Shown here: one piece after another, positions 1-64,000 of the stretch | Layout of the letters: every line of letters starts with the position of its first letter | How positions within the stretch are numbered: the stretch's first letter is position 1 | Source of the DNA: Serratia symbiotica (Periphyllus acericola) | GTDB lineage: Bacteria > Pseudomonadota > Gammaproteobacteria > Enterobacterales > Enterobacteriaceae | DNA: 64,000 nt | Direction: 5' to 3' | NCBI RefSeq assembly: GCF_964019515.1 | Contig: NZ_OZ026452.1 | Coordinates: 682,001-746,000, forward strand | The notes under the pieces: model-generated | Databases searched by the model: none | What the model was told of the DNA's origin: nothing | The model's input: the letters and a program-made list of their open reading frames with translations, nothing else | Translations under genes and position numbers: made by a program

Positions 1-943
1 CGCCACCCACCGCGCTAATTTCCAGCCACATCGGCACGATATCAAGATAAAAGTGACTAAATATATGGCGAAATGCACTTAGCTTTTCCATGCGGTTGCT
101 TTTCACACCGCGTTGTTGCAGCCAGAAGGCCAAACCATCCCGTTCGCTGAACTGCGGGAAGCAGAACAAACCGCCCCATAGCCCAACCGCTGGGCGCTGT
201 TCCAACAACACGCTTTCGCCGTGTTGCAGCAATAAAAAGTAGGCGGTTTTTTCCGGTAGGGTTTGCTTTGGCTTCTTGCCGGGGTATTTTGCCCAGTTGT
301 GATTAGTATAGGCGATGCAACCAACGTTGAGTGGGCAAAGCTCGCACTTGGGTTTGGTGCGGGTACACACCATGGCCCCCAGATCCATCATCGCCTGGTT
401 GAACTGGCCGACATCCTGAGCTGGGGTAACCTCTTCGCTGATCGTCCACAGCCGGTTCTCGACCGTTTTTGTGCCGGGCCATCCCTCCACCGCATAGCAG
501 CGAGCCAACACGCGCTTCACATTGCCATCAAGGATCGGATAGTGCTGGCCGAGCGCCAACGACAATACGGCACCCGCAGTGGAACGGCCAATGCCGGGCA
601 AAGCGGCAATGTCTGCATAGGTAGTCGGGAATTCGCCGCTATGCTGCACGACAATAGCCTGCGCCGCTTTGTGCAAATTGCGCGCGCGGGCATAGTATCC
701 CAGGCCAGTCCATATATGCAGCACTTCGTCCAGCGGAGCCTCAGCCAGCGCGCGCACATTGGGAAAACGTGCCATAAACCGCTGAAAATAAGGAATGACG
801 GTGGCAACCTGAGTCTGCTGCAACATCACCTCAGAGAGCCATACCTGATAGGCGGTTTTATCAAGCTGCCATGGCAGGGTTTTGCGACCATAGCGTTGGT
901 ACCAGCTAAGCACCACCGATGAGAACTGTTGTGCTTGCATCAT
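1..943 (-). CDS. mutY: A/G-specific adenine DNA glycosylase MutY (3' end beyond window)
   Basis: Base-excision repair glycosylase that removes adenine mispaired with 8-oxoguanine. The minus-strand frame starting at 943 (two consecutive ATGs) is open for 314 codons to the window edge; E. coli MutY has about 350 residues, so roughly the last 35 are outside. Visible family features: SEVMLQQT near the N-terminus with the catalytic Glu, a helix-hairpin-helix [13 protein letters not shown], the catalytic Asp in [11 protein letters not shown], and the four Cys of the Fe-S cluster (C-x6-C-x2-C-x5-C in [18 protein letters not shown]). The C-terminal Nudix-like 8-oxoG recognition domain begins before the edge ([12 protein letters not shown]). 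I checked the whole frame and saw no stop. It is divergent from trmB, as in other enterobacteria. Confidence 0.93.
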
Positions 944-1120
944 GAGCAGATTCGATATCCGGCAAAAAAATGAATCAAGATTGCAACATAGAGTCAGGAT
1001 GCTGTAAACCGGAACTTTCCAACACCGTAAGGCAAGCATTAAGATGAATACTTGCTAAAGCAAGGTATCTTTGCATAATGCGCCTTTTCCTAATTGGCAG
1101 CCAAATAGACAGAAAACACT

Positions 1121-1840
1121 ATGATTAATGACGTCATCTCCCCGGAATTTGATCAAAATGGCCGCAAGATGCGCCGTATCCGTAGTTTTGTCCGCCGCCA
1201 AGGGCGGTTGACCAAAGGCCAGCAGCAGGCATTGGACAACTATTGGCCGGTAATGGGCGTAGAGTATCAGGCTGAACCCGTCGAGATCGCCGCATTGTTT
1301 GGCCGAAACGCGCCAACGGTACTCGAGATCGGCTTTGGCATGGGCGCTTCGCTAGTAACCATGGCAGGCAACAACCCGCAACAGAACTTTTTGGGGATAG
1401 AAGTGCATTTGCCGGGTGTAGGTGCTTGCCTGGCGGATGCCCACGCGGTCAAACTGAGCAACCTGCGTGTGATGTGTCACGACGCGGTTGAGGTGATGCA
1501 GAATATGATCCCGGAAAGTTCGTTGGACATGGTGCAGTTGTTCTTCCCCGATCCGTGGCACAAAGCGCGCCACAATAAACGCCGGATCGTCCAGTCCCCC
1601 TTTGTTAAGCTGGTGCTGCGCAAACTGAAAATGGGTGGCGTCTTCCATATGGCGACTGACTGGCAAACTTATGCAGAACATATTTTAGAAGTGATGAACG
1701 GAGTCACAGGCTACCGTAATCTTTCCAGTGATAATGATTACCTGACGCGCCCGGATACGCGTCCGCTGACAAAATTTGAATTACGTGGCCAACGCCTGGG
1801 ACATGGCGTCTGGGATTTGATGTTTGAGAGGAGAAAATAA
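1121..1840 (+). CDS. trmB: tRNA (guanine-N7-)-methyltransferase TrmB
   Basis: SAM-dependent enzyme making m7G46 in tRNAs, cytoplasmic. 239 codons, the normal length for enterobacterial TrmB. The SAM-binding motif [12 protein letters not shown] lies near residue 67 and the family signature [15 protein letters not shown] near residue 141. The start follows an intergenic region of about 180 bp shared with divergent mutY. Its stop codon overlaps the ATG of yggL (TAATG), so the two are translationally coupled. Gene order mutY/trmB/yggL is the usual enterobacterial one. Confidence 0.96.
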
Positions 1841-2166
1841 TGGCTAAGAAACGCAGTCGTCGTTTACGCAAGAAGTTACACATAGAAGAGTTTCAGGAAA
1901 TGGGTTTTTCGGTAGCATGGCGCTTCACCGAAGGCACTGCCGTTGAGGACATCGATAATACGCTGGACGCGTTTATCGACGAAGCGATCGAACTAAACGG
2001 TCTGGCGTTTGACGGCAGTGGCTACCTGAAATGGGAAGGTCTTATCTGCCTGCAACGGATCGGCCACTGCACCAATGAGCACCGCAAACAGGTAAAAAAC
2101 TGGCTGGACGCGCGCAAAATGATCGATGTTAAGGTCAGCGATTTACTCGACATCTGGTGGGACTGA
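1840..2166 (+). CDS. yggL: YggL family protein (DUF469)
   Basis: 108-residue small acidic protein of the YggL/DUF469 family. Its basic N-terminus ([20 protein letters not shown]) and C-terminal VSDLLDIWWD are typical. YggL has been linked in the literature to 50S ribosomal subunits; nothing more can be read from the sequence. The start overlaps the trmB stop by one base. The gene normally downstream (yggN) is not recognisable here; decayed DNA follows. Confidence 0.92.
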   Translation: MAKKRSRRLRKKLHIEEFQEMGFSVAWRFTEGTAVEDIDNTLDAFIDEAIELNGLAFDGSGYLKWEGLICLQRIGHCTNEHRKQVKNWLDARKMIDVKVSDLLDIWWD

Positions 2167-2864
2167 GACTTTTCACGCAGTTAAGGTTTAAGCTGTCTGG
2201 CGGGTCAATGCTGATCGCGTAAGGATCGGTTAAACGATCCGCAGCTGGGCGGCGTGATTTTGCCGTAGCCCTTCTTGCATGTCATCACCAGCCGCTGGCC
2301 TTGCTATCTGGACTGCCACCACACTTGGCCTAACATTAAGGACGGCTTTGATATAGCTGGCTTTGCCACACATTGGGCTATTGGCCGTTTACCCTTGGGC
2401 ACGCGCACTGTCTGCCGGAGGCACTGCCCCAACGCCCCCTCCTAGCACCCGTGACCTTCACTTTGGGAAACACCATGCTGGAGTGAACCGAACCAGCGTT
2501 TATCTCACTGACTGATTGATAGATGCACACACTGCCCCTATTTAAAGGTTTAATTATTCCAGTCCGACGATGAAATATTTGTCACTCATGAGATGTATAT
2601 CTTGGATCTTATCCCAGTAGGCGTACATTATTGCAGCCAGTTTGCAGCAACCGCAGCGTACAGGGAGTCCGTTAGGAGGGTGAGCACTGGGGAATGGCTC
2701 CCGTGTTGATCCTATAAACCTGGCATACACGGGAGACGTGAAGCTATACATGGTGCATCCTGGGCGGGCGCTAGTGATAGGGAAGCCTTAGGGCGACGTT
2801 AGAATACGCGCCAATCAGGGCAGTGACCACTGGCAGCGTTAAAGAGGCTTACATCAATATGAAC
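2167..2864. other. Gene-poor decayed stretch downstream of yggL
   Basis: About 700 bp with no convincing gene in any frame. The only longish minus-strand frame (about 2554-2751) is Cys/Pro-rich with no recognisable domain and covers a degenerate dispersed repeat. I take the stretch as eroded remains of lost neighbours. Confidence 0.6.
2611..2690. repeat. Degenerate dispersed intergenic repeat, copy 1
   Basis: The segment with GTAGGCG.ACATTATTGCAG and then GCAGCAACCGCAGCGTACAG matches, with substitutions and a gap of about 11 bp, a segment near 29660-29735 downstream of pit. Both lie in intergenic DNA after a plus-strand gene. The function is unknown; it could be an old extragenic repeat family of the genus. 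Confidence 0.5.
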
Positions 2865-2898
2865 AGTATGCAGGCCGGGAATGGCAGCGGATCGGCGG

Positions 2899-3474
2899 TT
2901 ATTTTACGTAGCTAAAGGCATTAATGACATGTTTCACGCCGCTGATCTGGCTGGCAATTTGCGCCGCCGCCTGACCTTCTTGTCGCGTGACCAGACCCAA
3001 CAGGAACACTTCACCATTCTCGGTAATGACCTTCACGTTGGTAGAATTAACCGTATCGCTGGTGAGCAGTTGCGAGCGTACTTTGGTGGTGATCCAGGTA
3101 TCAGAAGAAGCCGTGCTCAGGCTGACCGGCTTGCCCTGACGGATCTCGTTATACACTTCGCTAGCACCTTCAATCCCCATGGCGATCTGTTTGGCACGGC
3201 GGGTCATATCGCTGTTCGGCAATTGCCCCGTCAACAACACTTCGCCATGATAAGCGGTAGCGACTACCCGGGCACCCTTCTTCAACTGCGGATCTTTACT
3301 CAGCGCGTTTTCAATCCGGGCTTCCAAGGTGCCATCGTCCACTTGGGTGCCAATGCTGCGCGGATCAGTGGCAGTTTTAGTGACGATAGCTGCGCTGCCG
3401 ATCACCACACCAGCGATACAGCCTTGTAATAACAGTGCGCTGCACAGTACTGCAAATGGGGCTTTTAGCTTCAT
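2899..3474 (-). CDS. dolP: BON-domain outer-membrane lipoprotein DolP (YraP), copy 1
   Basis: 191 residues, the usual DolP length. The N-terminus is a lipoprotein signal with lipobox LLLQGCIAG, so it should be lipidated and sent to the outer membrane, where DolP supports envelope integrity and BAM function. Two BON domains follow (about residues 46-115 and 124-191), ending in the typical [12 protein letters not shown]. It is identical in sequence to copy 2 at 3782-4357, from the tandem duplication. Upstream lies only a truncated diaA, so its expression depends on read-through from copy 2 or on sequence carried in the duplicated unit. Confidence 0.93.
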   Translation of the reverse strand: MKLKAPFAVLCSALLLQGCIAGVVIGSAAIVTKTATDPRSIGTQVDDGTLEARIENALSKDPQLKKGARVVATAYHGEVLLTGQLPNSDMTRRAKQIAMGIEGASEVYNEIRQGKPVSLSTASSDTWITTKVRSQLLTSDTVNSTNVKVITENGEVFLLGLVTRQEGQAAAQIASQISGVKHVINAFSYVK

Positions 3475-3483
3475 TCTCGTTCC

Positions 3484-3740
3484 TTAATCGTCCTGGTGGG
3501 GAAACAATATACTATCTATCAGTTCGCAAAGGCAGTTTACGGTCAACATATGCATTTCCTGAATGCGTGCACTACGGTGCGATGGAATACGGATCTCAAC
3601 ATCCTGTGGGCCAAGCAAACCAGCCAGTTCCCCGCCGTCGTGGCCGGTAAGCGCAACAATCTTCATATCCCGCGTGACCGCTGCCTCAACCGCTTTCACA
3701 ATATCACGGCCGTTACCACGGGTGGAAATCGCCAGCAAAA
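3484..3740 (-). pseudogene. diaA: Truncated diaA (C-terminal half only)
   Basis: Encodes the C-terminal approximately 84 residues of DiaA (from [11 protein letters not shown] to the end FPHQDD), in frame and identical to the complete gene at 4367-4957. It lacks the start codon and the N-terminal SIS half because the duplication endpoint falls inside the gene at 3740. A protein from it is unlikely to be functional. Confidence 0.88.
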
Positions 3741-3747
3741 ATATGAA

Positions 3748-4623
3748 AGTATGCAGGCCGGGAATGGCAGCGGATCGGCGGTTATTTTACGTAGCTAAAG
3801 GCATTAATGACATGTTTCACGCCGCTGATCTGGCTGGCAATTTGCGCCGCCGCCTGACCTTCTTGTCGCGTGACCAGACCCAACAGGAACACTTCACCAT
3901 TCTCGGTAATGACCTTCACGTTGGTAGAATTAACCGTATCGCTGGTGAGCAGTTGCGAGCGTACTTTGGTGGTGATCCAGGTATCAGAAGAAGCCGTGCT
4001 CAGGCTGACCGGCTTGCCCTGACGGATCTCGTTATACACTTCGCTAGCACCTTCAATCCCCATGGCGATCTGTTTGGCACGGCGGGTCATATCGCTGTTC
4101 GGCAATTGCCCCGTCAACAACACTTCGCCATGATAAGCGGTAGCGACTACCCGGGCACCCTTCTTCAACTGCGGATCTTTACTCAGCGCGTTTTCAATCC
4201 GGGCTTCCAAGGTGCCATCGTCCACTTGGGTGCCAATGCTGCGCGGATCAGTGGCAGTTTTAGTGACGATAGCTGCGCTGCCGATCACCACACCAGCGAT
4301 ACAGCCTTGTAATAACAGTGCGCTGCACAGTACTGCAAATGGGGCTTTTAGCTTCATTCTCGTTCCTTAATCGTCCTGGTGGGGAAACAATATACTATCT
4401 ATCAGTTCGCAAAGGCAGTTTACGGTCAACATATGCATTTCCTGAATGCGTGCACTACGGTGCGATGGAATACGGATCTCAACATCCTGTGGGCCAAGCA
4501 AACCAGCCAGTTCCCCGCCGTCGTGGCCGGTAAGCGCAACAATCTTCATATCCCGCGTGACCGCTGCCTCAACCGCTTTCACAATATCACGGCCGTTACC
4601 ACGGGTGGAAATCGCCAGCAAAA
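3748..4623. repeat. Tandem duplication, unit 2 (dolP + diaA)
   Basis: Second unit of the 876-bp direct duplication. It continues uninterrupted into the remainder of diaA, so this is the ancestral arrangement; unit 1 is the extra copy placed downstream in the transcription direction. Confidence 0.9.
3782..4357 (-). CDS. dolP: BON-domain outer-membrane lipoprotein DolP (YraP), copy 2
   Basis: Same 191-residue protein as copy 1: lipoprotein signal with lipobox Cys, two BON domains. This copy keeps the native context, 9 bp after the complete diaA on the same strand (lpoA-yraN-diaA-dolP order), so it is the original locus and is probably transcribed with diaA. Confidence 0.95.
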
Positions 4624-4957
4624 TGTCGCCGGTGTGCCCAAGTGCGCGCACCTGCTTGGCGTAGACTTCGTTGTGCAGTCTATCGTTGCTGATAGCAGTC
4701 AGCACCACGTTATCGGCGTTAAGGGCGATGGCTGGCAAGCTGGGGCGTTCGGTTTCAAAACGATTGATCATGCTAGCGGCAAAGTGCTGCGCGTTGGCCG
4801 CCGAGGTGCCATTGCCACAGCACAGGATCTTGTTACCGTTGAGTAAAGATTGAACCAGTGTCATCGCCGCGCGGGAGATGGCGTCTGGCATAGCCTCCGC
4901 TCCTGCGATCTGGGTTTGGATGCTTTCGGTAAAACAGGCTTTAATTTTATCCAGCAC
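4367..4957 (-). CDS. diaA: DnaA initiator-associating protein DiaA (SIS domain)
   Basis: 196 residues, the same length as E. coli DiaA and very similar along its length. It is a phosphosugar isomerase-like SIS protein that forms tetramers, binds DnaA and promotes timely initiation at oriC. Visible: [20 protein letters not shown] (SIS core), [14 protein letters not shown] and the conserved end [20 protein letters not shown]. The complete frame starts [14 protein letters not shown]. It lies downstream of the damaged yraN and upstream of dolP. Retention in a decaying genome fits a role in replication control. Confidence 0.95.
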
Positions 4958-5026
4958 GTTTAATCCACTCAGTCAAAGGGTAAAACCCGATTAATCCGCA
5001 TTGAAGGCGTTGGGTATCCAGGCTAA

Positions 5027-5351
5027 CTAGCTACCGGTAATGGCCATAACATCAAAACGGCAAGATGATGTGTCAAAGCTAGCTCCGCGCCCCGTCAGCC
5101 AGACGGCGGCGGCGTGCAGCACCCGCCACCCGCTGCTGTTTACGGTAGGTAACACTGGCGGCCACACCGCCAAAGATATCATTGCGGCGGTAACGCACTT
5201 CGACGAACACCCAGGTTTGACCATCACGCATGATAAGGTCGAGTTCGCCGCCGCGCAGCGAAACGTTGGACGCGCAAAAAGTGAGACCAGCGCGTTCCAG
5301 ATGACGCCGAGCAAACAGCTCATAGGCCGCCCCCGTAGCACGTTGATTCAT
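5027..5351 (-). pseudogene. yraN: yraN (UPF0102, endonuclease-like), frameshifted
   Basis: The N-terminal part reads well in one frame ([38 protein letters not shown], the RecB-like nuclease core) but runs out of homology after TYRKQQRV. The rest ([30 protein letters not shown]) is in another frame, so there is a frameshift within about 5117-5135, where the DNA is a G/C-rich near-repeat. The C-terminus is also slightly short. The ATG overlaps the artificial stop of lpoA (ATGA). It is probably inactive unless frameshifted translation occurs. Confidence 0.85.
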
Positions 5352-6985
5352 GAGATCGGTTTGATTAACGTCAACTGGGCCGGGGTGGCGACGATATAAA
5401 CTGCATCAATAATGCCACCACCGGATCCCCTTGGCTCATCGCTCGATGACACGCGAGGTGTCTCGCTGGCGATAGTCACATTGGGTAGCGTAGTAACAGA
5501 GGGAATCGGCATGCCAGTCAAGCGAAGGCCGCCGTTGTTTACCGCCTTACGCAGTTCATCGGCAGAGCCAATACCTTGCTGTAATACCATTTGGCCACCC
5601 AGCTTTTGCCACTCTTGATTAAAGGCTTTGGCGATACGATCGCCGAAGGAAGCGCGCGGCACCAAAAGCAGCGGTTGGCGTTGCTGCTGATCCCAGATAT
5701 GGCGGGCGGCATCGCGCGCTTCATCCTCCGGCGACAGCGCAAAGTAACAAATGTTTGGATCATCATTCGGCTTTTCCGGGTGATTGAGTGCCAGTACGTT
5801 CAGCGTAGTATGGCTGCCAGAAAGCTGATCGACGTTTTCTTTCAGCAACGGGCCGACCACCAGTGTAGCACCATCCTGCTGCGCCTGGTTCAGCAACGCT
5901 GCCAACGGCTGGCTAGTGGTGTCATACACCTTAACTTGCACATTATTGGTAGCCTGCGATGGGTTGATTGACGCTATAGAAGGCACCGACTGATCTGCTG
6001 GCTGAGGCGAAGTACTGACCGCACCGCTTGCGTTGAGATCTGCGGAGATGACGGCTGATTGGTCAGGGTTAGTGGTTTGCAGTGCTTGCGGTGTCGGCGC
6101 AGGTGCGGAGACGCCGTTCTTCGCGGCTTCAAAACCCTGCAAGATGGCGTCGGCGAACATCTGAGCTTGGCCGCTCAGCGACAGCAACAAAGCGATGCTT
6201 GAGGTGGAGGCTTGGGTGAAGTTCAACACCGGATTCAACGGGGTCGGCAATTTTTTCGCCGCCGGATTATGCGGGTAGCGGTTTTGCCAGTCTTTGATGC
6301 CCGCCCGGAGCAGGTCTGGATCTTGCCGGTTATCCTGATAGATACGCAGCAGATCTAGCCATCCTTGCAGCACGTTCTCGTTGGCGTTGATCACCAGGCA
6401 ATTGACGTTCTGCGGCGTCAATTGCAGCAATGTTTGCCAGGTCTGATCGAGATTGTTTTGGTGTGCCTGGCCGATCAGCAGCGGTTCTTGCGCAACATAG
6501 GCGCGGATCAGAGGCAGAGAAGAGGTACCCTGATTGGCGCCAATTTGCGCCTGATAGTAGCGCATCTGCTGATTAGCCGACAGCGAACCGCTATCCAGAT
6601 GATCCTGAGTGCTACGAGCTCTGATGTTTCTTTTGCTGGCTACCTCTAGTTCAGCGGTCAGAAGTTGTCGTTCCGCCAATTGCACGCTGCTGAGGTTTTT
6701 GGGCAGTTGTTCCCACTGATCACTGGCCTGGGGCAATTTCCCCTCACGCAACAACGCGCGAATAGCAAGTAATTGCCAGTCAGCCTTGTTATCATCACTG
6801 CTTTGTTGAAGTTGCAGTAGATAGTAATCAGCGTTGGCGTTGGCCTCGTCTTGTATATTAACGGGCGGCGTTTGCGGTACCGGACTTGCACAACCCGCCA
6901 GCAAAAGGAGTGCTGCGATGACTGCGGTAAGTCGGACAGGCTTGGAATGCCCTGCTTTGGTAGCAACAAATGTTGAGGAAAGCAT
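5348..6985 (-). CDS. lpoA: Penicillin-binding protein activator LpoA, C-terminally truncated
   Basis: Outer-membrane lipoprotein that activates the transpeptidase of PBP1A. I place the start at 6985 ([10 protein letters not shown]), which puts a lipobox [10 protein letters not shown] about 30 residues in; a longer frame to 7048 adds 21 residues that would spoil the signal peptide. The N-terminal TPR-like domain and most of the C-terminal periplasmic-binding-like fold are present, but the protein ends at [20 protein letters not shown]. Family members continue for roughly 110 residues after this motif, so the gene has lost its 3' end by a deletion that joins it directly to the ATG of yraN. The remaining 545-residue protein may be non-functional. 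It is divergent from rsmI. Confidence 0.85.
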
Positions 6986-7047
6986 ACGGTATCCAGTGGT
7001 ATTTTTTTCAAGATGCACAATATTAAATCGGCAACCCGGATGAAACA

Positions 7048-7911
7048 ATGAATCAGCAGCAACAATCCGTCATTTCTACATCAACGCTGTATGTGGTACC
7101 CACGCCTATCGGCAACTTAGGCGATATAACCTACCGTGCGCTAGAAGTACTGAAAAAGGTTGATCTGATTGCCGCAGAAGACACACGCCATACCGGCTTG
7201 CTGTTACAACATTTTGCGATTAGCGCACGGTTGTTTGCACTGCATGATCATAACGAACAGCAAAAAGCCGAACAACTGCTGGTAAAGTTGCAGGCAGGTC
7301 AGAGTATAGCGCTAGTCTCTGATGCTGGCACACCGCTTATCAACGACCCTGGTTATCACTTTCTACGCCGTTGCCGCGAAGCCGGTATCCGCGTGGTGCC
7401 GTTGCCGGGAGCCTGCGCAGCAACTACCGCCCTGTGTGCTGCTGGCGTCGCCTCAGACCGTTTTTGTTATGAAGGTTTCCTGCCAGCGAAAACCAAGGGG
7501 CGTAAGGATACGCTGATGGCGCTGGCAGAGGAACCACGCACGCTGATTTTCTATGAATCTACCCATCGCCTGGTAGAAAGTTTGCAGGACATGGTCATCT
7601 TTTGGGGGCCACAGCGCTATGTGGTGTTGGCACGCGAACTGACCAAAACCTGGGAGTCAATCTATGGTGCACCAGTCGGTGAAGTGCTGGCCTGGGTACA
7701 GGAAGACGAAATGCGCCGTCGTGGCGAAATGGTATTAATCGTCGAAGGCCACAAGGCGCAAGAGGATGTTATACCGCTTGATGCGCTGCGCACGCTGGCG
7801 CTTTTGCAGAAAGAATTGCCGCTGAAAAAGGCGGCAGCGCTGGTGGCAGAAATCCACGGCGTGAAGAAAAATGCGCTGTACAAGCACGCGTTAGAGCAAC
7901 AAGGATCGTAA
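7048..7911 (+). CDS. rsmI: 16S rRNA (cytidine(1402)-2'-O)-methyltransferase RsmI
   Basis: 287 residues, the normal length. A tetrapyrrole-methylase-fold SAM enzyme that methylates the ribose of C1402 in the 16S decoding centre. Family motifs are complete: [19 protein letters not shown] at the N-terminus, [30 protein letters not shown] and [13 protein letters not shown]. It is divergent from lpoA with about 60 bp between true starts, and followed within 10 bp by the rnpB promoter. Confidence 0.96.
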
Positions 7912-7916
7912 AGCAG

Positions 7917-7945
7917 TTGACCTATCGCCAACGCGGCGCTACCAT
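7917..7945 (+). promoter_or_regulatory. Sigma70 promoter of rnpB
   Basis: TTGACC (7917-7922) and TACCAT (7940-7945) separated by 17 bp, with the mature RNase P RNA start about 8 bp downstream. The -35 box begins just after the rsmI stop. Confidence 0.7.
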
Positions 7946-7952
7946 CCGCGCC

Positions 7953-8330
<378 letters not shown>

Positions 8331-8451
8331 AATAAAAAAATCCCCGATTAACAATATGTTACGCAAGGATTTTGGTTGTTGTACGCTGAAATTTTCAGCC
8401 AGAGCACGATGCTAACTTCATTTTTTACAAGCTCAACTATCCTGGCTGGTG
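8331..8451. other. Intergenic DNA after rnpB
   Basis: AT-rich 120 bp between rnpB and the IS200/IS605-type remnant. I see no gene or clear terminator. Confidence 0.5.
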
Positions 8452-8490
8452 CTTCCTGACATCCTCTCCGGCCTAAAGGACGGGGATTCC
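8452..8490 (-). mobile_element. Right-end hairpin of an IS200/IS605-family element
   Basis: ACATCCTCTCC, GGCCTAAAGGACGGGGATTC is an imperfect hairpin typical of the right end of tnpB-carrying IS200/IS605 elements. In active elements this end also supplies the 3' part of the guide (omega) RNA. Here it follows the end of a broken tnpB on the minus strand. Confidence 0.6.
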
Positions 8491-8519
8491 TACAGCGTTC
8501 AGACCGAAAGCTGACTCAC

Positions 8520-9470
8520 CTGGGTGGGTTCCTGCTTTAACGGGCGGGGTCTGACTGCACTATCCCTCCATTGGCGTTCGTGGTGTATCCACATATCTGA
8601 CACACAAATTTACTTTGCGACAGGCGGTTTTCTTTCGCTGTATGACCGCAGCATGCACCCCGCTGGCTGGTATATGCCGCAGATACTGCTAGTACCTGTG
8701 CTCTTCGCCAGAGCTGCTTGTACTCAAGTTGACGACGCATTTCATACCATCCCTGACCAGTATCGAGCGGTTTAAGCCTGATCTAGCTCTGACGTTTCGC
8801 CCGTGCTGCTCTGCCGTGCCTGTTGCCGACTTTGACATGTTACTGACCTTCAAGTCTTCAATGACGATCATTGCGTGGTTTTTGCAGATTTCACTGGTGA
8901 TTTTATGAAGGTAGTCGCGCCGAATATTGGCAATGTGCGAGTGTAGATGCTGGATTTTTCGCTTATGTTTCTGCCAGTTGGCGCTGAATTTTACCTTTCT
9001 GCTTAACTGACGCTGAAGTATTGCCAGCTTGTGCTGGCTTGTTTTGAAGCTGTTGACGGGCGGGTATACCGTGCCATCTGAAAGCGTAGCGAGTTTGGTG
9101 ACTCCGGCATCCACTCCGACCATTGACGCTGAGTTATGAACGGGTTCAGTAACTTCGTATGCTGTCTGGATGCTGACGTACCATTTGCTGCATGACTGGC
9201 TGATGGTGACATTTTTCACTTCACCTATAATTTCGCGGCTGTTGCGGTAGCGTATCCATCCCAACTTTGGCAACGATATACGACTATTGGCTTGATTGAG
9301 CTTCACACCTTGTGGGTAGCGCAATGCACCATTCTGCACGCGTTTTTTTAAACGGGGGAATGCTGCACGCTTCTGGAAGAAATTATTGTAGCCGCGCTCT
9401 AAATCTTTCAGTGACTGCTGCAACGTCTGCAATGGAGATTCTTTAAGCCATTGTGTTTCAGGATCGGATT
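8520..9470 (-). pseudogene. tnpB: IS200/IS605-family TnpB (RNA-guided nuclease ancestor of Cas12), broken
   Basis: Homology starts at the IS insertion point (TQWLKESPLQTLQQSLKDLE), so the N-terminal part is missing. RuvC-I (VGVDAGVTKLATLSDG) and RuvC-II (MIVIEDLKVSNMSK) are present. After KSATGT the frame changes near 8735, where MRRQLEYKQLWR and the zinc ribbon CCGHTAKENRLSQSKFVCQI continue in another frame. The RuvC-III region (normally ANADVNGARNI) is deleted, going straight to GGIVQSDPAR. Without the third catalytic Asp the nuclease cannot be active. Confidence 0.88.
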
Positions 9471-10167
9471 GGCGTTGTTGAATAAATCGAACTTTTGGCC
9501 AGGACGAGGATCCGATCACTCTCCTTCTGTCAAAATAGCGATATTCCGTGGCCCAGCAAAAGTTCAACATCAGCAACTGGAAGGCTTACAACCACGCCCT
9601 TACCACTCGGGGTTCACTCACTTGCTGGGGGGATGAAACGGCACTTCACGCCTGGTACTGCGATGGAGGCAAAACTTTCTCTGCGTGGTCGCCCACCACA
9701 TTATTCCGATATGGCAATCACCAGCGTATTGATGCTGAAACGGATTTTCGGCCTGACACTTCGCGCCCTCCAGGGCTTTGTCGACTCCATTGTCACACTG
9801 ATCAAAGTGCCGTTGAACTGCCCGGACGACACCTGCATCAGTAAGCGGGCGAAGTCCGGCCATGTCCCGTTTAAAACCGTAACGCCGGGTGAAATTGCGC
9901 ACCTCGTTATCGACTCTAGCGGGCTCAACGTGTTGGGTGAAGGGGAGTGGAAGGTAAAAAAAACACGGTCAGGAAAAACGGCGGATCTGGCGAAAACTGC
10001 ATTTGGCCGTAGATACAGAAACACATGAGGTCATCTGTGCTGACCTTTCCTTGAGCAATGTCACCGATACCGCAGCCTTCTCAGGTCTCATCCGCCAGAG
10101 GTACCGTAAAATCAAAGTCGCCTCGGCGGATCGGGCTTAGGATACGCGAGTGTGTCATGATGAGGCA
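9471..10167 (+). mobile_element. IS5-family (IS903-group) element, copy A, 3' truncated
   Basis: Left inverted repeat GGCGTTGTTGAATAAATCG at 9471; the element then follows the other copies until about 10167, where it changes into yohK sequence, so the last approximately 360 bp and the right repeat are gone. It interrupts the tnpB remnant on its left and the yohK remnant on its right, meaning it marks a deletion junction rather than a simple insertion. Confidence 0.92.
9548..10167 (+). pseudogene. IS903-group transposase, copy A
   Basis: GTG-start transposase similar to the 307-residue IS903 type, truncated at 3'. It has extra bases near 9667 and in the A-run near 9957 that shift the frame, and the family-wide TAG codon is present at 10138-10140. 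Inactive. Confidence 0.88.
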
Positions 10168-10623
10168 CCGAGAACACCGGCGAACATCACGCAGACCGCG
10201 CTGATTGCCGGAATGCGCCAAGCGATTGCGCCACTGCCATGGCGATAGGGGTGGTAACCGATTTCGGTATCACTGAAGCAGTGATTTCTGTTGTAGCGCC
10301 CAGCCACAGTGCAATGACGACACCGCTGATCATCGCGGTCATACTACCGATAAAGCATACCGCGATGATTGACTTCCAGCGGGCGCGGATCTGGTGCAGC
10401 TGCTAATACAGTGGGAAGGCCAGTTTCACTACCGCCGGTTGCAGCAAATCATTGAGAATTTTACTGCCCTGAAAATAGCGTGGGTAGGATGTCGGCCAGT
10501 AGCAGAAGCGGAATAATCACCGCTATGGAAACCCAGCGGCGTGTGAAGCCGCTGTGCCAGCCTGCGGGAGGCAAAATAGACCGCCAGCGTCAATGGCAGT
10601 GACCACCAGATTTCATGGATCAT
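10168..10623 (-). pseudogene. yohK: yohK (LrgB/CidB family membrane protein), broken
   Basis: The minus-strand start at 10623 gives [20 protein letters not shown], the typical YohK N-terminus. The frame is then lost and short LrgB-like segments continue in other frames (for example a stretch corresponding to ...ITTIALAVGG... and ...IRARWKSI...). The 3' end is cut off at copy A of the IS. The ATG overlaps the yohJ stop, as in the intact operon. The partner protein YohJ is intact. Confidence 0.85.
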
Positions 10624-11018
10624 TTCCCTTCCTCCGTCTCGTCTGGCTTACTGACAATTCGGCGTTGGCGCTGGAAATAATGGGCGCTGTAACCGACCAC
10701 AACCAGCACTAGCAGCGTGCTGACCAGGCAGGAAATGACCAGTGGGCCGAGGTTAGCGATGATCTGGGAGTAATATTGCATGATGCCTACGCCGATCGGC
10801 ACGAACAGCAGCACCATGTAGCGGATCAGCAACTGGCAGCTGGGGTTGACCCATTTTGTTGGTAGGATTTGTAGGGAGAGCAGGGTGAACAGCAGCAACA
10901 TGCCGATGATGCTGCTGGGAATGGCGATGGGCAGCAGTGCCGCCAAGGCATCACCGGTGAACAGACAGAAGTAGATAAGGGCGATTGCCCTTAGGTATTT
11001 CCAGCAGAGCTTAAACAC
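10620..11018 (-). CDS. yohJ: LrgA/CidA-family holin-like protein YohJ
   Basis: 132 residues with four predicted membrane segments, matching E. coli YohJ over its length ([60 protein letters not shown]). The LrgA family is holin-like and normally works with an LrgB partner; here the partner yohK is a pseudogene, so this gene may be on its way out. Confidence 0.93.
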
Positions 11019-11180
11019 CTTGGTTATACTCCATTGCCTGTTTAATTAACATATTTATCATACAATTAAGCCTAGGAGTAATGCCACCGCCCACACCATG
11101 AATTCTCGCTATGCGCTCGCTAGGGTAGCGGGTAATGAACGGCAGCATCACATGTGACCGAGGGCTAACCCCGGTGGACG

Positions 11181-11202
11181 AAAAGGCCAAGCATGCTTGG
11201 CC
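11181..11202 (-). terminator. Rho-independent terminator of metG
   Basis: Perfect palindrome GGCCAAGCATGCTTGGCC (11185-11202) followed on the minus strand by TTTT, about 20 bp past the metG stop. Confidence 0.8.
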
Positions 11203-11224
11203 CTTGCAACAGGCAATAGCACAG

Positions 11225-13252
11225 TTATTTAACCGGCATGCCAGGTTGGGCGCCGCTGTCTGGGCTGAGCAGGAAGATTTCTTTCCCCCGTGAACCCGCC
11301 GCTATCACCATGCCTTCGGAGATGCCAAAGCGCATTTTGCAGGGTGCCATGTTGGCGACCATGATGGTTAAACGGCCTTCCAGTGCTTGCGGGTCTGGAT
11401 AGGTAGCACGGATGCCGGAGAAGATCTGGCGTGATTCGCCCCCTAGATCCAGTTGCAGTTTCAGCAGTTTGTCAGAGCCTGCGACAAACTCGGCGCGGGT
11501 GATCAGCGCGATGCGCATATCCAACTTGGCGAAATCATCAAAGGTGATGGTACTCTGAATCGGATTATCAGCTAACGGGGTGCCCACCGGTTGGACAACG
11601 GTCATATCTTCTTTCGAGGCGTTGACCATGTAGTTTACCTGGTCGAGATCGATACGCTTAAACAAGGTGCTGAACACGTTGATCTGATGTCCCAGCAGCG
11701 GCTGCTGAAACGTATCCCAGCGCAGTTCGGTGTTGAGGAAGGCTTCGCTGCGCGTAGCCAACATTGGCAGCACCGGCTTCAGATAGGTCATCAGCACGCG
11801 GAACAGGTTGATGCCCATCGAGCAGATGGCTTGTAGGTCGGTATCGCGGCCTGCTTCCTTCGCCACTACCCACGGCGCTTGCGTATCCACATAGCGGTTG
11901 GCCAGATCGGCCAGCGCCATGATTTCGCGGATCGAACGGCTGAATTCGCGGCTGGCGTAGGCGTCACCAATATGCTCTGCCGCATCGACGAAGGTGTGAT
12001 AGAGCGCCGGATCGGCAAGTTTATCGGCCAGTTGACCGCCAAAACGCTTGCTGATAAAGCCGGCGTTGCGGGACGCCAGGTTGACCACCTTGTTGACGAT
12101 ATCGGTATTCACACGCTGTACGAAATCTTCCAGGTTCAGGTCGATATCGTCGATGCGCGAAGACAGCTTAGCGGCGTAATAATAACGCAGGCAGTCAGCA
12201 TCCAGATGCTGTAGATAAGTCCCAGCTTTAATAAAGGTACCGCGTGATTTAGACATTTTGGCACCGTCCACGGTCACGTAGCCGTGCACGAAGAGGTTGG
12301 TTGGTTTGCGAAAGTGGCTACCTTCCAGCATCGCTGGCCAGAACAGGCTATGGAAATAAACGATGTCTTTGCCGATAAAGTGATACAGCTCGGTGCTGGC
12401 GTCTTTACACCAGAACTCGTCGAAATCCACATCACTGCGCTTGTCGCACAAATTTTTGAAAGACCCCATGTAACCGATAGGCGCGTCCAGCCAGACGTAG
12501 AAATATTTGCCCGGTGCATCTGGGATTTCGAAGCCGAAGTAAGGCGCATCACGGGAGATGTCCCACTGCTGTAGACCAGACTCGAACCACTCCTGCATTT
12601 TGTTCGCCACCTGCTCTTGCAGTGCACCAGAACGGGTCCATTCTTTTAGCATTGCGCTGAACCCAGGCAAGTCGAAGAAGAAATGCTCGGAATCACGCAT
12701 CACTGGCGTAGCACCGGAAACCACAGATTTTGGCGCGAGCAGTTCGGTCGGGCTATAGGTTGCGCTGCACACTTCGCAGTTATCGCCGTATTGATCCGCT
12801 GCTTTGCATGTTGGGCAGTTGCCTTTCACGAAACGGTCAGGTAGGAACATGCCTTTCTCTGGATCGTACAACTGGGAGATGGTGCGCTTCTTGATGAAGC
12901 CGTTTTCCTTCAGGCGAGTGTAAATCAGGTTCGACAGCTTACGGTTTTCATTACTATGGGTTGAATGATAGTTGTCATAGCTGATGTTAAAACCGGCGAA
13001 ATCCTGTTGGTGTTCTTGGCTCATTTCCGCGATCATTGCTTCCGGCTTAATGCTCAATTGCTGTGCTTTCAGCATGATTGGCGTGCCGTGCGCATCGTCT
13101 GCACAGATGAAATAAACCTCGTGGCCGCGCATTCGTTGGTAACGAACCCAGATATCTGCCTGGGTGTGCTCGAGCATGTGGCCAAGATGGATGGAACCAT
13201 TTGAGTAAGGTAGCGCGCACGTCACCAATAATTTTTTCGCGACTTGAGCCAT
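11225..13252 (-). CDS. metG: Methionyl-tRNA synthetase MetG
   Basis: 675 residues (E. coli 677). Class I synthetase charging initiator and elongator tRNA-Met. HIGH-type motif [10 protein letters not shown] near residue 20, zinc-binding Cys in [18 protein letters not shown] near residue 145, KMSKS in [14 protein letters not shown] near residue 330, and a C-terminal tRNA-binding EMAP-like domain ([17 protein letters not shown]). Intact. Divergent from the mrp stub as in other enterobacteria, which confirms local synteny up to the IS insertion. Confidence 0.97.
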
Positions 13253-13409
13253 AGTGAGAACTTGCTTTCTGTTAAATAAAAAGGGCCTTCGATGTTAACC
13301 GATTAGGCTCTTTGCGGCTAGGGTGGTTTCTTGCAAGTTATGTGCGCCAGCCGTGCGGCAGTTCTGGTATGCTTGCCACCAGTGACTCATTTAAAATCAA
13401 GGAGCCGGG

Positions 13410-13496
13410 ATGAATGCGAAATCCCCGGAGCCAAGCAACTCCGAAGTTGTGCGTGCCCTGGTGACCGGTGTACTGGCCGCCTTTGAACACCCAACG
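13410..13496 (+). pseudogene. mrp: mrp/apbC stub (29 codons)
   Basis: A good ribosome site (AAGGAG at 13399-13404) precedes ATG; MNAKSPEPSNSEVVRALVTG and VLAAFEHPT match the start of the Fe-S carrier ATPase Mrp, which is divergent from metG in enterobacteria. The gene stops at copy B of the IS and nothing resembling the remaining approximately 340 codons is found after the IS, so the rest is deleted. Confidence 0.85.
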
Positions 13497-14550
13497 GGCT
13501 TTGTTGAATAATCAGATTTGGAATAAAGAGTCCCCTGAATGGGCATCTTTCAGGCAAGGCGTACACTTTCTGGCATACCGGCGAGCGTCATCTTGTTTAA
13601 TGCACAGATCATGGCCAGCGCCTCTGCAACTTGCCCATCATAATCTCGCAGCAACAGGTGACTACCAAATAGCTGTTTTACTCTGTACCTCGCTGTTGCC
13701 GCTATCGAACGTCGGTGGTATCCTGTGATACTTTTCCACCGTGTGTTGTCTCCGGTAACGCGCTGGTTCACCACCGATTGATTTCGCTCTGCATAGTCTG
13801 CCGACCAATAACGGGCTCCGCTGCTGGGCGGTATTAACGCCTTGAGCTTCTTGCCCCTTAACTCATCATCACACACTCGCGTATCCTAAGCCCGATCCGC
13901 CGAGGCGACTTTGATTTTACGGTACCTCTGACGGATGAGACCTGGGAAGGCTTCTATATCGGTGACATTGCTCAAGGAAAGGTCAGCACAGATGACCTCA
14001 TGTGTTTCTGTATCTACGGCCAAATGCAGTCTTCGCCAGATCCGCCGTTTTTCCTGACCGTATTTTTTTGCCATCCACTCGCCTTCACCCAACACGTTGA
14101 GCCCGCTAGAGTCGATAACGAGGTGCGCAATTTCACCCGGCGTTGGTGTTTTAAACGGGACATGGCCGGACTTTGCCCGCTTACTGATGCAGGTGTCGTC
14201 CGGGCAGTTCAACGGCACTTTGATCAGTGTGATAATGGAATCGACGAAGCCCTGGAGGGCGCGAAGTGTCAGGCCGAAAATCCGTTTCAGCATCAATACG
14301 CTGGTGATTGCCATATCGGAATAATGTGGTGGGCGACCACGCAGAGAAGTTTTTGCCTCGCAGTACCAGGCGTGAAGTACCGTTTCATCCCCCCAGCAAG
14401 TGAGTAAACCCCGAGTGATAAGGGCGTTGTTGTAAGCCTTCCAGTTGCTGATGTTGAACTTTTGCTGGGCCACGGAATGTCGCTATTTTGACAGAAGGAG
14501 AGTGATCTGATCCGTGTGCCGGCCAAAAGTTTGATTTATTCAACAACGCC
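13497..14550 (-). mobile_element. IS5-family (IS903-group) element, copy B
   Basis: Complete 1054-bp element in reverse orientation, bounded by GGCTTTGTTGAATAA at 13497 and TTATTCAACAACGCC ending 14550. CACCCAA precedes the left end (2 bp away) and follows the right end (1 bp away), a possible eroded remnant of the 9-bp target duplication typical of IS903. Confidence 0.92.
13550..14473 (-). pseudogene. IS903-group transposase, copy B
   Basis: 308-codon frame from a GTG start, intact except for the family-wide TAG at 13886-13888 (codon 196) that follows the second catalytic Asp. The second half continues in the same frame to the end, with Ala at the catalytic Glu position. Confidence 0.9.
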
Positions 14551-14622
14551 GCACCCAAAATATAAAGCCAAACGCTGTACAGAGGAAAATTAATAATAAC
14601 AGAAAAGGCTGGTAGCCCAAAA

Positions 14623-14660
14623 GGCATGCTAAATCTGCTAGATAGCGTGCCTTTTATTTT
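14623..14660 (+). terminator. Rho-independent terminator-like hairpin
   Basis: GGCATGCTA and TAGCGTGCC pair around an 11-base loop and are followed by TTTTATTTT. An A-run on the left side means it could also act on the minus strand. No intact gene now ends into it. Confidence 0.65.
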
Positions 14661-14690
14661 CCTACGCCCACAAAAATTAACGCTCAATCC

Positions 14691-14730
14691 TCATTTATTC
14701 TCATGTATTCTCATGTATTCTTATGGTCAT
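14691..14730. repeat. 10-bp tandem repeat
   Basis: TCATTTATTC, TCATGTATTC, TCATGTATTC, then a weak TTATGGTCAT. Three to four units in AT-rich intergenic DNA, probably slippage. Confidence 0.7.
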
Positions 14731-14871
14731 ATATAGGCACCAGGCTGGACAGTATTGAGTTCGCTGCTAGGTTTCTGTGCGCTTCGTGTTCAGCAGCACT
14801 GCCGCTCAATTTCCCCTAGGGGAATAAACTTGGCTTCTAGCTAATCTCTCTTCAAGTTATAGTGCTCATAC

Positions 14872-14919
14872 AATCCCATGAGAGAGCTGAAGATGAATCC
14901 CATGAGAGGGCTGAAGATG
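14872..14919 (+). repeat. 24-bp tandem duplication at the cutA remnant
   Basis: AATCCCATGAGAG followed by A/G and GCTGAAGATG occurs twice head to tail (14872-14895 and 14896-14919) with one mismatch. The unit is 8 codons long (reading N-P-M-R-E/G-L-K-M), so it keeps the frame into the cutA remnant. Confidence 0.9.
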
Positions 14920-15190
14920 CCAGCTTGCGAAGCTGTCACCATACTCTGTAGCGCATCTGACCAAGCCAGCGCTCAGCCACTAGCGGTACCAGTTGCGCTG
15001 AATGCATGCATCGCGTTGCCGCACGATGCAAAGGCGGGTAACTAGAGAAAAAATACGACGTGCGGATGTTATTCATACGCGATAATCGCCATCAAGACGC
15101 CTTACTCTGCACCCTAAACTACATCGCCTGTACCAGATATCCGAACTACTGGTGCTGCCGTCGATAGCTGAAGAAAAAGATTACCTTTAT
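14893..15190 (+). pseudogene. cutA: cutA (divalent-cation tolerance protein) remnant
   Basis: Recognised from fragments and position: EAVTILCSASDQASAQPLA (14928 on) corresponds to the CutA N-terminal strand, and further on HQDALLCTLNYIACTRY and, in another frame, SELLVLPS match the C-terminal part (family: [20 protein letters not shown]). The middle, including most of the trimer core, is deleted and the frames disagree. cutA directly precedes dsbD in enterobacteria, which supports the call. Confidence 0.75.
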
Positions 15191-16880
15191 GGATCAACAT
15201 ATTATTAAACTGATTTTGCTGCTTTGCAACCTATTTTTCTTGCCGCAGGCGGCGCAAGCTTCGTTGTTTGGCCAAAATGGCGGTAACCAGTACGTTCCCG
15301 TTGATCAAGCTTTTGCCTTCGATTTTAAGCAGCAGGATCACCAGCTGACTCTGAACTGGCAAATTCTCCCCGGCTATTATCTCTATCGCCAGCAAATTAA
15401 ACTAGTGCCACAGCAGGTAACGCTGGAGGCTTTCACACTGCCAGAAGGGCTAAGCCATAAGGACGAGTTCTTTGGGGAAGTCGCCATTTTCAAACAACAG
15501 CTTAACCTAAGCATTCCACTAAAGCAGGCGGCATCCAATGCCAGCCTGAGCGTCACCTATCAGGGCTGTGCAGAAGCTGGCTTCTGCTATCCGCCGGAAA
15601 CACTGCTTATCCGACTGGATGCCGTCACTGCTTTGCCGCTCGCGGCTCAAACAGAACCGGCCAGCCTGCCGTTCTCGCCGCTGTGGGCGCTGTTGATCGG
15701 CATCGGCATCGCCTTCACCCCCTGCCTACTAACGATGTACCCACTAATTTCCGGCATCATTCTTGGCTACGAAAGACCGAACAATAGCGGGCGCATTCTG
15801 GCACTGGCGGTGGTTTATGTGCAGGGCATGGCGTTGACCTATACCCTGCTGGGCCTAGTCGTCGCGGTTGCTGGGCTACAATTTCAGGCTGCGCTGCAAC
15901 ACCCTTACGTGCTGATCGGGTTTTCGGTGTTATTTTTCACTATAGCGTTATCCATGTTCGGGTTGTATTCGTTACAACTACCCTCTGCACTGCAAACCCG
16001 TCTGGCAAACTGGAGCAACACCCAGCGTGGTGGTTCGTTGACCGGTGTGTTCCTAATGGGCGCGCTAGCTGGCTTGATTTGTTCTCCCTGCACCACCGCT
16101 CCGCTCAGTGCCATCCTGTTGTACATCGCTCAAAGCGGTAACATGTGGGCCGGCGGCAGCACACTGTATTTGTACGCGCTCGGAATGGGGATTCCACTGG
16201 TGATCGTCACCCTATTCGGTAACCGCCTACTGCCACATAACGGGCCGTGGATGCAGTATGTGAAAGAGGGCTTCGGCTTTGTGATCTTAGCGCTGCCTGT
16301 ATTCCTGATGGAACGAGTGCTCGGCGATGTATGGGGACTACGCCTGTGGAGCCTACTCGGCCTGGCCTTCTTCGGCTGGGCGTTCACCCTGAGCCTGAAA
16401 GCCTCACGCGGCTGGGCGCAGGCACTGCAACTCCTGCTGTTGGCAGCAACCGTGATCACCGCCAGACCGTTACAGGATTGGGTCTTCGGCGCTGACAACA
16501 CGCAGAAAGTTCATCAGGCTCTCCTGAACTTCACCCACATCAATAGCATCAAGCAACTGGAGGGGGCACTGCAACAGGCACAGGGCAAACCAGTGATGCT
16601 GGATCTATACGCCGACTGGTGTATAGCCTGCAAAGATTTCGAGAAATATACCTTCAGCGATGCATCGGTACAGGCTAAGTTGGCTAACGTAGTATTGCTA
16701 CAAGCAAACGTGACCGCCAATAACGCCGGACAAGCAGCGTTGCTGAAACGCCTGCAAGTCATCGGGTTACCAACTATTTTGTTCTTTAACGGTACTGGTC
16801 AAGAGCTGGCCGACCAGCGAATTACCGGATTTATGGATGCACCAACGTTCAACGCACATTTGCAGAAAACGGGGCAATAA
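15189..16880 (+). CDS. dsbD: Thiol:disulfide interchange protein DsbD
   Basis: 563 residues (E. coli 565). Inner-membrane reductase passing electrons from cytoplasmic thioredoxin to periplasmic DsbC/DsbG/CcmG. It has a signal peptide ([17 protein letters not shown]), a periplasmic alpha domain with its Cys pair in CAEAGFCYP, eight membrane segments with Cys in [10 protein letters not shown] and in [10 protein letters not shown], and a C-terminal thioredoxin-like gamma domain with CIACK (E. coli CVACK). All six redox cysteines are present. It starts inside the tail of the cutA remnant. Confidence 0.96.
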
Positions 16881-17391
16881 GTACGGAACCGAATGGAAAG
16901 AAGCAGAATACAGCGCAAAGATACAGCATGAGGCTAGCCTAGTGGCCTGTTGCGCGCTATGACGTGCTACAAGGCGGTGTCCTCCGGTCATTGAGCATAA
17001 TGTCGTCGCAGACCCAAAAGCCCGTAGTCAAGGCGGAGAGGGGTAGGGCATAACGGGCCAGACAACGCGAAGTAGCGCTTTTAGGGCGCGACCTGCTGCG
17101 CGAAATGGACGCCGATACGGTGGCACAGCAGATAAAAATGCTGCCTGAAGAAACTGTGGGTAAAGCACCAGACAGATCCTAGACGTATTGGCTGCTAAAC
17201 ATATATCTTGCAAGTGGGGCGCAGTACCGCAGAAACAGCGAGCTAAGCAGAGAGAACGGATCATGTTGACAGGACAAAGCGGTGATTCATACGCTCTCTG
17301 ACTTAAAAACCAGCAACCGTATGCATTTTTATACTTTTAGCACATAAAACCGTTGACGCCTCCCAGCCAATACGTTTTAATGCGCCCCGTT
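16881..17391. other. Intergenic stretch dsbD to tRNA-Phe, possible yjdC remnant
   Basis: About 510 bp without an intact gene. In E. coli a TetR-type gene (yjdC) lies here. Weak traces such as MERSRIQRKDT after dsbD and DADTVAQQIKM near 17112 could be its remains in different frames, but the match is too thin to assert. Confidence 0.3.
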
Positions 17392-17467
17392 GCCCGGATA
17401 GCTCAGTCGGTAGAGCAGGGGACTGAAAATCCCCGTGTCCTTGGTTCGATTCCGAGTCCGGGCACCA
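17392..17467 (+). tRNA. tRNA-Phe (GAA)
   Basis: 76 nt including encoded CCA. Acceptor GCCCGGA pairs with TCCGGGC; anticodon loop CTGAAAA with anticodon GAA; T loop TTCGATT. Downstream of dsbD as pheU/pheV-type genes are in enterobacteria. No mismatches noticed in the stems. Confidence 0.97.
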
Positions 17468-17818
17468 TCCTCAGAGCCCTGTCATTAGCAGACGATATCC
17501 CTAACGGGCACGACAGTTGTTCCCAGCATGACGCTGGTAGTTTCTACCGACCATAGCTGAACACGGGACTGTAAGGCGTAGAGGATGTTACGTCCATCCT
17601 CCAGACTTCTTATGTCCATTAAATACACATCATAAACGTACTTACCCTCAGATCATTTCTATGTCAATCCTTTGTAAAGAACTAACTCGCTTTTTGCCAT
17701 TTTTACAATCAGATTATTAGGTTTGACTTATGATTAGCCCTAGGCTACATCGATTTGTTCAAGCAAACTTCTAACCTTATTGATGTCGCTCTGTACGTAC
17801 TGGAGTGTAACTGAAGGA
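17468..17818. other. Intergenic stretch after tRNA-Phe
   Basis: About 350 bp, AT-rich in the second half. No gene, tRNA-like repeat or attachment-site duplication of the tRNA 3' end was seen. Confidence 0.5.
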
Positions 17819-17882
17819 GGGCTTTGTTGAATAAATCGGATTTGGAATAAAGAGTCCCCTGAATGGGCATCTTTCAGGCAAC
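17819..17882 (-). mobile_element. Solo right end of an IS903-group element
   Basis: GGCTTTGTTGAATAAATCGG and the next approximately 45 bp equal the terminal 64 bp of the other copies (reverse orientation); the match ends abruptly after TTTCAGGCAA. It lies 32 bp from the next IS copy, facing it tail to head. Confidence 0.85.
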
Positions 17883-17914
17883 GCCTGGCGGCGCATCAGT
17901 TTCATATAATTTTG

Positions 17915-18850
17915 GGCGTTGTTGAATAAATCGAACTTTTGGCCGGGACGAGGATCTGATCACTCTCCTTCTGTCAAAATAGCGACATTCCGTGGCCCAG
18001 CAAAAGTTCAACATCAACAACATTCTTCCAATATGGCAATCACCAGCGTATTGATGCTGAAACGGATTTTCGGCCTGACACTTCGCGCCCTCCAGGGCTT
18101 CATCGACTCCAGTGTCACACTGATCAAAGTGCCGTTGAACTGCCCGGACGACACCTGCATCAGTAAGCGGGCAAAGTCCGGCCATGTCCCGTTTAAAACC
18201 GCAACGCCGGGTGAAATTGCGCACCTCGTTATCGACTCTACCGGGCTCAACGTCTTGGGTGAAGGGGAGTGGATGGTAAAAAAACACGGTCAGGAAAAAC
18301 GGCGGATCTGGCGAAAACTGCATTTGGCCGTAGATACAGAAACACATGAGGTCATCTGTGCTGACCTTTCCTTGAGCAATGTCACCGATACCGAAGCCTT
18401 CCCAGGTCTTATCCGCCAGAGGTACCGTAACATCAAAGTCACCTCGGCGGATCGGGCTTAGGATACGCGAGTGTGTGATGATGAGTTAAGGGGCAAGAAG
18501 CTCAAGGCGTTAATACCGCCTAAAAGCGGAGCCCGTTATTGGTCGGCAGACTATGCAGAGCGAAATCAAGCGGTGGTGCACCAGCGCGTTACCGGAGACA
18601 ACACACGGTGGAAAAGTATCACAGGCTACCACCGACGTTCGATAGCGGCAACAGCGAGGTACAGAGTAAAACAGCTATTTGGTGGTCACCTATCGCTGCG
18701 AGATTATGATGGGCAAGTTGCAGAGGCGCTGGCCATGATCTGTGCATTAAACAAGATGACGCTCGCCGGTATGCCGAAAGTGTACGCCTTGCCTGAAAGA
18801 TGCCCATTCAGGGGACTCTTTATTCCAAATCCGATTTATTCAACAACGCC
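17915..18850 (+). mobile_element. IS5-family (IS903-group) element, copy C, internally deleted
   Basis: Both inverted repeats are present, but the element is only 936 bp because about 118 bp near the transposase start are missing (AACATCAACAACATT joins straight to CCAATATGGC). Confidence 0.92.
17992..18796 (+). pseudogene. IS903-group transposase, copy C
   Basis: The internal deletion removes roughly residues 15-53. TAG at 18459-18461 is the family-wide stop. One base is lost near the end (AGMPKVYALP instead of AGMPESVRLA), shifting the C-terminus. Confidence 0.88.
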
Positions 18851-18852
18851 TT

Positions 18853-19560
18853 TTTTCGATGCCTCCTAGATTGCCAGATAAATCACTTTTCTCAATGAGT
18901 GATCTGTAGGGAACACTTTACGTTTCTTTATCGCCTGCCGGATCACGCTGTTCAGCGATTCAATAGCGTTGGTCGTGAAGAAAGCATTGCGGATATCCGC
19001 AGGATAACCGAAGAACGTGTTGAGATTTTCCCAGTGAGTACGCCAACTTTTGCTGATTTGCGGGTATTTTTCATCACAGATGCCTGCAAACTTGTCCAAC
19101 GCCATCAGAGCCGCTTCCTCTGTCTGGGCCTAGTACACCGTTTTCAACCCGCTAGTGACCGCTTTGTAGTCTTTCCACGATACGTACTTCAATACGTACT
19201 TCAGGCTGTTACGTACCATGTGGATAATGCACAGTTGGATGTGGGTTTGTGGATAGACGCTATTTATCGCATCGGGGAAGCCTTTCAGGCCATCCACGCA
19301 AGCAGTCAGGATGTCTTGAAGACCCCGATTTTTCAGCTCAGTCAATACGTTGAGCCAGAACTTGGCCCCTTCATTCTCTGCCAGCAACATGCTCAGCATT
19401 TTTTTCGTGACCGAGGTGCTCGGTAAGCTCAGCATTCAAGGCGGTTTAGACGGTGAGCTTGGTCAGCATACGAGAAAACGCGTTGAGGTCAGCTTCAGTT
19501 TTAAGGCCTTTGGCCAATTCAGCAGCAAGTGCTTTAAGTTTCTTTTCGTCCATAATTTGC
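18853..19560 (-). pseudogene. IS256-family (Mutator-type) transposase, broken
   Basis: N-terminus MDEKKLKALAAELAKGLKTE begins near 19551, with a TAA where family members have a sense codon (LTKLTV*TALNAEL). A large internal deletion then joins HEKNAEH-type sequence to LAENEGAKFWLNVLTELKNR. CIIHMVRNSLKYV follows, with a 12-bp insertion repeating LKYV, and TNAIESLNSVIRQAIKKRK appears near the C-terminus. The 3' end abuts copy C of the IS. Part of the catalytic core is missing, so it is dead. Confidence 0.88.
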
Positions 19561-19624
19561 CTGTCTCCGTTGTCAGGAAGAACATATCAAAAACAAGCAA
19601 TTACACAATTTAAATCACAGTCTC

Positions 19625-20135
19625 CCACATGTTGGACACTTTTCTTTAACTGGCGGCTGACATGGCCTAAGTTCGATACTGTACCGGACTCAAGCCGTTC
19701 AGTTTTGCCTTGATTCGTTCATTGTTGTAGTAATGGATTTATTCAACAAAGTCTATTGAGAGCCATGATACCGTTTGCACGATAAATACGCGACCAACTG
19801 CTGACAGTACAGCAGCGGCTATTTTAAATTTTGCAGTAGCTTTACGGGATGACTGCCCGTTATCCTGCATCCAGAGACGCACGGACTCTTTAAATTCAGC
19901 AGAGTAGGAACGAATCGGTATCATGAAGCCGTCTTCGCCACTGGCTTTCCAGTGCTCAGCCCAGCGCCGGACTGTACCCTGGTCAATACCAAACAACTGA
20001 ACTGTTCTTTTCGCTCCGTTATCGCTGTTCAGATAGTGATGAACAACTTGTTGCTTGAATTCAGTAGAGTATTTTTTTCTGCCCATTGAAATACAAAACC
20101 CCTAATCGTTGGATGTCCAACTTTTGTGGTTCACT
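19625..20135 (-). pseudogene. IS3-family element remnant (OrfA plus end of OrfB)
   Basis: OrfA starts at 20086: MGRKKYSTEFKQQVVHHYLN then a helix-turn-helix (TVQLFGIDQGTVRRWAEHW), as in IS3-family OrfA. It runs into the tail of OrfB (IHYYNNERIKAKLNGLSPVQ), with nearly all of the OrfB integrase core deleted. A TAA replaces the Tyr codon before IHYY. The upstream end with GTTGGATGTCCAACTTTTG is probably the left terminal repeat. Confidence 0.85.
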
Positions 20136-20156
20136 TCACAGTTTAGCGGTGTTTTT

Positions 20157-20507
20157 TTATAGTTTTTCGTTGAGACGCTTCAGCCAGTCTCCGCTGTTAA
20201 TTCGCGGGTACCCATCCACACTGTGTTTATACAGGTAGATCCACGCACTCCCATAAGGCGTATGAATTAACTCACGCTTATAGTCCTTGGTATTGCTTTT
20301 CAGTTCGTCAAGCTCTGCCAGAATTGATGAGTTAATACGATACACCTCGCAATGTATCATGCCCTTTCCTGGGATCGCTGCCGGGTAATGACCCAGATTA
20401 TAAATATGATAGCCTGCGAGTTCATGCTCGCCGAGCCATTGGGCGTTGGTCATCCAATGGCTATTCCCCTGTTTGCTCCGCAAGCTACCATAGACAATTA
20501 TTCGCAT
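20157..20507 (-). CDS. ytfP: Gamma-glutamylcyclotransferase-fold protein YtfP
   Basis: 116 residues with the N-terminal VYGSLRSKQGNSHWM characteristic of the GGCT-like fold and a conserved acidic residue in ILAELDELKS. The biochemical function of enterobacterial YtfP is not established. Two bases separate it from the tamB stop, in the conserved tamA-tamB-ytfP order. Confidence 0.94.
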   Translation of the reverse strand: MRIIVYGSLRSKQGNSHWMTNAQWLGEHELAGYHIYNLGHYPAAIPGKGMIHCEVYRINSSILAELDELKSNTKDYKRELIHTPYGSAWIYLYKHSVDGYPRINSGDWLKRLNEKL

Positions 20508-20509
20508 CG

Positions 20510-23500
20510 CTAAAAATCAAACTGATAGAGCAAATCTAATGCCTGATCGAGACCAGAGACTGCTTCAAGATACAACTTAGGCATCAGGCGGTAACGCAAC
20601 GTCAGCGTGGCCAGCGAGTCGAAAATGCCCACCCCATATTTTACCTGTAAGCCAGGGAGAACATAGCCACTTACCACAACCTGAGAGCTGTCGCCAACCC
20701 CTTGGGTATCAAGAGCCAAATCAATCACGCCAAACGCTTCGCCAATTTTACCCACAAGTTGACCACTTTGCGCCACCCCGATACCAATTAACATTGAGGT
20801 CATAGCGTTGCCGTCGGCACCGGAATTGTGCAATCCCTGGCCGCGTAACAGGTAGGACAACGCTTCCTGTTGCGATTTGACTGGGGCTGAGAATACTTCC
20901 AACTTAGGCGCATCTGCCGAGCCAGTGACACGCACCCCAGCAGTAACATCGTCCTCGGTAGACTTAGGGTTACGGATCGCCTCAATGTTAAGCATTGGCT
21001 GATCTGGCAGGCCGGAAAATATCAACTGGCCTTTACGGACAATCAGATCCTGCCCATAAGCATGGAAACCGCCTGAAGGGATATCAATCTGTCCATTAAG
21101 ACCCAGCCCTTTCTTGTCTTGCACCACTTTCAAGTCGCCCTTCAGCCCAGCTTTCAGACCAAAAGCGTCCAGCCGAACATCGTCACCGATGTGGATCATC
21201 AGGTTGCTATTGATCGGGATTGAGGCGGTTTTCGGTTGGATCGGTTTCAATTGGTCATTGAGCATCACCTCATCAGAAGAAATGCCTACCGCGCTTTCCG
21301 GCAGTTCCTGCACCGTAATACGCGCCCAGGGGATATCTACCGAACCATTGAGCGAAAAGAGCTGAGACGTGGCTTCAAATACCAGATCTGGCGAGACGTC
21401 AATGCGGATCATCGGCGGCACCGTTACCCGCAGCTTATTGCCTTTGGCAGTAATGCGCGCGCGCCATGCGTCGAGTTCACGCCAGTCGGCATCACCCGTG
21501 AGGTTAAGCTGCCCAAGTGTGGGACTGATCATCCCTTCCAGCGTCGAGGTCATGCCGTTGAAGTTCATTGCTAGTCGACCATCCGTCATGTCAAACGGCA
21601 TCGAATGCCCCTGCACATTCACCTTATCCAGCGTCAACCGACCAAACACCCGGGGTTTCTGTGCACTACCACCCAGGCGCAGGTTGGCATTCAGCATGCC
21701 TGCTGCTTTTTCGCCCCGCATTAACGCTGGGTTAATCATCGCCAACGAGATATCAGTGATGTTGACGTTGCCGCTGATATTACGTCGTACCTGTGGGTCT
21801 GCCACTTGAATATGGCCGTCAAACTGGCCGTTTTCGTTCAGTTTGATCAGCCAATCAGCCTGCGCACGGCCATTGTTCAGCTCAGCATTAAGCGTCAATG
21901 TATCGAAAGCGATCGGCAGCGCGTTACCCTGCATCTGCTGCACCACTTTGACACCGTTACCCACCAACGAAACCTTGGCTTCCGGCAATGCGCCGCCCGG
22001 TTTCCAACTGACGTTGGCTCGCCCGGTAAACACGCCACTCAGTGTAGTTTCTTCACCAAGGAACGGCTTGAACACTGCAAGATCAAAGCGGTTAAGCACC
22101 AGGCTGGCTTCGCCGCTTTGGCCTGCTTCGAGGGTTTTCGGCACACACAATTCAGCATTCTGGTTCTGCCAGCAGTGCGGGCCAATACTGATTTTATGTG
22201 CGGTATTCAAGTAGTCCAGCGTGATGGCGCGGGTATGGTGACATTCGCCAACCAGGGTATCGAAACGGGTATTATTCAGGTTGCCATGCCAGCGCTGCTG
22301 CTGACGATCAAAGCTGCCTTGCAGTGCAAGTTGGCCGGAAACTGGCTTGCCGTCAACCTCTAGTTGCATCTGATGCTGCTTCTCACTGCCCTTGGCGTTG
22401 AGGGTCAGCAATCTGACTTCCGACGTATCCTGTTTCAGTTGTTCAACACGAACCGCCAGTTGACCCTGTATCTGGTCAGTAGAGCGCACATCGCCATCGA
22501 TCTTCACCCGATTGATGCGCAGTGCCTGCCACTGTAAGCCAAAGGCCGTTAGATCGGCCAGCAACTGCGGTGCCTGTAGGTTGCCACGCAGTTTGAACAA
22601 TCCCTTCAAGGTACCGCCTAACCCCGGTAGTATGCCATCAAGGCGCGGCGCGTCTATATTAGCATCCAAGTTCCAGTTCTTCTCATCCAACTGGCCTGCG
22701 ACATTCAGTTGGTTGCGCCCCAACGTCAAACCGATGCCAGGGATTTTCCATTGCCCGGCGGCATTGCCGCTCAACATGCCACGCGCCGTGACCTTATTGT
22801 GTTTCACGTTGCCGTCCAGTTGCAATACCGGCACCTGTAGTTGCCAGTTGCCGCCGTGCAAACTGCCACGGGTAATGATCTTGCCGTCCAGCTTCGCCGA
22901 CCATTCCGGCCATTGCTTGGCGCTGTTGATGCCACTCAGCGTCAACTGCGCATTCCAACTGATTGCGTTACTCCAATCCACCAACGCGGTGAGATCGGTA
23001 TTGCCCTGTAGCGCCGCCAATCGCAAGCGCTCCAGTTTGAACTGTTCGATGTTGCCTTTGCCATCTAGCATCAACGCCGCCGGTGGCAAATCATGGCCGC
23101 TGATATTGGCGTGGGTAGACAGTGCGTAGTCGGTCGCCTTGCCGTTAAAACGCAGGCGGAAATCGTTGACCTTATATTGCGATTCGCCGATCAGCGGCCA
23201 TTTCAGTTGCTTGCTCTGCAACGTCATCGCCATGGGCAGACCCACCTCGGCCAAACGAGCCTGCAAGTCAAGCTGCGCACCCACGGGACCGGACAGGTTG
23301 AGCGCCACCTTCAGTACTTCACGCAATCCGCCACAGAGGTTTAGCGTGATCTTCTCGCCCTTTAGCGGCGAGATGTCCAGCGTGCTGTTAGCCACAATAT
23401 TTATCGGAAAATCACCGTTCAGCGCCGCCTGCCCTTGTGCAGACAGCGTGCCCTGTGGCAACTCGACGTCGAAATTATCTAACTGGATGTGCTGATCCTT

Positions 23501-24322
23501 GGTGCTGGCCTGGAGCAGTAGGTGGGTGATCAGCACATTGGTATCACCAACCAAACGCAGGTGTTCACCGTTAATTTCCTTAACGGTGATATCCAGCGGC
23601 AAACGAATTTCCGGCAAATCCGGCAGCAACGGTTTGGCGAATAAGGCTTTCAGAGTTTCTCCTAGCGGCGGTTCTGCCGATTTCGCTGTCTTATCGCCCT
23701 GCTCACCAACCTTTTTCGTCACTTCTACCCCTACCCCTGATAGTACCGTTTGCGGCCGCGGGTTGTGCGAGGTTTTCGGCAACGCGATCAGCAGCGAGTT
23801 GATTTTGGTAGGCATCAGCGTCAACGCGTGCGCTTGCCATTGCGTCCCAGTGCGCAACTCAGCCAGCGAAATCGCCGTACCATCGACGCTGACTTTGACG
23901 TTATCCAGCGCCAGCATACGCAGGATAATCGGGTATGGCGTACTGAGATGAGTGGCGGGTGTCCTGGTTTCTTTAGCCGGTGTGGACGGCACCATCTCTT
24001 TGGTGTTAATCACCACATCAACATCCTGCGCAGTTAAAGCATTGACGCACAGCGAGCGGTGTTTAAAACAGGACAGATCGAGCGATAGATGGAACTGCCC
24101 AACAGTCATCGCCGTGCCTGGCATCTGGTACTTCACGCCTTTCAGCGTCAGATCACGCCAGCCGCCGCTGACGCTGTCGATGTCCAACCCTGGCACCCAG
24201 CGCGCTGCGCCGTTGATCGCCATATGTAGTCCGTTGGTGGTGCCGAGAAAAAAGGCTCCCCCCCCTATCAGCAACAACAGAACACCCATGGCTCCGAGAC
24301 AAATCTTTTTCACCAGGCTCAT
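20510..24322 (-). CDS. tamB: Translocation and assembly module subunit TamB
   Basis: 1270 residues (E. coli 1259). Inner-membrane-anchored AsmA-like protein spanning the periplasm, partner of TamA, implicated in outer-membrane protein insertion and phospholipid transport. A single N-terminal membrane anchor ([18 protein letters not shown]) is followed by long beta-rich repeats forming the hydrophobic groove, and the conserved C-terminal DUF490 domain ends in [20 protein letters not shown] with a terminal Phe. No break seen. The ATG overlaps the tamA stop (ATGA), so the two are coupled. Confidence 0.96.
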
Positions 24323-26058
24323 AGCTCAGGCCCCAAACCGATGTAGAACTGTACTCCATGGGTCTCTTTGTCTCCCACAGGCGCGGCAATATCCAGCTTC
24401 ACCGGCCCCAACGGCGACTGCCAGCGCACGCCTATGCCCGCGCCGGTTTTAACATTGCTCTTTTTGATGTCGTCCACCGCTTCGCCGGAATCAACAAACA
24501 CCGCACCCCACCACTTGCCGGTCACGTTATATTGGTATTCCAGCGAACCGGTCAGAATTTTGGAAGCACCGATAACCTTACCCTCGTTGTCACACGGTGA
24601 AATACCTGTGTACTTATAGCCGCGAATACTGCGATCTCCTCCGGCGAAGAAGCGCAGGTCCGGCGGCACTTTGTCGAAGCCATTTGTTTCGATCCACCCC
24701 ACCTGCCAACGTACCAAGAAGCGGTGTTTGTCGGCCAGAGTGCGGATCCAAACGTTCTGCGCCTGCATTAGCGCAAAGTCCACGCCGTAACCCCAAGTGG
24801 TATTGGACACATCAATGGAATAGCGCTGGCTGTCACCCCAGGTTGGCATCAAACCGCCACGCGAGCGAGTGCGGTTAACGCTGACACCGGGGTACAGCAG
24901 CATGGTGGTGTTGGTGACAGTACCCTGGGTAAAGTGATCCAGACGCCAGGTCAGGTTCACAACCCGCTGCCAGCCGCTGGAAAGATCCCAGTTACGCGAC
25001 ACCACCACTTTGGAAGTAACGGACTTGGTATCGTTGAGATCGACGTTCTTGAAGCCCCCCTGCAACAGGAAGTATTGCTCAAGCGGGTTCTTCAGCAGTG
25101 GGATTTTATAGGTCAAATCTAGCTGCTGCTCCGGTGCCGAAACGCGAGCACTGCTTTCCAGACTATGGCCGCGATCATTGAGCCAGGGTTTTTTCCAGGG
25201 ACCCTTCACGCGCGGACCAACATCGGTGGAATAACCGACCCCAGTCTCGATAGTATTGCGGGTGCGCGGCGTGACCCATGCATATAGCGGCAACACCCTA
25301 TTTCCTTTTGAAGTTTTGAAGTCAGGAAACACCACTACCGAATTAAACCAGCTGGTGGCGGACAAACGCCGATTCAGTTCGGCTAAGTCTTCCGAGCTGT
25401 AATAATCTCCCTGATGAAAGGGCACTAAATTTTGCAGATAGTCTTCTCGGATTTGCGAACCTTCAAACTTTACCTCGCCAAAACGGTAGCGCGATCCGCT
25501 GTTAAAATCGATATCCCAAAAGGCTCTATGCAAATCTTCAGCCACGCCGAGCTGGCTATCAAGCATGTCTGCATCAAAGTAACCCTTACGCAGCGCTAGG
25601 CTGGTCAAAGAATTTTTAAAGCTGTCGTACTTGCCGTGGTTGAGGATCTCGCCAAGGGTCGGACGGCCTTGCTTTACCAGCGTCAGGTAATCCTCATCGG
25701 TGAGAGCGTCGCCCTTCAGCACGATATTGTCACCGGCAATGTGCACCGGCTCACCGGGGTTCACCTTAGCATGTAACACCTGGCGCGATAGACCTCGCCG
25801 ATCGTCCAGCGTAAAATCGATGGTTGGATTGTAGTAACCTAATGCCCTCAACCCCTGACGTACCGCTTCGTTCACGCGCGCCCGTAAATGACCATCGTTA
25901 CCGACCTCTTCAGGCGTTATAGAAGACAGCCGACCCCGGACGTTTTTCTCCAGCTCACCACTCAGACCTTCCACCTTGATCCGCACATTCGCCGCGTAGG
26001 TCGCAGTTGCCACAAAAAAAAATAAAACAAGCACATGAATGGATATCGTAGCACGCAT
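24319..26058 (-). CDS. tamA: Outer-membrane translocation module protein TamA (Omp85 family)
   Basis: 579 residues (E. coli 577). The signal peptide ([14 protein letters not shown], cleaved before [10 protein letters not shown]) is followed by three POTRA domains and a 16-strand barrel with the conserved lid-loop motif [14 protein letters not shown]. It ends in [11 protein letters not shown]. Works with TamB. Intact and divergent from the msrA remnant, the standard enterobacterial arrangement. Confidence 0.96.
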
Positions 26059-26311
26059 TCCCCTTGTTTATTTTACCTTTCTATTGGTATTTGCTCTGGG
26101 CTATCAGGCAGGCAGCCCATATAGCCCTATTCCAGGCGCTGCCATGCATGAAGGTTTGGCTGTCACTGTTCACCTGGCGCATTCTTCACTTTTGGCATAC
26201 AAAATACTGCGTTAAGCTTACACATAAACCCAACCAATCGCTTATTGTGAGCAAAGACGCGGTTGGATACAACTCTAGGGCCAATTCTTACCCTGATAAC
26301 AGGAGTGCATT

Positions 26312-26836
26312 GTGGTGCGATTTTTTAATAAATCACTCACCGCCGATGGGATGTACGTGCTATCAGGCCGCACCACACCCATGCCGGTGACTAGGTTAAA
26401 CGTGGTCACCGGGCATTCGATGACCCAGGTGCCAAGCGGCATGGCATTGGCGATCTTCGCCATGTGCTGTTTCTGGGGCGTGTAGCGTCTGTTCTGGCAG
26501 AACCGGGCGTTTACAGCACTGCCGCTGGCTACAGCGGCGGTTATACGCCGAATCCAACCTACAGTGAGGTGTGCAGCGGCCAAAACGGCCATGCCGAAGT
26601 AGTGTGCGTAGTGTTCGATCCCAAAATCATCAGCTACAAACAATTGCTACAGATGTTTTTGGAAAACTACGATCCGACGCAGGGTATGCGTCAAGGCGGC
26701 GAAATTGGCACGCAGTACCGCTCAGCGATTTTCACGCTGAACCAGGAACAACACACCGAGGCCGAGCGCAGCCAGCAACGTTTCCAGCAGGCGATGGAGT
26801 CAGCGGGCGACAAACGCGTCATTACCACTGATGTGG
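26312..26836 (+). pseudogene. msrA: msrA (peptide methionine-S-sulfoxide reductase), broken
   Basis: GTG start after [25 protein letters not shown] matches the MsrA N-terminus and the active-site Cys is retained (MCCFWGV, normally GCFWGV). The next codon is TAG at 26483-26485 where family members have Glu. One base is then lost before [20 protein letters not shown], which continues in another frame to RVITTDV, where copy D of the IS cuts the gene. The final approximately 40 codons are not found beyond the IS. Confidence 0.92.
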
Positions 26837-27891
26837 GGCGTTGTTGAATAAATCGAACTTTTGACCGGCACGAGGATCAGATCACTCTCCTTCTGTCAAA
26901 ATAGCGACATTCCGTGGCCCAGCAAAAGTGCAACATCACCAACTGGAAGGCTTACAACAACGCCCTTATCACTCGGGGTTCACTCACTTGCTGGGGGGAT
27001 GAAACGGCACTTCACGCCTGGTACTGCGAGGCAAAACCTTCTCTGCGTGGTCGCCCACCACATTATTCTGATATGGCAATCACCAGCGTATTGATGCTGA
27101 AACGGATTTTCGGCCTGACACTTCGCGCCCTCCAGGGCTTCGTCGATTCCATTATCACACTGATCAAAGTGCCGTTGAACTGCCCGGACGACACCTGCAT
27201 CAGTAAGCGGGCAAAGTCCGGCCATGTCCCGTTTAAAACCGTAACGCCGGGTGAAATTGCGCACCTCGTTATCGACTCTAGCGGGCTCAACGTGTTGGGT
27301 GAAGGCGAGTGGAAGGTAAAAAAACACGGTCAGGAAAAACGGCGGATCTGGCGAAAACTGCATTTGGCCGTAGATACAGCAACACATGAGGTCATCTGTG
27401 CTGACCTTTCCTTGAGCAATGTCACCGATACCGAAGCCTTCCCAGGTCTCATCCGCCAGAGGTACCGTAAAATTAAAGTCGCCTCGGCGGATCGGGCTTA
27501 GGATACGCGAGTGTGTGATGATGAGTTAAGGGGCAAGAAGCTCAAGGCGTTAATACTGCCCAGCAGCGGAGCCCGTTATTGGTCGGCAGACTATGCAGAG
27601 CGAAATCAAGCGATGGCGAACAGGCGCGTTACCAGAGACAACACACGGTGGAAAATTATCACAGGCTACCACCGACGTTCGATAGCGGCAACAGCGAGGT
27701 ACAGAGTAAAACAGCTATTTGGTGGTCACCTGTCGCTGCGAGATTATGATGGGCAAGTTGCAGAGGCGCTGGCCATGATCTGTACATTAAACAAGATGAC
27801 GCTCGCCGGTATGCCAGAAAGTGTACGCCTTGCCTGAAAGATGCCCATTTACGGGACTCTTTATTCCAAATCCGATTTATTCAACAACGCC
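26837..27891 (+). mobile_element. IS5-family (IS903-group) element, copy D
   Basis: 1055 bp between GGCGTTGTTGAATAAATCG and the matching right repeat TTTATTCAACAACGCC. The flanking 9-mers differ, so no target duplication remains, and the msrA 3' end is absent on the right: this copy bounds a deletion or rearrangement. Confidence 0.93.
26914..27837 (+). pseudogene. IS903-group transposase, copy D (least damaged)
   Basis: A 308-codon frame of IS903 length interrupted only by the TAG at 27499-27501 (codon 196), immediately after ASADRA where relatives read GDGAYDT or similar. The first catalytic Asp is in VIDSSGLNVLG. The IS5-family Y(2)R(3)E(6)K signature reads Y-HR-R-SIA-A-TARYRV-K, with Ala (GCA, 27688-27690) in place of the catalytic Glu. 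Confidence 0.92.
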
Positions 27892-28103
27892 ACGCAGATT
27901 GTAAAACTCTGACGCTGTCAGCGCCATAGTGAGAATATTACCCTAGCTAGATGCTCATTCCACACTAATATTCTTTATTTTTTCATGTCGATAACATAAA
28001 CCCAACATCTATAAATAAAAAAAATGCTATATTTTCCTTTTCCCCTGGCCCGGTTGTCACTGATAATGTGCGGCGTTCATGTCTACAAACTGACTTAACA
28101 CTT

Positions 28104-29603
28104 ATGCTGCATTTGTTTACTGGGTTAGATTTCGATACTAGTCTGATGTTGATTCTCGCATTGTTGTTCGTGTTGTTTTATGAAGCCATCAATGGCTTTC
28201 ATGATACGGCCAATGCGGTTGCTACAGTCATCTATACCCGTGCCATGCATTCGCAACTTGCGGTCATTATGGCGGGTTTATTCAACTTTCTTGGCGTGAT
28301 GCTCGGTGGTTTGAGTGTTGCCTACGCCATTGTCCATTTGCTGCCTACCGACCTGTTGTTGAACGTCAGTTCAGCGCACGGATTAGCGATGGTGTTCTCC
28401 ATGCTGCTGGCGGCGATTATCTGGAACCTCAGCACCTGGTATTTCGGTCTGCCAGCCTCCAGTTCCCATACGCTGATTGGCGCAATCATCGGTGTCGGTT
28501 TAACCAACGCCCTGATGAACAATACATCGATAGTAGATGCGTTGAACGTTCCGAAAATGATTGGCATTTTCCTGTCATTGCTCATCTCGCCGTTGGTCGG
28601 CATGCTGGCCGCCGGGCTGATAGTGTTCGCCTTGCGCCGCTATTGGTGTACCACCAAAAAACGCCAGCGTATCCACATGACCCCTGCGGAACGTGAAAAG
28701 GTCGACGGCAAACGCAAACCGCCGTTCTGGACTCGTATCACACTGATCCTGTCAGCGATTGGTGTCAGCTTCTCGCACGGTGCCAACGATGGCCAGAAAG
28801 GTATCGGTTTGCTCATGTTAGTGCTGATCGGCATTGCTCCGGCAGGTTTCGTCGTCAATATGAATTCCACCGGTTATGACATCACCCGTACGCGTGATGC
28901 GGTCTTCCACCTACAGCAGTATTACCAGCAGCACGGCGATGCGCTGCCACAGGAGGTGTCCTTGACGCCTAGTGTGCCAAGCAGGGATGAAGACGCTGTG
29001 TTAAACCAACCCCTTGAGTTCCACTGCAACATCTCCCGTGCTATGGCGACGATTGAGCTAACTTTGGGGCAGTTGCACAATTTGCAGAGCTACAGCCAAC
29101 TAACGGTAAAGCAACGCAGCCAACTGCGTCGCCTGCTGATGTGCATCACCGATACGGCGAACGACGCCAAGCTACCTGAAACCTCTGAGGCTGACCAGCG
29201 CTTCCTAAAGAGCTTGCGTCAGGATCTGCTAGAGACCGTCGAATATGCGCCGATGTGGATCATCGGCGCGGTTGCTCTGGCGCTGTCACTCGGCACCATG
29301 GTCGGTTGGAAACGCGTTGCCACCACCATCAGCGAGAAGATTGGTAAGAAAGGCATGACCTACGCCCAGGGCGTGTCGGCCCAGATGACCGCCGCTTTAT
29401 CAATCGGCATAGCCAGCTATACTGGCATGCCGGTATCCACCACCCACGTGTTTTCTTCGGCGGTTGCTGGCACGATGATCGTGGACGGTGGCGGTGTGCA
29501 AAGCAAAACCGTGAAGAACATCCTATTAGCCTGGTTACTGACTCTGCCAATCTCTATGCTGCTTTCCGGCTGCCTGTACTGGATCGCCCTGAAGTTTGTT
29601 TAA
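28104..29603 (+). CDS. pitA: Low-affinity inorganic phosphate transporter Pit
   Basis: 499 residues from ATG 28104 ([20 protein letters not shown]), matching the E. coli PitA start; a longer frame from 28068 adds 12 unrelated residues. Proton-coupled metal-phosphate symporter of the inner membrane. The two PiT signature regions are present ([18 protein letters not shown] and [17 protein letters not shown]), as are about ten membrane segments around a central hydrophilic loop. It ends in [11 protein letters not shown]. Its usual neighbours uspB/uspA are not downstream; uspA is 30 kb away at 59948. Confidence 0.95.
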
Positions 29604-29946
29604 ACGATTCATCTCATAAAAAAGACGGCCAGGAGGGCCAGTCACTTAGACCCTACCAGGTAGGCGTCCATTATTACAGCCAGTTCGGACACCGACAGTG
29701 CGCAACAACCGGCGTATACAGTGAGTAGGTGGGGATTGTCCGCACTACCCAAGGCCAAAATAGCCTAATGGGATAGGTTCTTAAGGTGATCGGCATTTTT
29801 AGAGGCTAAGGTAATACTGGCCTCGTAATAAAAGTGCTTCAAATGACCCAGTATCGCTCCCGGCGATACCCCTGGCAGGCTGTTTGTAAGGGTCAACTAA
29901 AACCGGACACTGATTTAGGCACATTGTAATCGAACATGTTTGCCTC
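29604..29946. other. Intergenic stretch after pit with dispersed repeat
   Basis: No gene. It carries a weak hairpin (GGCCAGGAGGCC near 29630), the second copy of the dispersed repeat (29655-29735) and the 18-mer CCTAATGGGATAGGTTCT at 29764-29781, which recurs with one change upstream of uspA (59697-59714). Confidence 0.55.
29655..29735. repeat. Degenerate dispersed intergenic repeat, copy 2
   Basis: GTAGGCGTCCATTATTACAG and CCAGTT, then CAACAACCGGCGTATACAG, align with 2611-2690 with a few substitutions and about 11 extra bases. Non-coding. Confidence 0.5.
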
Positions 29947-30593
29947 CTAGGATACTTTGGTCAACATCGCCAAAGCCTGATCTTCACGACCGACAATTAC
30001 GTCGTCACGACCGACAATTACGCTCCAGCGCTGCGATTCTATAATGATAAACACCAGCATCAGGAACAGCACGCTAGGGATCACTTCCGAACCCATCATC
30101 CAACGCCAGCCCATTTCTACCAGCCAGGCTTCGCTGGCGATTTTGAAGTTAACGTAGAAGATCACAATTTGGCCGAACACGATGGCGAACTGCTGCATGC
30201 TGAGCACACGACCACGCATATCTTTTGGTGAGACTTCCGATATGTACATAGGTGAGATGGTGGCGGCGATACCCACTGCCAACCCCCCGATGATGTGGTA
30301 AATTATAAACCAGGTGAAGGTAGTCGCCAGGGCCGCGCCGCCAGCATCAGGGCTTTTTTACGGCCATAATGCGCAGCCAACGGCCCGGCACCAAAAGCGC
30401 CAACGACACAGCCAATAACTATGTTGGAAACTGCCCAGCCAGTTTCGATTGAGCTGAGGTCAAAATAGGTTTTAAGGGTATCGTTCACACCAGAGATCAA
30501 GGCAGTATCGTAACCGAATAGAATGCCGCCGAGAGCTGCAATACCGCAAATTCGTAGTATATACCCGGTATTATGCTTACGCTGATGTGACAT
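29947..30593 (-). pseudogene. MFS sugar (myo-inositol-type) transporter, broken
   Basis: N-terminal half of a sugar-porter MFS protein: LRICGIAALGGILFGYDTAL (first membrane helix), VVGAFGAGPLAAHYGRKKAL (MFS loop 2-3 signature). A frameshift near 30300 follows, then ISPMYISEVSPKDMRGRVLS and QQFAIVFGQIV in another frame. It stops after the sixth helix region at ALAMLTKVS, so the C-terminal six helices are absent. A 21-bp direct duplication lies near 29985-30022. Location beside iolA, iolB, iolR and iolC suggests an inositol permease (inference). Confidence 0.85.
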
Positions 30594-31156
30594 ATTTTGC
30601 TTCGATTTTTATCCTGGCTTCCATCCACGCAGTAGGTTTTAGGGAAGAGCGAGGCGGAAGGGTGTGAACCGTGCCTGTCATCCAGGCGGTGGTATTCGAA
30701 TGAATCTTCGCTAAAAGAGAGCATTTATTTCATCATTAGGGAATAATAAAATATTTATTTTTAGATCAAGTTCAAAAAAACCGTAAACAGCCAACAGGCA
30801 TTGCCAGGCTATCCCTTTGCGTCAGGCTTTGTCATATTGCTAGATTGGCTGACTATTTCTGTATAAAAGTCAGGGATAATTCCCGCTGGCCTGTGGATAA
30901 GTGGAATGGCGGCTTTTTCCCGACATGTCATGGCATTGTATAAAAGCGTGGCAAAACTGCCACCTCCCGTACTAAAAATAAATTTTCTAAAATAATTTAT
31001 TTAAAATATTTTTTTCAATGAAATAGAGTTTGCTTCATTCGGTCAGGATTGAGCCTGCTTGTGTGCCTCTCCAGCAAGCAGCGTGATGAAAACGCTACCG
31101 CCTGCGGACAGGGCCGCAGGCGATCTGGCGACAGCGGCCTTAAAAGAGGGTGAGAT
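30594..31156. other. Divergent intergenic region of the iol cluster
   Basis: About 560 bp, AT-rich near 30730-31020, between the transporter and iolA remnants. It probably held divergent promoters and IolR operators, but no operator repeat is convincingly visible. Confidence 0.45.
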
Positions 31157-32621
31157 ATGAAAACCGTGGGTAACTTTATTGGTGGGCAGGTGTGACTGAG
31201 CAGCAGCAATCAAACCGTCGACGTGCATAACCCAGCTACCGGGAAGGTTGAACGCCGTGTCACACAGAGCACTGCCACGGAAGTGAAGCAGGCCATTGAC
31301 GTGGCCCACCAGATTTTTGCCGACTGGTCGCGCACCACACCACTGCGCCGGGTGCGCATTATGTTCAATTTTAAGGTGCTTCTGGAACAGCATCATGACG
31401 AACTGGCGACGCTGATCATTAGTGAACACGGAAAGGTTTACTCCAATGCGCTGTGCGAATTGACCAGCGGTATTAAAGTGATCGAGTTTGCCTGCGGTAT
31501 TCCGCATTTGATCAAGGGAGAGTATTCGGCTGACGTCGGCAACGGCGTTGACAGCTTCTCGCTAATGCAGCCTCTGGGCGTGGTTGCGGGTATCACCCCG
31601 TTCAACTTCCCGGTGATGGTGCCGATGTGGATGTTCCCTATCGCACTGGCCTGCGGTAACACCTTCGTGCTCAAGCCGCAAGCGTTGGCACCTTCGGCTG
31701 CAGTACGGATGGCAGAATTACTCAAAGAGGCTGGCCTACCTGACGGCGTGCGCTAACGAAGATGCTGCGCAATTGTGTACAGACTCACATATTCAGGCGG
31801 TGAGCTTTGTCGGTTCGGCCGCCGTGGAGGAGTATATCTACACGACGGCCAGCGCCCATGGTAAGCGGGTACAGGCCTTCGGCGCGGCGAAAAATCAGGC
31901 CATCATCATGCCGGATGCCGATCTCGACGCAACGGTAAAGGCCCTGATGGGCGGTGCGTTCGGCTCTGTAGACGAACGTTGTATGGCGCTACTAGTCGTG
32001 GTGGTGGTCGGTGACGACACGGCTGATAAACTGATCGCCAGGTTAAAACCGTTGATCACCCAACTGCGCGTTGGCCCGGGCATTCAGCAGGGCGGCGAAG
32101 AAAATGAAATGGGGCCGCTGGTCTCCTCAGCACACCAAAAAAAGGTATTGGGTTATATCGATCTGGGCGTGGAAGAAGGCGCAACGCTGGTGGCCGACGG
32201 CCGTAATTATCAGGTGTCTGGCTACCCCAAGGGTTACTATGTTAGCGGCACCCTGTTTGACCACGTTAAACCGAATATGCGTATCTATCGTGAAGAGATC
32301 TTCGGACCGGTGCTGGGCATTGTCCACGTGCTTGACTACCAGACTGCCATCGACACGGTGAACAGCCATGAATCTGGCAATGGCAGCGCCATCTTTACCC
32401 GTAACGGCCACTACGCGCGCCAGTTCGTGCAGGAAGTGCAGGGCGGTATGGTGAGGGTCAACGTGCCGGTGCCGGTACCGATGGCATTCCACAGCTTCGG
32501 CGGCTGGAAGCGCTCGGTGTTCAGTGCGCTGAACGTCCATGGTACCGACGGTGTACGTTTCTACACCCACATGAAAACCGCCACCGTCCAGCTGGACTAC
32601 CGGGCAGCAAACTGTGTCTGA
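31157..32621 (+). pseudogene. iolA: iolA/mmsA (methylmalonate-semialdehyde dehydrogenase), broken
   Basis: The start MKTVGNFIGGQV is followed by TGA at codon 13; the frame resumes at VDVHNPATGKVERRV and contains GVVAGITPFNFPVMVPMWMF (aldehyde dehydrogenase signature). It stops at PDGVR near 31755, where a deletion and frameshift remove about 20 residues before IQAVSFVGSAAVEEYIYTT. The catalytic Cys survives in DERCMALL. The end RFYTHMKTATVQLD is complete. Would have converted malonate semialdehyde to acetyl-CoA at the end of inositol breakdown. Confidence 0.92.
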
Positions 32622-32734
32622 ATACAGCATGCCGATGCTGGGTTAATACACTTTAGGCAACAGGGGACGTGATTAGAATGGGAGTAGTAGCCGTTGTCGT
32701 TTTTACCGAATAGCCCATTTACAATAGAATCACT

Positions 32735-33556
32735 ATGTCTTCATTGCTTGCCAAGCGTTAGCAGCCAAATACTCAAGGCCGCATCCAGCACGTCACCCCA
32801 GAAAATGCCGACTGGCGCTTTGTGGGGTTTGATGTCTATCACCTTAGGGCTGGTCAGTCGCTGCCGTTGGAAAGCGGCAATAAAGAGCTGTGCCCGGTAT
32901 TGGTCGCTGGCACTGCTTCCCTCACCACCCTACCTGCGCAATACCCAAGAATCGGCAAATGCATGAGTCCGTTTGAGCGCATACCGCCTTACGCGGTAGA
33001 CGTGCCGCATCACGACAAGATTGAAGTACGAGCGGAAGGCGCCTTGGAATTGGCGGTCTGCAGCGCACCAGGAAATGGGCACCTGCCGTCACGCTTGATC
33101 ACCCCGGCGGAGGTCGGCGTTGAATATCGTGGCAAAGAGCGTAACCGGCGTCTGGTGCACAATATTTTGCCGGACAGCGAACCGGCCGACAGCCTGCTGG
33201 TAGTGTAGGTTTATACGGATGAAGGCAATACCAGCTTGTATCCCAGCCACAAACATGACCAGGAAGACTCGCAGAATGAAATCTATCTGGAAGAGACATA
33301 TTATCACCGTATCCAGCCAGAGCAAGGTTTTTGCACGCAGCGGGTATATACCGACGATCGCTCACTGGATGAGTGCATGTCGGTGTTTAACCGCGATGTG
33401 GTCAAGGTGCAGCGCTGCTACCACCCGGTGGCGACATTAGCCGGTTACGACAGATATTATCTCAACGTAATGGTCGGCCCAGTACGGCGGTGGAAATTCA
33501 CTTGGGAAAAAGACCATGCCTGGATTAACACCGACAGTTATCCAGCAACCCAATAA
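32735..33556 (+). pseudogene. iolB: iolB (5-deoxy-glucuronate isomerase), two in-frame TAG codons
   Basis: A single reading frame of 274 codons from ATG 32735 to TAA 33554-33556, interrupted only by TAG at codon 9 and TAG at 33206-33208 (LLVV*VYTDEG, where relatives have Glu). Otherwise it is colinear with IolB: the cupin segment YPSHKHDQEDSQNEIYLEE and the C-terminal NVMVGPVRRWKFTWEKDHAW are intact. The ring-opened deoxyglucuronate product would feed IolC. Confidence 0.92.
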
Positions 33557-33682
33557 TTATTGCGATGTTAAATATTTCCGACGTTACTCAGGTGAGCGTC
33601 ACTCTATCAGGGGGAGAAGGTCGGAGGTGAATGATTTCACGTCGCTATATCTCCTCTCTGCCAAAGCGGAGAGGATGATTTA

Positions 33683-34513
33683 TTACTCTTCTTTGGCGTT
33701 ATTCAATGCCAACGATACCGCCAGGGTCTGCGCCAGACACATTGAAGCGACCTGGGAGCGGAAACCATCCACCTGGCCTTCACGCACCACAAAGCACACA
33801 TCGCTGAAGGTGGACAGCCGACTGACCTGGCTGTCGGTAATGGCGATCTGCTGCAAACCGTACTTGGCACCCCATTCCACCAGTTCCTGCGCGTACGGCG
33901 AATAGCTGATGGCGATCACCACGTCATTCAGCTTCACCATGCTGAGCTGTTCGGTAAACATGCCGCCCAGTCCGTCAATCAGGAACGCCCGGCGCTCCAG
34001 ATGGAGCAACGCATAGGTGAGGTAGGAAGCGACGCTGAATAAACGGCGCAAACCAATCACGTAGATATTCTTGGCGTTGTTCAGCAACTCAACCGCCGGA
34101 TCCAACTGCTCGGAGCTGGTTTGCATCACCAATTGGTGCAATGACTAGGAATTGATCATATTGAAAACATTAATAATTTCCGCCGGCTTTTCCGGTATGA
34201 CGTGTCCGTCGGTAGAGGTTCGACGAAACAGGCGCGCACGTTCGGTGTAGTTGACCGTTTCTTCCATCAGGTGCTGGCGAAAAACCTGTTTCATTTCGTT
34301 GAAGCCGCTAAAGCCAAAGTTGTTGGCGAAGCGGATCAGGGTAGAGGGTGGGACGCTGGCCTGCACGGCTATGGAGGCGATGGTATCGAAAGCAATGCTA
34401 TTACTGTTATCCAACATGTAACGCGCCACCTGTTTCAAACGCTTGCTCAGTGTTTCATAGCGATGGCGGATCTCGTCCTGTAACAGCGAAAGTTGAGTTG
34501 GGTTTTCATCCAT
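33683..34513 (-). pseudogene. iolR: iolR-type RpiR-family regulator, one in-frame TAG codon
   Basis: From ATG 34513: N-terminal helix-turn-helix of RpiR type (LSKRLKQVARYMLDNSNSIA, ASVPPSTLIRFANNFGF), then TAG at 34145-34147, then the same frame resumes with LHQLVMQTSSEQLDPAVELL. The C-terminal SIS domain follows (NIYVIGLRRLFSVASYL, VVIAISYSPYAQELV). The amber is the only interruption in 277 codons and lies in the linker between domains. It would have repressed the iol genes. Confidence 0.9.
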
Positions 34514-34760
34514 TCGGCTCGCAGTGTGGGCTAAGGCGTATCCGCCTAACGCCTGAGTTATTAACAGGTCATTCTAACAGATGGATTAGAAATTTCATTT
34601 CACCAAAAAGCGATTGATTAGATTTCAAGTAGCGTTACTTCAAAGAAAACAGACAAAAAATCCCCTTAAAGCGGCGAAAAGCCATTTAATGGGAGGGTTC
34701 GGCAATCATGGCTGATGAGGCGTAGGGCGGTATTGACGCCAGAAACCAATCAGCGTCAGT
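34514..34760. other. Short intergenic between iolC and iolR remnants
   Basis: About 250 bp between two minus-strand remnants. No gene seen. Confidence 0.4.
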
Positions 34761-36633
34761 TAATTTTGTTTCACCTGCTCGATTAAAGCAGCATCATCCA
34801 GCTCTCCCTGCAGCTAGCGGCGTGAAAGCTGCCCAAATATGGTGCGGCCGACCGCAAAACCTTTTACCCAGCGAGCCTCTACAGCAGCCGCGAAACTGGC
34901 TTTCAACGTTTCTTCCGACGCATCCTGCCCCAGGATCAACACCCCACGGCAGAACGGATAGTTAGCGTCGATCAAAGCACCGACCTGCTACCAGTTCTCG
35001 GCGCTCAACGGAGGCAATTTCCACCAGTCCGGCTTAATAACTAACAGATAAAAGTGCTGCAACATATCCAGATAGTAACCTTCGTCTTTATCGGCGTTAC
35101 TTTCCCGGCAGGATAACCTCCAGCAGCAGTTCATGACCGGACTTGCAGCAACCGCGATATACCTCGCTAATCAATCCATCCTGTTTGCGGCGCAGTTCGG
35201 CGACGTCATATGGGTGGTAAAACACCAGGCATTTCACTACATGTTCCTGAGGCTAGTCGATAAGCTGCGAGCTGATATTGCCGTGCTCCAGCCGCAGTGT
35301 ACGTGACTCAGGCAGCTCGACCGGCCGACCGATCCACTAGCCCTGGCCGGTGATCGCGTGCAACGCCGCCTGACCATAGGTGGTATCCGCCATAATGCCG
35401 CTGTTGCCCCGCAGCCCTGCTGCCTCTGCGGCTTGTTGCGCCGCTGTCAGCAGCAGGGTTTTTAGTACGGGGATGCGTTCTTCGCTGACGTTGGCTTCTC
35501 GCGCCATATCCACCAGTTGTTTGCGGTGATCGAATGCGAATACGCACAGTTCCGGCCACTGCTGCTTACGGGTGGTGACCCGGTGCAGATGGTTAAGCCG
35601 CTCATCGCAGTCCGGGCGTTGCGCTTCCTGTTCGCGTTGCAGATAGTCATCCAGTTCCTGCTTACTGGGCATTGCCGGGGCGCAGCCATTGCGCGAAACG
35701 ACTAATGCGCCGCAGGCATTGGCATAGTGTCAGGCCTGATCCCAGCCTTCATCGTTAAGATGGCAGCGAAGCAAGCCGGAAATAAAGGTATCGCCTGTGC
35801 CCAGCACGTTCAGCACCTCAACGCGTACACCGGCATGCAGTTTTACCTGCAGCCAGTCGGTGGCGATCTCACCTTTCAATACCGAACTGCTCTACTCCAC
35901 GTTTACAGACCAGCGTGGCCTGGGTTGCTTTACGCACGTTTGTCAGTGCGCTCAGGGTGTCGATGCTGCCGCCGACAATATGAAAATCTTCTTCGGTGCC
36001 GACAATCAAATAAAAGTGATGCATTACATACTGCAGTTCGCGGGTCACCTTTGCTGACTCGACAAAGCGGGTTTTACCATCACACAGCGACGTTAGGCCC
36101 CACAGTACCGGCCGGTAGTCGATATCCAGCACAGTGAGCAGGCCATGGCGACTGGCGTATTACAACGCCTTCAATACCGTAGCGCGGGTATTCTGATGTC
36201 AAAGATGGGTGCCGGTAATGGATAGCGCACGCGAAGACGCTATGAAGGATTCGTCGATATCGTCCGGCTTCAACGCCATATCCACGCAGTTTTCACGGTA
36301 GAAAATAAGCAGGAAGGTTTCCTGATCTTGAATGCCAAGGATCACTAGGCCGGTAAGGTGCTGGGGATCGGTGATCAGGCATTGGGTATCGGCACCGACG
36401 CGTTGTAGTTCTTCGCGCAGGAAACGGCCCATATGTTCGTCGCCGACGCGGGCCAGCATACTGGCCTTCAGACCCTGGATGGCGGTGCCGTAGGCCACAT
36501 TGCCGGAATGGCCGCCGATATATTTGGAGAATATGCTGGCCTCTTCCAGACGCGTGCCGATCTGTTGTGCATAGAAATCGATGGCGATACGCCCGAGATA
36601 AATGACATCAAGCTGTTTTTCTTGTGTAGCCAT
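34761..36633 (-). pseudogene. iolC: iolC (kinase-DUF2090 fusion), multiply broken
   Basis: About 624 codons, the length of the bifunctional IolC of enterobacteria. The N-terminal PfkB kinase part reads YLGRIAIDFYAQQIGTRLE and GHSGNVAYGTAIQGLK, then TGA after ITGTHL and TAA after VLKAL. A frameshift precedes GEIATDWLQVK, the sugar-kinase signature VLNVLGTGDTFISGLLR follows, then TGA. The DUF2090 aldolase-like part (CVFAFDHRKQLVDMAREA) contains at least four TAG codons (for example before WIGRPVEL and before LQGELDDAAL) and another frameshift. Dead gene. Confidence 0.9.
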
Positions 36634-36655
36634 ACCCGTTTCATTCTGTATTAAG

Positions 36656-37710
36656 GGCGTTGTTGAATAAATCGAACATTTGGCCGCCACGAGGATCCGA
36701 TCACTCTCCTTCTGTCAAAATAGCGACATTCCGTTGCCCAGCAAAAGTTCAACATCACCAACTGGAAGGCTTACAACAACGCCCTTATCACTCGGGGCTC
36801 ACTCACTTGCTGGGGGGATGAAACGGCACTTCACGCCTGGTACTGCGAGGCAAAACCTTCTCTGCGTGGTCGCACACCACATTATTCCGATATGGCAATC
36901 ACCAGCGTATTGATGCTGAAACGGATTTTCGGCCTGACACTTCTCGTCCTCCAGGGCTTTGTCGACTCCATTGTCACACTGATCAAAGTGCGGTTGAACT
37001 GCACGGACGACACCTGCATCAGTAAGCGGGCAAAGTCCGGCCATGTCCCGTTTAAAACCGCAACGCCGGGTGAAATTGCGTACCTCGTTATCGACTCTAG
37101 CGGGCTCAACGTGTTGGGTGAAGGCTAGTGGATGGCAAAAAAACACGGTCAGGAAAAACGGTGGATCTGGCGAAAACTGCATTTGGCCGTAGATACAGAA
37201 ACACATGAGGTCATCTGTGCTGACCTTTCTTTGAGCAATGTCACCGATACCGAAGCCTTCCCAGGTCTCATCCGTCAGAGGTACCGTAAAATCAAAGTCG
37301 CCTCGGCGGATCTGGCTTAGGATACGCGAGTGAGTCATGATGAGTTAAGGGGCAAGAAGCTCAAGGCGTTAATACCGCCCAGCAGCGGAGCCCGTTATTA
37401 GTCGGCAGACTATGCAGAGCGAAATCAAGCGGTAGCGAACCAGCGCCTTACCAGAGACAACACACGGTGGAAAAGTATCACAGGCTACCACCGACGTTCG
37501 ATAGCGGCAACAGCGAGGTATAGAGTAAAACAGCTATTTGGTGGTCACCTGTCGCTGCGAGATTATGATGGGCAAGTTGCAGAGGCGCTGGCCATGATCT
37601 GTGCATTAAACAAGATGCCGCTCGCTGGTATGCCAGAAAGTGTACGCCTTGCCTGAAAGCTGCCCATTCACGGGACTCTTTATTTCAAATCCGATTTATT
37701 CAACAACGCC
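36656..37710 (+). mobile_element. IS5-family (IS903-group) element, copy E
   Basis: 1055 bp with both terminal repeats; lies 22 bp upstream of the iolC start. The flanking 9-mers do not match. It separates the dead iol cluster from the aroQ-accBC block. Confidence 0.93.
36733..37656 (+). pseudogene. IS903-group transposase, copy E
   Basis: The start codon has become TTG. TAG codons lie at 37126-37128 (replacing Glu), 37318-37320 (family-wide) and 37399-37401 (replacing Trp in RYWSADY). Shares the last change with copy F, so the two are close relatives. Confidence 0.9.
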
Positions 37711-37930
37711 CCTTTACACTCCCACAATGATTATCTGGACTGACTAACTTGGTTTTAAATATCTTCGCTGATAAGATCAGTATTCAGCTGCTAATTGCTA
37801 CGATATCGTTATAATACCCGACCTTGATCCTGTTCTAAGAGAAAATTCCCCCCTTAACAGATAGATGACAAATCGGTGACATCGGGTTATTTTCTACGAT
37901 GTTGGTTTTATTGCCGGAGATACCAGCACA
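37711..37930 (+). promoter_or_regulatory. Upstream region of aroQ-accBC
   Basis: 220 bp with a good -10-like TATAAT at about 37810-37815 but no convincing -35 at the right distance; the accBC operon promoter is expected near here. Confidence 0.35.
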
Positions 37931-38383
37931 ATGTCGAATAATTCTCACATTTTGCTTCTAAACGGCCCCAATCTGAATCTGTTGGGGACGCGTGAGCCAG
38001 AGAAGTACGGCAGCACAACACTAGCAGAGATTGTTAATGAATTAGAAAACCAGGCGTCCGCACTGGATATAATACTGAGTCATCTGCAATCCAACGCCGA
38101 GTCTCTGCTGATCGATCGCATTCATCAGGCACGCGGCAACACGGATTTCATTTTGATCAACCCGGCTGCGTTCACGCACACCAGTGTGGCGCTACGCGAT
38201 GCATTGCTGGCGGTGCAGATCCCCTTTATCGAGATCCATCTGTCCAACGTGCACGCTCGTGAGCCTTTCCGCCATTACTCTTACCTCTCTGACGTAGCGG
38301 TAGGCGTGATCTGTGGGCTGGGTGCAAATGGCTACACTTTTGCTTTACAGGCAGCGGTTAACTGTCTGTCAAATACCCACTAA
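37931..38383 (+). CDS. aroQ: Type II 3-dehydroquinate dehydratase AroQ
   Basis: 150 residues, the usual size. Third step of the shikimate pathway. The active-site N-terminus [20 protein letters not shown] carries the catalytic Tyr and Arg; [17 protein letters not shown] and [17 protein letters not shown] carry the substrate-binding and catalytic His residues. Precedes accB by 33 bp, as in Yersinia and Serratia. Retention agrees with a need for aromatic compounds. Confidence 0.96.
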
Positions 38384-38416
38384 ATTGCTACACAAAAAGA
38401 GTACGGAATCACACTC

Positions 38417-38875
38417 ATGGATATTCGTAAAATCAAGAAACTGATCGAACTGGTTGAAGAATCAGGCATTTATGAACTGGAAATCTCTGAAGGCGAAGAA
38501 TCCGTTCGCATCAGCCGTGCCGCACCAGCGCAGGCTTACCCAATGATGCAGAAGGCATATGCACTACCGGCACAGCAACAGCCAGCTCTGGCTGCAACAA
38601 TAGGCAGCGTGTCAGGTGCAGAACCCCCTGCGTTGATGAGTGGTCATATCGTTCGCTCCCCTATGGTTGGTACCTTCTACCGCACGCCAAGCCCCGACGC
38701 GAAAGCCTTTGTGGAAGTTGGCCAGAGCGTGAATGTCGGCGATACGCTGTGCATCGTTGAAGCAATGAAAATGATGAACCAGATCGAGGCAGATAAATCT
38801 GGTGTTGTTAAAGCTATTCTGGTGGAAAGCGGCCAGCCGGTTGAATATGACGAGCCACTGGTCGTCATCGAATAA
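38417..38875 (+). CDS. accB: Biotin carboxyl carrier protein AccB
   Basis: 152 residues. N-terminal [20 protein letters not shown], a Pro/Ala-rich linker (about residues 45-75), then the biotinyl domain with the thumb region and the biotin-attachment Lys in [11 protein letters not shown]. Subunit of acetyl-CoA carboxylase, first step of fatty acid synthesis. Followed after 11 bp by accC. Confidence 0.97.
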
Positions 38876-38886
38876 CGAGGCGTTTC

Positions 38887-40227
38887 ATGCTTGATAAAAT
38901 TGTTATCGCCAACCGTGGCGAGATAGCACTACGTATTTTGCGTGCCTGTAAAGAGCTGGGCATCAAGACCGTGGCAGTTCACTCCATAGCCGACCGCGAT
39001 CTGAAACACGTACTGCTGGCTGATGAGACCGTGTGTATCGGCCCGGCACAATCGGTAAAAAGTTACTTAAACATCCCGGCTATCATCTCTGCGGCGGAAA
39101 TCACCGGTGCAGTGGCGATCCACCCTGGCTATGGCTTCCTGTCCGAGAATGCCGACTTCGCCGAGCAGGTTGAACGCTCAGGCTTTATCTTTATTGGCCC
39201 AAAAGCGGAAACTATCCGCCTGATGGGCGATAAGGTTTCTGCGATCAGTGCCATGAAGAAAGCCGGGGTACCTTGTCTGCCTGGTTCCGATGGCCCGCTG
39301 ACCGACGATATGGATAAAAACCACGCCTTTGCCAAACGTATTGGTTACCCGGTGATCACCAAGGCATCCGGCGGTGGTGGCGGCCGTGGCATGCGCGTTG
39401 TGCACAGCGATAAAGACCTTGAGCAGTCTATTAACATGACGAAAGCAGAAGCCAAAGCGGCTTTCAACAACGAAATGGTTTATATGGAAAAATACCTGGA
39501 GAACCCACGCCATATTGAAATTCAGGTATTGGCTGACGGCCAGGGCAACGCTATCTATCTGGCTGAGCGTGATTGTTCCATGCAGCGCCGCCACCAGAAA
39601 GTGGTAGAAGAGGCACCAGCACCAGGTATCACTAGCGACATGCGCCGTTATATCGGCGAACGTTGCTCGAAAGCCTGCGTGGAAATCGGCTACCGGGGTG
39701 CAGGTACTTTTGAGTTTCTGTATGAAAACGGCGAGTTCTATTTCATCGAAATGAACACCCGTATTCAAGTTGAACATCCGGTTACTGAGATGATCACCGG
39801 TGTGGATCTGATCAAAGAGCAGTTACGCATTGCTGCCGGTCTGCCTCTATCGATCAAACAACACGATGTGAAGATCCATGGCCACGCGGTGGAATGCCGT
39901 ATCAACGCCGAAGATCCAAATACTTTGCTGCCAAGCCCAGGCAAGATCACTCGTTTCCATGTGCCAGGTGGTTTCGGCGTGCGTTGGGAGTCTCATATCT
40001 ACGCTGGCTATACGGTGCCACCGTACTATGACTCCATGATCGGTAAGCTGATCACTTACGGTGAAAACCGAGATGTGGCAATTTCCCGCATGAAGAATGC
40101 GCTGGCCGAGTTGATCATTGATGGCATCAAAACCAACATTAAGTTGCAGCAAAAGATCATGAACGATGAAAACTTCCAGCATGGTGGCACCAACATCCAC
40201 TATTTGGAGAAAAAGTTAAACCTATAG
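38887..40227 (+). CDS. accC: Biotin carboxylase AccC
   Basis: 446 residues (E. coli 449). ATP-grasp enzyme carboxylating the biotin of AccB. Visible: [20 protein letters not shown] at the N-terminus, the glycine-rich ATP loop [34 protein letters not shown] and [20 protein letters not shown] of the active site. Intact; coexpressed with accB. Confidence 0.97.
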
Positions 40228-40299
40228 GAAACTGAAGACAGAAGGCCGGTTGATTGTATCCCCCAAAATTAGATGGGGGAACGTTAAACGGTTGGAGTG

Positions 40300-40545
40300 T
40301 TAGAAATTCTGTGTCATTCAAGTCAATATATAATCAAAAAGGAATGACACATATCCTAACCCTTCAATTTCGATAACGCCCTGAAAGTACGTCAGGATAT
40401 GGTCAGGCCTTGACGGGCAAAGATGGTATTTTAACTCCGTTAATCTAGCCGTTGATGGAAGCTGCTTTGGCCGCTGAACGTGACTCCCATCTAGCTCACA
40501 ACCTTGAAGCCAACCGTAAAAACGGTTCGACAAAATAAACAATCA
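40300..40545 (+). pseudogene. IS256-family transposase N-terminal remnant
   Basis: In the DNA after accC, LTGKDGILTPLI then TAG then PLMEAALAAERDSHLA and LEANRKNGSTK then TAA correspond to the N-terminal part of an IS256-family transposase. The rest is absent. Flanked by a short inverted sequence GTGTCATTC / GAATGACAC (40311-40357). Confidence 0.75.
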
Positions 40546-40612
40546 AAACACTCACAGGCGCTTTTAACTGGCCACGCCTCGGGAGCGCAACAGCTCTTTT
40601 GAACATCAGCGG

Positions 40613-41684
40613 GGCTTTGTTGAATAAATCGAACTTTTGGCCGGCACGAGGATCAGATCACTCTCCTTCTGTCAAAATAGCGACATTCCGTGGCCCAGCA
40701 AAAGTTCAACATCACCAACTGGAAGGCTTACAACAACGCCATTATCACTCGGGGCTCACTCACTTTCTCGGTGGATGAAACGGCACTTCACGCCTGGTAC
40801 TGCGAGGCAAAACCTTCTCTGCGTGGTCGCCGACAACATTATTCCTATATGGAAATGACCAGCGTAATGGCAATCACCAGCGTATTGATGCTGAAACGGA
40901 TTTTCGGCCTGACACTTCGCGCCCTCCAGGGCTTCGTCGATTCCATTATCACACTGATCAAAGTGCCGTTGAACTGCCCGGACGACACCTGCATCAGTAA
41001 GCGGGCAAAGTCCGGCCATGTCCCGTTTAAAACCCCAACGCCGGGTGAAATTGCGTACCTCGTTATCGACTTTAGCGGGCTCAACGTGTTGGGTGAAGGT
41101 GAGTGGATGGCAAAAAACACGGTCAGGAAAAACGGCGGATCTGGCAAAAAATGCATTTGGCCGTAGATACAGAAACACATGAGGTCATCTGTGCTGACCT
41201 TTCTTTGAGCAATGTCACCGATACCGAAGCCTTCCCAGGTCTCATCCGTCAGAGGTACCGTAAAATCAAAGTCGCCTCGGCGGATCGGGCTTAGGATACG
41301 CGAGTGAGTCATGATGAGTTAAGGGGCAAGAAGCTCAAGGCGTTAATACCGCCCAGCAGCGGAGCCCGTTATTAGTCGGCAGACTATGCAGAGCGAAATC
41401 AAGCGGTAGCGAACCAGTGCCTTACCAGAGACAACACACGGTGGAAAATTATCACAGGCTACCACCGACGTTCGATAGCGGCAACAGCGAGGTATAGAGT
41501 AAAACAGCTATTTGGTGGTCACCTGTCGCTGCGAGATTATGATGGGCAAGTTGTAGAGGCGCTGGCCATGATCTGTGCATTAAACAAGATGACGCTCGCC
41601 GGTATGCCGAAAGTGTACGCCTTGCCTGAAAGATGCCCATTCAGGGGACTCTTTTATTCCAAATCTGATTTATTCAACAACGCC
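40613..41684 (+). mobile_element. IS5-family (IS903-group) element, copy F
   Basis: 1072 bp; both terminal repeats present (GGCTTTGTTGAATAAATCG left). Longer than the others because an approximately 18-bp segment is repeated near 40850-40885 (ACCAGCGTAATGGCAATC). It lies between two different IS256-family remnants. Confidence 0.92.
40690..41629 (+). pseudogene. IS903-group transposase, copy F
   Basis: Family-wide TAG at 41292-41294, a further TAG replacing Trp near 41373 (shared with copy E), one base lost near 41110 in the Lys run, the 18-bp insertion near residue 55 and a shifted C-terminus. Dead. Confidence 0.88.
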
Positions 41685-42182
41685 CATCGGGGAAGCCTTT
41701 CAGGCCGTTAACGCATGCGATGAAAATGTCCGTTCAGCCCGCAGTTTTTAGCTCTTTCAGCACGTTCAGCCAGAACTTCGCGCCTTCATTTTAGGCCAGC
41801 CAAATGCCCAGCGCGGAGAACACGGATTTGTTGATGATGCGGCTGTCCTGCCGGACTTTCAGTAGGATACAGTTAAGATCAACAGTCGGATAGACTGCAT
41901 CCAGTGGTCGGTTTTGCCATTTGACAACCGGCTCTATGACGACATCGGTGAGGTTTTTCTTCACCAGCTGCGGTTCAAAGGAACCGTCACGATCGCGCGG
42001 AGTACGCAGCTCCAGCGGGCCATCGCCAGTGGTAACGGTTTTGGTGGAATAGCCGTTGCGGGCATAAGAGCCGATCTTGGACTGATTTTTTTCAGCAGCC
42101 GATCGAACTGGTTGAGTTCCTCAGGGGTTTTGAGATTTTTGGCCAATTCGTTAGCCAGAGCCTGAAACTGTTTTTCGTCCAT
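41685..42182 (-). pseudogene. IS256-family transposase remnant
   Basis: Starts MDEKQFQALANELAKNLKTP at 42182. The frame is lost after FDRLLKKI, where a deletion joins to GYSTKT-like sequence; pieces in other frames read LELRTPRDRDGSFEPQLVKK and, nearer 41700-41800, NEGAKFWLNVLKEL and GLKGFPD. Several stops. The 3' end is cut by copy F of the IS. Different from the IS256 remnant at 18853-19560. Confidence 0.82.
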
Positions 42183-42411
42183 AAACTAACCTGTTTTTGA
42201 TGTTGGATTGAATAGATTAAAGCTGGCATTAGCGGATAATGTCTTACGACACTCTCCGCTATTAGTAAGGCGGATAGAGCTGATAGCTATCCTCATCCAT
42301 CTATATAAAACATACCGAAGTATGGTGCTGATCTATTAATGAGGGATTTCTGGGGATCCTCAGCGCTAAAGGTGCGGCTTATCAGTCCAGTCGGTGCCAT
42401 GCATGCGGCGG
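42183..42411. other. Intergenic downstream of rpoC
   Basis: 230 bp; may contain the operon terminator near 42250-42290 (CTCTCCGCTATTAGTAAGGC region), but no strong hairpin with a T-run is evident. Confidence 0.4.
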
Positions 42412-45400
42412 TTACTCGTCGTTTCCGCCGCCTAGATTGCCTGCATTGAGTAGTTCAGCCAGGTTGGCTGTTGCTTCTTCCGCGCTGACCTGCGGAACAA
42501 TCGGTGTTTCATCCTGCGCACGACGACGCATACGATCCTGATGATAAGCGTAACCCGTACCGGCTGGGATCAGACGGCCCACGATGACGTTCTCTTTCAG
42601 ACCACGCAGTTCATCACGCTTGCCAGCAACCGCCGCTTCGGTAAGAACGCGCGTCGTTTCCTGGAACGATGCTGCAGAAATGAAGGATTCGGTCGCCAGG
42701 GAAGCCTTGGTGATACCCAACAAGTCACGTGAGAAGGTTGCCGGGATCTTACCTTCAGCTTCAAGCTGACTGTTGGCAATCTTAACGCGTGAAACTTCAG
42801 CTTGCTCGCCTTCCAGGAATTCGCTCCCCCCCGCACTGACAATGGTGCCTTTACGCAGCATCTGACGAACGATAACTTCGATATGTTTATCGTTAATCTT
42901 AACACCTTGTAGACGGTAAACTTCCTGCACTTCGTTAGTGATATAGCGGGTAACAGCATTCACACCACGCAAGCGCAGAATGTCGTGCGGAGACTCTGGG
43001 CCGTCGGAAACAACGTCACCACGTTCTACAATTTCCCCTTCAAATACGTTGAGCTGACGCCATTTCGGGATCATCTCTTCGTAAGCATCGCTACCATCCA
43101 GCGGAGAAATTACCAGCCGACGTTTGCCTTTGGTCTCTTTACCGAACGAGATAATCCCGCTGATTTCAGCCAGGATTGCCGACTCTTTCGGACGACGTGC
43201 TTCGAACAAGTCCGCAACGCGTGGCAGACCACCGGTGATATCTTTAGTACCGCCGGATTCTTGAGGAATACGCGCCAAGGTATCACCCGCACCGATCTGA
43301 ATGCCGTCTTCTAGTTGCACAATCGCTTTGCCTGGCAGGAAGTATTGAGCAGGCATATCAGTACCTGGGATCAACACGTCTTCGCCTTTGGCATCAACGA
43401 TTTTCAGCGCCGGACGCAAATCTTTACCGCTACCGGTACGCTCTGAGCTATCAAACACTACCAGGGAAGACAAACCGGTCAGTTCGTCGGTCTGGCGAGT
43501 AATGGTCTGGCCGTCAACCATGTCAGCGAAACGAATGAAACCACTCACTTCACTGATAACTGGCATAGTGTGTGGATCCCAGTTAGCCACCGTTTTGCCG
43601 CCATTAACTTCTTCACCGTCACCTTTGCCCATCACTGCACCGTAAGGCACTTTGTAGCTTTCTTTGGTACGGCCAAACTTGTCGATCAGCTTCAACTCGG
43701 TATTACGAGAAGTAATCACCAGCTTTCCCGCTGCATTCATAACGAACTTAACATTGTTCAGCTTCAGACTACCTCTATTCTTAACCTGAATGCTGGACTC
43801 TGCTGCCGCACGTGATGCCGCACCACCGATGTGGAAAGTACGCATCGTCAACTGGGTACCCGGCTCACCGATGGATTGTGCCGCGATAACGCCGATGGCT
43901 TCGCCCTTGTTGATGATGTGACCACGCGCCAAGTCACGACCATAGCAGTTGGCACACACACCAAAGTCAGTTTCGCAGCTCACTACTGAACGAACTTTAA
44001 CGCTATCGACAGAGCTCTCTTCCAACAGATCACAAGTCTTCTCATTCAATAGGGTATTGCGTGGCACCAAAATATCAGCCGTACCCGGCTTGATGATATC
44101 TTCCGCTGTTACACGACCCAGAACGCGTTCACGCAGTGGCTCTTTAACATCGCCACCTTCAATAACCGGCGTCATCAGGATGCCGTTGTGCGTACCGCAG
44201 TCATCTTCAGTTACCACCAGGTCCTGTGCAACGTCTACCAGACGACGAGTCAAATAACCAGAGTTAGCGGTTTTCAGTGCGGTATCCGCCAAGCCTTTAC
44301 GCGCACCGTGCGTCGAGATGAAGTACTGGAGTACGTTCAGACCTTCACGGAAGTTGGCGGTGATTGGCGTTTCAATGATCGAGCCGTCCGGTTTCGCCAT
44401 CAGGCCACGCATACCAGCTAACTGACGGATCTGAGCAGCAGAGCCACGCGCACCGGAATCAGCCATCATAAAGATGCTGTTGAAAGAAACTTGCTGTTCC
44501 ACCACGCCATCACGGTTAACTACTTCTTCGACCGATAGGTTTTCCATCATCGCTTTCGCAACACGCTCGTTCGCCGCAGCCCAAATATCGATCACTTTGT
44601 TGTAGCGTTCACCCGCAGTAACCAGACCAGACTGGAACTGCTCCTGGATCTCGGCAACTTCGGTTTCTGCCTCTTCGATGATCTCCGCTTTCTTAGCCGG
44701 AATAACCATATCATCGATACCCACTGAAGCACCAGAGCGAGCCGCATAGGCAAAACCGGTGTACATTATCTGGTCAGCAAAGATAACGGTCGGCTTAAGA
44801 CCCAAGATGCGGTAACAGGTGTTCAGCATCTTGGAAATCGCTTTCTTGCCCAGAGTCTGGTTAACGATCAAGTATGGCAGACCTTTTGGCACGATCATCC
44901 ACAGGATAGCTCGACCAATAGTGGTATCCACGATGTTGGTCTGTGTCGTCCATTCGCCTTCGGCGGTTTTGACGTCTTCGGTAATACGCACTTTAACCCG
45001 CGCATGCAGTGACGCCAGACCGGCGCGGTAAACACGCTCAGCTTCTTTCGAACCATTTAGCACCATGCCTTCGCCTTTGGCGTTAACACAGTCGCGGGTC
45101 ATATAGTACAGACCCAATACCACGTCTTGCGAAGGAACGATGATTGGCTCGCCGTTCGCGGGTGACAGGATGTTGTTGGTAGACATCATCAGCGCACGCG
45201 CTTCTAACTGGGCTTCTAGCGTCAGCGGTACGTGAACAGCCATCTGGTCACCATCGAAGTCGGCGTTATATGCCGCACAAACCAGCGGATGCAGTTGGAT
45301 CGCTTTGCCTTCGATCAGAACAGGTTCAAACGCCTGGATACCCAGACGGTGCAGGGTTGGTGCACGGTTCAGCAATACCGGGTGTTCGCGGATCACTTCG

Positions 45401-46638
45401 TCCAGGATATCCCAAACTACAGCCTCTTCACGCTCAACCATTTTCTTGGCGGCTTTGATGGTGGTGGCTAAGCCACGCAGCTCCAGCTTACCGTAGATGA
45501 ACGGTTTGAACAGCTCCAGCGCCATTTTCTTCGGCAGGCCGCACTGATGCAGACGCAGGTAGGGACCGACGGTGATGACAGAACGGCCAGAGTAGTCAAC
45601 ACGTTTACCCAACAGGTTCTGACGGAAACGACCCTGCTTACCTTTGATCATATCGGCCAAAGATTTCAGAGGACGTTTGTTAGAACCGGTAATCGCACGA
45701 CCGCGACGGCCGTTATCTAGCAGGGCATCTACCGCTTCTTGCAGCATACGCTTTTCGTTGCGCACAATGATGTCAGGCGCAGCCAGATCCAGCAGGCGTT
45801 TCAGACGGTTGTTACGGTTGATCACGCGGCGGTACAGATCGTTAAGATCTGATGTCGCGAAACGACCTCCATCCAGCGGAACAAGTGGCCGCAAGTCTGG
45901 CGGCAGTACCGGCAGCACGGTCAGGATCATCCACTCCGGTTTGTTGCCAGACTCCACGAACGCTTCCAGCAACTTAATACGCTTGGTCAGCTTTTTGCGC
46001 TTGGTTTCGGAGTTGGTTTCGTTTAAATCTTCACGCAGTTGCTCGCACTCGACTTCCAGATCCATGTTTTTCAACAGGGCCTGAATAGCCTCGGCACCCA
46101 TTCTGGCGTCAAATTCGTCGCCGAACTCTTCCAGCGCATCCAGATATTGCTCTTCAGTCAAGATCTGACGGCGCTCAAGGTTGGTCATGCCGCCTTCAAC
46201 CACCACGTAGGATTCGAAGTACAGCACGCGTTCGATATCACGCAGCGGCATATCCAGCAGTAAACCGATGCGCGAAGGCAGCGATTTCAGGAACCAGATG
46301 TGCGCAGTCGGCGAAGCTAGCTCAATGTGGCCCATGCGCTCACGGCGCACTTTGGTTTGGGTCACTTCAACGCCGCACTTCTCACAGATTACACCGCGGT
46401 GTTTTAGGCGCTTGTACTTACCGCACAGACACTCGTAGTCTTTTACCGGCCCAAAGATACGGGCGCAGAAAAGGCCGTCACGCTCAGGTTTGAACGTACG
46501 GTAGTTAATGGTTTCCGGCTTTTTAACTTCACCGAACGACCATGAACGGATAATGTCTGGTGAGGCCAGAGCAATCTTGATCGCATCAAACTCTTCGGTC
46601 TTAGTTTGCGCTTTTAAAAACTTCAATAAGTCTTTCAC
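42412..46638 (-). CDS. rpoC: DNA-directed RNA polymerase subunit beta'
   Basis: 1408 residues (E. coli 1407). I choose the GTG at 46638 ([18 protein letters not shown]), the start used in enterobacteria; an in-frame ATG at 46680 would add 14 foreign residues. The N-terminal zinc site [19 protein letters not shown], the catalytic Mg-binding [15 protein letters not shown], the bridge helix and trigger loop region ([20 protein letters not shown]) and the second zinc site ([13 protein letters not shown]) are all present. Lies 117 bp after rpoB. Some substitutions in the lineage-specific insert region. Confidence 0.97.
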
Positions 46639-46755
46639 GGATTGGCTCCTGTCGGAGTTAAACCTGTTGGGTATCCACAACCGCAGTAGATACCCGTGTG
46701 ACCTGAAAAACCACCCTCAGGCACCCTAAGGCCGGGAGCCTGAGCTGGAAACCGA

Positions 46756-49700
46756 TTACTCGTCTTCCAGTTCTATATTGATACCGAGCGAGCGGATTTC
46801 CTTCAACAGTACATTGAAGGACTCCGGCATGCCTGGTTCCATACGGTGATTGCCATCCACGATGTTTTTGTACATCTTGGTACGGCCATTAACGTCATCC
46901 GACTTAACGGTGAGCATCTCTTGTAAGGTGTAAGCTGCGCCGTAGGCTTCCAGTGCCCACACTTCCATCTCACCGAAGCGTTGACCACCAAACTGAGCCT
47001 TGCCACCCAGTGGCTGCTGCGTCACCAAGCTGTAAGAACCGGTTGAACGGGCGTGCATTTTATCGGCAACCAAGTGGTTCAGTTTCAGCATGTACATGTA
47101 ACCGACAGTAACCTGGCGTTCGAACTGCTCCCCAGTACGGCCATCGTACAGCGTAATCTGACCAGAGGTTGGGATGCCGCCCATTTCCAGAAGTTGTTTG
47201 ATTTCCGTCTCTTTCGCACCATCGAACACTGGCGTTGCGATCGGCATTCCATTTTTCAGGTTCTCTGCCAGACGCAATACTTCATCGTCAGTGAAAGTGT
47301 TCAGGTCAACTTTCTGGCAAACGTCATCACCCAGATCGTAGGCCTTCTGGATGAACTCACGTAGTTTGGCCAATTCCTGTTGCTGCTTGAGTATTTGGTT
47401 GATCTTCTCACCAATGCCTTTTGCAGCCATACCCAGGTGGGTTTCCAGGATTTGGCCAATGTTCATACGTGACGGTACGCCCAGTGGATTCAGTACGATG
47501 TCTACCGGCGTGCCGTTTTCATCGTAAGGCATATCTTCGATCGGGTTGATCTTGGAAATAACACCTTTGTTACCGTGGCGACCTGCCATCTTGTCACCCG
47601 GTTGTATCTGACGTTTAACCGCCAAATAGACCTTAACGATTTTCAACACGCCGGGTGCCAAATCATCGCCTTGAGTGATCTTGCGACGCTTGGCTTCCAG
47701 CTTCTTCTCGAAATCGGATTTCAATTCGTCATATTGCTTCGCCAACTGTTCCAGTTGGTTTTGCTTTTCTTCCTCAGTCAAGCCCAGTTCCAGCCAGCGA
47801 TCGCGTGGCAGCTTACTCAATGTCTCAGCTTCAACACCGCCAGCAACCAGCACCGCGTGGATACGTGCAAACAAGCCTGCTTCCAAGATCTGCAATTCTT
47901 CAGTCAGATCTTTCTTCACCTGTTTGAGCTGCATCTCTTCAATTTCCAACGCACGCTTGTCTTTTTCCACGCCATCGCGGGTGAAGACTTGCACATCGAT
48001 AATCGTACCAGAGACGCCGTTGGGGGCACGCAGTGAAGAGTCTTTAACGTCGGAGGCTTTCTCCCCGAAGATCGCACGCAGCAGCTTCTCTTCCGGTGTC
48101 AGTTGAGTTTCACCCTTCGGCGTTACCTTACCAACCAGAATATCGCCACCGTTCACTTCAGCACCGATATAAACAATCCCGGATTCATCCAGTTTGGAGA
48201 GTGCAGCTTCACCCACGTTAGGGATGTCGGCAGTAATCTCTTCAGGCCCCAGCTTGGTATCACGAGATACGCATGCCAGTTCCTGAATGTGGATAGTGGT
48301 GAAGCGATCTTCTTGCACCACGCGTTCGGAGACCAAGATGGAATCTTCAAAGTTGTAGCCATTCCACGGCATGAAAGCAACACGCATGTTTTGACCCAGC
48401 GCCAGTTCACCCAGATCTGTAGATGGGCCATCCGCCAGCACGTCGCCGCGCTCAATTGGCTCCCCCAGATTAACACAAGGCATCTGGTTGATGCAGGTGT
48501 TCTGGTTGGAACGCGTGTACTTAGTCAGGTTATAAATATCGATACCTGCTTCGCCTGGATACATCTCGTCTTCGTTAACTTTGATAACGATACGGGAAGC
48601 ATCCACGTACTGGATCACTCCGCCGCGTTTAGCTACGGCGGTAACGCCAGAATCAACTGCTACAGCACGTTCCATACCGGTACCGACCAGCGGCTTGTCC
48701 GCACGCAGGGTTGGTACCGCCTGACGTTGCATGTTCGCACCCATCAATGCACGGTTGGCATCATCGTGTTCCAGGAATGGGATTAGTGAAGCACCAACTG
48801 AGACAACCTGCTGGGTGGATACGTCCATATAGTCAACCTGGTCACGGCTGAACAGGCTTGATTCGCCTTTGCTGCGACAGGTAACCAGATCTTCCACGAA
48901 GCGGCAATCATCATCCAAGTTGGAATTTGCCTGAGCGATAACAAAGTTGCCTTCTTCAATAGAAGACAGATAGTTGATTTCATCGGTCACCACACCGTCA
49001 CGCACGCGGCGGTACGGGGTTTCCAGGAAGCCATACTCGTTAGTCTGTGCGTACACGGACAAGGAGTTGATCAGACCGATGTTCGGCCCTTCCGGCGTCT
49101 CGATTGGGCATACGCGGCCATAGTGAGTCGGGTGTACGTCTCGAACTTCAAAGCCCGCACGTTCGCGAGTCAGGCCACCTGGACCCAGTGCGGAAATACG
49201 ACGCTTATGTGTGATCTCGGACAACGGGTTGTTCTGATCCATAAATTGAGACAGTTGGCTGGAGCCGAAGAACTCTTTCACAGCCGCCGAAATCGGCTTG
49301 GCGTTGATCATATCTTGAGGCATCAGGGTGTCCAGATCGCCCAGAGACAGACGTTCTTTAACCGCACGCTCAACACGCACCAGGCCGATACGGAACTGAT
49401 TCTCAGCCATTTCGCCAACAGAACGGATACGACGGTTACCCAAGTGGTCGATGTCGTCTACTTCGCCTTTACCGTTACGGATATCAATGAGCTTCTTCAT
49501 CACTTCAATGATGTCGTTTTTGCTCAAGATGCCCGAGTCTTCGTTCTCGTCACGCAGCAGAGAACGGTTGAACTTCATACGGCCAACCGCAGACAGATCG
49601 TAGCGGTCTTCAGAGAAGAACAGATTCTCGAACAGGCTTTCGGCAGCTTCGCGAGTTGGCGGCTCACCAGGGCGCATCATGCGGTAAATTTCTACCAGCG

Positions 49701-50784
49701 CGCTCAAGCGATCGCTGCTCGGATCGACGCGTAAAGTCTCAGAGATATAGGCACCGTGATCCAGATCGTTGGTGAACAGCGTTTCGATACATTTGTGTCC
49801 CGCCTGGCTCAGTTTGGCCAGCAGATCCAGAGACAACTCCATGTTGGCGGTACAGATCAGTTCACCGGTATTGGTATCAATATAGTCCTGCGCGACCACT
49901 TTGCCCGCGATGTACTCAACCGGTACTTCAATCCTGTAAATTTCGTCTTTTTCGAGCTGACGGATATGACGCGCGGTGATGCGACGGCCTTTCTCTACGT
50001 AGATTTTGCCGCTTCCTTCGATATCGAAGGAAGCAGTTTCACCACGTAGTCGCTCTGGAACTAGCTCCATTTGCAGCTTGTTACCATGGATTTCAAAAGT
50101 GATTTTGTCAAAGAACAGGTCAAAGATCTGTTCAGTGGTGTAGTTCAATGCACGCAGGATGATGGTCGCTGGCAACTTGCGGCGACGGTCAATACGCACG
50201 AACAGGTTGTCTTTAGGGTCAAACTCAAAATCCAACCATGAACCACGGTAAGGGATGATGCGTGCGTTATACAGAACTTTACCCGATGAGTGAGTTTTCC
50301 CTTTATCGCTGTCAAAGAATACACCAGGACTGCGGTGCAACTGAGAGACGATAACCCGCTCAGTACCGTTGATAACAAAGGTACCGTTTTCGGTCATGAG
50401 CGGTATTTCGCCCATATAGACTTCTTGTTCCTTGATGTCTTTAACCGTACCTTCCGGGGCTTCACGCTCATAGATTACCAGGCGCAGTTTTACGCGCAGC
50501 GGTGCAGAGAACGTTACACCACGGATCTGGCACTCTTTGACATCGAACACCGGCTCACCAAGACGGTAGCTAACGTATTGCAGCTCCGAATTGCCACTGT
50601 AGCTTTGGATAGGGAAAACAGAACGGAAGGCGGCTTCTAGGCCATACTGCCCCTCTGGATCTTGCTCGATAAACTTCTGGAACGAGTCAAGCTGGATAGA
50701 AAGGAGGTAAGGTATGTCCAGAACTTGTGGACGCTTACCAAAATCCTTACGAATACGTTTTTTCTCGGTATAGGAGTAAACCAT
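46756..50784 (-). CDS. rpoB: DNA-directed RNA polymerase subunit beta
   Basis: 1342 residues, identical in length to E. coli RpoB, from ATG 50784 ([20 protein letters not shown]); the open frame extends 41 codons upstream but without homology. The rifampicin region reads [20 protein letters not shown] and [10 protein letters not shown], wild-type at the usual resistance positions (D, H, S). The C-terminus MELDED-like ends [11 protein letters not shown]. No breaks. Confidence 0.98.
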
Positions 50785-51048
50785 AGGGTTCCTCAGCTCG
50801 CTGGAAAGTCGAACCACTTTGTCCGCCCTAATAGGGAACGGCTCATGCAACACGATTTTGTCGACCGGAAAGCGGGAACACTTTCCGTAATACCTCTTTT
50901 CTATCACGCTTAAATCATTTCATTGCGGCGTGCGACAGATTTCACTGAAGCAAAAGGGACAGTATATTAAGTCGTCGATAGAAAAAGATATTAGGGTTAG
51001 CCAGTAGCCAAACTGTGGAAACTCTACCGACGCCCAACAGCGCAAAAG

Positions 51049-51074
51049 GGCTGGTGACCTTTTGGTCACCAGCC
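51049..51074 (-). terminator. Attenuator hairpin between rplL and rpoB
   Basis: On the minus strand GGCTGGTGACC, loop AAAA, GGTCACCAGCC, followed by CTTTTGCG. It matches the position and sequence type of the known partial terminator that sets the ratio of ribosomal protein to RNA polymerase mRNA in the rplJL-rpoBC operon. Confidence 0.88.
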
Positions 51075-51114
51075 ATCAGTCTGTTAAGACAGACTGTACT
51101 CTGAAAAGTTAATC

Positions 51115-51480
51115 TTATTTAACTTCAACAGAAGCACCCGCTTCTTCCAGAGATTTTTTCAAAGCATCAGCATCGTCTTTTCTGATGCCTTCTTTCAGTA
51201 CTGCTGGAGCAGATTCTACTAGGTCTTTAGCTTCTTTCAGACCCAGACCAGTTGCGCCACGTACTGCTTTAATAACAGCAACTTTGTTACCGCCAACAGC
51301 AGAAAGTACGACGTCGAACTCAGTTTTTTCTTCAGCAACCTCGGCTGGGCCAGCAGCAATGGCCACGGCAGCAGCAGCAGAAACACCGAATTTTTCTTCC
51401 ATAGCGGAAACCAGCTCAACAGCATCCATGACGGACATAGCGGCAACGGCTTCCAAGATTTGGTCTTTAGTGATAGACAT
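51115..51480 (-). CDS. rplL: 50S ribosomal protein L7/L12
   Basis: 121 residues. Stalk protein that recruits translation factors. N-terminal dimerisation domain ([20 protein letters not shown]), Ala-rich hinge (about residues 36-52) and C-terminal domain ending [10 protein letters not shown]. Follows rplJ by 65 bp and precedes the attenuator. Confidence 0.97.
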
Positions 51481-51545
51481 AAAAATTGTTCCTAAAATTC
51501 AGAAATAGTTTTAATACGTTAGCAAAGGCTAAGAAAGAGAGTGTC

Positions 51546-52043
51546 TTATGCCGCTTCTTTCTGATCGCGTAGTGCAGCCAGAGTGCGAACCAGTTTGCCA
51601 GCAGCGGCTTCTTTTATGGTTGCCATTAGGCGAGCGATCGCTTCATCGTAAGTAGGCAGCGTCGCCAGGCGGTCAATTTGTGCCGCAGGGATCAGCTCAC
51701 CTTCAAAGGCCGCAGCTTTAACCTCGAATTCTACATTCGCTTTTGCGAACTCTTTGAACAGACGAGCAGCAGTGCCCGGGTGTTCACTAGAGAATGCAAT
51801 CAAGGTAGGACCGACAAACATGTCTTCCAGGCATTCGAATGGAGTGCCCTCAACTACGCGACGCATCAGGGTGTTGCGAACAACACGCATGTAAACGCCA
51901 GCTTCACGACCTGCTTTACGCAGTTCAGTCATTTTATCAACGGTAACGCCGCGATAATCCGCAACAACCGCAGACAGCGCGCCTTTGGCTACTTCGTTGA
52001 CTTCAGCAACAATCGCTTGTTTGTCTAGAAGATTTAATGCCAT
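51546..52043 (-). CDS. rplJ: 50S ribosomal protein L10
   Basis: 165 residues, normal. Anchors L7/L12 dimers to the stalk and, with L12, represses its own mRNA through the leader. [20 protein letters not shown] at the start and a C-terminal helix ending LRDQKEAA. Confidence 0.97.
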
Positions 52044-52169
52044 AAGCTTTTTGCTCCTGGATTAGCCGGGGAATATCCCCGTGAACTCACTTTACTCAAT
52101 ACCTGGTGAAAAATAAGGCGTTGAGCACTTTAATACGGTGAGCAGAATCCAGTAAAGACCATAAAAAAA

Positions 52170-52265
52170 TTCTCTACTCTGTCACCGTCTACGCAGGAAG
52201 GATTAAGTACCTTTCTATACACCTGCGGTCTTGGACGGAGGCCTGGATGGGCCAGGCTCTCCAAC
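52170..52265 (-). promoter_or_regulatory. L10(L12)4-binding leader of rplJL
   Basis: On the minus strand GAGAGCCTGGCCCATCCAGG, then CCTCCGTCCAAGACCGCAGG and later CCTGCGTAGACGGTGACAG, the conserved helices of the enterobacterial L10 leader, about 120-220 nt before the rplJ start. Autoregulation of rplJL translation by L10-L12 is established in E. coli. Confidence 0.82.
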
Positions 52266-52322
52266 CGAAAATTATTTTCGCTTCACTATGGAAAGGCTAA
52301 TAGCGAAACTTTGGGGCGTAGG

Positions 52323-52351
52323 ATTCTAGACAAATCCCACCCCCAAGTCAA
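52323..52351 (-). promoter_or_regulatory. Sigma70 promoter of rplJL-rpoBC
   Basis: Minus strand TTGACT (52351-52346) and TAGAAT (52328-52323) with 17-bp spacing, just after the rplA stop. Corresponds to the PL10 promoter position in E. coli. Confidence 0.85.
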
Positions 52352-52370
52352 AGCGATAATCGCGAGGCGA

Positions 52371-53507
<1,137 letters not shown>

Positions 53508-53608
53508 TTAAACTTCCTCGATTTGGGTAGTATCGCCTCTTAAGAGGCTCCCCGTGTTCACCTAGCTCAGAACCATCAAGCAGGGCATCTAAAAACAAGA
53601 GGCGCAAG

Positions 53609-53637
53609 ATTGTAGTTGAATTTCATGCCCCTGACAA
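53609..53637 (-). promoter_or_regulatory. Sigma70 promoter of rplKA
   Basis: Minus strand TTGTCA (53637-53632) and TACAAT (53614-53609), spacing 17 bp, about 100 bp before rplK and downstream of nusG. Corresponds to PL11. Confidence 0.82.
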
Positions 53638-53669
53638 GTGGGAAAACGCCGCCAGCCATTGATCAGCTC

Positions 53670-54215
53670 TCAACCTTTTTCAACCTGGCTAAAGTCCAGT
53701 TCCACCGGTGTCGCACGGCCAAAGATAGAAACAGAAACTTTCAGGCGGCTCTTCTCGTACTCCACTTCTTCGACCACACCGTTAAAGTCAGCAAACGGGC
53801 CATTGTTAACGCGAACCAGTTCACCTGGTTCAAACAGTGTTTTTGGACGCGGCTTATCACCCACCTGTTGCAGGCGATTCATGATCGCATCTACTTCTTT
53901 ATCGCTGATCGGTGCCGGACGGTCTGAAGTACCGCCGATAAAGCCCATGACGCGTGGAACGCTACGGACCAAGTGCCAACTGGCGTCATTCATTACCATC
54001 TGCACCAATACGTAGCCAGGGAAGAACTTGCGCTCGCTCTTACGACGTTGACCACTACGGATTTCAACCACTTCTTCCGTAGGCACCATCACTTCGCCCA
54101 ACAGCTCTTCCATATCGTACAGTTTGATATGTTCACGCAGCGATTGTGCTACACGACCTTCAAATCCGCAAGACACCTGAACGACGTACCAGCGTTTTTT
54201 TGGAGCTTCAGACAT
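53670..54215 (-). CDS. nusG: Transcription termination/antitermination protein NusG
   Basis: 181 residues as in E. coli. NGN domain ([20 protein letters not shown]) that bridges the RNA polymerase clamp and a C-terminal KOW domain ([20 protein letters not shown]) that binds Rho or S10. One base separates it from the secE stop. Confidence 0.97.
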
Positions 54216-54216
54216 T

Positions 54217-54600
54217 TTAGAACCTCAGGCCAGTAATAAACGAGACCAAACGAACCAGAACACCATCCAGCCCCCACAGAATCATTGACATAACGGCAGT
54301 TACCGCAGCAACAATCAACGTAGTATGTAGCGTTTCCTGACGAGTTGGCCAAATCACTTTACGCACTTCGGTTCGCGCTTCGCGCGCAAAGGCAACTATG
54401 GCTTTGCCTTTGGTAGTCATCAGCGCCACTGCACCTGCAACGGTGATGGCCAGCACAACTGCCAACTCACGCAATGGCAGGCTTAAATCACGATAGTAAT
54501 AGTTACCGACGATAGCCACAACCAACAGAATGGCAACGATCAGCCACTTAACCGCTTCCAGGCAGCGCCCGTGCCCTTGAGCCTCGGTATTCGCACTCAT
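54217..54600 (-). CDS. secE: Preprotein translocase subunit SecE
   Basis: 127 residues from ATG 54600 ([20 protein letters not shown]), as in E. coli; an upstream in-frame ATG at 54630 lacks homology. Three membrane segments and the conserved cytoplasmic amphipathic part [20 protein letters not shown]. Essential partner of SecY. Confidence 0.96.
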
Positions 54601-54764
54601 AAACCAACCTGTTACAATAATCCAAACCAAACCAGACCGATCAAATACCGTTTTGCCAGTATCTAGGCATATACGCTATGACACATTAGCCAAAAATTTT
54701 AAGAGCCTATCTCACTAATGATTGTGCAAGATCGCTGGTGAGGTGTGTTCTTGTTCACAGCGTA

Positions 54765-54790
54765 GAAGTAGGGCATCAAATAATGCCCCT
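54765..54790 (-). terminator. Terminator-like hairpin after tuf
   Basis: Minus strand GGGGCATTATTTGATGCCCT forms a 6-bp stem about 35 bp past the tuf stop; the T-rich tail is weak (TACTTCTA). Confidence 0.5.
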
Positions 54791-54822
54791 TTTCCGTGCG
54801 TCGCGTCAAACGTTATCAGCGA

Positions 54823-56043
<1,221 letters not shown>

Positions 56044-56119
56044 TCACCACATCAACCAGGCATTTGCTCATTGAATTCAGAACAGAAAGAAAATCATAGG
56101 CAAGAAGAGTGGCACAAGT

Positions 56120-56195
56120 GATGACTAGTAGGCAGATTCCAACTGCCGACCTCACCTTTACCAAGGGTGCGCTCTACCGGCTGAGACATATCAGC
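56120..56195 (-). tRNA. tRNA-Thr (GGT), degenerate, possibly non-functional
   Basis: Position corresponds to thrT. The anticodon loop TTGGTAA is intact, but several changes hit conserved features. Position 10 of the D stem is T instead of G. The anticodon stem CACCC/AGGTG has a C-A mismatch. The T loop reads TTGGAAT instead of TTCGAAT (invariant C lost). The 3' acceptor strand reads TACTAGT against 5' GCTGATA (two G-T and one A-C), and the encoded end is C-ATCA rather than an ACCA end. I regard it as a decaying gene. Confidence 0.75.
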
Positions 56196-56201
56196 ACATC
56201 T

Positions 56202-56276
<75 letters not shown>

Positions 56277-56480
56277 ATCCTGGAACTTGGCTACCAGATT
56301 TTTCTGTAAAATTTAGGGGTAGAGCAAGATTGTTGGTCACTTGGCTCTTATATCTTTCGAGCCGACTGTATTTATCTCAGCAAAACTGAATCTCGCTAAA
56401 GACTTTTTGCCTTTCCCTTTCGCATTGAACTAGTTTCTGCGAGATTTACTGCTCTTCAGTCAATTGCCAAAGGCAAGATT

Positions 56481-56565
<85 letters not shown>

Positions 56566-56589
56566 AGCTTTTAATTATTGCAACTTGAA

Positions 56590-56665
<76 letters not shown>

Positions 56666-56679
56666 ATCAAGTGAAGATT

Positions 56680-56708
56680 ATTTTAGGTAGAGCTGTCGGC
56701 CTATGCAA
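56680..56708 (-). promoter_or_regulatory. Sigma70 promoter of the tRNA-tuf operon
   Basis: Minus strand TTGCAT (56708-56703), 17-bp spacer, TAAAAT (56685-56680), with tRNA-Thr(TGT) starting 15 bp downstream of the -10 box. Position corresponds to the thrU-tufB promoter of E. coli. Confidence 0.85.
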
Positions 56709-57065
56709 CAAAAAAATTGCGTTACGCACACTTTCGCTCATAAATTAGCCAATTTAGCATACTGTCTTACAATTCATTATCCACGACGTACAAACATTCA
56801 TCAATCGCAGTCATCACTCTATACAATTTTGCTCACCTTTTACCAGCGTTGCACCACCTCTTATCCGTGTTGGTCGTCCCAAATCGATTAAGCCGGGGTG
56901 CCAAACCGTTAGCGGGATCAATACACCAGAAAAGTGAAATCTACCCTGTGCCAAAGCATTAACGGCCACCAAGCCCCACCTCTGTTGTCACTGCCGCACG
57001 ATTTAATATTCTGGCTCAGTTATTGATTTTTTCATGATTCCCCCTTCATCTAGGTGAAATGACCT
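56709..57065. other. Gene-free stretch upstream of tRNA-tuf operon
   Basis: About 360 bp where coaA/birA/murB-type genes lie in E. coli. None of these is recognisable here; synteny is broken. Confidence 0.5.
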
Positions 57066-57480
57066 ATGAAAAGTGTGTTGATAAACGCCACCACGCTGCC
57101 CATTTACCACGATATACTGTCCCACCTGTTGACTGATGCGGTCACACATGGCACTTCGATGGACTATGACACGCAGATCCTGCATGAAGATACCGAAAGC
57201 TATTTCCACAACCTGAAACAGACGCTCAACAGGGGGAGAATGCTGCTAGGAATCGCTAGAGACGAACGCAGCGTCATCGATACTATGCAACTGGCACTGT
57301 GTCCAAAACCCAACGGTCCCAGCCGTATGAAGGTTTAAAAGCTGTTGGTTCATAGCCACGCGCAACATAACAGCCTGTTATACCGGCTCCGCATCAGAAA
57401 CGCTGTACCACTGCTGTCTGGTAGATCTGCCCGACTACGCCGCCATCCCGATGGCTACTCTCACCCGACGGTGATTTATT
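57066..57480 (+). pseudogene. GNAT-family N-acetyltransferase, broken
   Basis: MKSVLINATTLPIYHDILSH opens a GNAT-like protein; DTMQLALCPKPNGPSRMKV, a TAA stop, then KLLVHSHAQHN correspond to the central strands and acetyl-CoA-binding motif A region of GNAT enzymes. The following DNA shows frame-broken traces of the end. The substrate is unknown. Truncated by a stop in place of a Gln-like codon plus deletions. Confidence 0.7.
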
Positions 57481-57618
57481 ATCAATGTTAACCAGCTTTC
57501 CCGCGCCATCACCAACTAAATACCTGCGCCAAATAGTAGATCACTGAAGAAACTCAATCCGGTTTGAGCGATCTGATCAATCGCCAAACATCACAGCCCC
57601 TCACAACCGGACTGAGTA

Positions 57619-58112
57619 ATGCCGATCATAGCACCCATCCCCCGAAATGAACGACGTCAGATGCAAAAAATTATCCAGAAAACACCAGATAAAAATTATG
57701 CCAGACGCCTTATCGCCATGTTGATGTTACACCGTGGCAACACGCTGACTTACCTAGGTAAAACCTTATGTGCCGCCCGTTCCTCTGCCGGACAATGGGT
57801 TAATTTGTTCACATTGGGCGGCTATGAAGGATTAGCAAGCCTTTCACCTAGACGCCCCCGAAAATGGCCCACAGAGGCGATGTTGAAGATGCTTGATTTG
57901 CTCGTTCAGCATTCCCCACAGGACTTTGGCTATCTGCGTTCTCGGTGGAATACTGAGATGTTAAAGATTAAAATTAATAAATTATTTAACTCGACGTTAC
58001 ATCCTGGCTCACTTCGGCGCTGGTTGCCGAGAGCTGGTATTCTGCTGCGTAGAGTGGCTGCAACTTTGCACATCCGAGATCCTTATAAAGAGGAAAAACT
58101 GGCGGCTATTGA
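57619..58112 (+). pseudogene. IS630-family transposase, 3' truncated
   Basis: MPIIAPIPRNERRQMQKIIQ, the helix-turn-helix region (ARRLIAMLMLHRGNTLTYLG, SSAGQWVNLF) and GSLRRWLPRAGILLRRVAAT match the N-terminal half of IS630-family transposases. The DDE catalytic half is missing because copy G of the IS starts at 58113, so the open frame ends inside that IS. Confidence 0.88.
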
Positions 58113-59167
58113 GGCGTTGTTGAATAAATCGAACTTTTGGCCGGCACGAGGATCAGATCACTCTCCTTCTGTCAACATAGCGACATTCCGTGGCCCAGTA
58201 AAAGTTCAACATCACCAACTGGAAGGCTTACAACAACGCCCTTATCACTCGGGGTTTACTCACTTGCTGGGGGGATGAAACGGCACTTCACGCCTGGTAC
58301 TGCGAGGCAAAACCTTCTCTGCGTGGTCGCTCACCACATTATTCCGATATGGCAATCACCAGCGTATTGATGCTGAAACGGATTTTCGGCCTGACACTTC
58401 GCGCCCTCCAGGGCTTCGTCGACTCCATTGTCACACTGATTAAAGTGCCGTTGAACTGCCCGGACGACACCTGTATCAGTAAGCGGGCGAAGTCCGGCCA
58501 TGTCCCGTTTAAAACCCCAACGCCGGGTGAAATTGCGCACCTCGTTATCGACTCTAGCGGGCTCAACATGTTGGGTGAAGGGGAGTGGATGGTAAAAAAA
58601 CACGGTCAGGAAAAACGGCGGATCTGGCGAAAACTGCATTTGGCCGTAGATACAGAAACACATGAGGTCATCTGTGCTGACCTTTCCTTGAGCAATGTCA
58701 CCGATATGGAAGCCTTCCCAGGTCTCATCCGTCAGAGGCACCGTAAAATCAAAGTCGCCTCGGCGGATCGGGCTTAGGATACGCGAGTGTGTGATGATGA
58801 GTTAAGGCGCAAGAGGCTCAGGGCGTTAATACCGCCCAGCAGCGGAGCCCGTTATTGGTCGGCAGACTATGCAGAGCGAAATCAAGCGGTGGTGAACCAG
58901 CGCCTTACCGGAGACAACACACGGTGGAAAAGTATCACAGGCTACCACAGACGTTCGGTAGCGGCAACAGCGAGGTATAGAGTAAAACAGCTATTTGGTG
59001 GTCACCTGTCGCTGCGATATTATGATGGGCAAGTTGCAGAGGCGCTGGCCATGATCTGTGCATTAAACAAGATGCCGCTCGCCGGTATGCCAGAAAGTGT
59101 ACGCCTTGCCTGAAAGATGCCCATTCAGGGGACTCTTTATTCCAAATCCGATTTATTTAGCAAAGCC
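58113..59167 (+). mobile_element. IS5-family (IS903-group) element, copy G
   Basis: 1055 bp. The left repeat GGCGTTGTTGAATAAATCG is standard; the right end is altered (CCGATTTATTTAGCAAAGCC). The left neighbour is IS630 sequence and the right neighbour IS481 sequence, with no target duplication, so it sits at a junction between two unrelated IS remnants. Confidence 0.93.
58190..59113 (+). pseudogene. IS903-group transposase, copy G
   Basis: Codon 4 is TAA (GTG GCC CAG TAA), plus the family-wide TAG at 58775-58777. Otherwise the frame is continuous. Ala replaces the catalytic Glu as in the other copies with this region. Confidence 0.9.
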
Positions 59168-59630
59168 GCCTCAAGACTCTGTAGCGAGTGCAATCATCAA
59201 CAGAGGTGTACTGTTACAAGCCGGGGCCAATTTTACAGGTATCCATCTTAACCCGATCACCAGGAACAGGGCGTTCGTCGCGAATGAAATCAGCTTTACG
59301 CCGAAATTTAACAACTGTCTTAACCTGATGCTGGCAAAGAACATTGTGGATCGTAGCTATCGCCAGAGAGAAGGAATGAAGCCGCTTTAACTCACTCTGA
59401 ATGCGTCTTGCTCCTAGATTTCGCCGGGAAGGTAACTCCAGAATCAGAGCGACTTCGCCAGCACTGGTTTTCGTTGATGGAGAGTTTTTAGGGCGACGAC
59501 TGTGGCTTTCCAGTCCTGCCCTGTTCCAGATACCTTCGCCACTATTTATGCAATCTTGGGCGGGAAATGCCGCAGTGACGGCATACAAGTCCCGCATCAC
59601 CAGATATTTCATAAAGTTTAACCCACTGTA
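59168..59630 (-). pseudogene. IS481-family transposase fragment
   Basis: Minus strand: GLESHSRRPKNSPSTKTSAG, RNLGARRIQSELKRL, VKFRRKADFIRDERPVPGDR and MDTCKIGPGL match the N-terminal half of IS481-family transposases up to the first catalytic Asp. A TAA replaces the Tyr codon after PGL, and QYTSVDDCTRYRVLR continues to the IS boundary at 59168. The rest is missing. Confidence 0.85.
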
Positions 59631-59947
59631 GCCGCTGCTAAATTTCCTTGTTCATGGTGAGTCGTGATAGTGCAAAGATGTCTATGAATCACACACCTAA
59701 TGGAATAGGTTCTAAATTCCATCTTAGATCTCGATACTCTGAAGGCTCATACTATTAAGCGACATTTTTGCGTAATTCAATAAGTTATCTTCTTAACGTA
59801 CGTTCTCGTTCCGTTGGCCCTCAAACCCCCAAATCAATTTGACTGGTATACTCCTTTAGGGCAGGCAAGATGTCAGCGCAACGTGTTCTAGCTGCTGGAT
59901 TATTTGGCACTATACTCTGTATTGGCATGATTCAATATGGAAGGAGT
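59631..59947. promoter_or_regulatory. Upstream region of uspA
   Basis: About 320 bp, AT-rich, with the 18-mer CCTAATGGAATAGGTTCT at 59697-59714 shared with the region after pit. The uspA promoter should lie here but no clear -35/-10 pair stands out. AAGGAG at 59941-59946 lies only one base before the chosen ATG. Confidence 0.4.
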
Positions 59948-60499
59948 ATGCTTATTGCTTACCAACACATTCTCATTGCGGTAGATCTATCCCCAGAAAG
60001 CAAAATTTTGGTAGAGAAAGCCGTAACTATGGCGCGACCATATAACGCGAAAGTCTCTCTGATCCACGTAGATGTTAATTATTCTGACCTATACACTGGC
60101 CTGATTTACGTCAACCTAGGCAACATGCAGCAACGCATCTCCGAGGAAACCCACCAGGCATTGACCAAACTGTCGCACAATGCTGGCTACCCAATTACCG
60201 AAACTCTCAGCGGTAGCGGCGATTTGGTACAGGTACTGGTGGATGTCATCAAGAAATACGATATGGATCTGCTGCTATGCGGCCACCATCAGGACTTCTG
60301 GAGTAAGCTGATGTCTTCTGCACGCCAACTGATCAACAGCGTACATATCGATATGCTAATCGTGCCGCTGCGCAATAATGAAGAAGAGATGGAGCAGGAT
60401 GTGCTGCAACCGGCATCAAAGGTGATTTTGGGCGTTGTTGAATGTATGTGTGATTTCCGTGTGCCTATTTTCGACAACGCCTGTTTTTGCCGCCGATAA
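59948..60499 (+). CDS. uspA: Universal stress protein A, with aberrant C-terminal extension
   Basis: From ATG 59948, [20 protein letters not shown] to [17 protein letters not shown] follows E. coli UspA (144 residues) closely, including the [19 protein letters not shown] nucleotide/phosphate-binding region. The family normally ends here, but this frame continues about 36 residues ([15 protein letters not shown]...) through a 51-bp inverted-repeat element into foreign sequence, ending at 60499. The native stop has been lost or displaced. The Usp domain may still fold. A frame open from 59870 adds residues without homology. Confidence 0.85.
60431..60481. mobile_element. 51-bp miniature remnant with IS903-group-like ends
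   Basis: GGCGTTGTTGAA at 60431 faces TTCGACAACGCC ending 60481: 11 of 12 bases form an inverted repeat equal to the termini of the local IS family. Only about 27 bp lie between. It looks like an IS reduced to its two ends. It separates the uspA tail from the ABC transporter remnant. Confidence 0.6.
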
Positions 60500-60960
60500 A
60501 GATGAGATCATCGTGGTTGCCAAAGTGACCGGCATTCCATGGTTCAACCGCATGGAAGTAGGTATCAACCAGGCGGCGAAAAATCTCGACGTCAACACCT
60601 GACAGGCCAGCCCCTCTATACCAACCCCAGCCGCACGGGTCAAGGTGATTGAGGATCTGAACGCCAAAAAAATCAACACCATCATCCTAGTGCCGAACAT
60701 TGCCGAAGTGTTGGAGCCGGTGCTAGAAAAGTGCGCGACAAAGGCATCGTAGTGCTGACTTATGGATCTCTAGACCCTCAGGTCAGCCAGTGGGATCGGC
60801 AGCGAGAAGTACGCGCAGGCCAACTAAAAGACATGGGTGACAAAGGTGGCTATGCGATCTACGTTGACGCACTGACCGTACCGCTGCACAACGCCTGGGC
60901 CGATTCAGCCATCAACTATCAGAAAGCAAAATACCCGAAAATGTTTGAAGTCACCTCGCG
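60482..60960 (+). pseudogene. Sugar/AI-2-type ABC transporter substrate-binding protein, broken
   Basis: DEIIVVAKVTGIPWFNRMEV and GINQAAKNLDVNT then TGA, RVKVIEDLNAKKINTIILVP, EVLEPVLEK, then a frame change, GGYAIYVDALTVPLHNAWAD and KYPKMFEVTSRLPVA. These are the strands of a type I periplasmic binding protein of the LsrB/RbsB class. The signal peptide is gone (homology begins at the 51-bp element) and the C-terminal third is missing, replaced by ATPase sequence. Confidence 0.85.
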
Positions 60961-61190
60961 CCTTCCGGTGGCGTCTCGATCGTCGGACTGTGCGCTGCTG
61001 GCCGTACCGAGCTGCGCCTCAGCCTGTTCGGCATGGCCCGCCCCGATAGCGGGAGATCAGGGTGGGGGGCCAGCCAGTGCAGCTGCACAACAGTCGCGAA
61101 GCGGTGCGTCACGGCATCAGCTAGGTGCCGGAGGATCGCCGAGGCGGTGAATGGATAAATCATTACTGGCCCGTCTGCGCGGCAAAGGTT
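60961..61190 (+). pseudogene. Sugar ABC transporter ATP-binding protein fragment
   Basis: GVSIVGLCAAGRTELRLSLF and GMARPDSG match the second ATPase half of RbsA/MglA/LsrA-type proteins (family: GRTELALSLFG). After a frameshift VQLHNSREAVRHGIS is readable, then a TAG interrupts before VPEDR. It is fused directly to the binding-protein remnant by a deletion, and ends against rsmJ. Confidence 0.75.
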
Positions 61191-61935
61191 ATAGCGGCAT
61201 GTAGATATCGAAGCGGTGGCTTTTAGTCAAGGTGGCGGCATGGGCTGGCACGTTGCCCAGCGGTGGCGCGTAGTCCGGGCGTTTCACTACGATGCGCTTG
61301 GTCGCCAGCCGACGCGCCGGAGCTAGCAACCCATCGGCGTCATCGTCGCTGCCTACCAGCGATTGAAATACCCGCATTTCTTTCTTCACCAGCGCGCTTT
61401 TCTGCTTATGTGGGTACATCGGATCAAGGTACACCACCTCTGGTCGCGGGGCGAGATCGGCCAGCGCCGTCAGGCTGGTGGCATGCACCAACGTCAAACG
61501 CTCACGCAGCCACGGGCCAATTACCGCATCCTGATAGCCGCGTTGCAGGCCGTCATCCAGCAATGCGGCCACTACCGGGTGGCGTTCTAGCATTCTTACC
61601 CGGCAAGCCAATGCTGCCAGCACAAAGGCATCGCGCCCCAAGCCAGCAGTGGCGTCTACCACATCCGGCAGTCCGCTACCCTTTAGGCCGACCGCTCTAG
61701 CCACCGCTTCACCACAGCCTCCACCAAAACGACGCCGATGCGCCAGAGTTCCGGACACGAAATCGACGTAGATCGCGCCCAGTTTAAGTTCGTCACGCTT
61801 GCGCAGTTCCAATCGTTCCGGGGTCAGCACCAGCGCCATCGGCGCATCGTCGTCCGAGGTCAACTGCCAACGCTGTGCCAAAATAGATAAGGTGCCGGGA
61901 TCGACACCTGCTTCACAGCTTAAGTACACCCTCAC
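61189..61935 (-). CDS. rsmJ: 16S rRNA (guanine(1516)-N2)-methyltransferase RsmJ
   Basis: 248 residues from a GTG start at 61935 (family length about 250). SAM-binding [20 protein letters not shown], then the catalytic [19 protein letters not shown]. Ends in [10 protein letters not shown]. Methylates G1516 near the 3' end of 16S rRNA. Eight bases after prlC, the conserved prlC-rsmJ order. Confidence 0.95.
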
Positions 61936-61943
61936 CTGCCGGG

Positions 61944-63980
61944 TTATCCTATAAGACCGTAATGGCGTAGCATGGCATCCAACTGCGGTTCGTGGCCACG
62001 GAAGCGTTTAAACAGTACCATCGGCTCTTCCGAACCACCGCGCGACAGGATTGTGTCAAGGAAGGATTGGCCGGTTTCGGCGTTGAAGATGCCCTCTTCT
62101 TCGAAACGCGAGTAAGCATCAGCCGACAGCACTTCTGCCCACAGGTAGCTGTAGTAGCCCGCCGCGTAGCCGCCAGCGAAAATATGGCTGAAGGCATGTG
62201 GAAAGCGGCCCCAGCTTGGTGAAGGTACTACCGCCACCCTTTTATTAACTTCCGCCAACGTTGGCAAGATTTGCGCGCCGCTTGAAGGGCTGTATTCGAA
62301 ATGTATGAGGAAATCGAACAGCCCGAACTCTAACTGACGCAGGATAAATAGCGCCGCCTGATAGTTCTTGGCTGCCAGCAGCTTATCGAGCATTTCTTGC
62401 GGCAGAGGTTCGCCGCTTTGGTAATGGCCGGAGATAAACGCTAATGCTTCCGCTTCCCAGCACCAGTTTTCCATAAACTGGCTTGGCAGTTCGACCGCAT
62501 CCCACGGCACCCCGCTGATACCCGATACCCCAGCGGTGTCGATTTGGGTCAGCATATGGTGCAGGCCGTGGCCGAACTCGTGGAACAGCGTAGTCACTTC
62601 GTTATGGGTAAACAGCGCCGACTGGTCGCCCAGCGGACGGTTAAAGTTGCAGGTTAGGTAGGCGACCGGCTTTTGCAGCGTGCCGTCTGCCTTGCGCAGG
62701 CTGCCGGCACAATCGTCCATCCAGGCACCACCGCGTTTGTTTTCACGCGCGTACAGATCAAGGTAGAAGCTGCCGCGCAGTTCGCCGTTGGCGTCGAATA
62801 GATCGAAGAAGCGCACGTCAGGATGCCAGGTATCCACCCCGCTGCGCTCTTTGGCAGTGATGCCGTAGATACGTTTCACCACCTCGAACAGCCCTTCGAC
62901 CACCCGTTGCTCCGGGAAGTACGGGCGCAGTTGCTCGTCGCTGATGGAGAACAGGTGTTGTTTTTGTTTTTCGCCATAATAGGTAATATCCCAGGCTTCT
63001 AGTTCGTCCACGCCGTAATGTTGTTTGGCAAAGATGCGCAGTTGCGCCAGTTCCTGCTCGGCCTGCGGACGGGCGCGCTTGGCCAAATCGTTCAGGAAGC
63101 TGATCACCCGTTGCGGGCTTTCCGCCATCTTGGTTGCCAGCGATTTGTCAGCGTATGTCTCAAAGCCAAGCAGTTGGGCCAGTTCGTGGCGCAGCGCCAG
63201 CGTTTCCGCCATCACTGCACTGTTATCCCATTTGCCGGCGTTCGGCCCCTGATCCGAAGCGCGGGTAGCGAAGGCGCGGTACATCTCTTCACGCAACGCA
63301 CGGTTGTCGGCGTAGGTGAGCACCGGCAGATAACTCGGCATATCCAACGTCAGCAACCAGCCTTCTTGCTCTTTGGCTTGTGCCATTGCCTGTGCCAAGA
63401 CTCTGGCCGGCAAGCCACTCAGTTCGGTTTGGTCAGTAATCAGTATGCTCCAATCCATGGTGGCATCGAGCACGTTGTTGCTGTAGGTAGAACCCAGTTC
63501 GGATAGCCGTGCGACGATCTCACCGTAGCGCTGCTGTTTGTCCGCCGACAGGCCGATGCCCGATAGCTCAAAGTCACGCAGCGCGTTTTCCACCGATTTG
63601 CGTTGCGGTGCGCTCAGTTGGCTGAAGGCCGCCCCCTCTTTCAAGCTACGATAGGCTTGATAAAGCCCTTCGTGCTGGCCTACCCAGGTGCCGTATTCCG
63701 ATAGCAGCGGCAGTGCCTGCTCATAGGCAGCACGCAGTTCCGGGCTGTTTTTCACCGAGTTCAGATGCCCAACCGGCGACCACATGCGCGATAGGCGATC
63801 GTCCGACTCCGCCAGCGGCTGACACAGGTTATCCCAGGTGAACGGCCCCGGCTCCGCGACCACGCTCTCTACAGCAGCACGGCAGTCTGCCAATTCGGAT
63901 TGTATCGCAGGCACGATATCTTCAGGGCGGATCGCCGAAAACGGCGGTAGGAAAAACGGGGTCAGCAACGGATTCGTCAT
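61944..63980 (-). CDS. prlC: Oligopeptidase A PrlC
   Basis: 678 residues (E. coli 680). M3-family zinc metallopeptidase that degrades signal peptides and other short peptides in the cytoplasm. Zinc-binding HExxH in [15 protein letters not shown] with the downstream Glu in [14 protein letters not shown]; complete from [20 protein letters not shown] to [10 protein letters not shown]. Coupled to rsmJ. Together with uspA these are the ancestral neighbours of pit. Confidence 0.96.
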
Positions 63981-64000
63981 AGAGCAGTCCTGATTAGTGT

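Follow-up and report, generated by a model that had tools for sequence, protein, structure and literature searches.

Since the transposases of bacterial insertion sequences (IS) mainly act in cis, these elements are commonly regarded as protected from defective cheaters. For Wolbachia wBm, a study by Cordaux in 2009 is said to have found that gene conversion maintains the similarity of nonfunctional IS copies. A passage of PMC3196728 discusses this process for dead IS in wBm, and one of PMC3004938 cites the case. A massive expansion of the IS903 group in a young insect symbiont is that of ISSoEn1 (IS5, ssgr IS903) in Sodalis pierantonius SOPE. Passages of the report on this element count 189 of 311 copies with intact ORFs and 122 disrupted ones, name recent expansion or gene conversion as the source of the high identity among copies, undecided, and treat mobilisation of the inactive copies in trans as conceivable (PMC3914690). 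MITEs such as MITECca01 of Cardinium are non-autonomous and need a parental transposase, as stated in parts of a report whose authors knew of no earlier one from such symbionts (PMC9769881). In S. symbiotica of Cinara tujafilina, mobile elements were described with IS481 as the most abundant, according to a section of PMC4122931. The available text of PMC9317480 contains neither 'mobile' nor 'insertion seq', and 'transposase' once, in library preparation. A literature search whose scope lay outside most subscription journals found no account of an IS903 family with a dead founder in S. symbiotica. A non-autonomous IS is a known kind of element; what is new here is how far the family has expanded, that its dead gene is of full length, and that parallel cases exist (see below).

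The stretch of DNA analysed here (the window, 64,000 nucleotides) covers positions 682001-746000 of the single contig of 1,897,958 bp that makes up the genome. It carries the following parts of one IS family:

26837..27891, + strand: copy D, full-length IS5/IS903-group element of 1,055 bp, catalytically dead
26837..26857, + strand: left inverted-repeat end of copy D
27871..27891, - strand: right inverted-repeat end of copy D
26914..27837, + strand: transposase frame of copy D, 307 residues, one internal stop
27274..27276, + strand: D121 codon of copy D, first catalytic Asp, retained (placed by alignment columns)
27490..27492, + strand: D193 codon of copy D, second catalytic Asp, retained (placed by alignment columns)
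27499..27501, + strand: codon 196 of copy D, in-frame TAG common to the copies; Tyr196 in relatives
27688..27690, + strand: GCA (Ala) codon of copy D; catalytic Glu259 in relatives
9471..10164, + strand: copy A, 3'-truncated, TAG
13497..14550, - strand: copy B, TAG and GCA
17820..17884, - strand: 65-bp piece of the family's right end, near copy C
17915..18850, + strand: copy C, 118-bp internal deletion, TAG and GCA
36656..37710, + strand: copy E, TAG and GCA
40613..41684, + strand: copy F, subtype with an 18-bp insertion, TAG and GCA
58113..59167, + strand: copy G, TAG and GCA

The ends of copy D agree with GGCKTTGTTGAATAAATCGAA, one fully and the other with 1 mismatch. The part of its frame before the stop matches the profiles PF13737 and PF01609, and the read-through frame matches NF033579 with 287 bits (cut-off 140), i.e. 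it is homologous to IS903-group transposases over its whole length; plasmid IS903-type records align to 100% of it as query at 71% identity. The family consensus is 1,055 bp long, and inverted-repeat ends of the 18-bp class were seen in 30 aligned copies as well as in the window. By transposase homology, by length and ends, and by the 9-bp target duplications described below, the family belongs by descent to the IS903 group of the IS5 family. It is not an autonomous member of that group, having neither an intact DDE triad nor an uninterrupted frame. IS903 and IS903B share with it a collinear 307-residue transposase (71% identical), the length class, the core of the end sequence and 9-bp duplications, but they are autonomous with Tyr196 and Glu259 intact, whereas the family has lost both and amounts to at least 174 copies or pieces. 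ISSoEn1, whose protein (P0111) is 61% identical to that of the family, resembles it in its massive expansion and differs in its many intact ORFs, none being seen in the family, nearly all of whose copies have the two faults in common. MITEs of the MITECca01 type are short end-to-end remnants, whereas elements of this family span the full length and contain a dead gene that is almost complete; assignment to the MITEs (less than about 300 bp, no coding sequence) does not apply, as 102 of the 174 copies or pieces span at least 1,000 bp. The GTG start was rejected as a family defect, as GTG aligns there in G020, G026 and IS903 too.

The family retains Asp121 and Asp193 when aligned with four relatives (P0003, P0006, P0111 and P0014), and has a stop and Ala where all four have Tyr196 and Glu259. 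D121, D193 and E259 are presumably the catalytic residues of IS903, in agreement with the alignment columns. A reading of the window from its sequence only had reported TAG at one common codon in all seven large copies, Ala for Glu in those retaining the 3' half, and a frame otherwise open over 308 codons in copy D. On re-reading, the first was found in 7/7 and the second, as GCA, in 6/6 copies, and the TAG at 27499-27501 is the sole internal stop of copy D. The Glu position is correctly aligned, with no gaps against the four relatives apart from the later start of P0014. Beside copy C, positions 18866-20086 of the window hold fragments that, labelled by eye, resemble an IS256-type transposase and an IS3-type OrfA; among them, 19733-19753 is similar to the inverted repeat (3 mismatches).

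Genome-wide, the family comprises at least 174 copies or pieces, 137 of them with both ends, and at least 160,217 bp, equal to at least 8.44% of the genome. The census combined a PF13737 search with patterns for codon 196 and for the Glu codon, which together gave 166 places, and merged the blastn pieces; as the PF13737 search scored 150 of 192 candidates, the copy count is a lower bound, and it includes short pieces, one of which (150 bp, 6205-6354) has just 74% identity. Alignments held 166 pieces of at least 300 bp and the tree 159 pieces of at least 600 bp. The context of codon 196 was matched 155 times (up to 3 mismatches) against 0 for the reversed control, so its sharing is not due to chance. 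Among the 147 readable copies listed, codon 196 is TAG in 140, TAC in six and CTC in one; the Glu codon (148 readable copies listed) is GCA in 141, GAA in six and GTA in one. Both codons are readable in 134 listed copies, as TAG+GCA (128), TAC+GCA (2), TAG+GAA (2), TAC+GAA (1) and TAG+GTA (1). A majority of intact copies elsewhere in the genome, which the sequence-only reading had named as speaking against it, is thus contradicted by the 128 of 134 with both faults. Tyr196 and Glu, the combination that it sought, occur together in one listed copy (375151-375786, the sole TAC+GAA case), which is truncated and rearranged, and no intact helper was seen. No intact copy was seen among the listed family copies, and an exact degenerate 20-mer search for the intact AD(G/R)AYDT motif, which a more diverged helper could escape, matched the six TAC copies only.

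In 17 of the 35 copies with a colinear frame (filtered on first residues and final stop, one evidently out of frame), TAG196 is the only stop. This would suit expression by amber read-through or suppression of an autonomous element, an alternative already raised from the sequence alone. The 53 matches to RF00005 in the genome include 51 tRNAs called by ARAGORN, among which there is no CUA anticodon; by eye, the loop of one of the two uncalled matches (527642) reads GUC, and the other, a weak one at 1302889, is without a normal anticodon arm. Moreover, coding variation is neutral (see below), and loss of the catalytic Glu abolishes catalysis in DDE enzymes, so that with Ala in its place suppression would not restore activity. 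Read-through is hence extremely improbable. The GUC-loop match itself (527642-527716) lies downstream of two 5S rRNA genes and is possibly a decaying tRNA-Asp.

Tyr and Glu codons are found in G020, G026 and IS903. S. symbiotica PERIS-14S contains the same family at 81-91% DNA identity, with GAA as Glu codon in 29/29 distinct sampled copies that retain it, and with codon 196 mostly as TAC, in some as TTC, TAT or CAC, and in no sampled copy as TAG. Plasmid pSsPl-LLN, from S. symbiotica of Periphyllus lyropictus, carries a copy (L348, 1501-2429) with 93% identity to the consensus and with TAC and GAA; the frame of this copy is broken despite these ancestral codons. Both faults therefore arose in the lineage of the window genome.

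IS903 makes 9-bp target duplications. In the family, 98 copies had both flanks read, and an own 9-bp duplication was exact in five and had one mismatch in two; all seven carry TAG+GCA, i.e. dead copies lie inside their own target duplications. Between copies, 19 exact left/right pairs of 9-mers (14 distinct) were found among 133 left and 127 right flanks, compared with 1, 0 and 0 in three controls. At lengths 7, 8, 10, 11 and 12 no flanks matched, and at length 6 there was one match. The cross pairs involve 28 copies, 22 with TAG+GCA and two being GAA relics. With duplications mostly split between different copies, it follows that the copies were inserted by 9-bp-duplicating transposition and recombined later. 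Multiplication by segmental duplication or crossing-over instead of transposition has in its favour that, in a comparison covering 9-mers and 15-base flanks, a few copies share 9-mers, with 8 exact same-side pairs; for instance 1238518- and 1430211+, two of the six GAA copies, probably represent one duplicated locus. Against such a process stand the many different sites that show a 9-bp target duplication, whether around one copy or split between copies; they make it highly improbable as the source of the family. The flanking 9-mer CATCTGACG is common to five copies (299650, 355568, 767075, 947786 and 1849044), perhaps by insertion into another repeat or into a preferred target.

Linkage between variant sites decays from a mean r2 of 0.038 at distances of at most 10 bp to 0.008 at more than 480 bp, with 0.006 after permutation. 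Several breaks are shared, namely a 68-bp deletion (7 copies), 7-bp insertions (9 and 7 copies) and a 121-bp deletion (4 copies), and in the tree the carriers of shared indels lie scattered. Gene conversion among the copies is clearly real, and part of the sharing is therefore not descent by transposition. Clean clonal sub-bursts were rejected as an account of the shared indels, the lesion groups being scattered on the tree and without long-range linkage. Slippage was likewise considered for the shared deletions; in the ten that were tested, the flanking direct repeats measure 0-5 bp, and recurrence is no easy explanation for the long ones.

Since gene conversion is real, sharing alone is no proof of a defective founder. 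An active family might have spread first, conversion driving TAG and Ala near fixation after its death, as proposed for the IS of Wolbachia wBm. The decay of linkage nearly to the permuted level, the scatter of shared indels on the tree, the undifferentiated deletion classes of PERIS-14S (below) and the wBm precedent (PMC3196728; PMC3004938), as far as these sources discuss and cite it, are in its favour. The frequency spectrum of variants argues against it. Variants present in 1, 2, 3-5, 6-15 and at least 16 copies number 337, 149, 174, 125 and 53, i.e. fractions of.402/.178/.208/.149/.063, far from the.177/.089/.141/.193/.400 of a conversion-drift equilibrium in the same classes. Assembly errors could add rare variants to the spectrum; the skew towards rare variants persists without singletons. 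A simple simulation of drift, run once per time with 150 copies and free recombination, places the observed shape between 0.1N and 0.2N generations, where 0 new alleles had reached 90%. At 1N and 2N, 5 and 47 new alleles per 1,000 segregating reach 90%, and there the shape of the spectrum misfits. As no new allele stands at 90% at matching simulated times, alleles at 95% are most likely founder alleles, and the faults were most likely already present in the founder, before the expansion. In this respect the family, with many similar broken copies and evidence of conversion like the IS of wBm, departs from that case, its variant spectrum pointing to faults before expansion.

The copies with ancestral codons were compared with the rest. 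This set of 11 TAC-or-GAA copies excludes those with CTC (67359) and GTA (1183609) and counts both members of the probable duplicate pair. Their median divergence is higher (3.5% vs 2.6%, p=5.5e-6), and they are more often broken (10/11 vs 55/155, p=4e-4), also when the duplicate pair is counted once (9/10 vs 55/155, p=9e-4), and such a concentration of ancestral codons in diverged, broken copies speaks against later conversion as well. The base 824G, which marks the GAA copies most strongly but is not the outgroup base, occurs on 6/6 GAA copies and on 5/142 others (p=5e-7 with the pair counted once), and the GAA copies carry the outgroup bases 933A (4/4 vs 3/128) and 764C (3/5 vs 4/134). This suggests that GAA lies on an older linked haplotype rather than being a back-mutation. 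TAC shows little linkage to neighbouring sites, and some TAC codons may thus be back-mutations. Spread by conversion from a formerly active family is on this evidence rather unlikely. The claim that shared faults mean a defective progenitor stands in so far as the founder was most likely defective; the step is not automatic, as copies recombine and conversion could spread a fault.

Ratios of nonsynonymous to synonymous variants (N/S) by frequency class, from rarest to commonest, are 2.71, 2.14, 2.78, 2.44 and 2.07, with a neutral expectation of 2.58. On branches, N/S is 1.07 for the family, 0.71 for IS903 and 0.72 for G020/G026, and coding variants in at least 6 copies (95:41) differ from those on the IS903 branch (27:38; p=1.9e-4). 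Ten further stop codons are each common to 6-17 copies. There is no selection on the protein among family variants, which is compatible with a dead founder and with conversion alike. A useful truncated product of 195 residues, e.g. a DNA-binding regulator kept by selection, could be read from variants in at least 6 copies, with N/S of 1.59 in the first 195 codons vs 4.89 after them (p=0.008). This order is reversed in the class of 3-5 copies (4.00 vs 1.56) and vanishes when all variants in at least 3 copies are pooled (p=0.89), and five further stops, each in 6-17 copies, lie within these very codons. Selection on such a product was rejected for this inconsistency between frequency classes and is very improbable.

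A window protein encoded at 24319-26058 (- strand) is 91% identical to those of S. symbiotica PERIS-14S and Sm Midelt, which marks the host of the window genome as an aphid symbiont similar to S. symbiotica. Both sister symbionts contain dead IS903-group copies; the copies analysed there are those that match the window family best and do not form a random sample. In PERIS-14S, a 48-bp in-frame deletion over Asp121 occurs in 21 of 31 distinct sampled copies (32 rows, L329 and L352 being the same), e.g. L351, L354 and L355. Pattern searches gave 77 deletion junctions and 16 intact sites, a ratio that overstates the deletion (sampled 21:10) because the patterns, each with 3 mismatches allowed, have 24 and 29 letters and the intact one is stricter. 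No direct repeat flanks this deletion. Copies with and without it are undifferentiated (pi 0.146 and 0.154, between them 0.150), and the variant spectrum is skewed to rare variants. Sm Midelt harbours a different IS903-group family. Of 20 fetched loci, two (L369 and L388) were too diverged and were left out of the lesion alignment; in the 18 copies scored (from L370-L387), 18/18 share W27 changed to TAG, E159 changed to TAA, an insertion of 10 bp close to codon 35 (of 7 bp relative to G020/G026) and a 60-bp deletion that removes codons 171-190, and 17/18, L384 being the exception, share a 1-bp deletion at codon 137. The codons for D121, D193 and E259 are retained in 16, 18 and 17 of the 18. 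As the spectrum of Sm Midelt departs less from equilibrium, conversion may have produced the sharing there. From their sequences, the dead families of the two sisters look parallel to that of the window genome. That IS903-group families of S. symbiotica were taken over by dead founders at least three separate times (window genome, PERIS-14S and Sm Midelt) can be put forward only tentatively, with the odds somewhat against it.

A dead founder explains the data better than later conversion, by a margin too small to establish mobilisation in trans. The probable history is that of a full-length non-autonomous family whose defective founder was mobilised in trans by a now-lost relative and remodelled by conversion. 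The founder would already have carried TAG196 and Glu259-to-Ala, with its ends usable. An autonomous relative, perhaps in the form of sister copies with TAC and GAA, would have supplied transposase in trans, by which the founder came to occupy considerably more than a hundred sites; we infer both this helper and its action. The relative would since have decayed or been lost, so that the family is probably immobile now. Conversion and crossing-over among the copies would afterwards have split the target duplications and spread further breaks. The proposal of a trans-mobilised family, made first from the sequence, agrees with the double faults of most copies, but for the helper only the truncated TAC+GAA copy (375151-375786) has come to light. 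The IS903 transposase is known for its action in cis, which counts against mobilisation in trans.

The family provides data for weighing mobilisation in trans against gene conversion. If dead founders took over repeatedly, the cis-preference thought to guard against cheaters would fail again and again in host-restricted symbionts, where an IS outbreak would be ended by cheaters and not by host defence. With near-universal founder faults and two parallel sister genomes, takeover by dead copies as the end of outbreaks in young symbionts becomes testable across strains.

Stronger conservation of the ends gave no clear signal, a further point against the proposed history, divergence being 2.0% in IRL, 3.5% in IRR and 2.5% in the ORF. 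Two sub-terminal non-coding bands, at consensus positions 23-77 and 1002-1033, are 4.7% and 5.5% divergent, about twice the value of the dead ORF.
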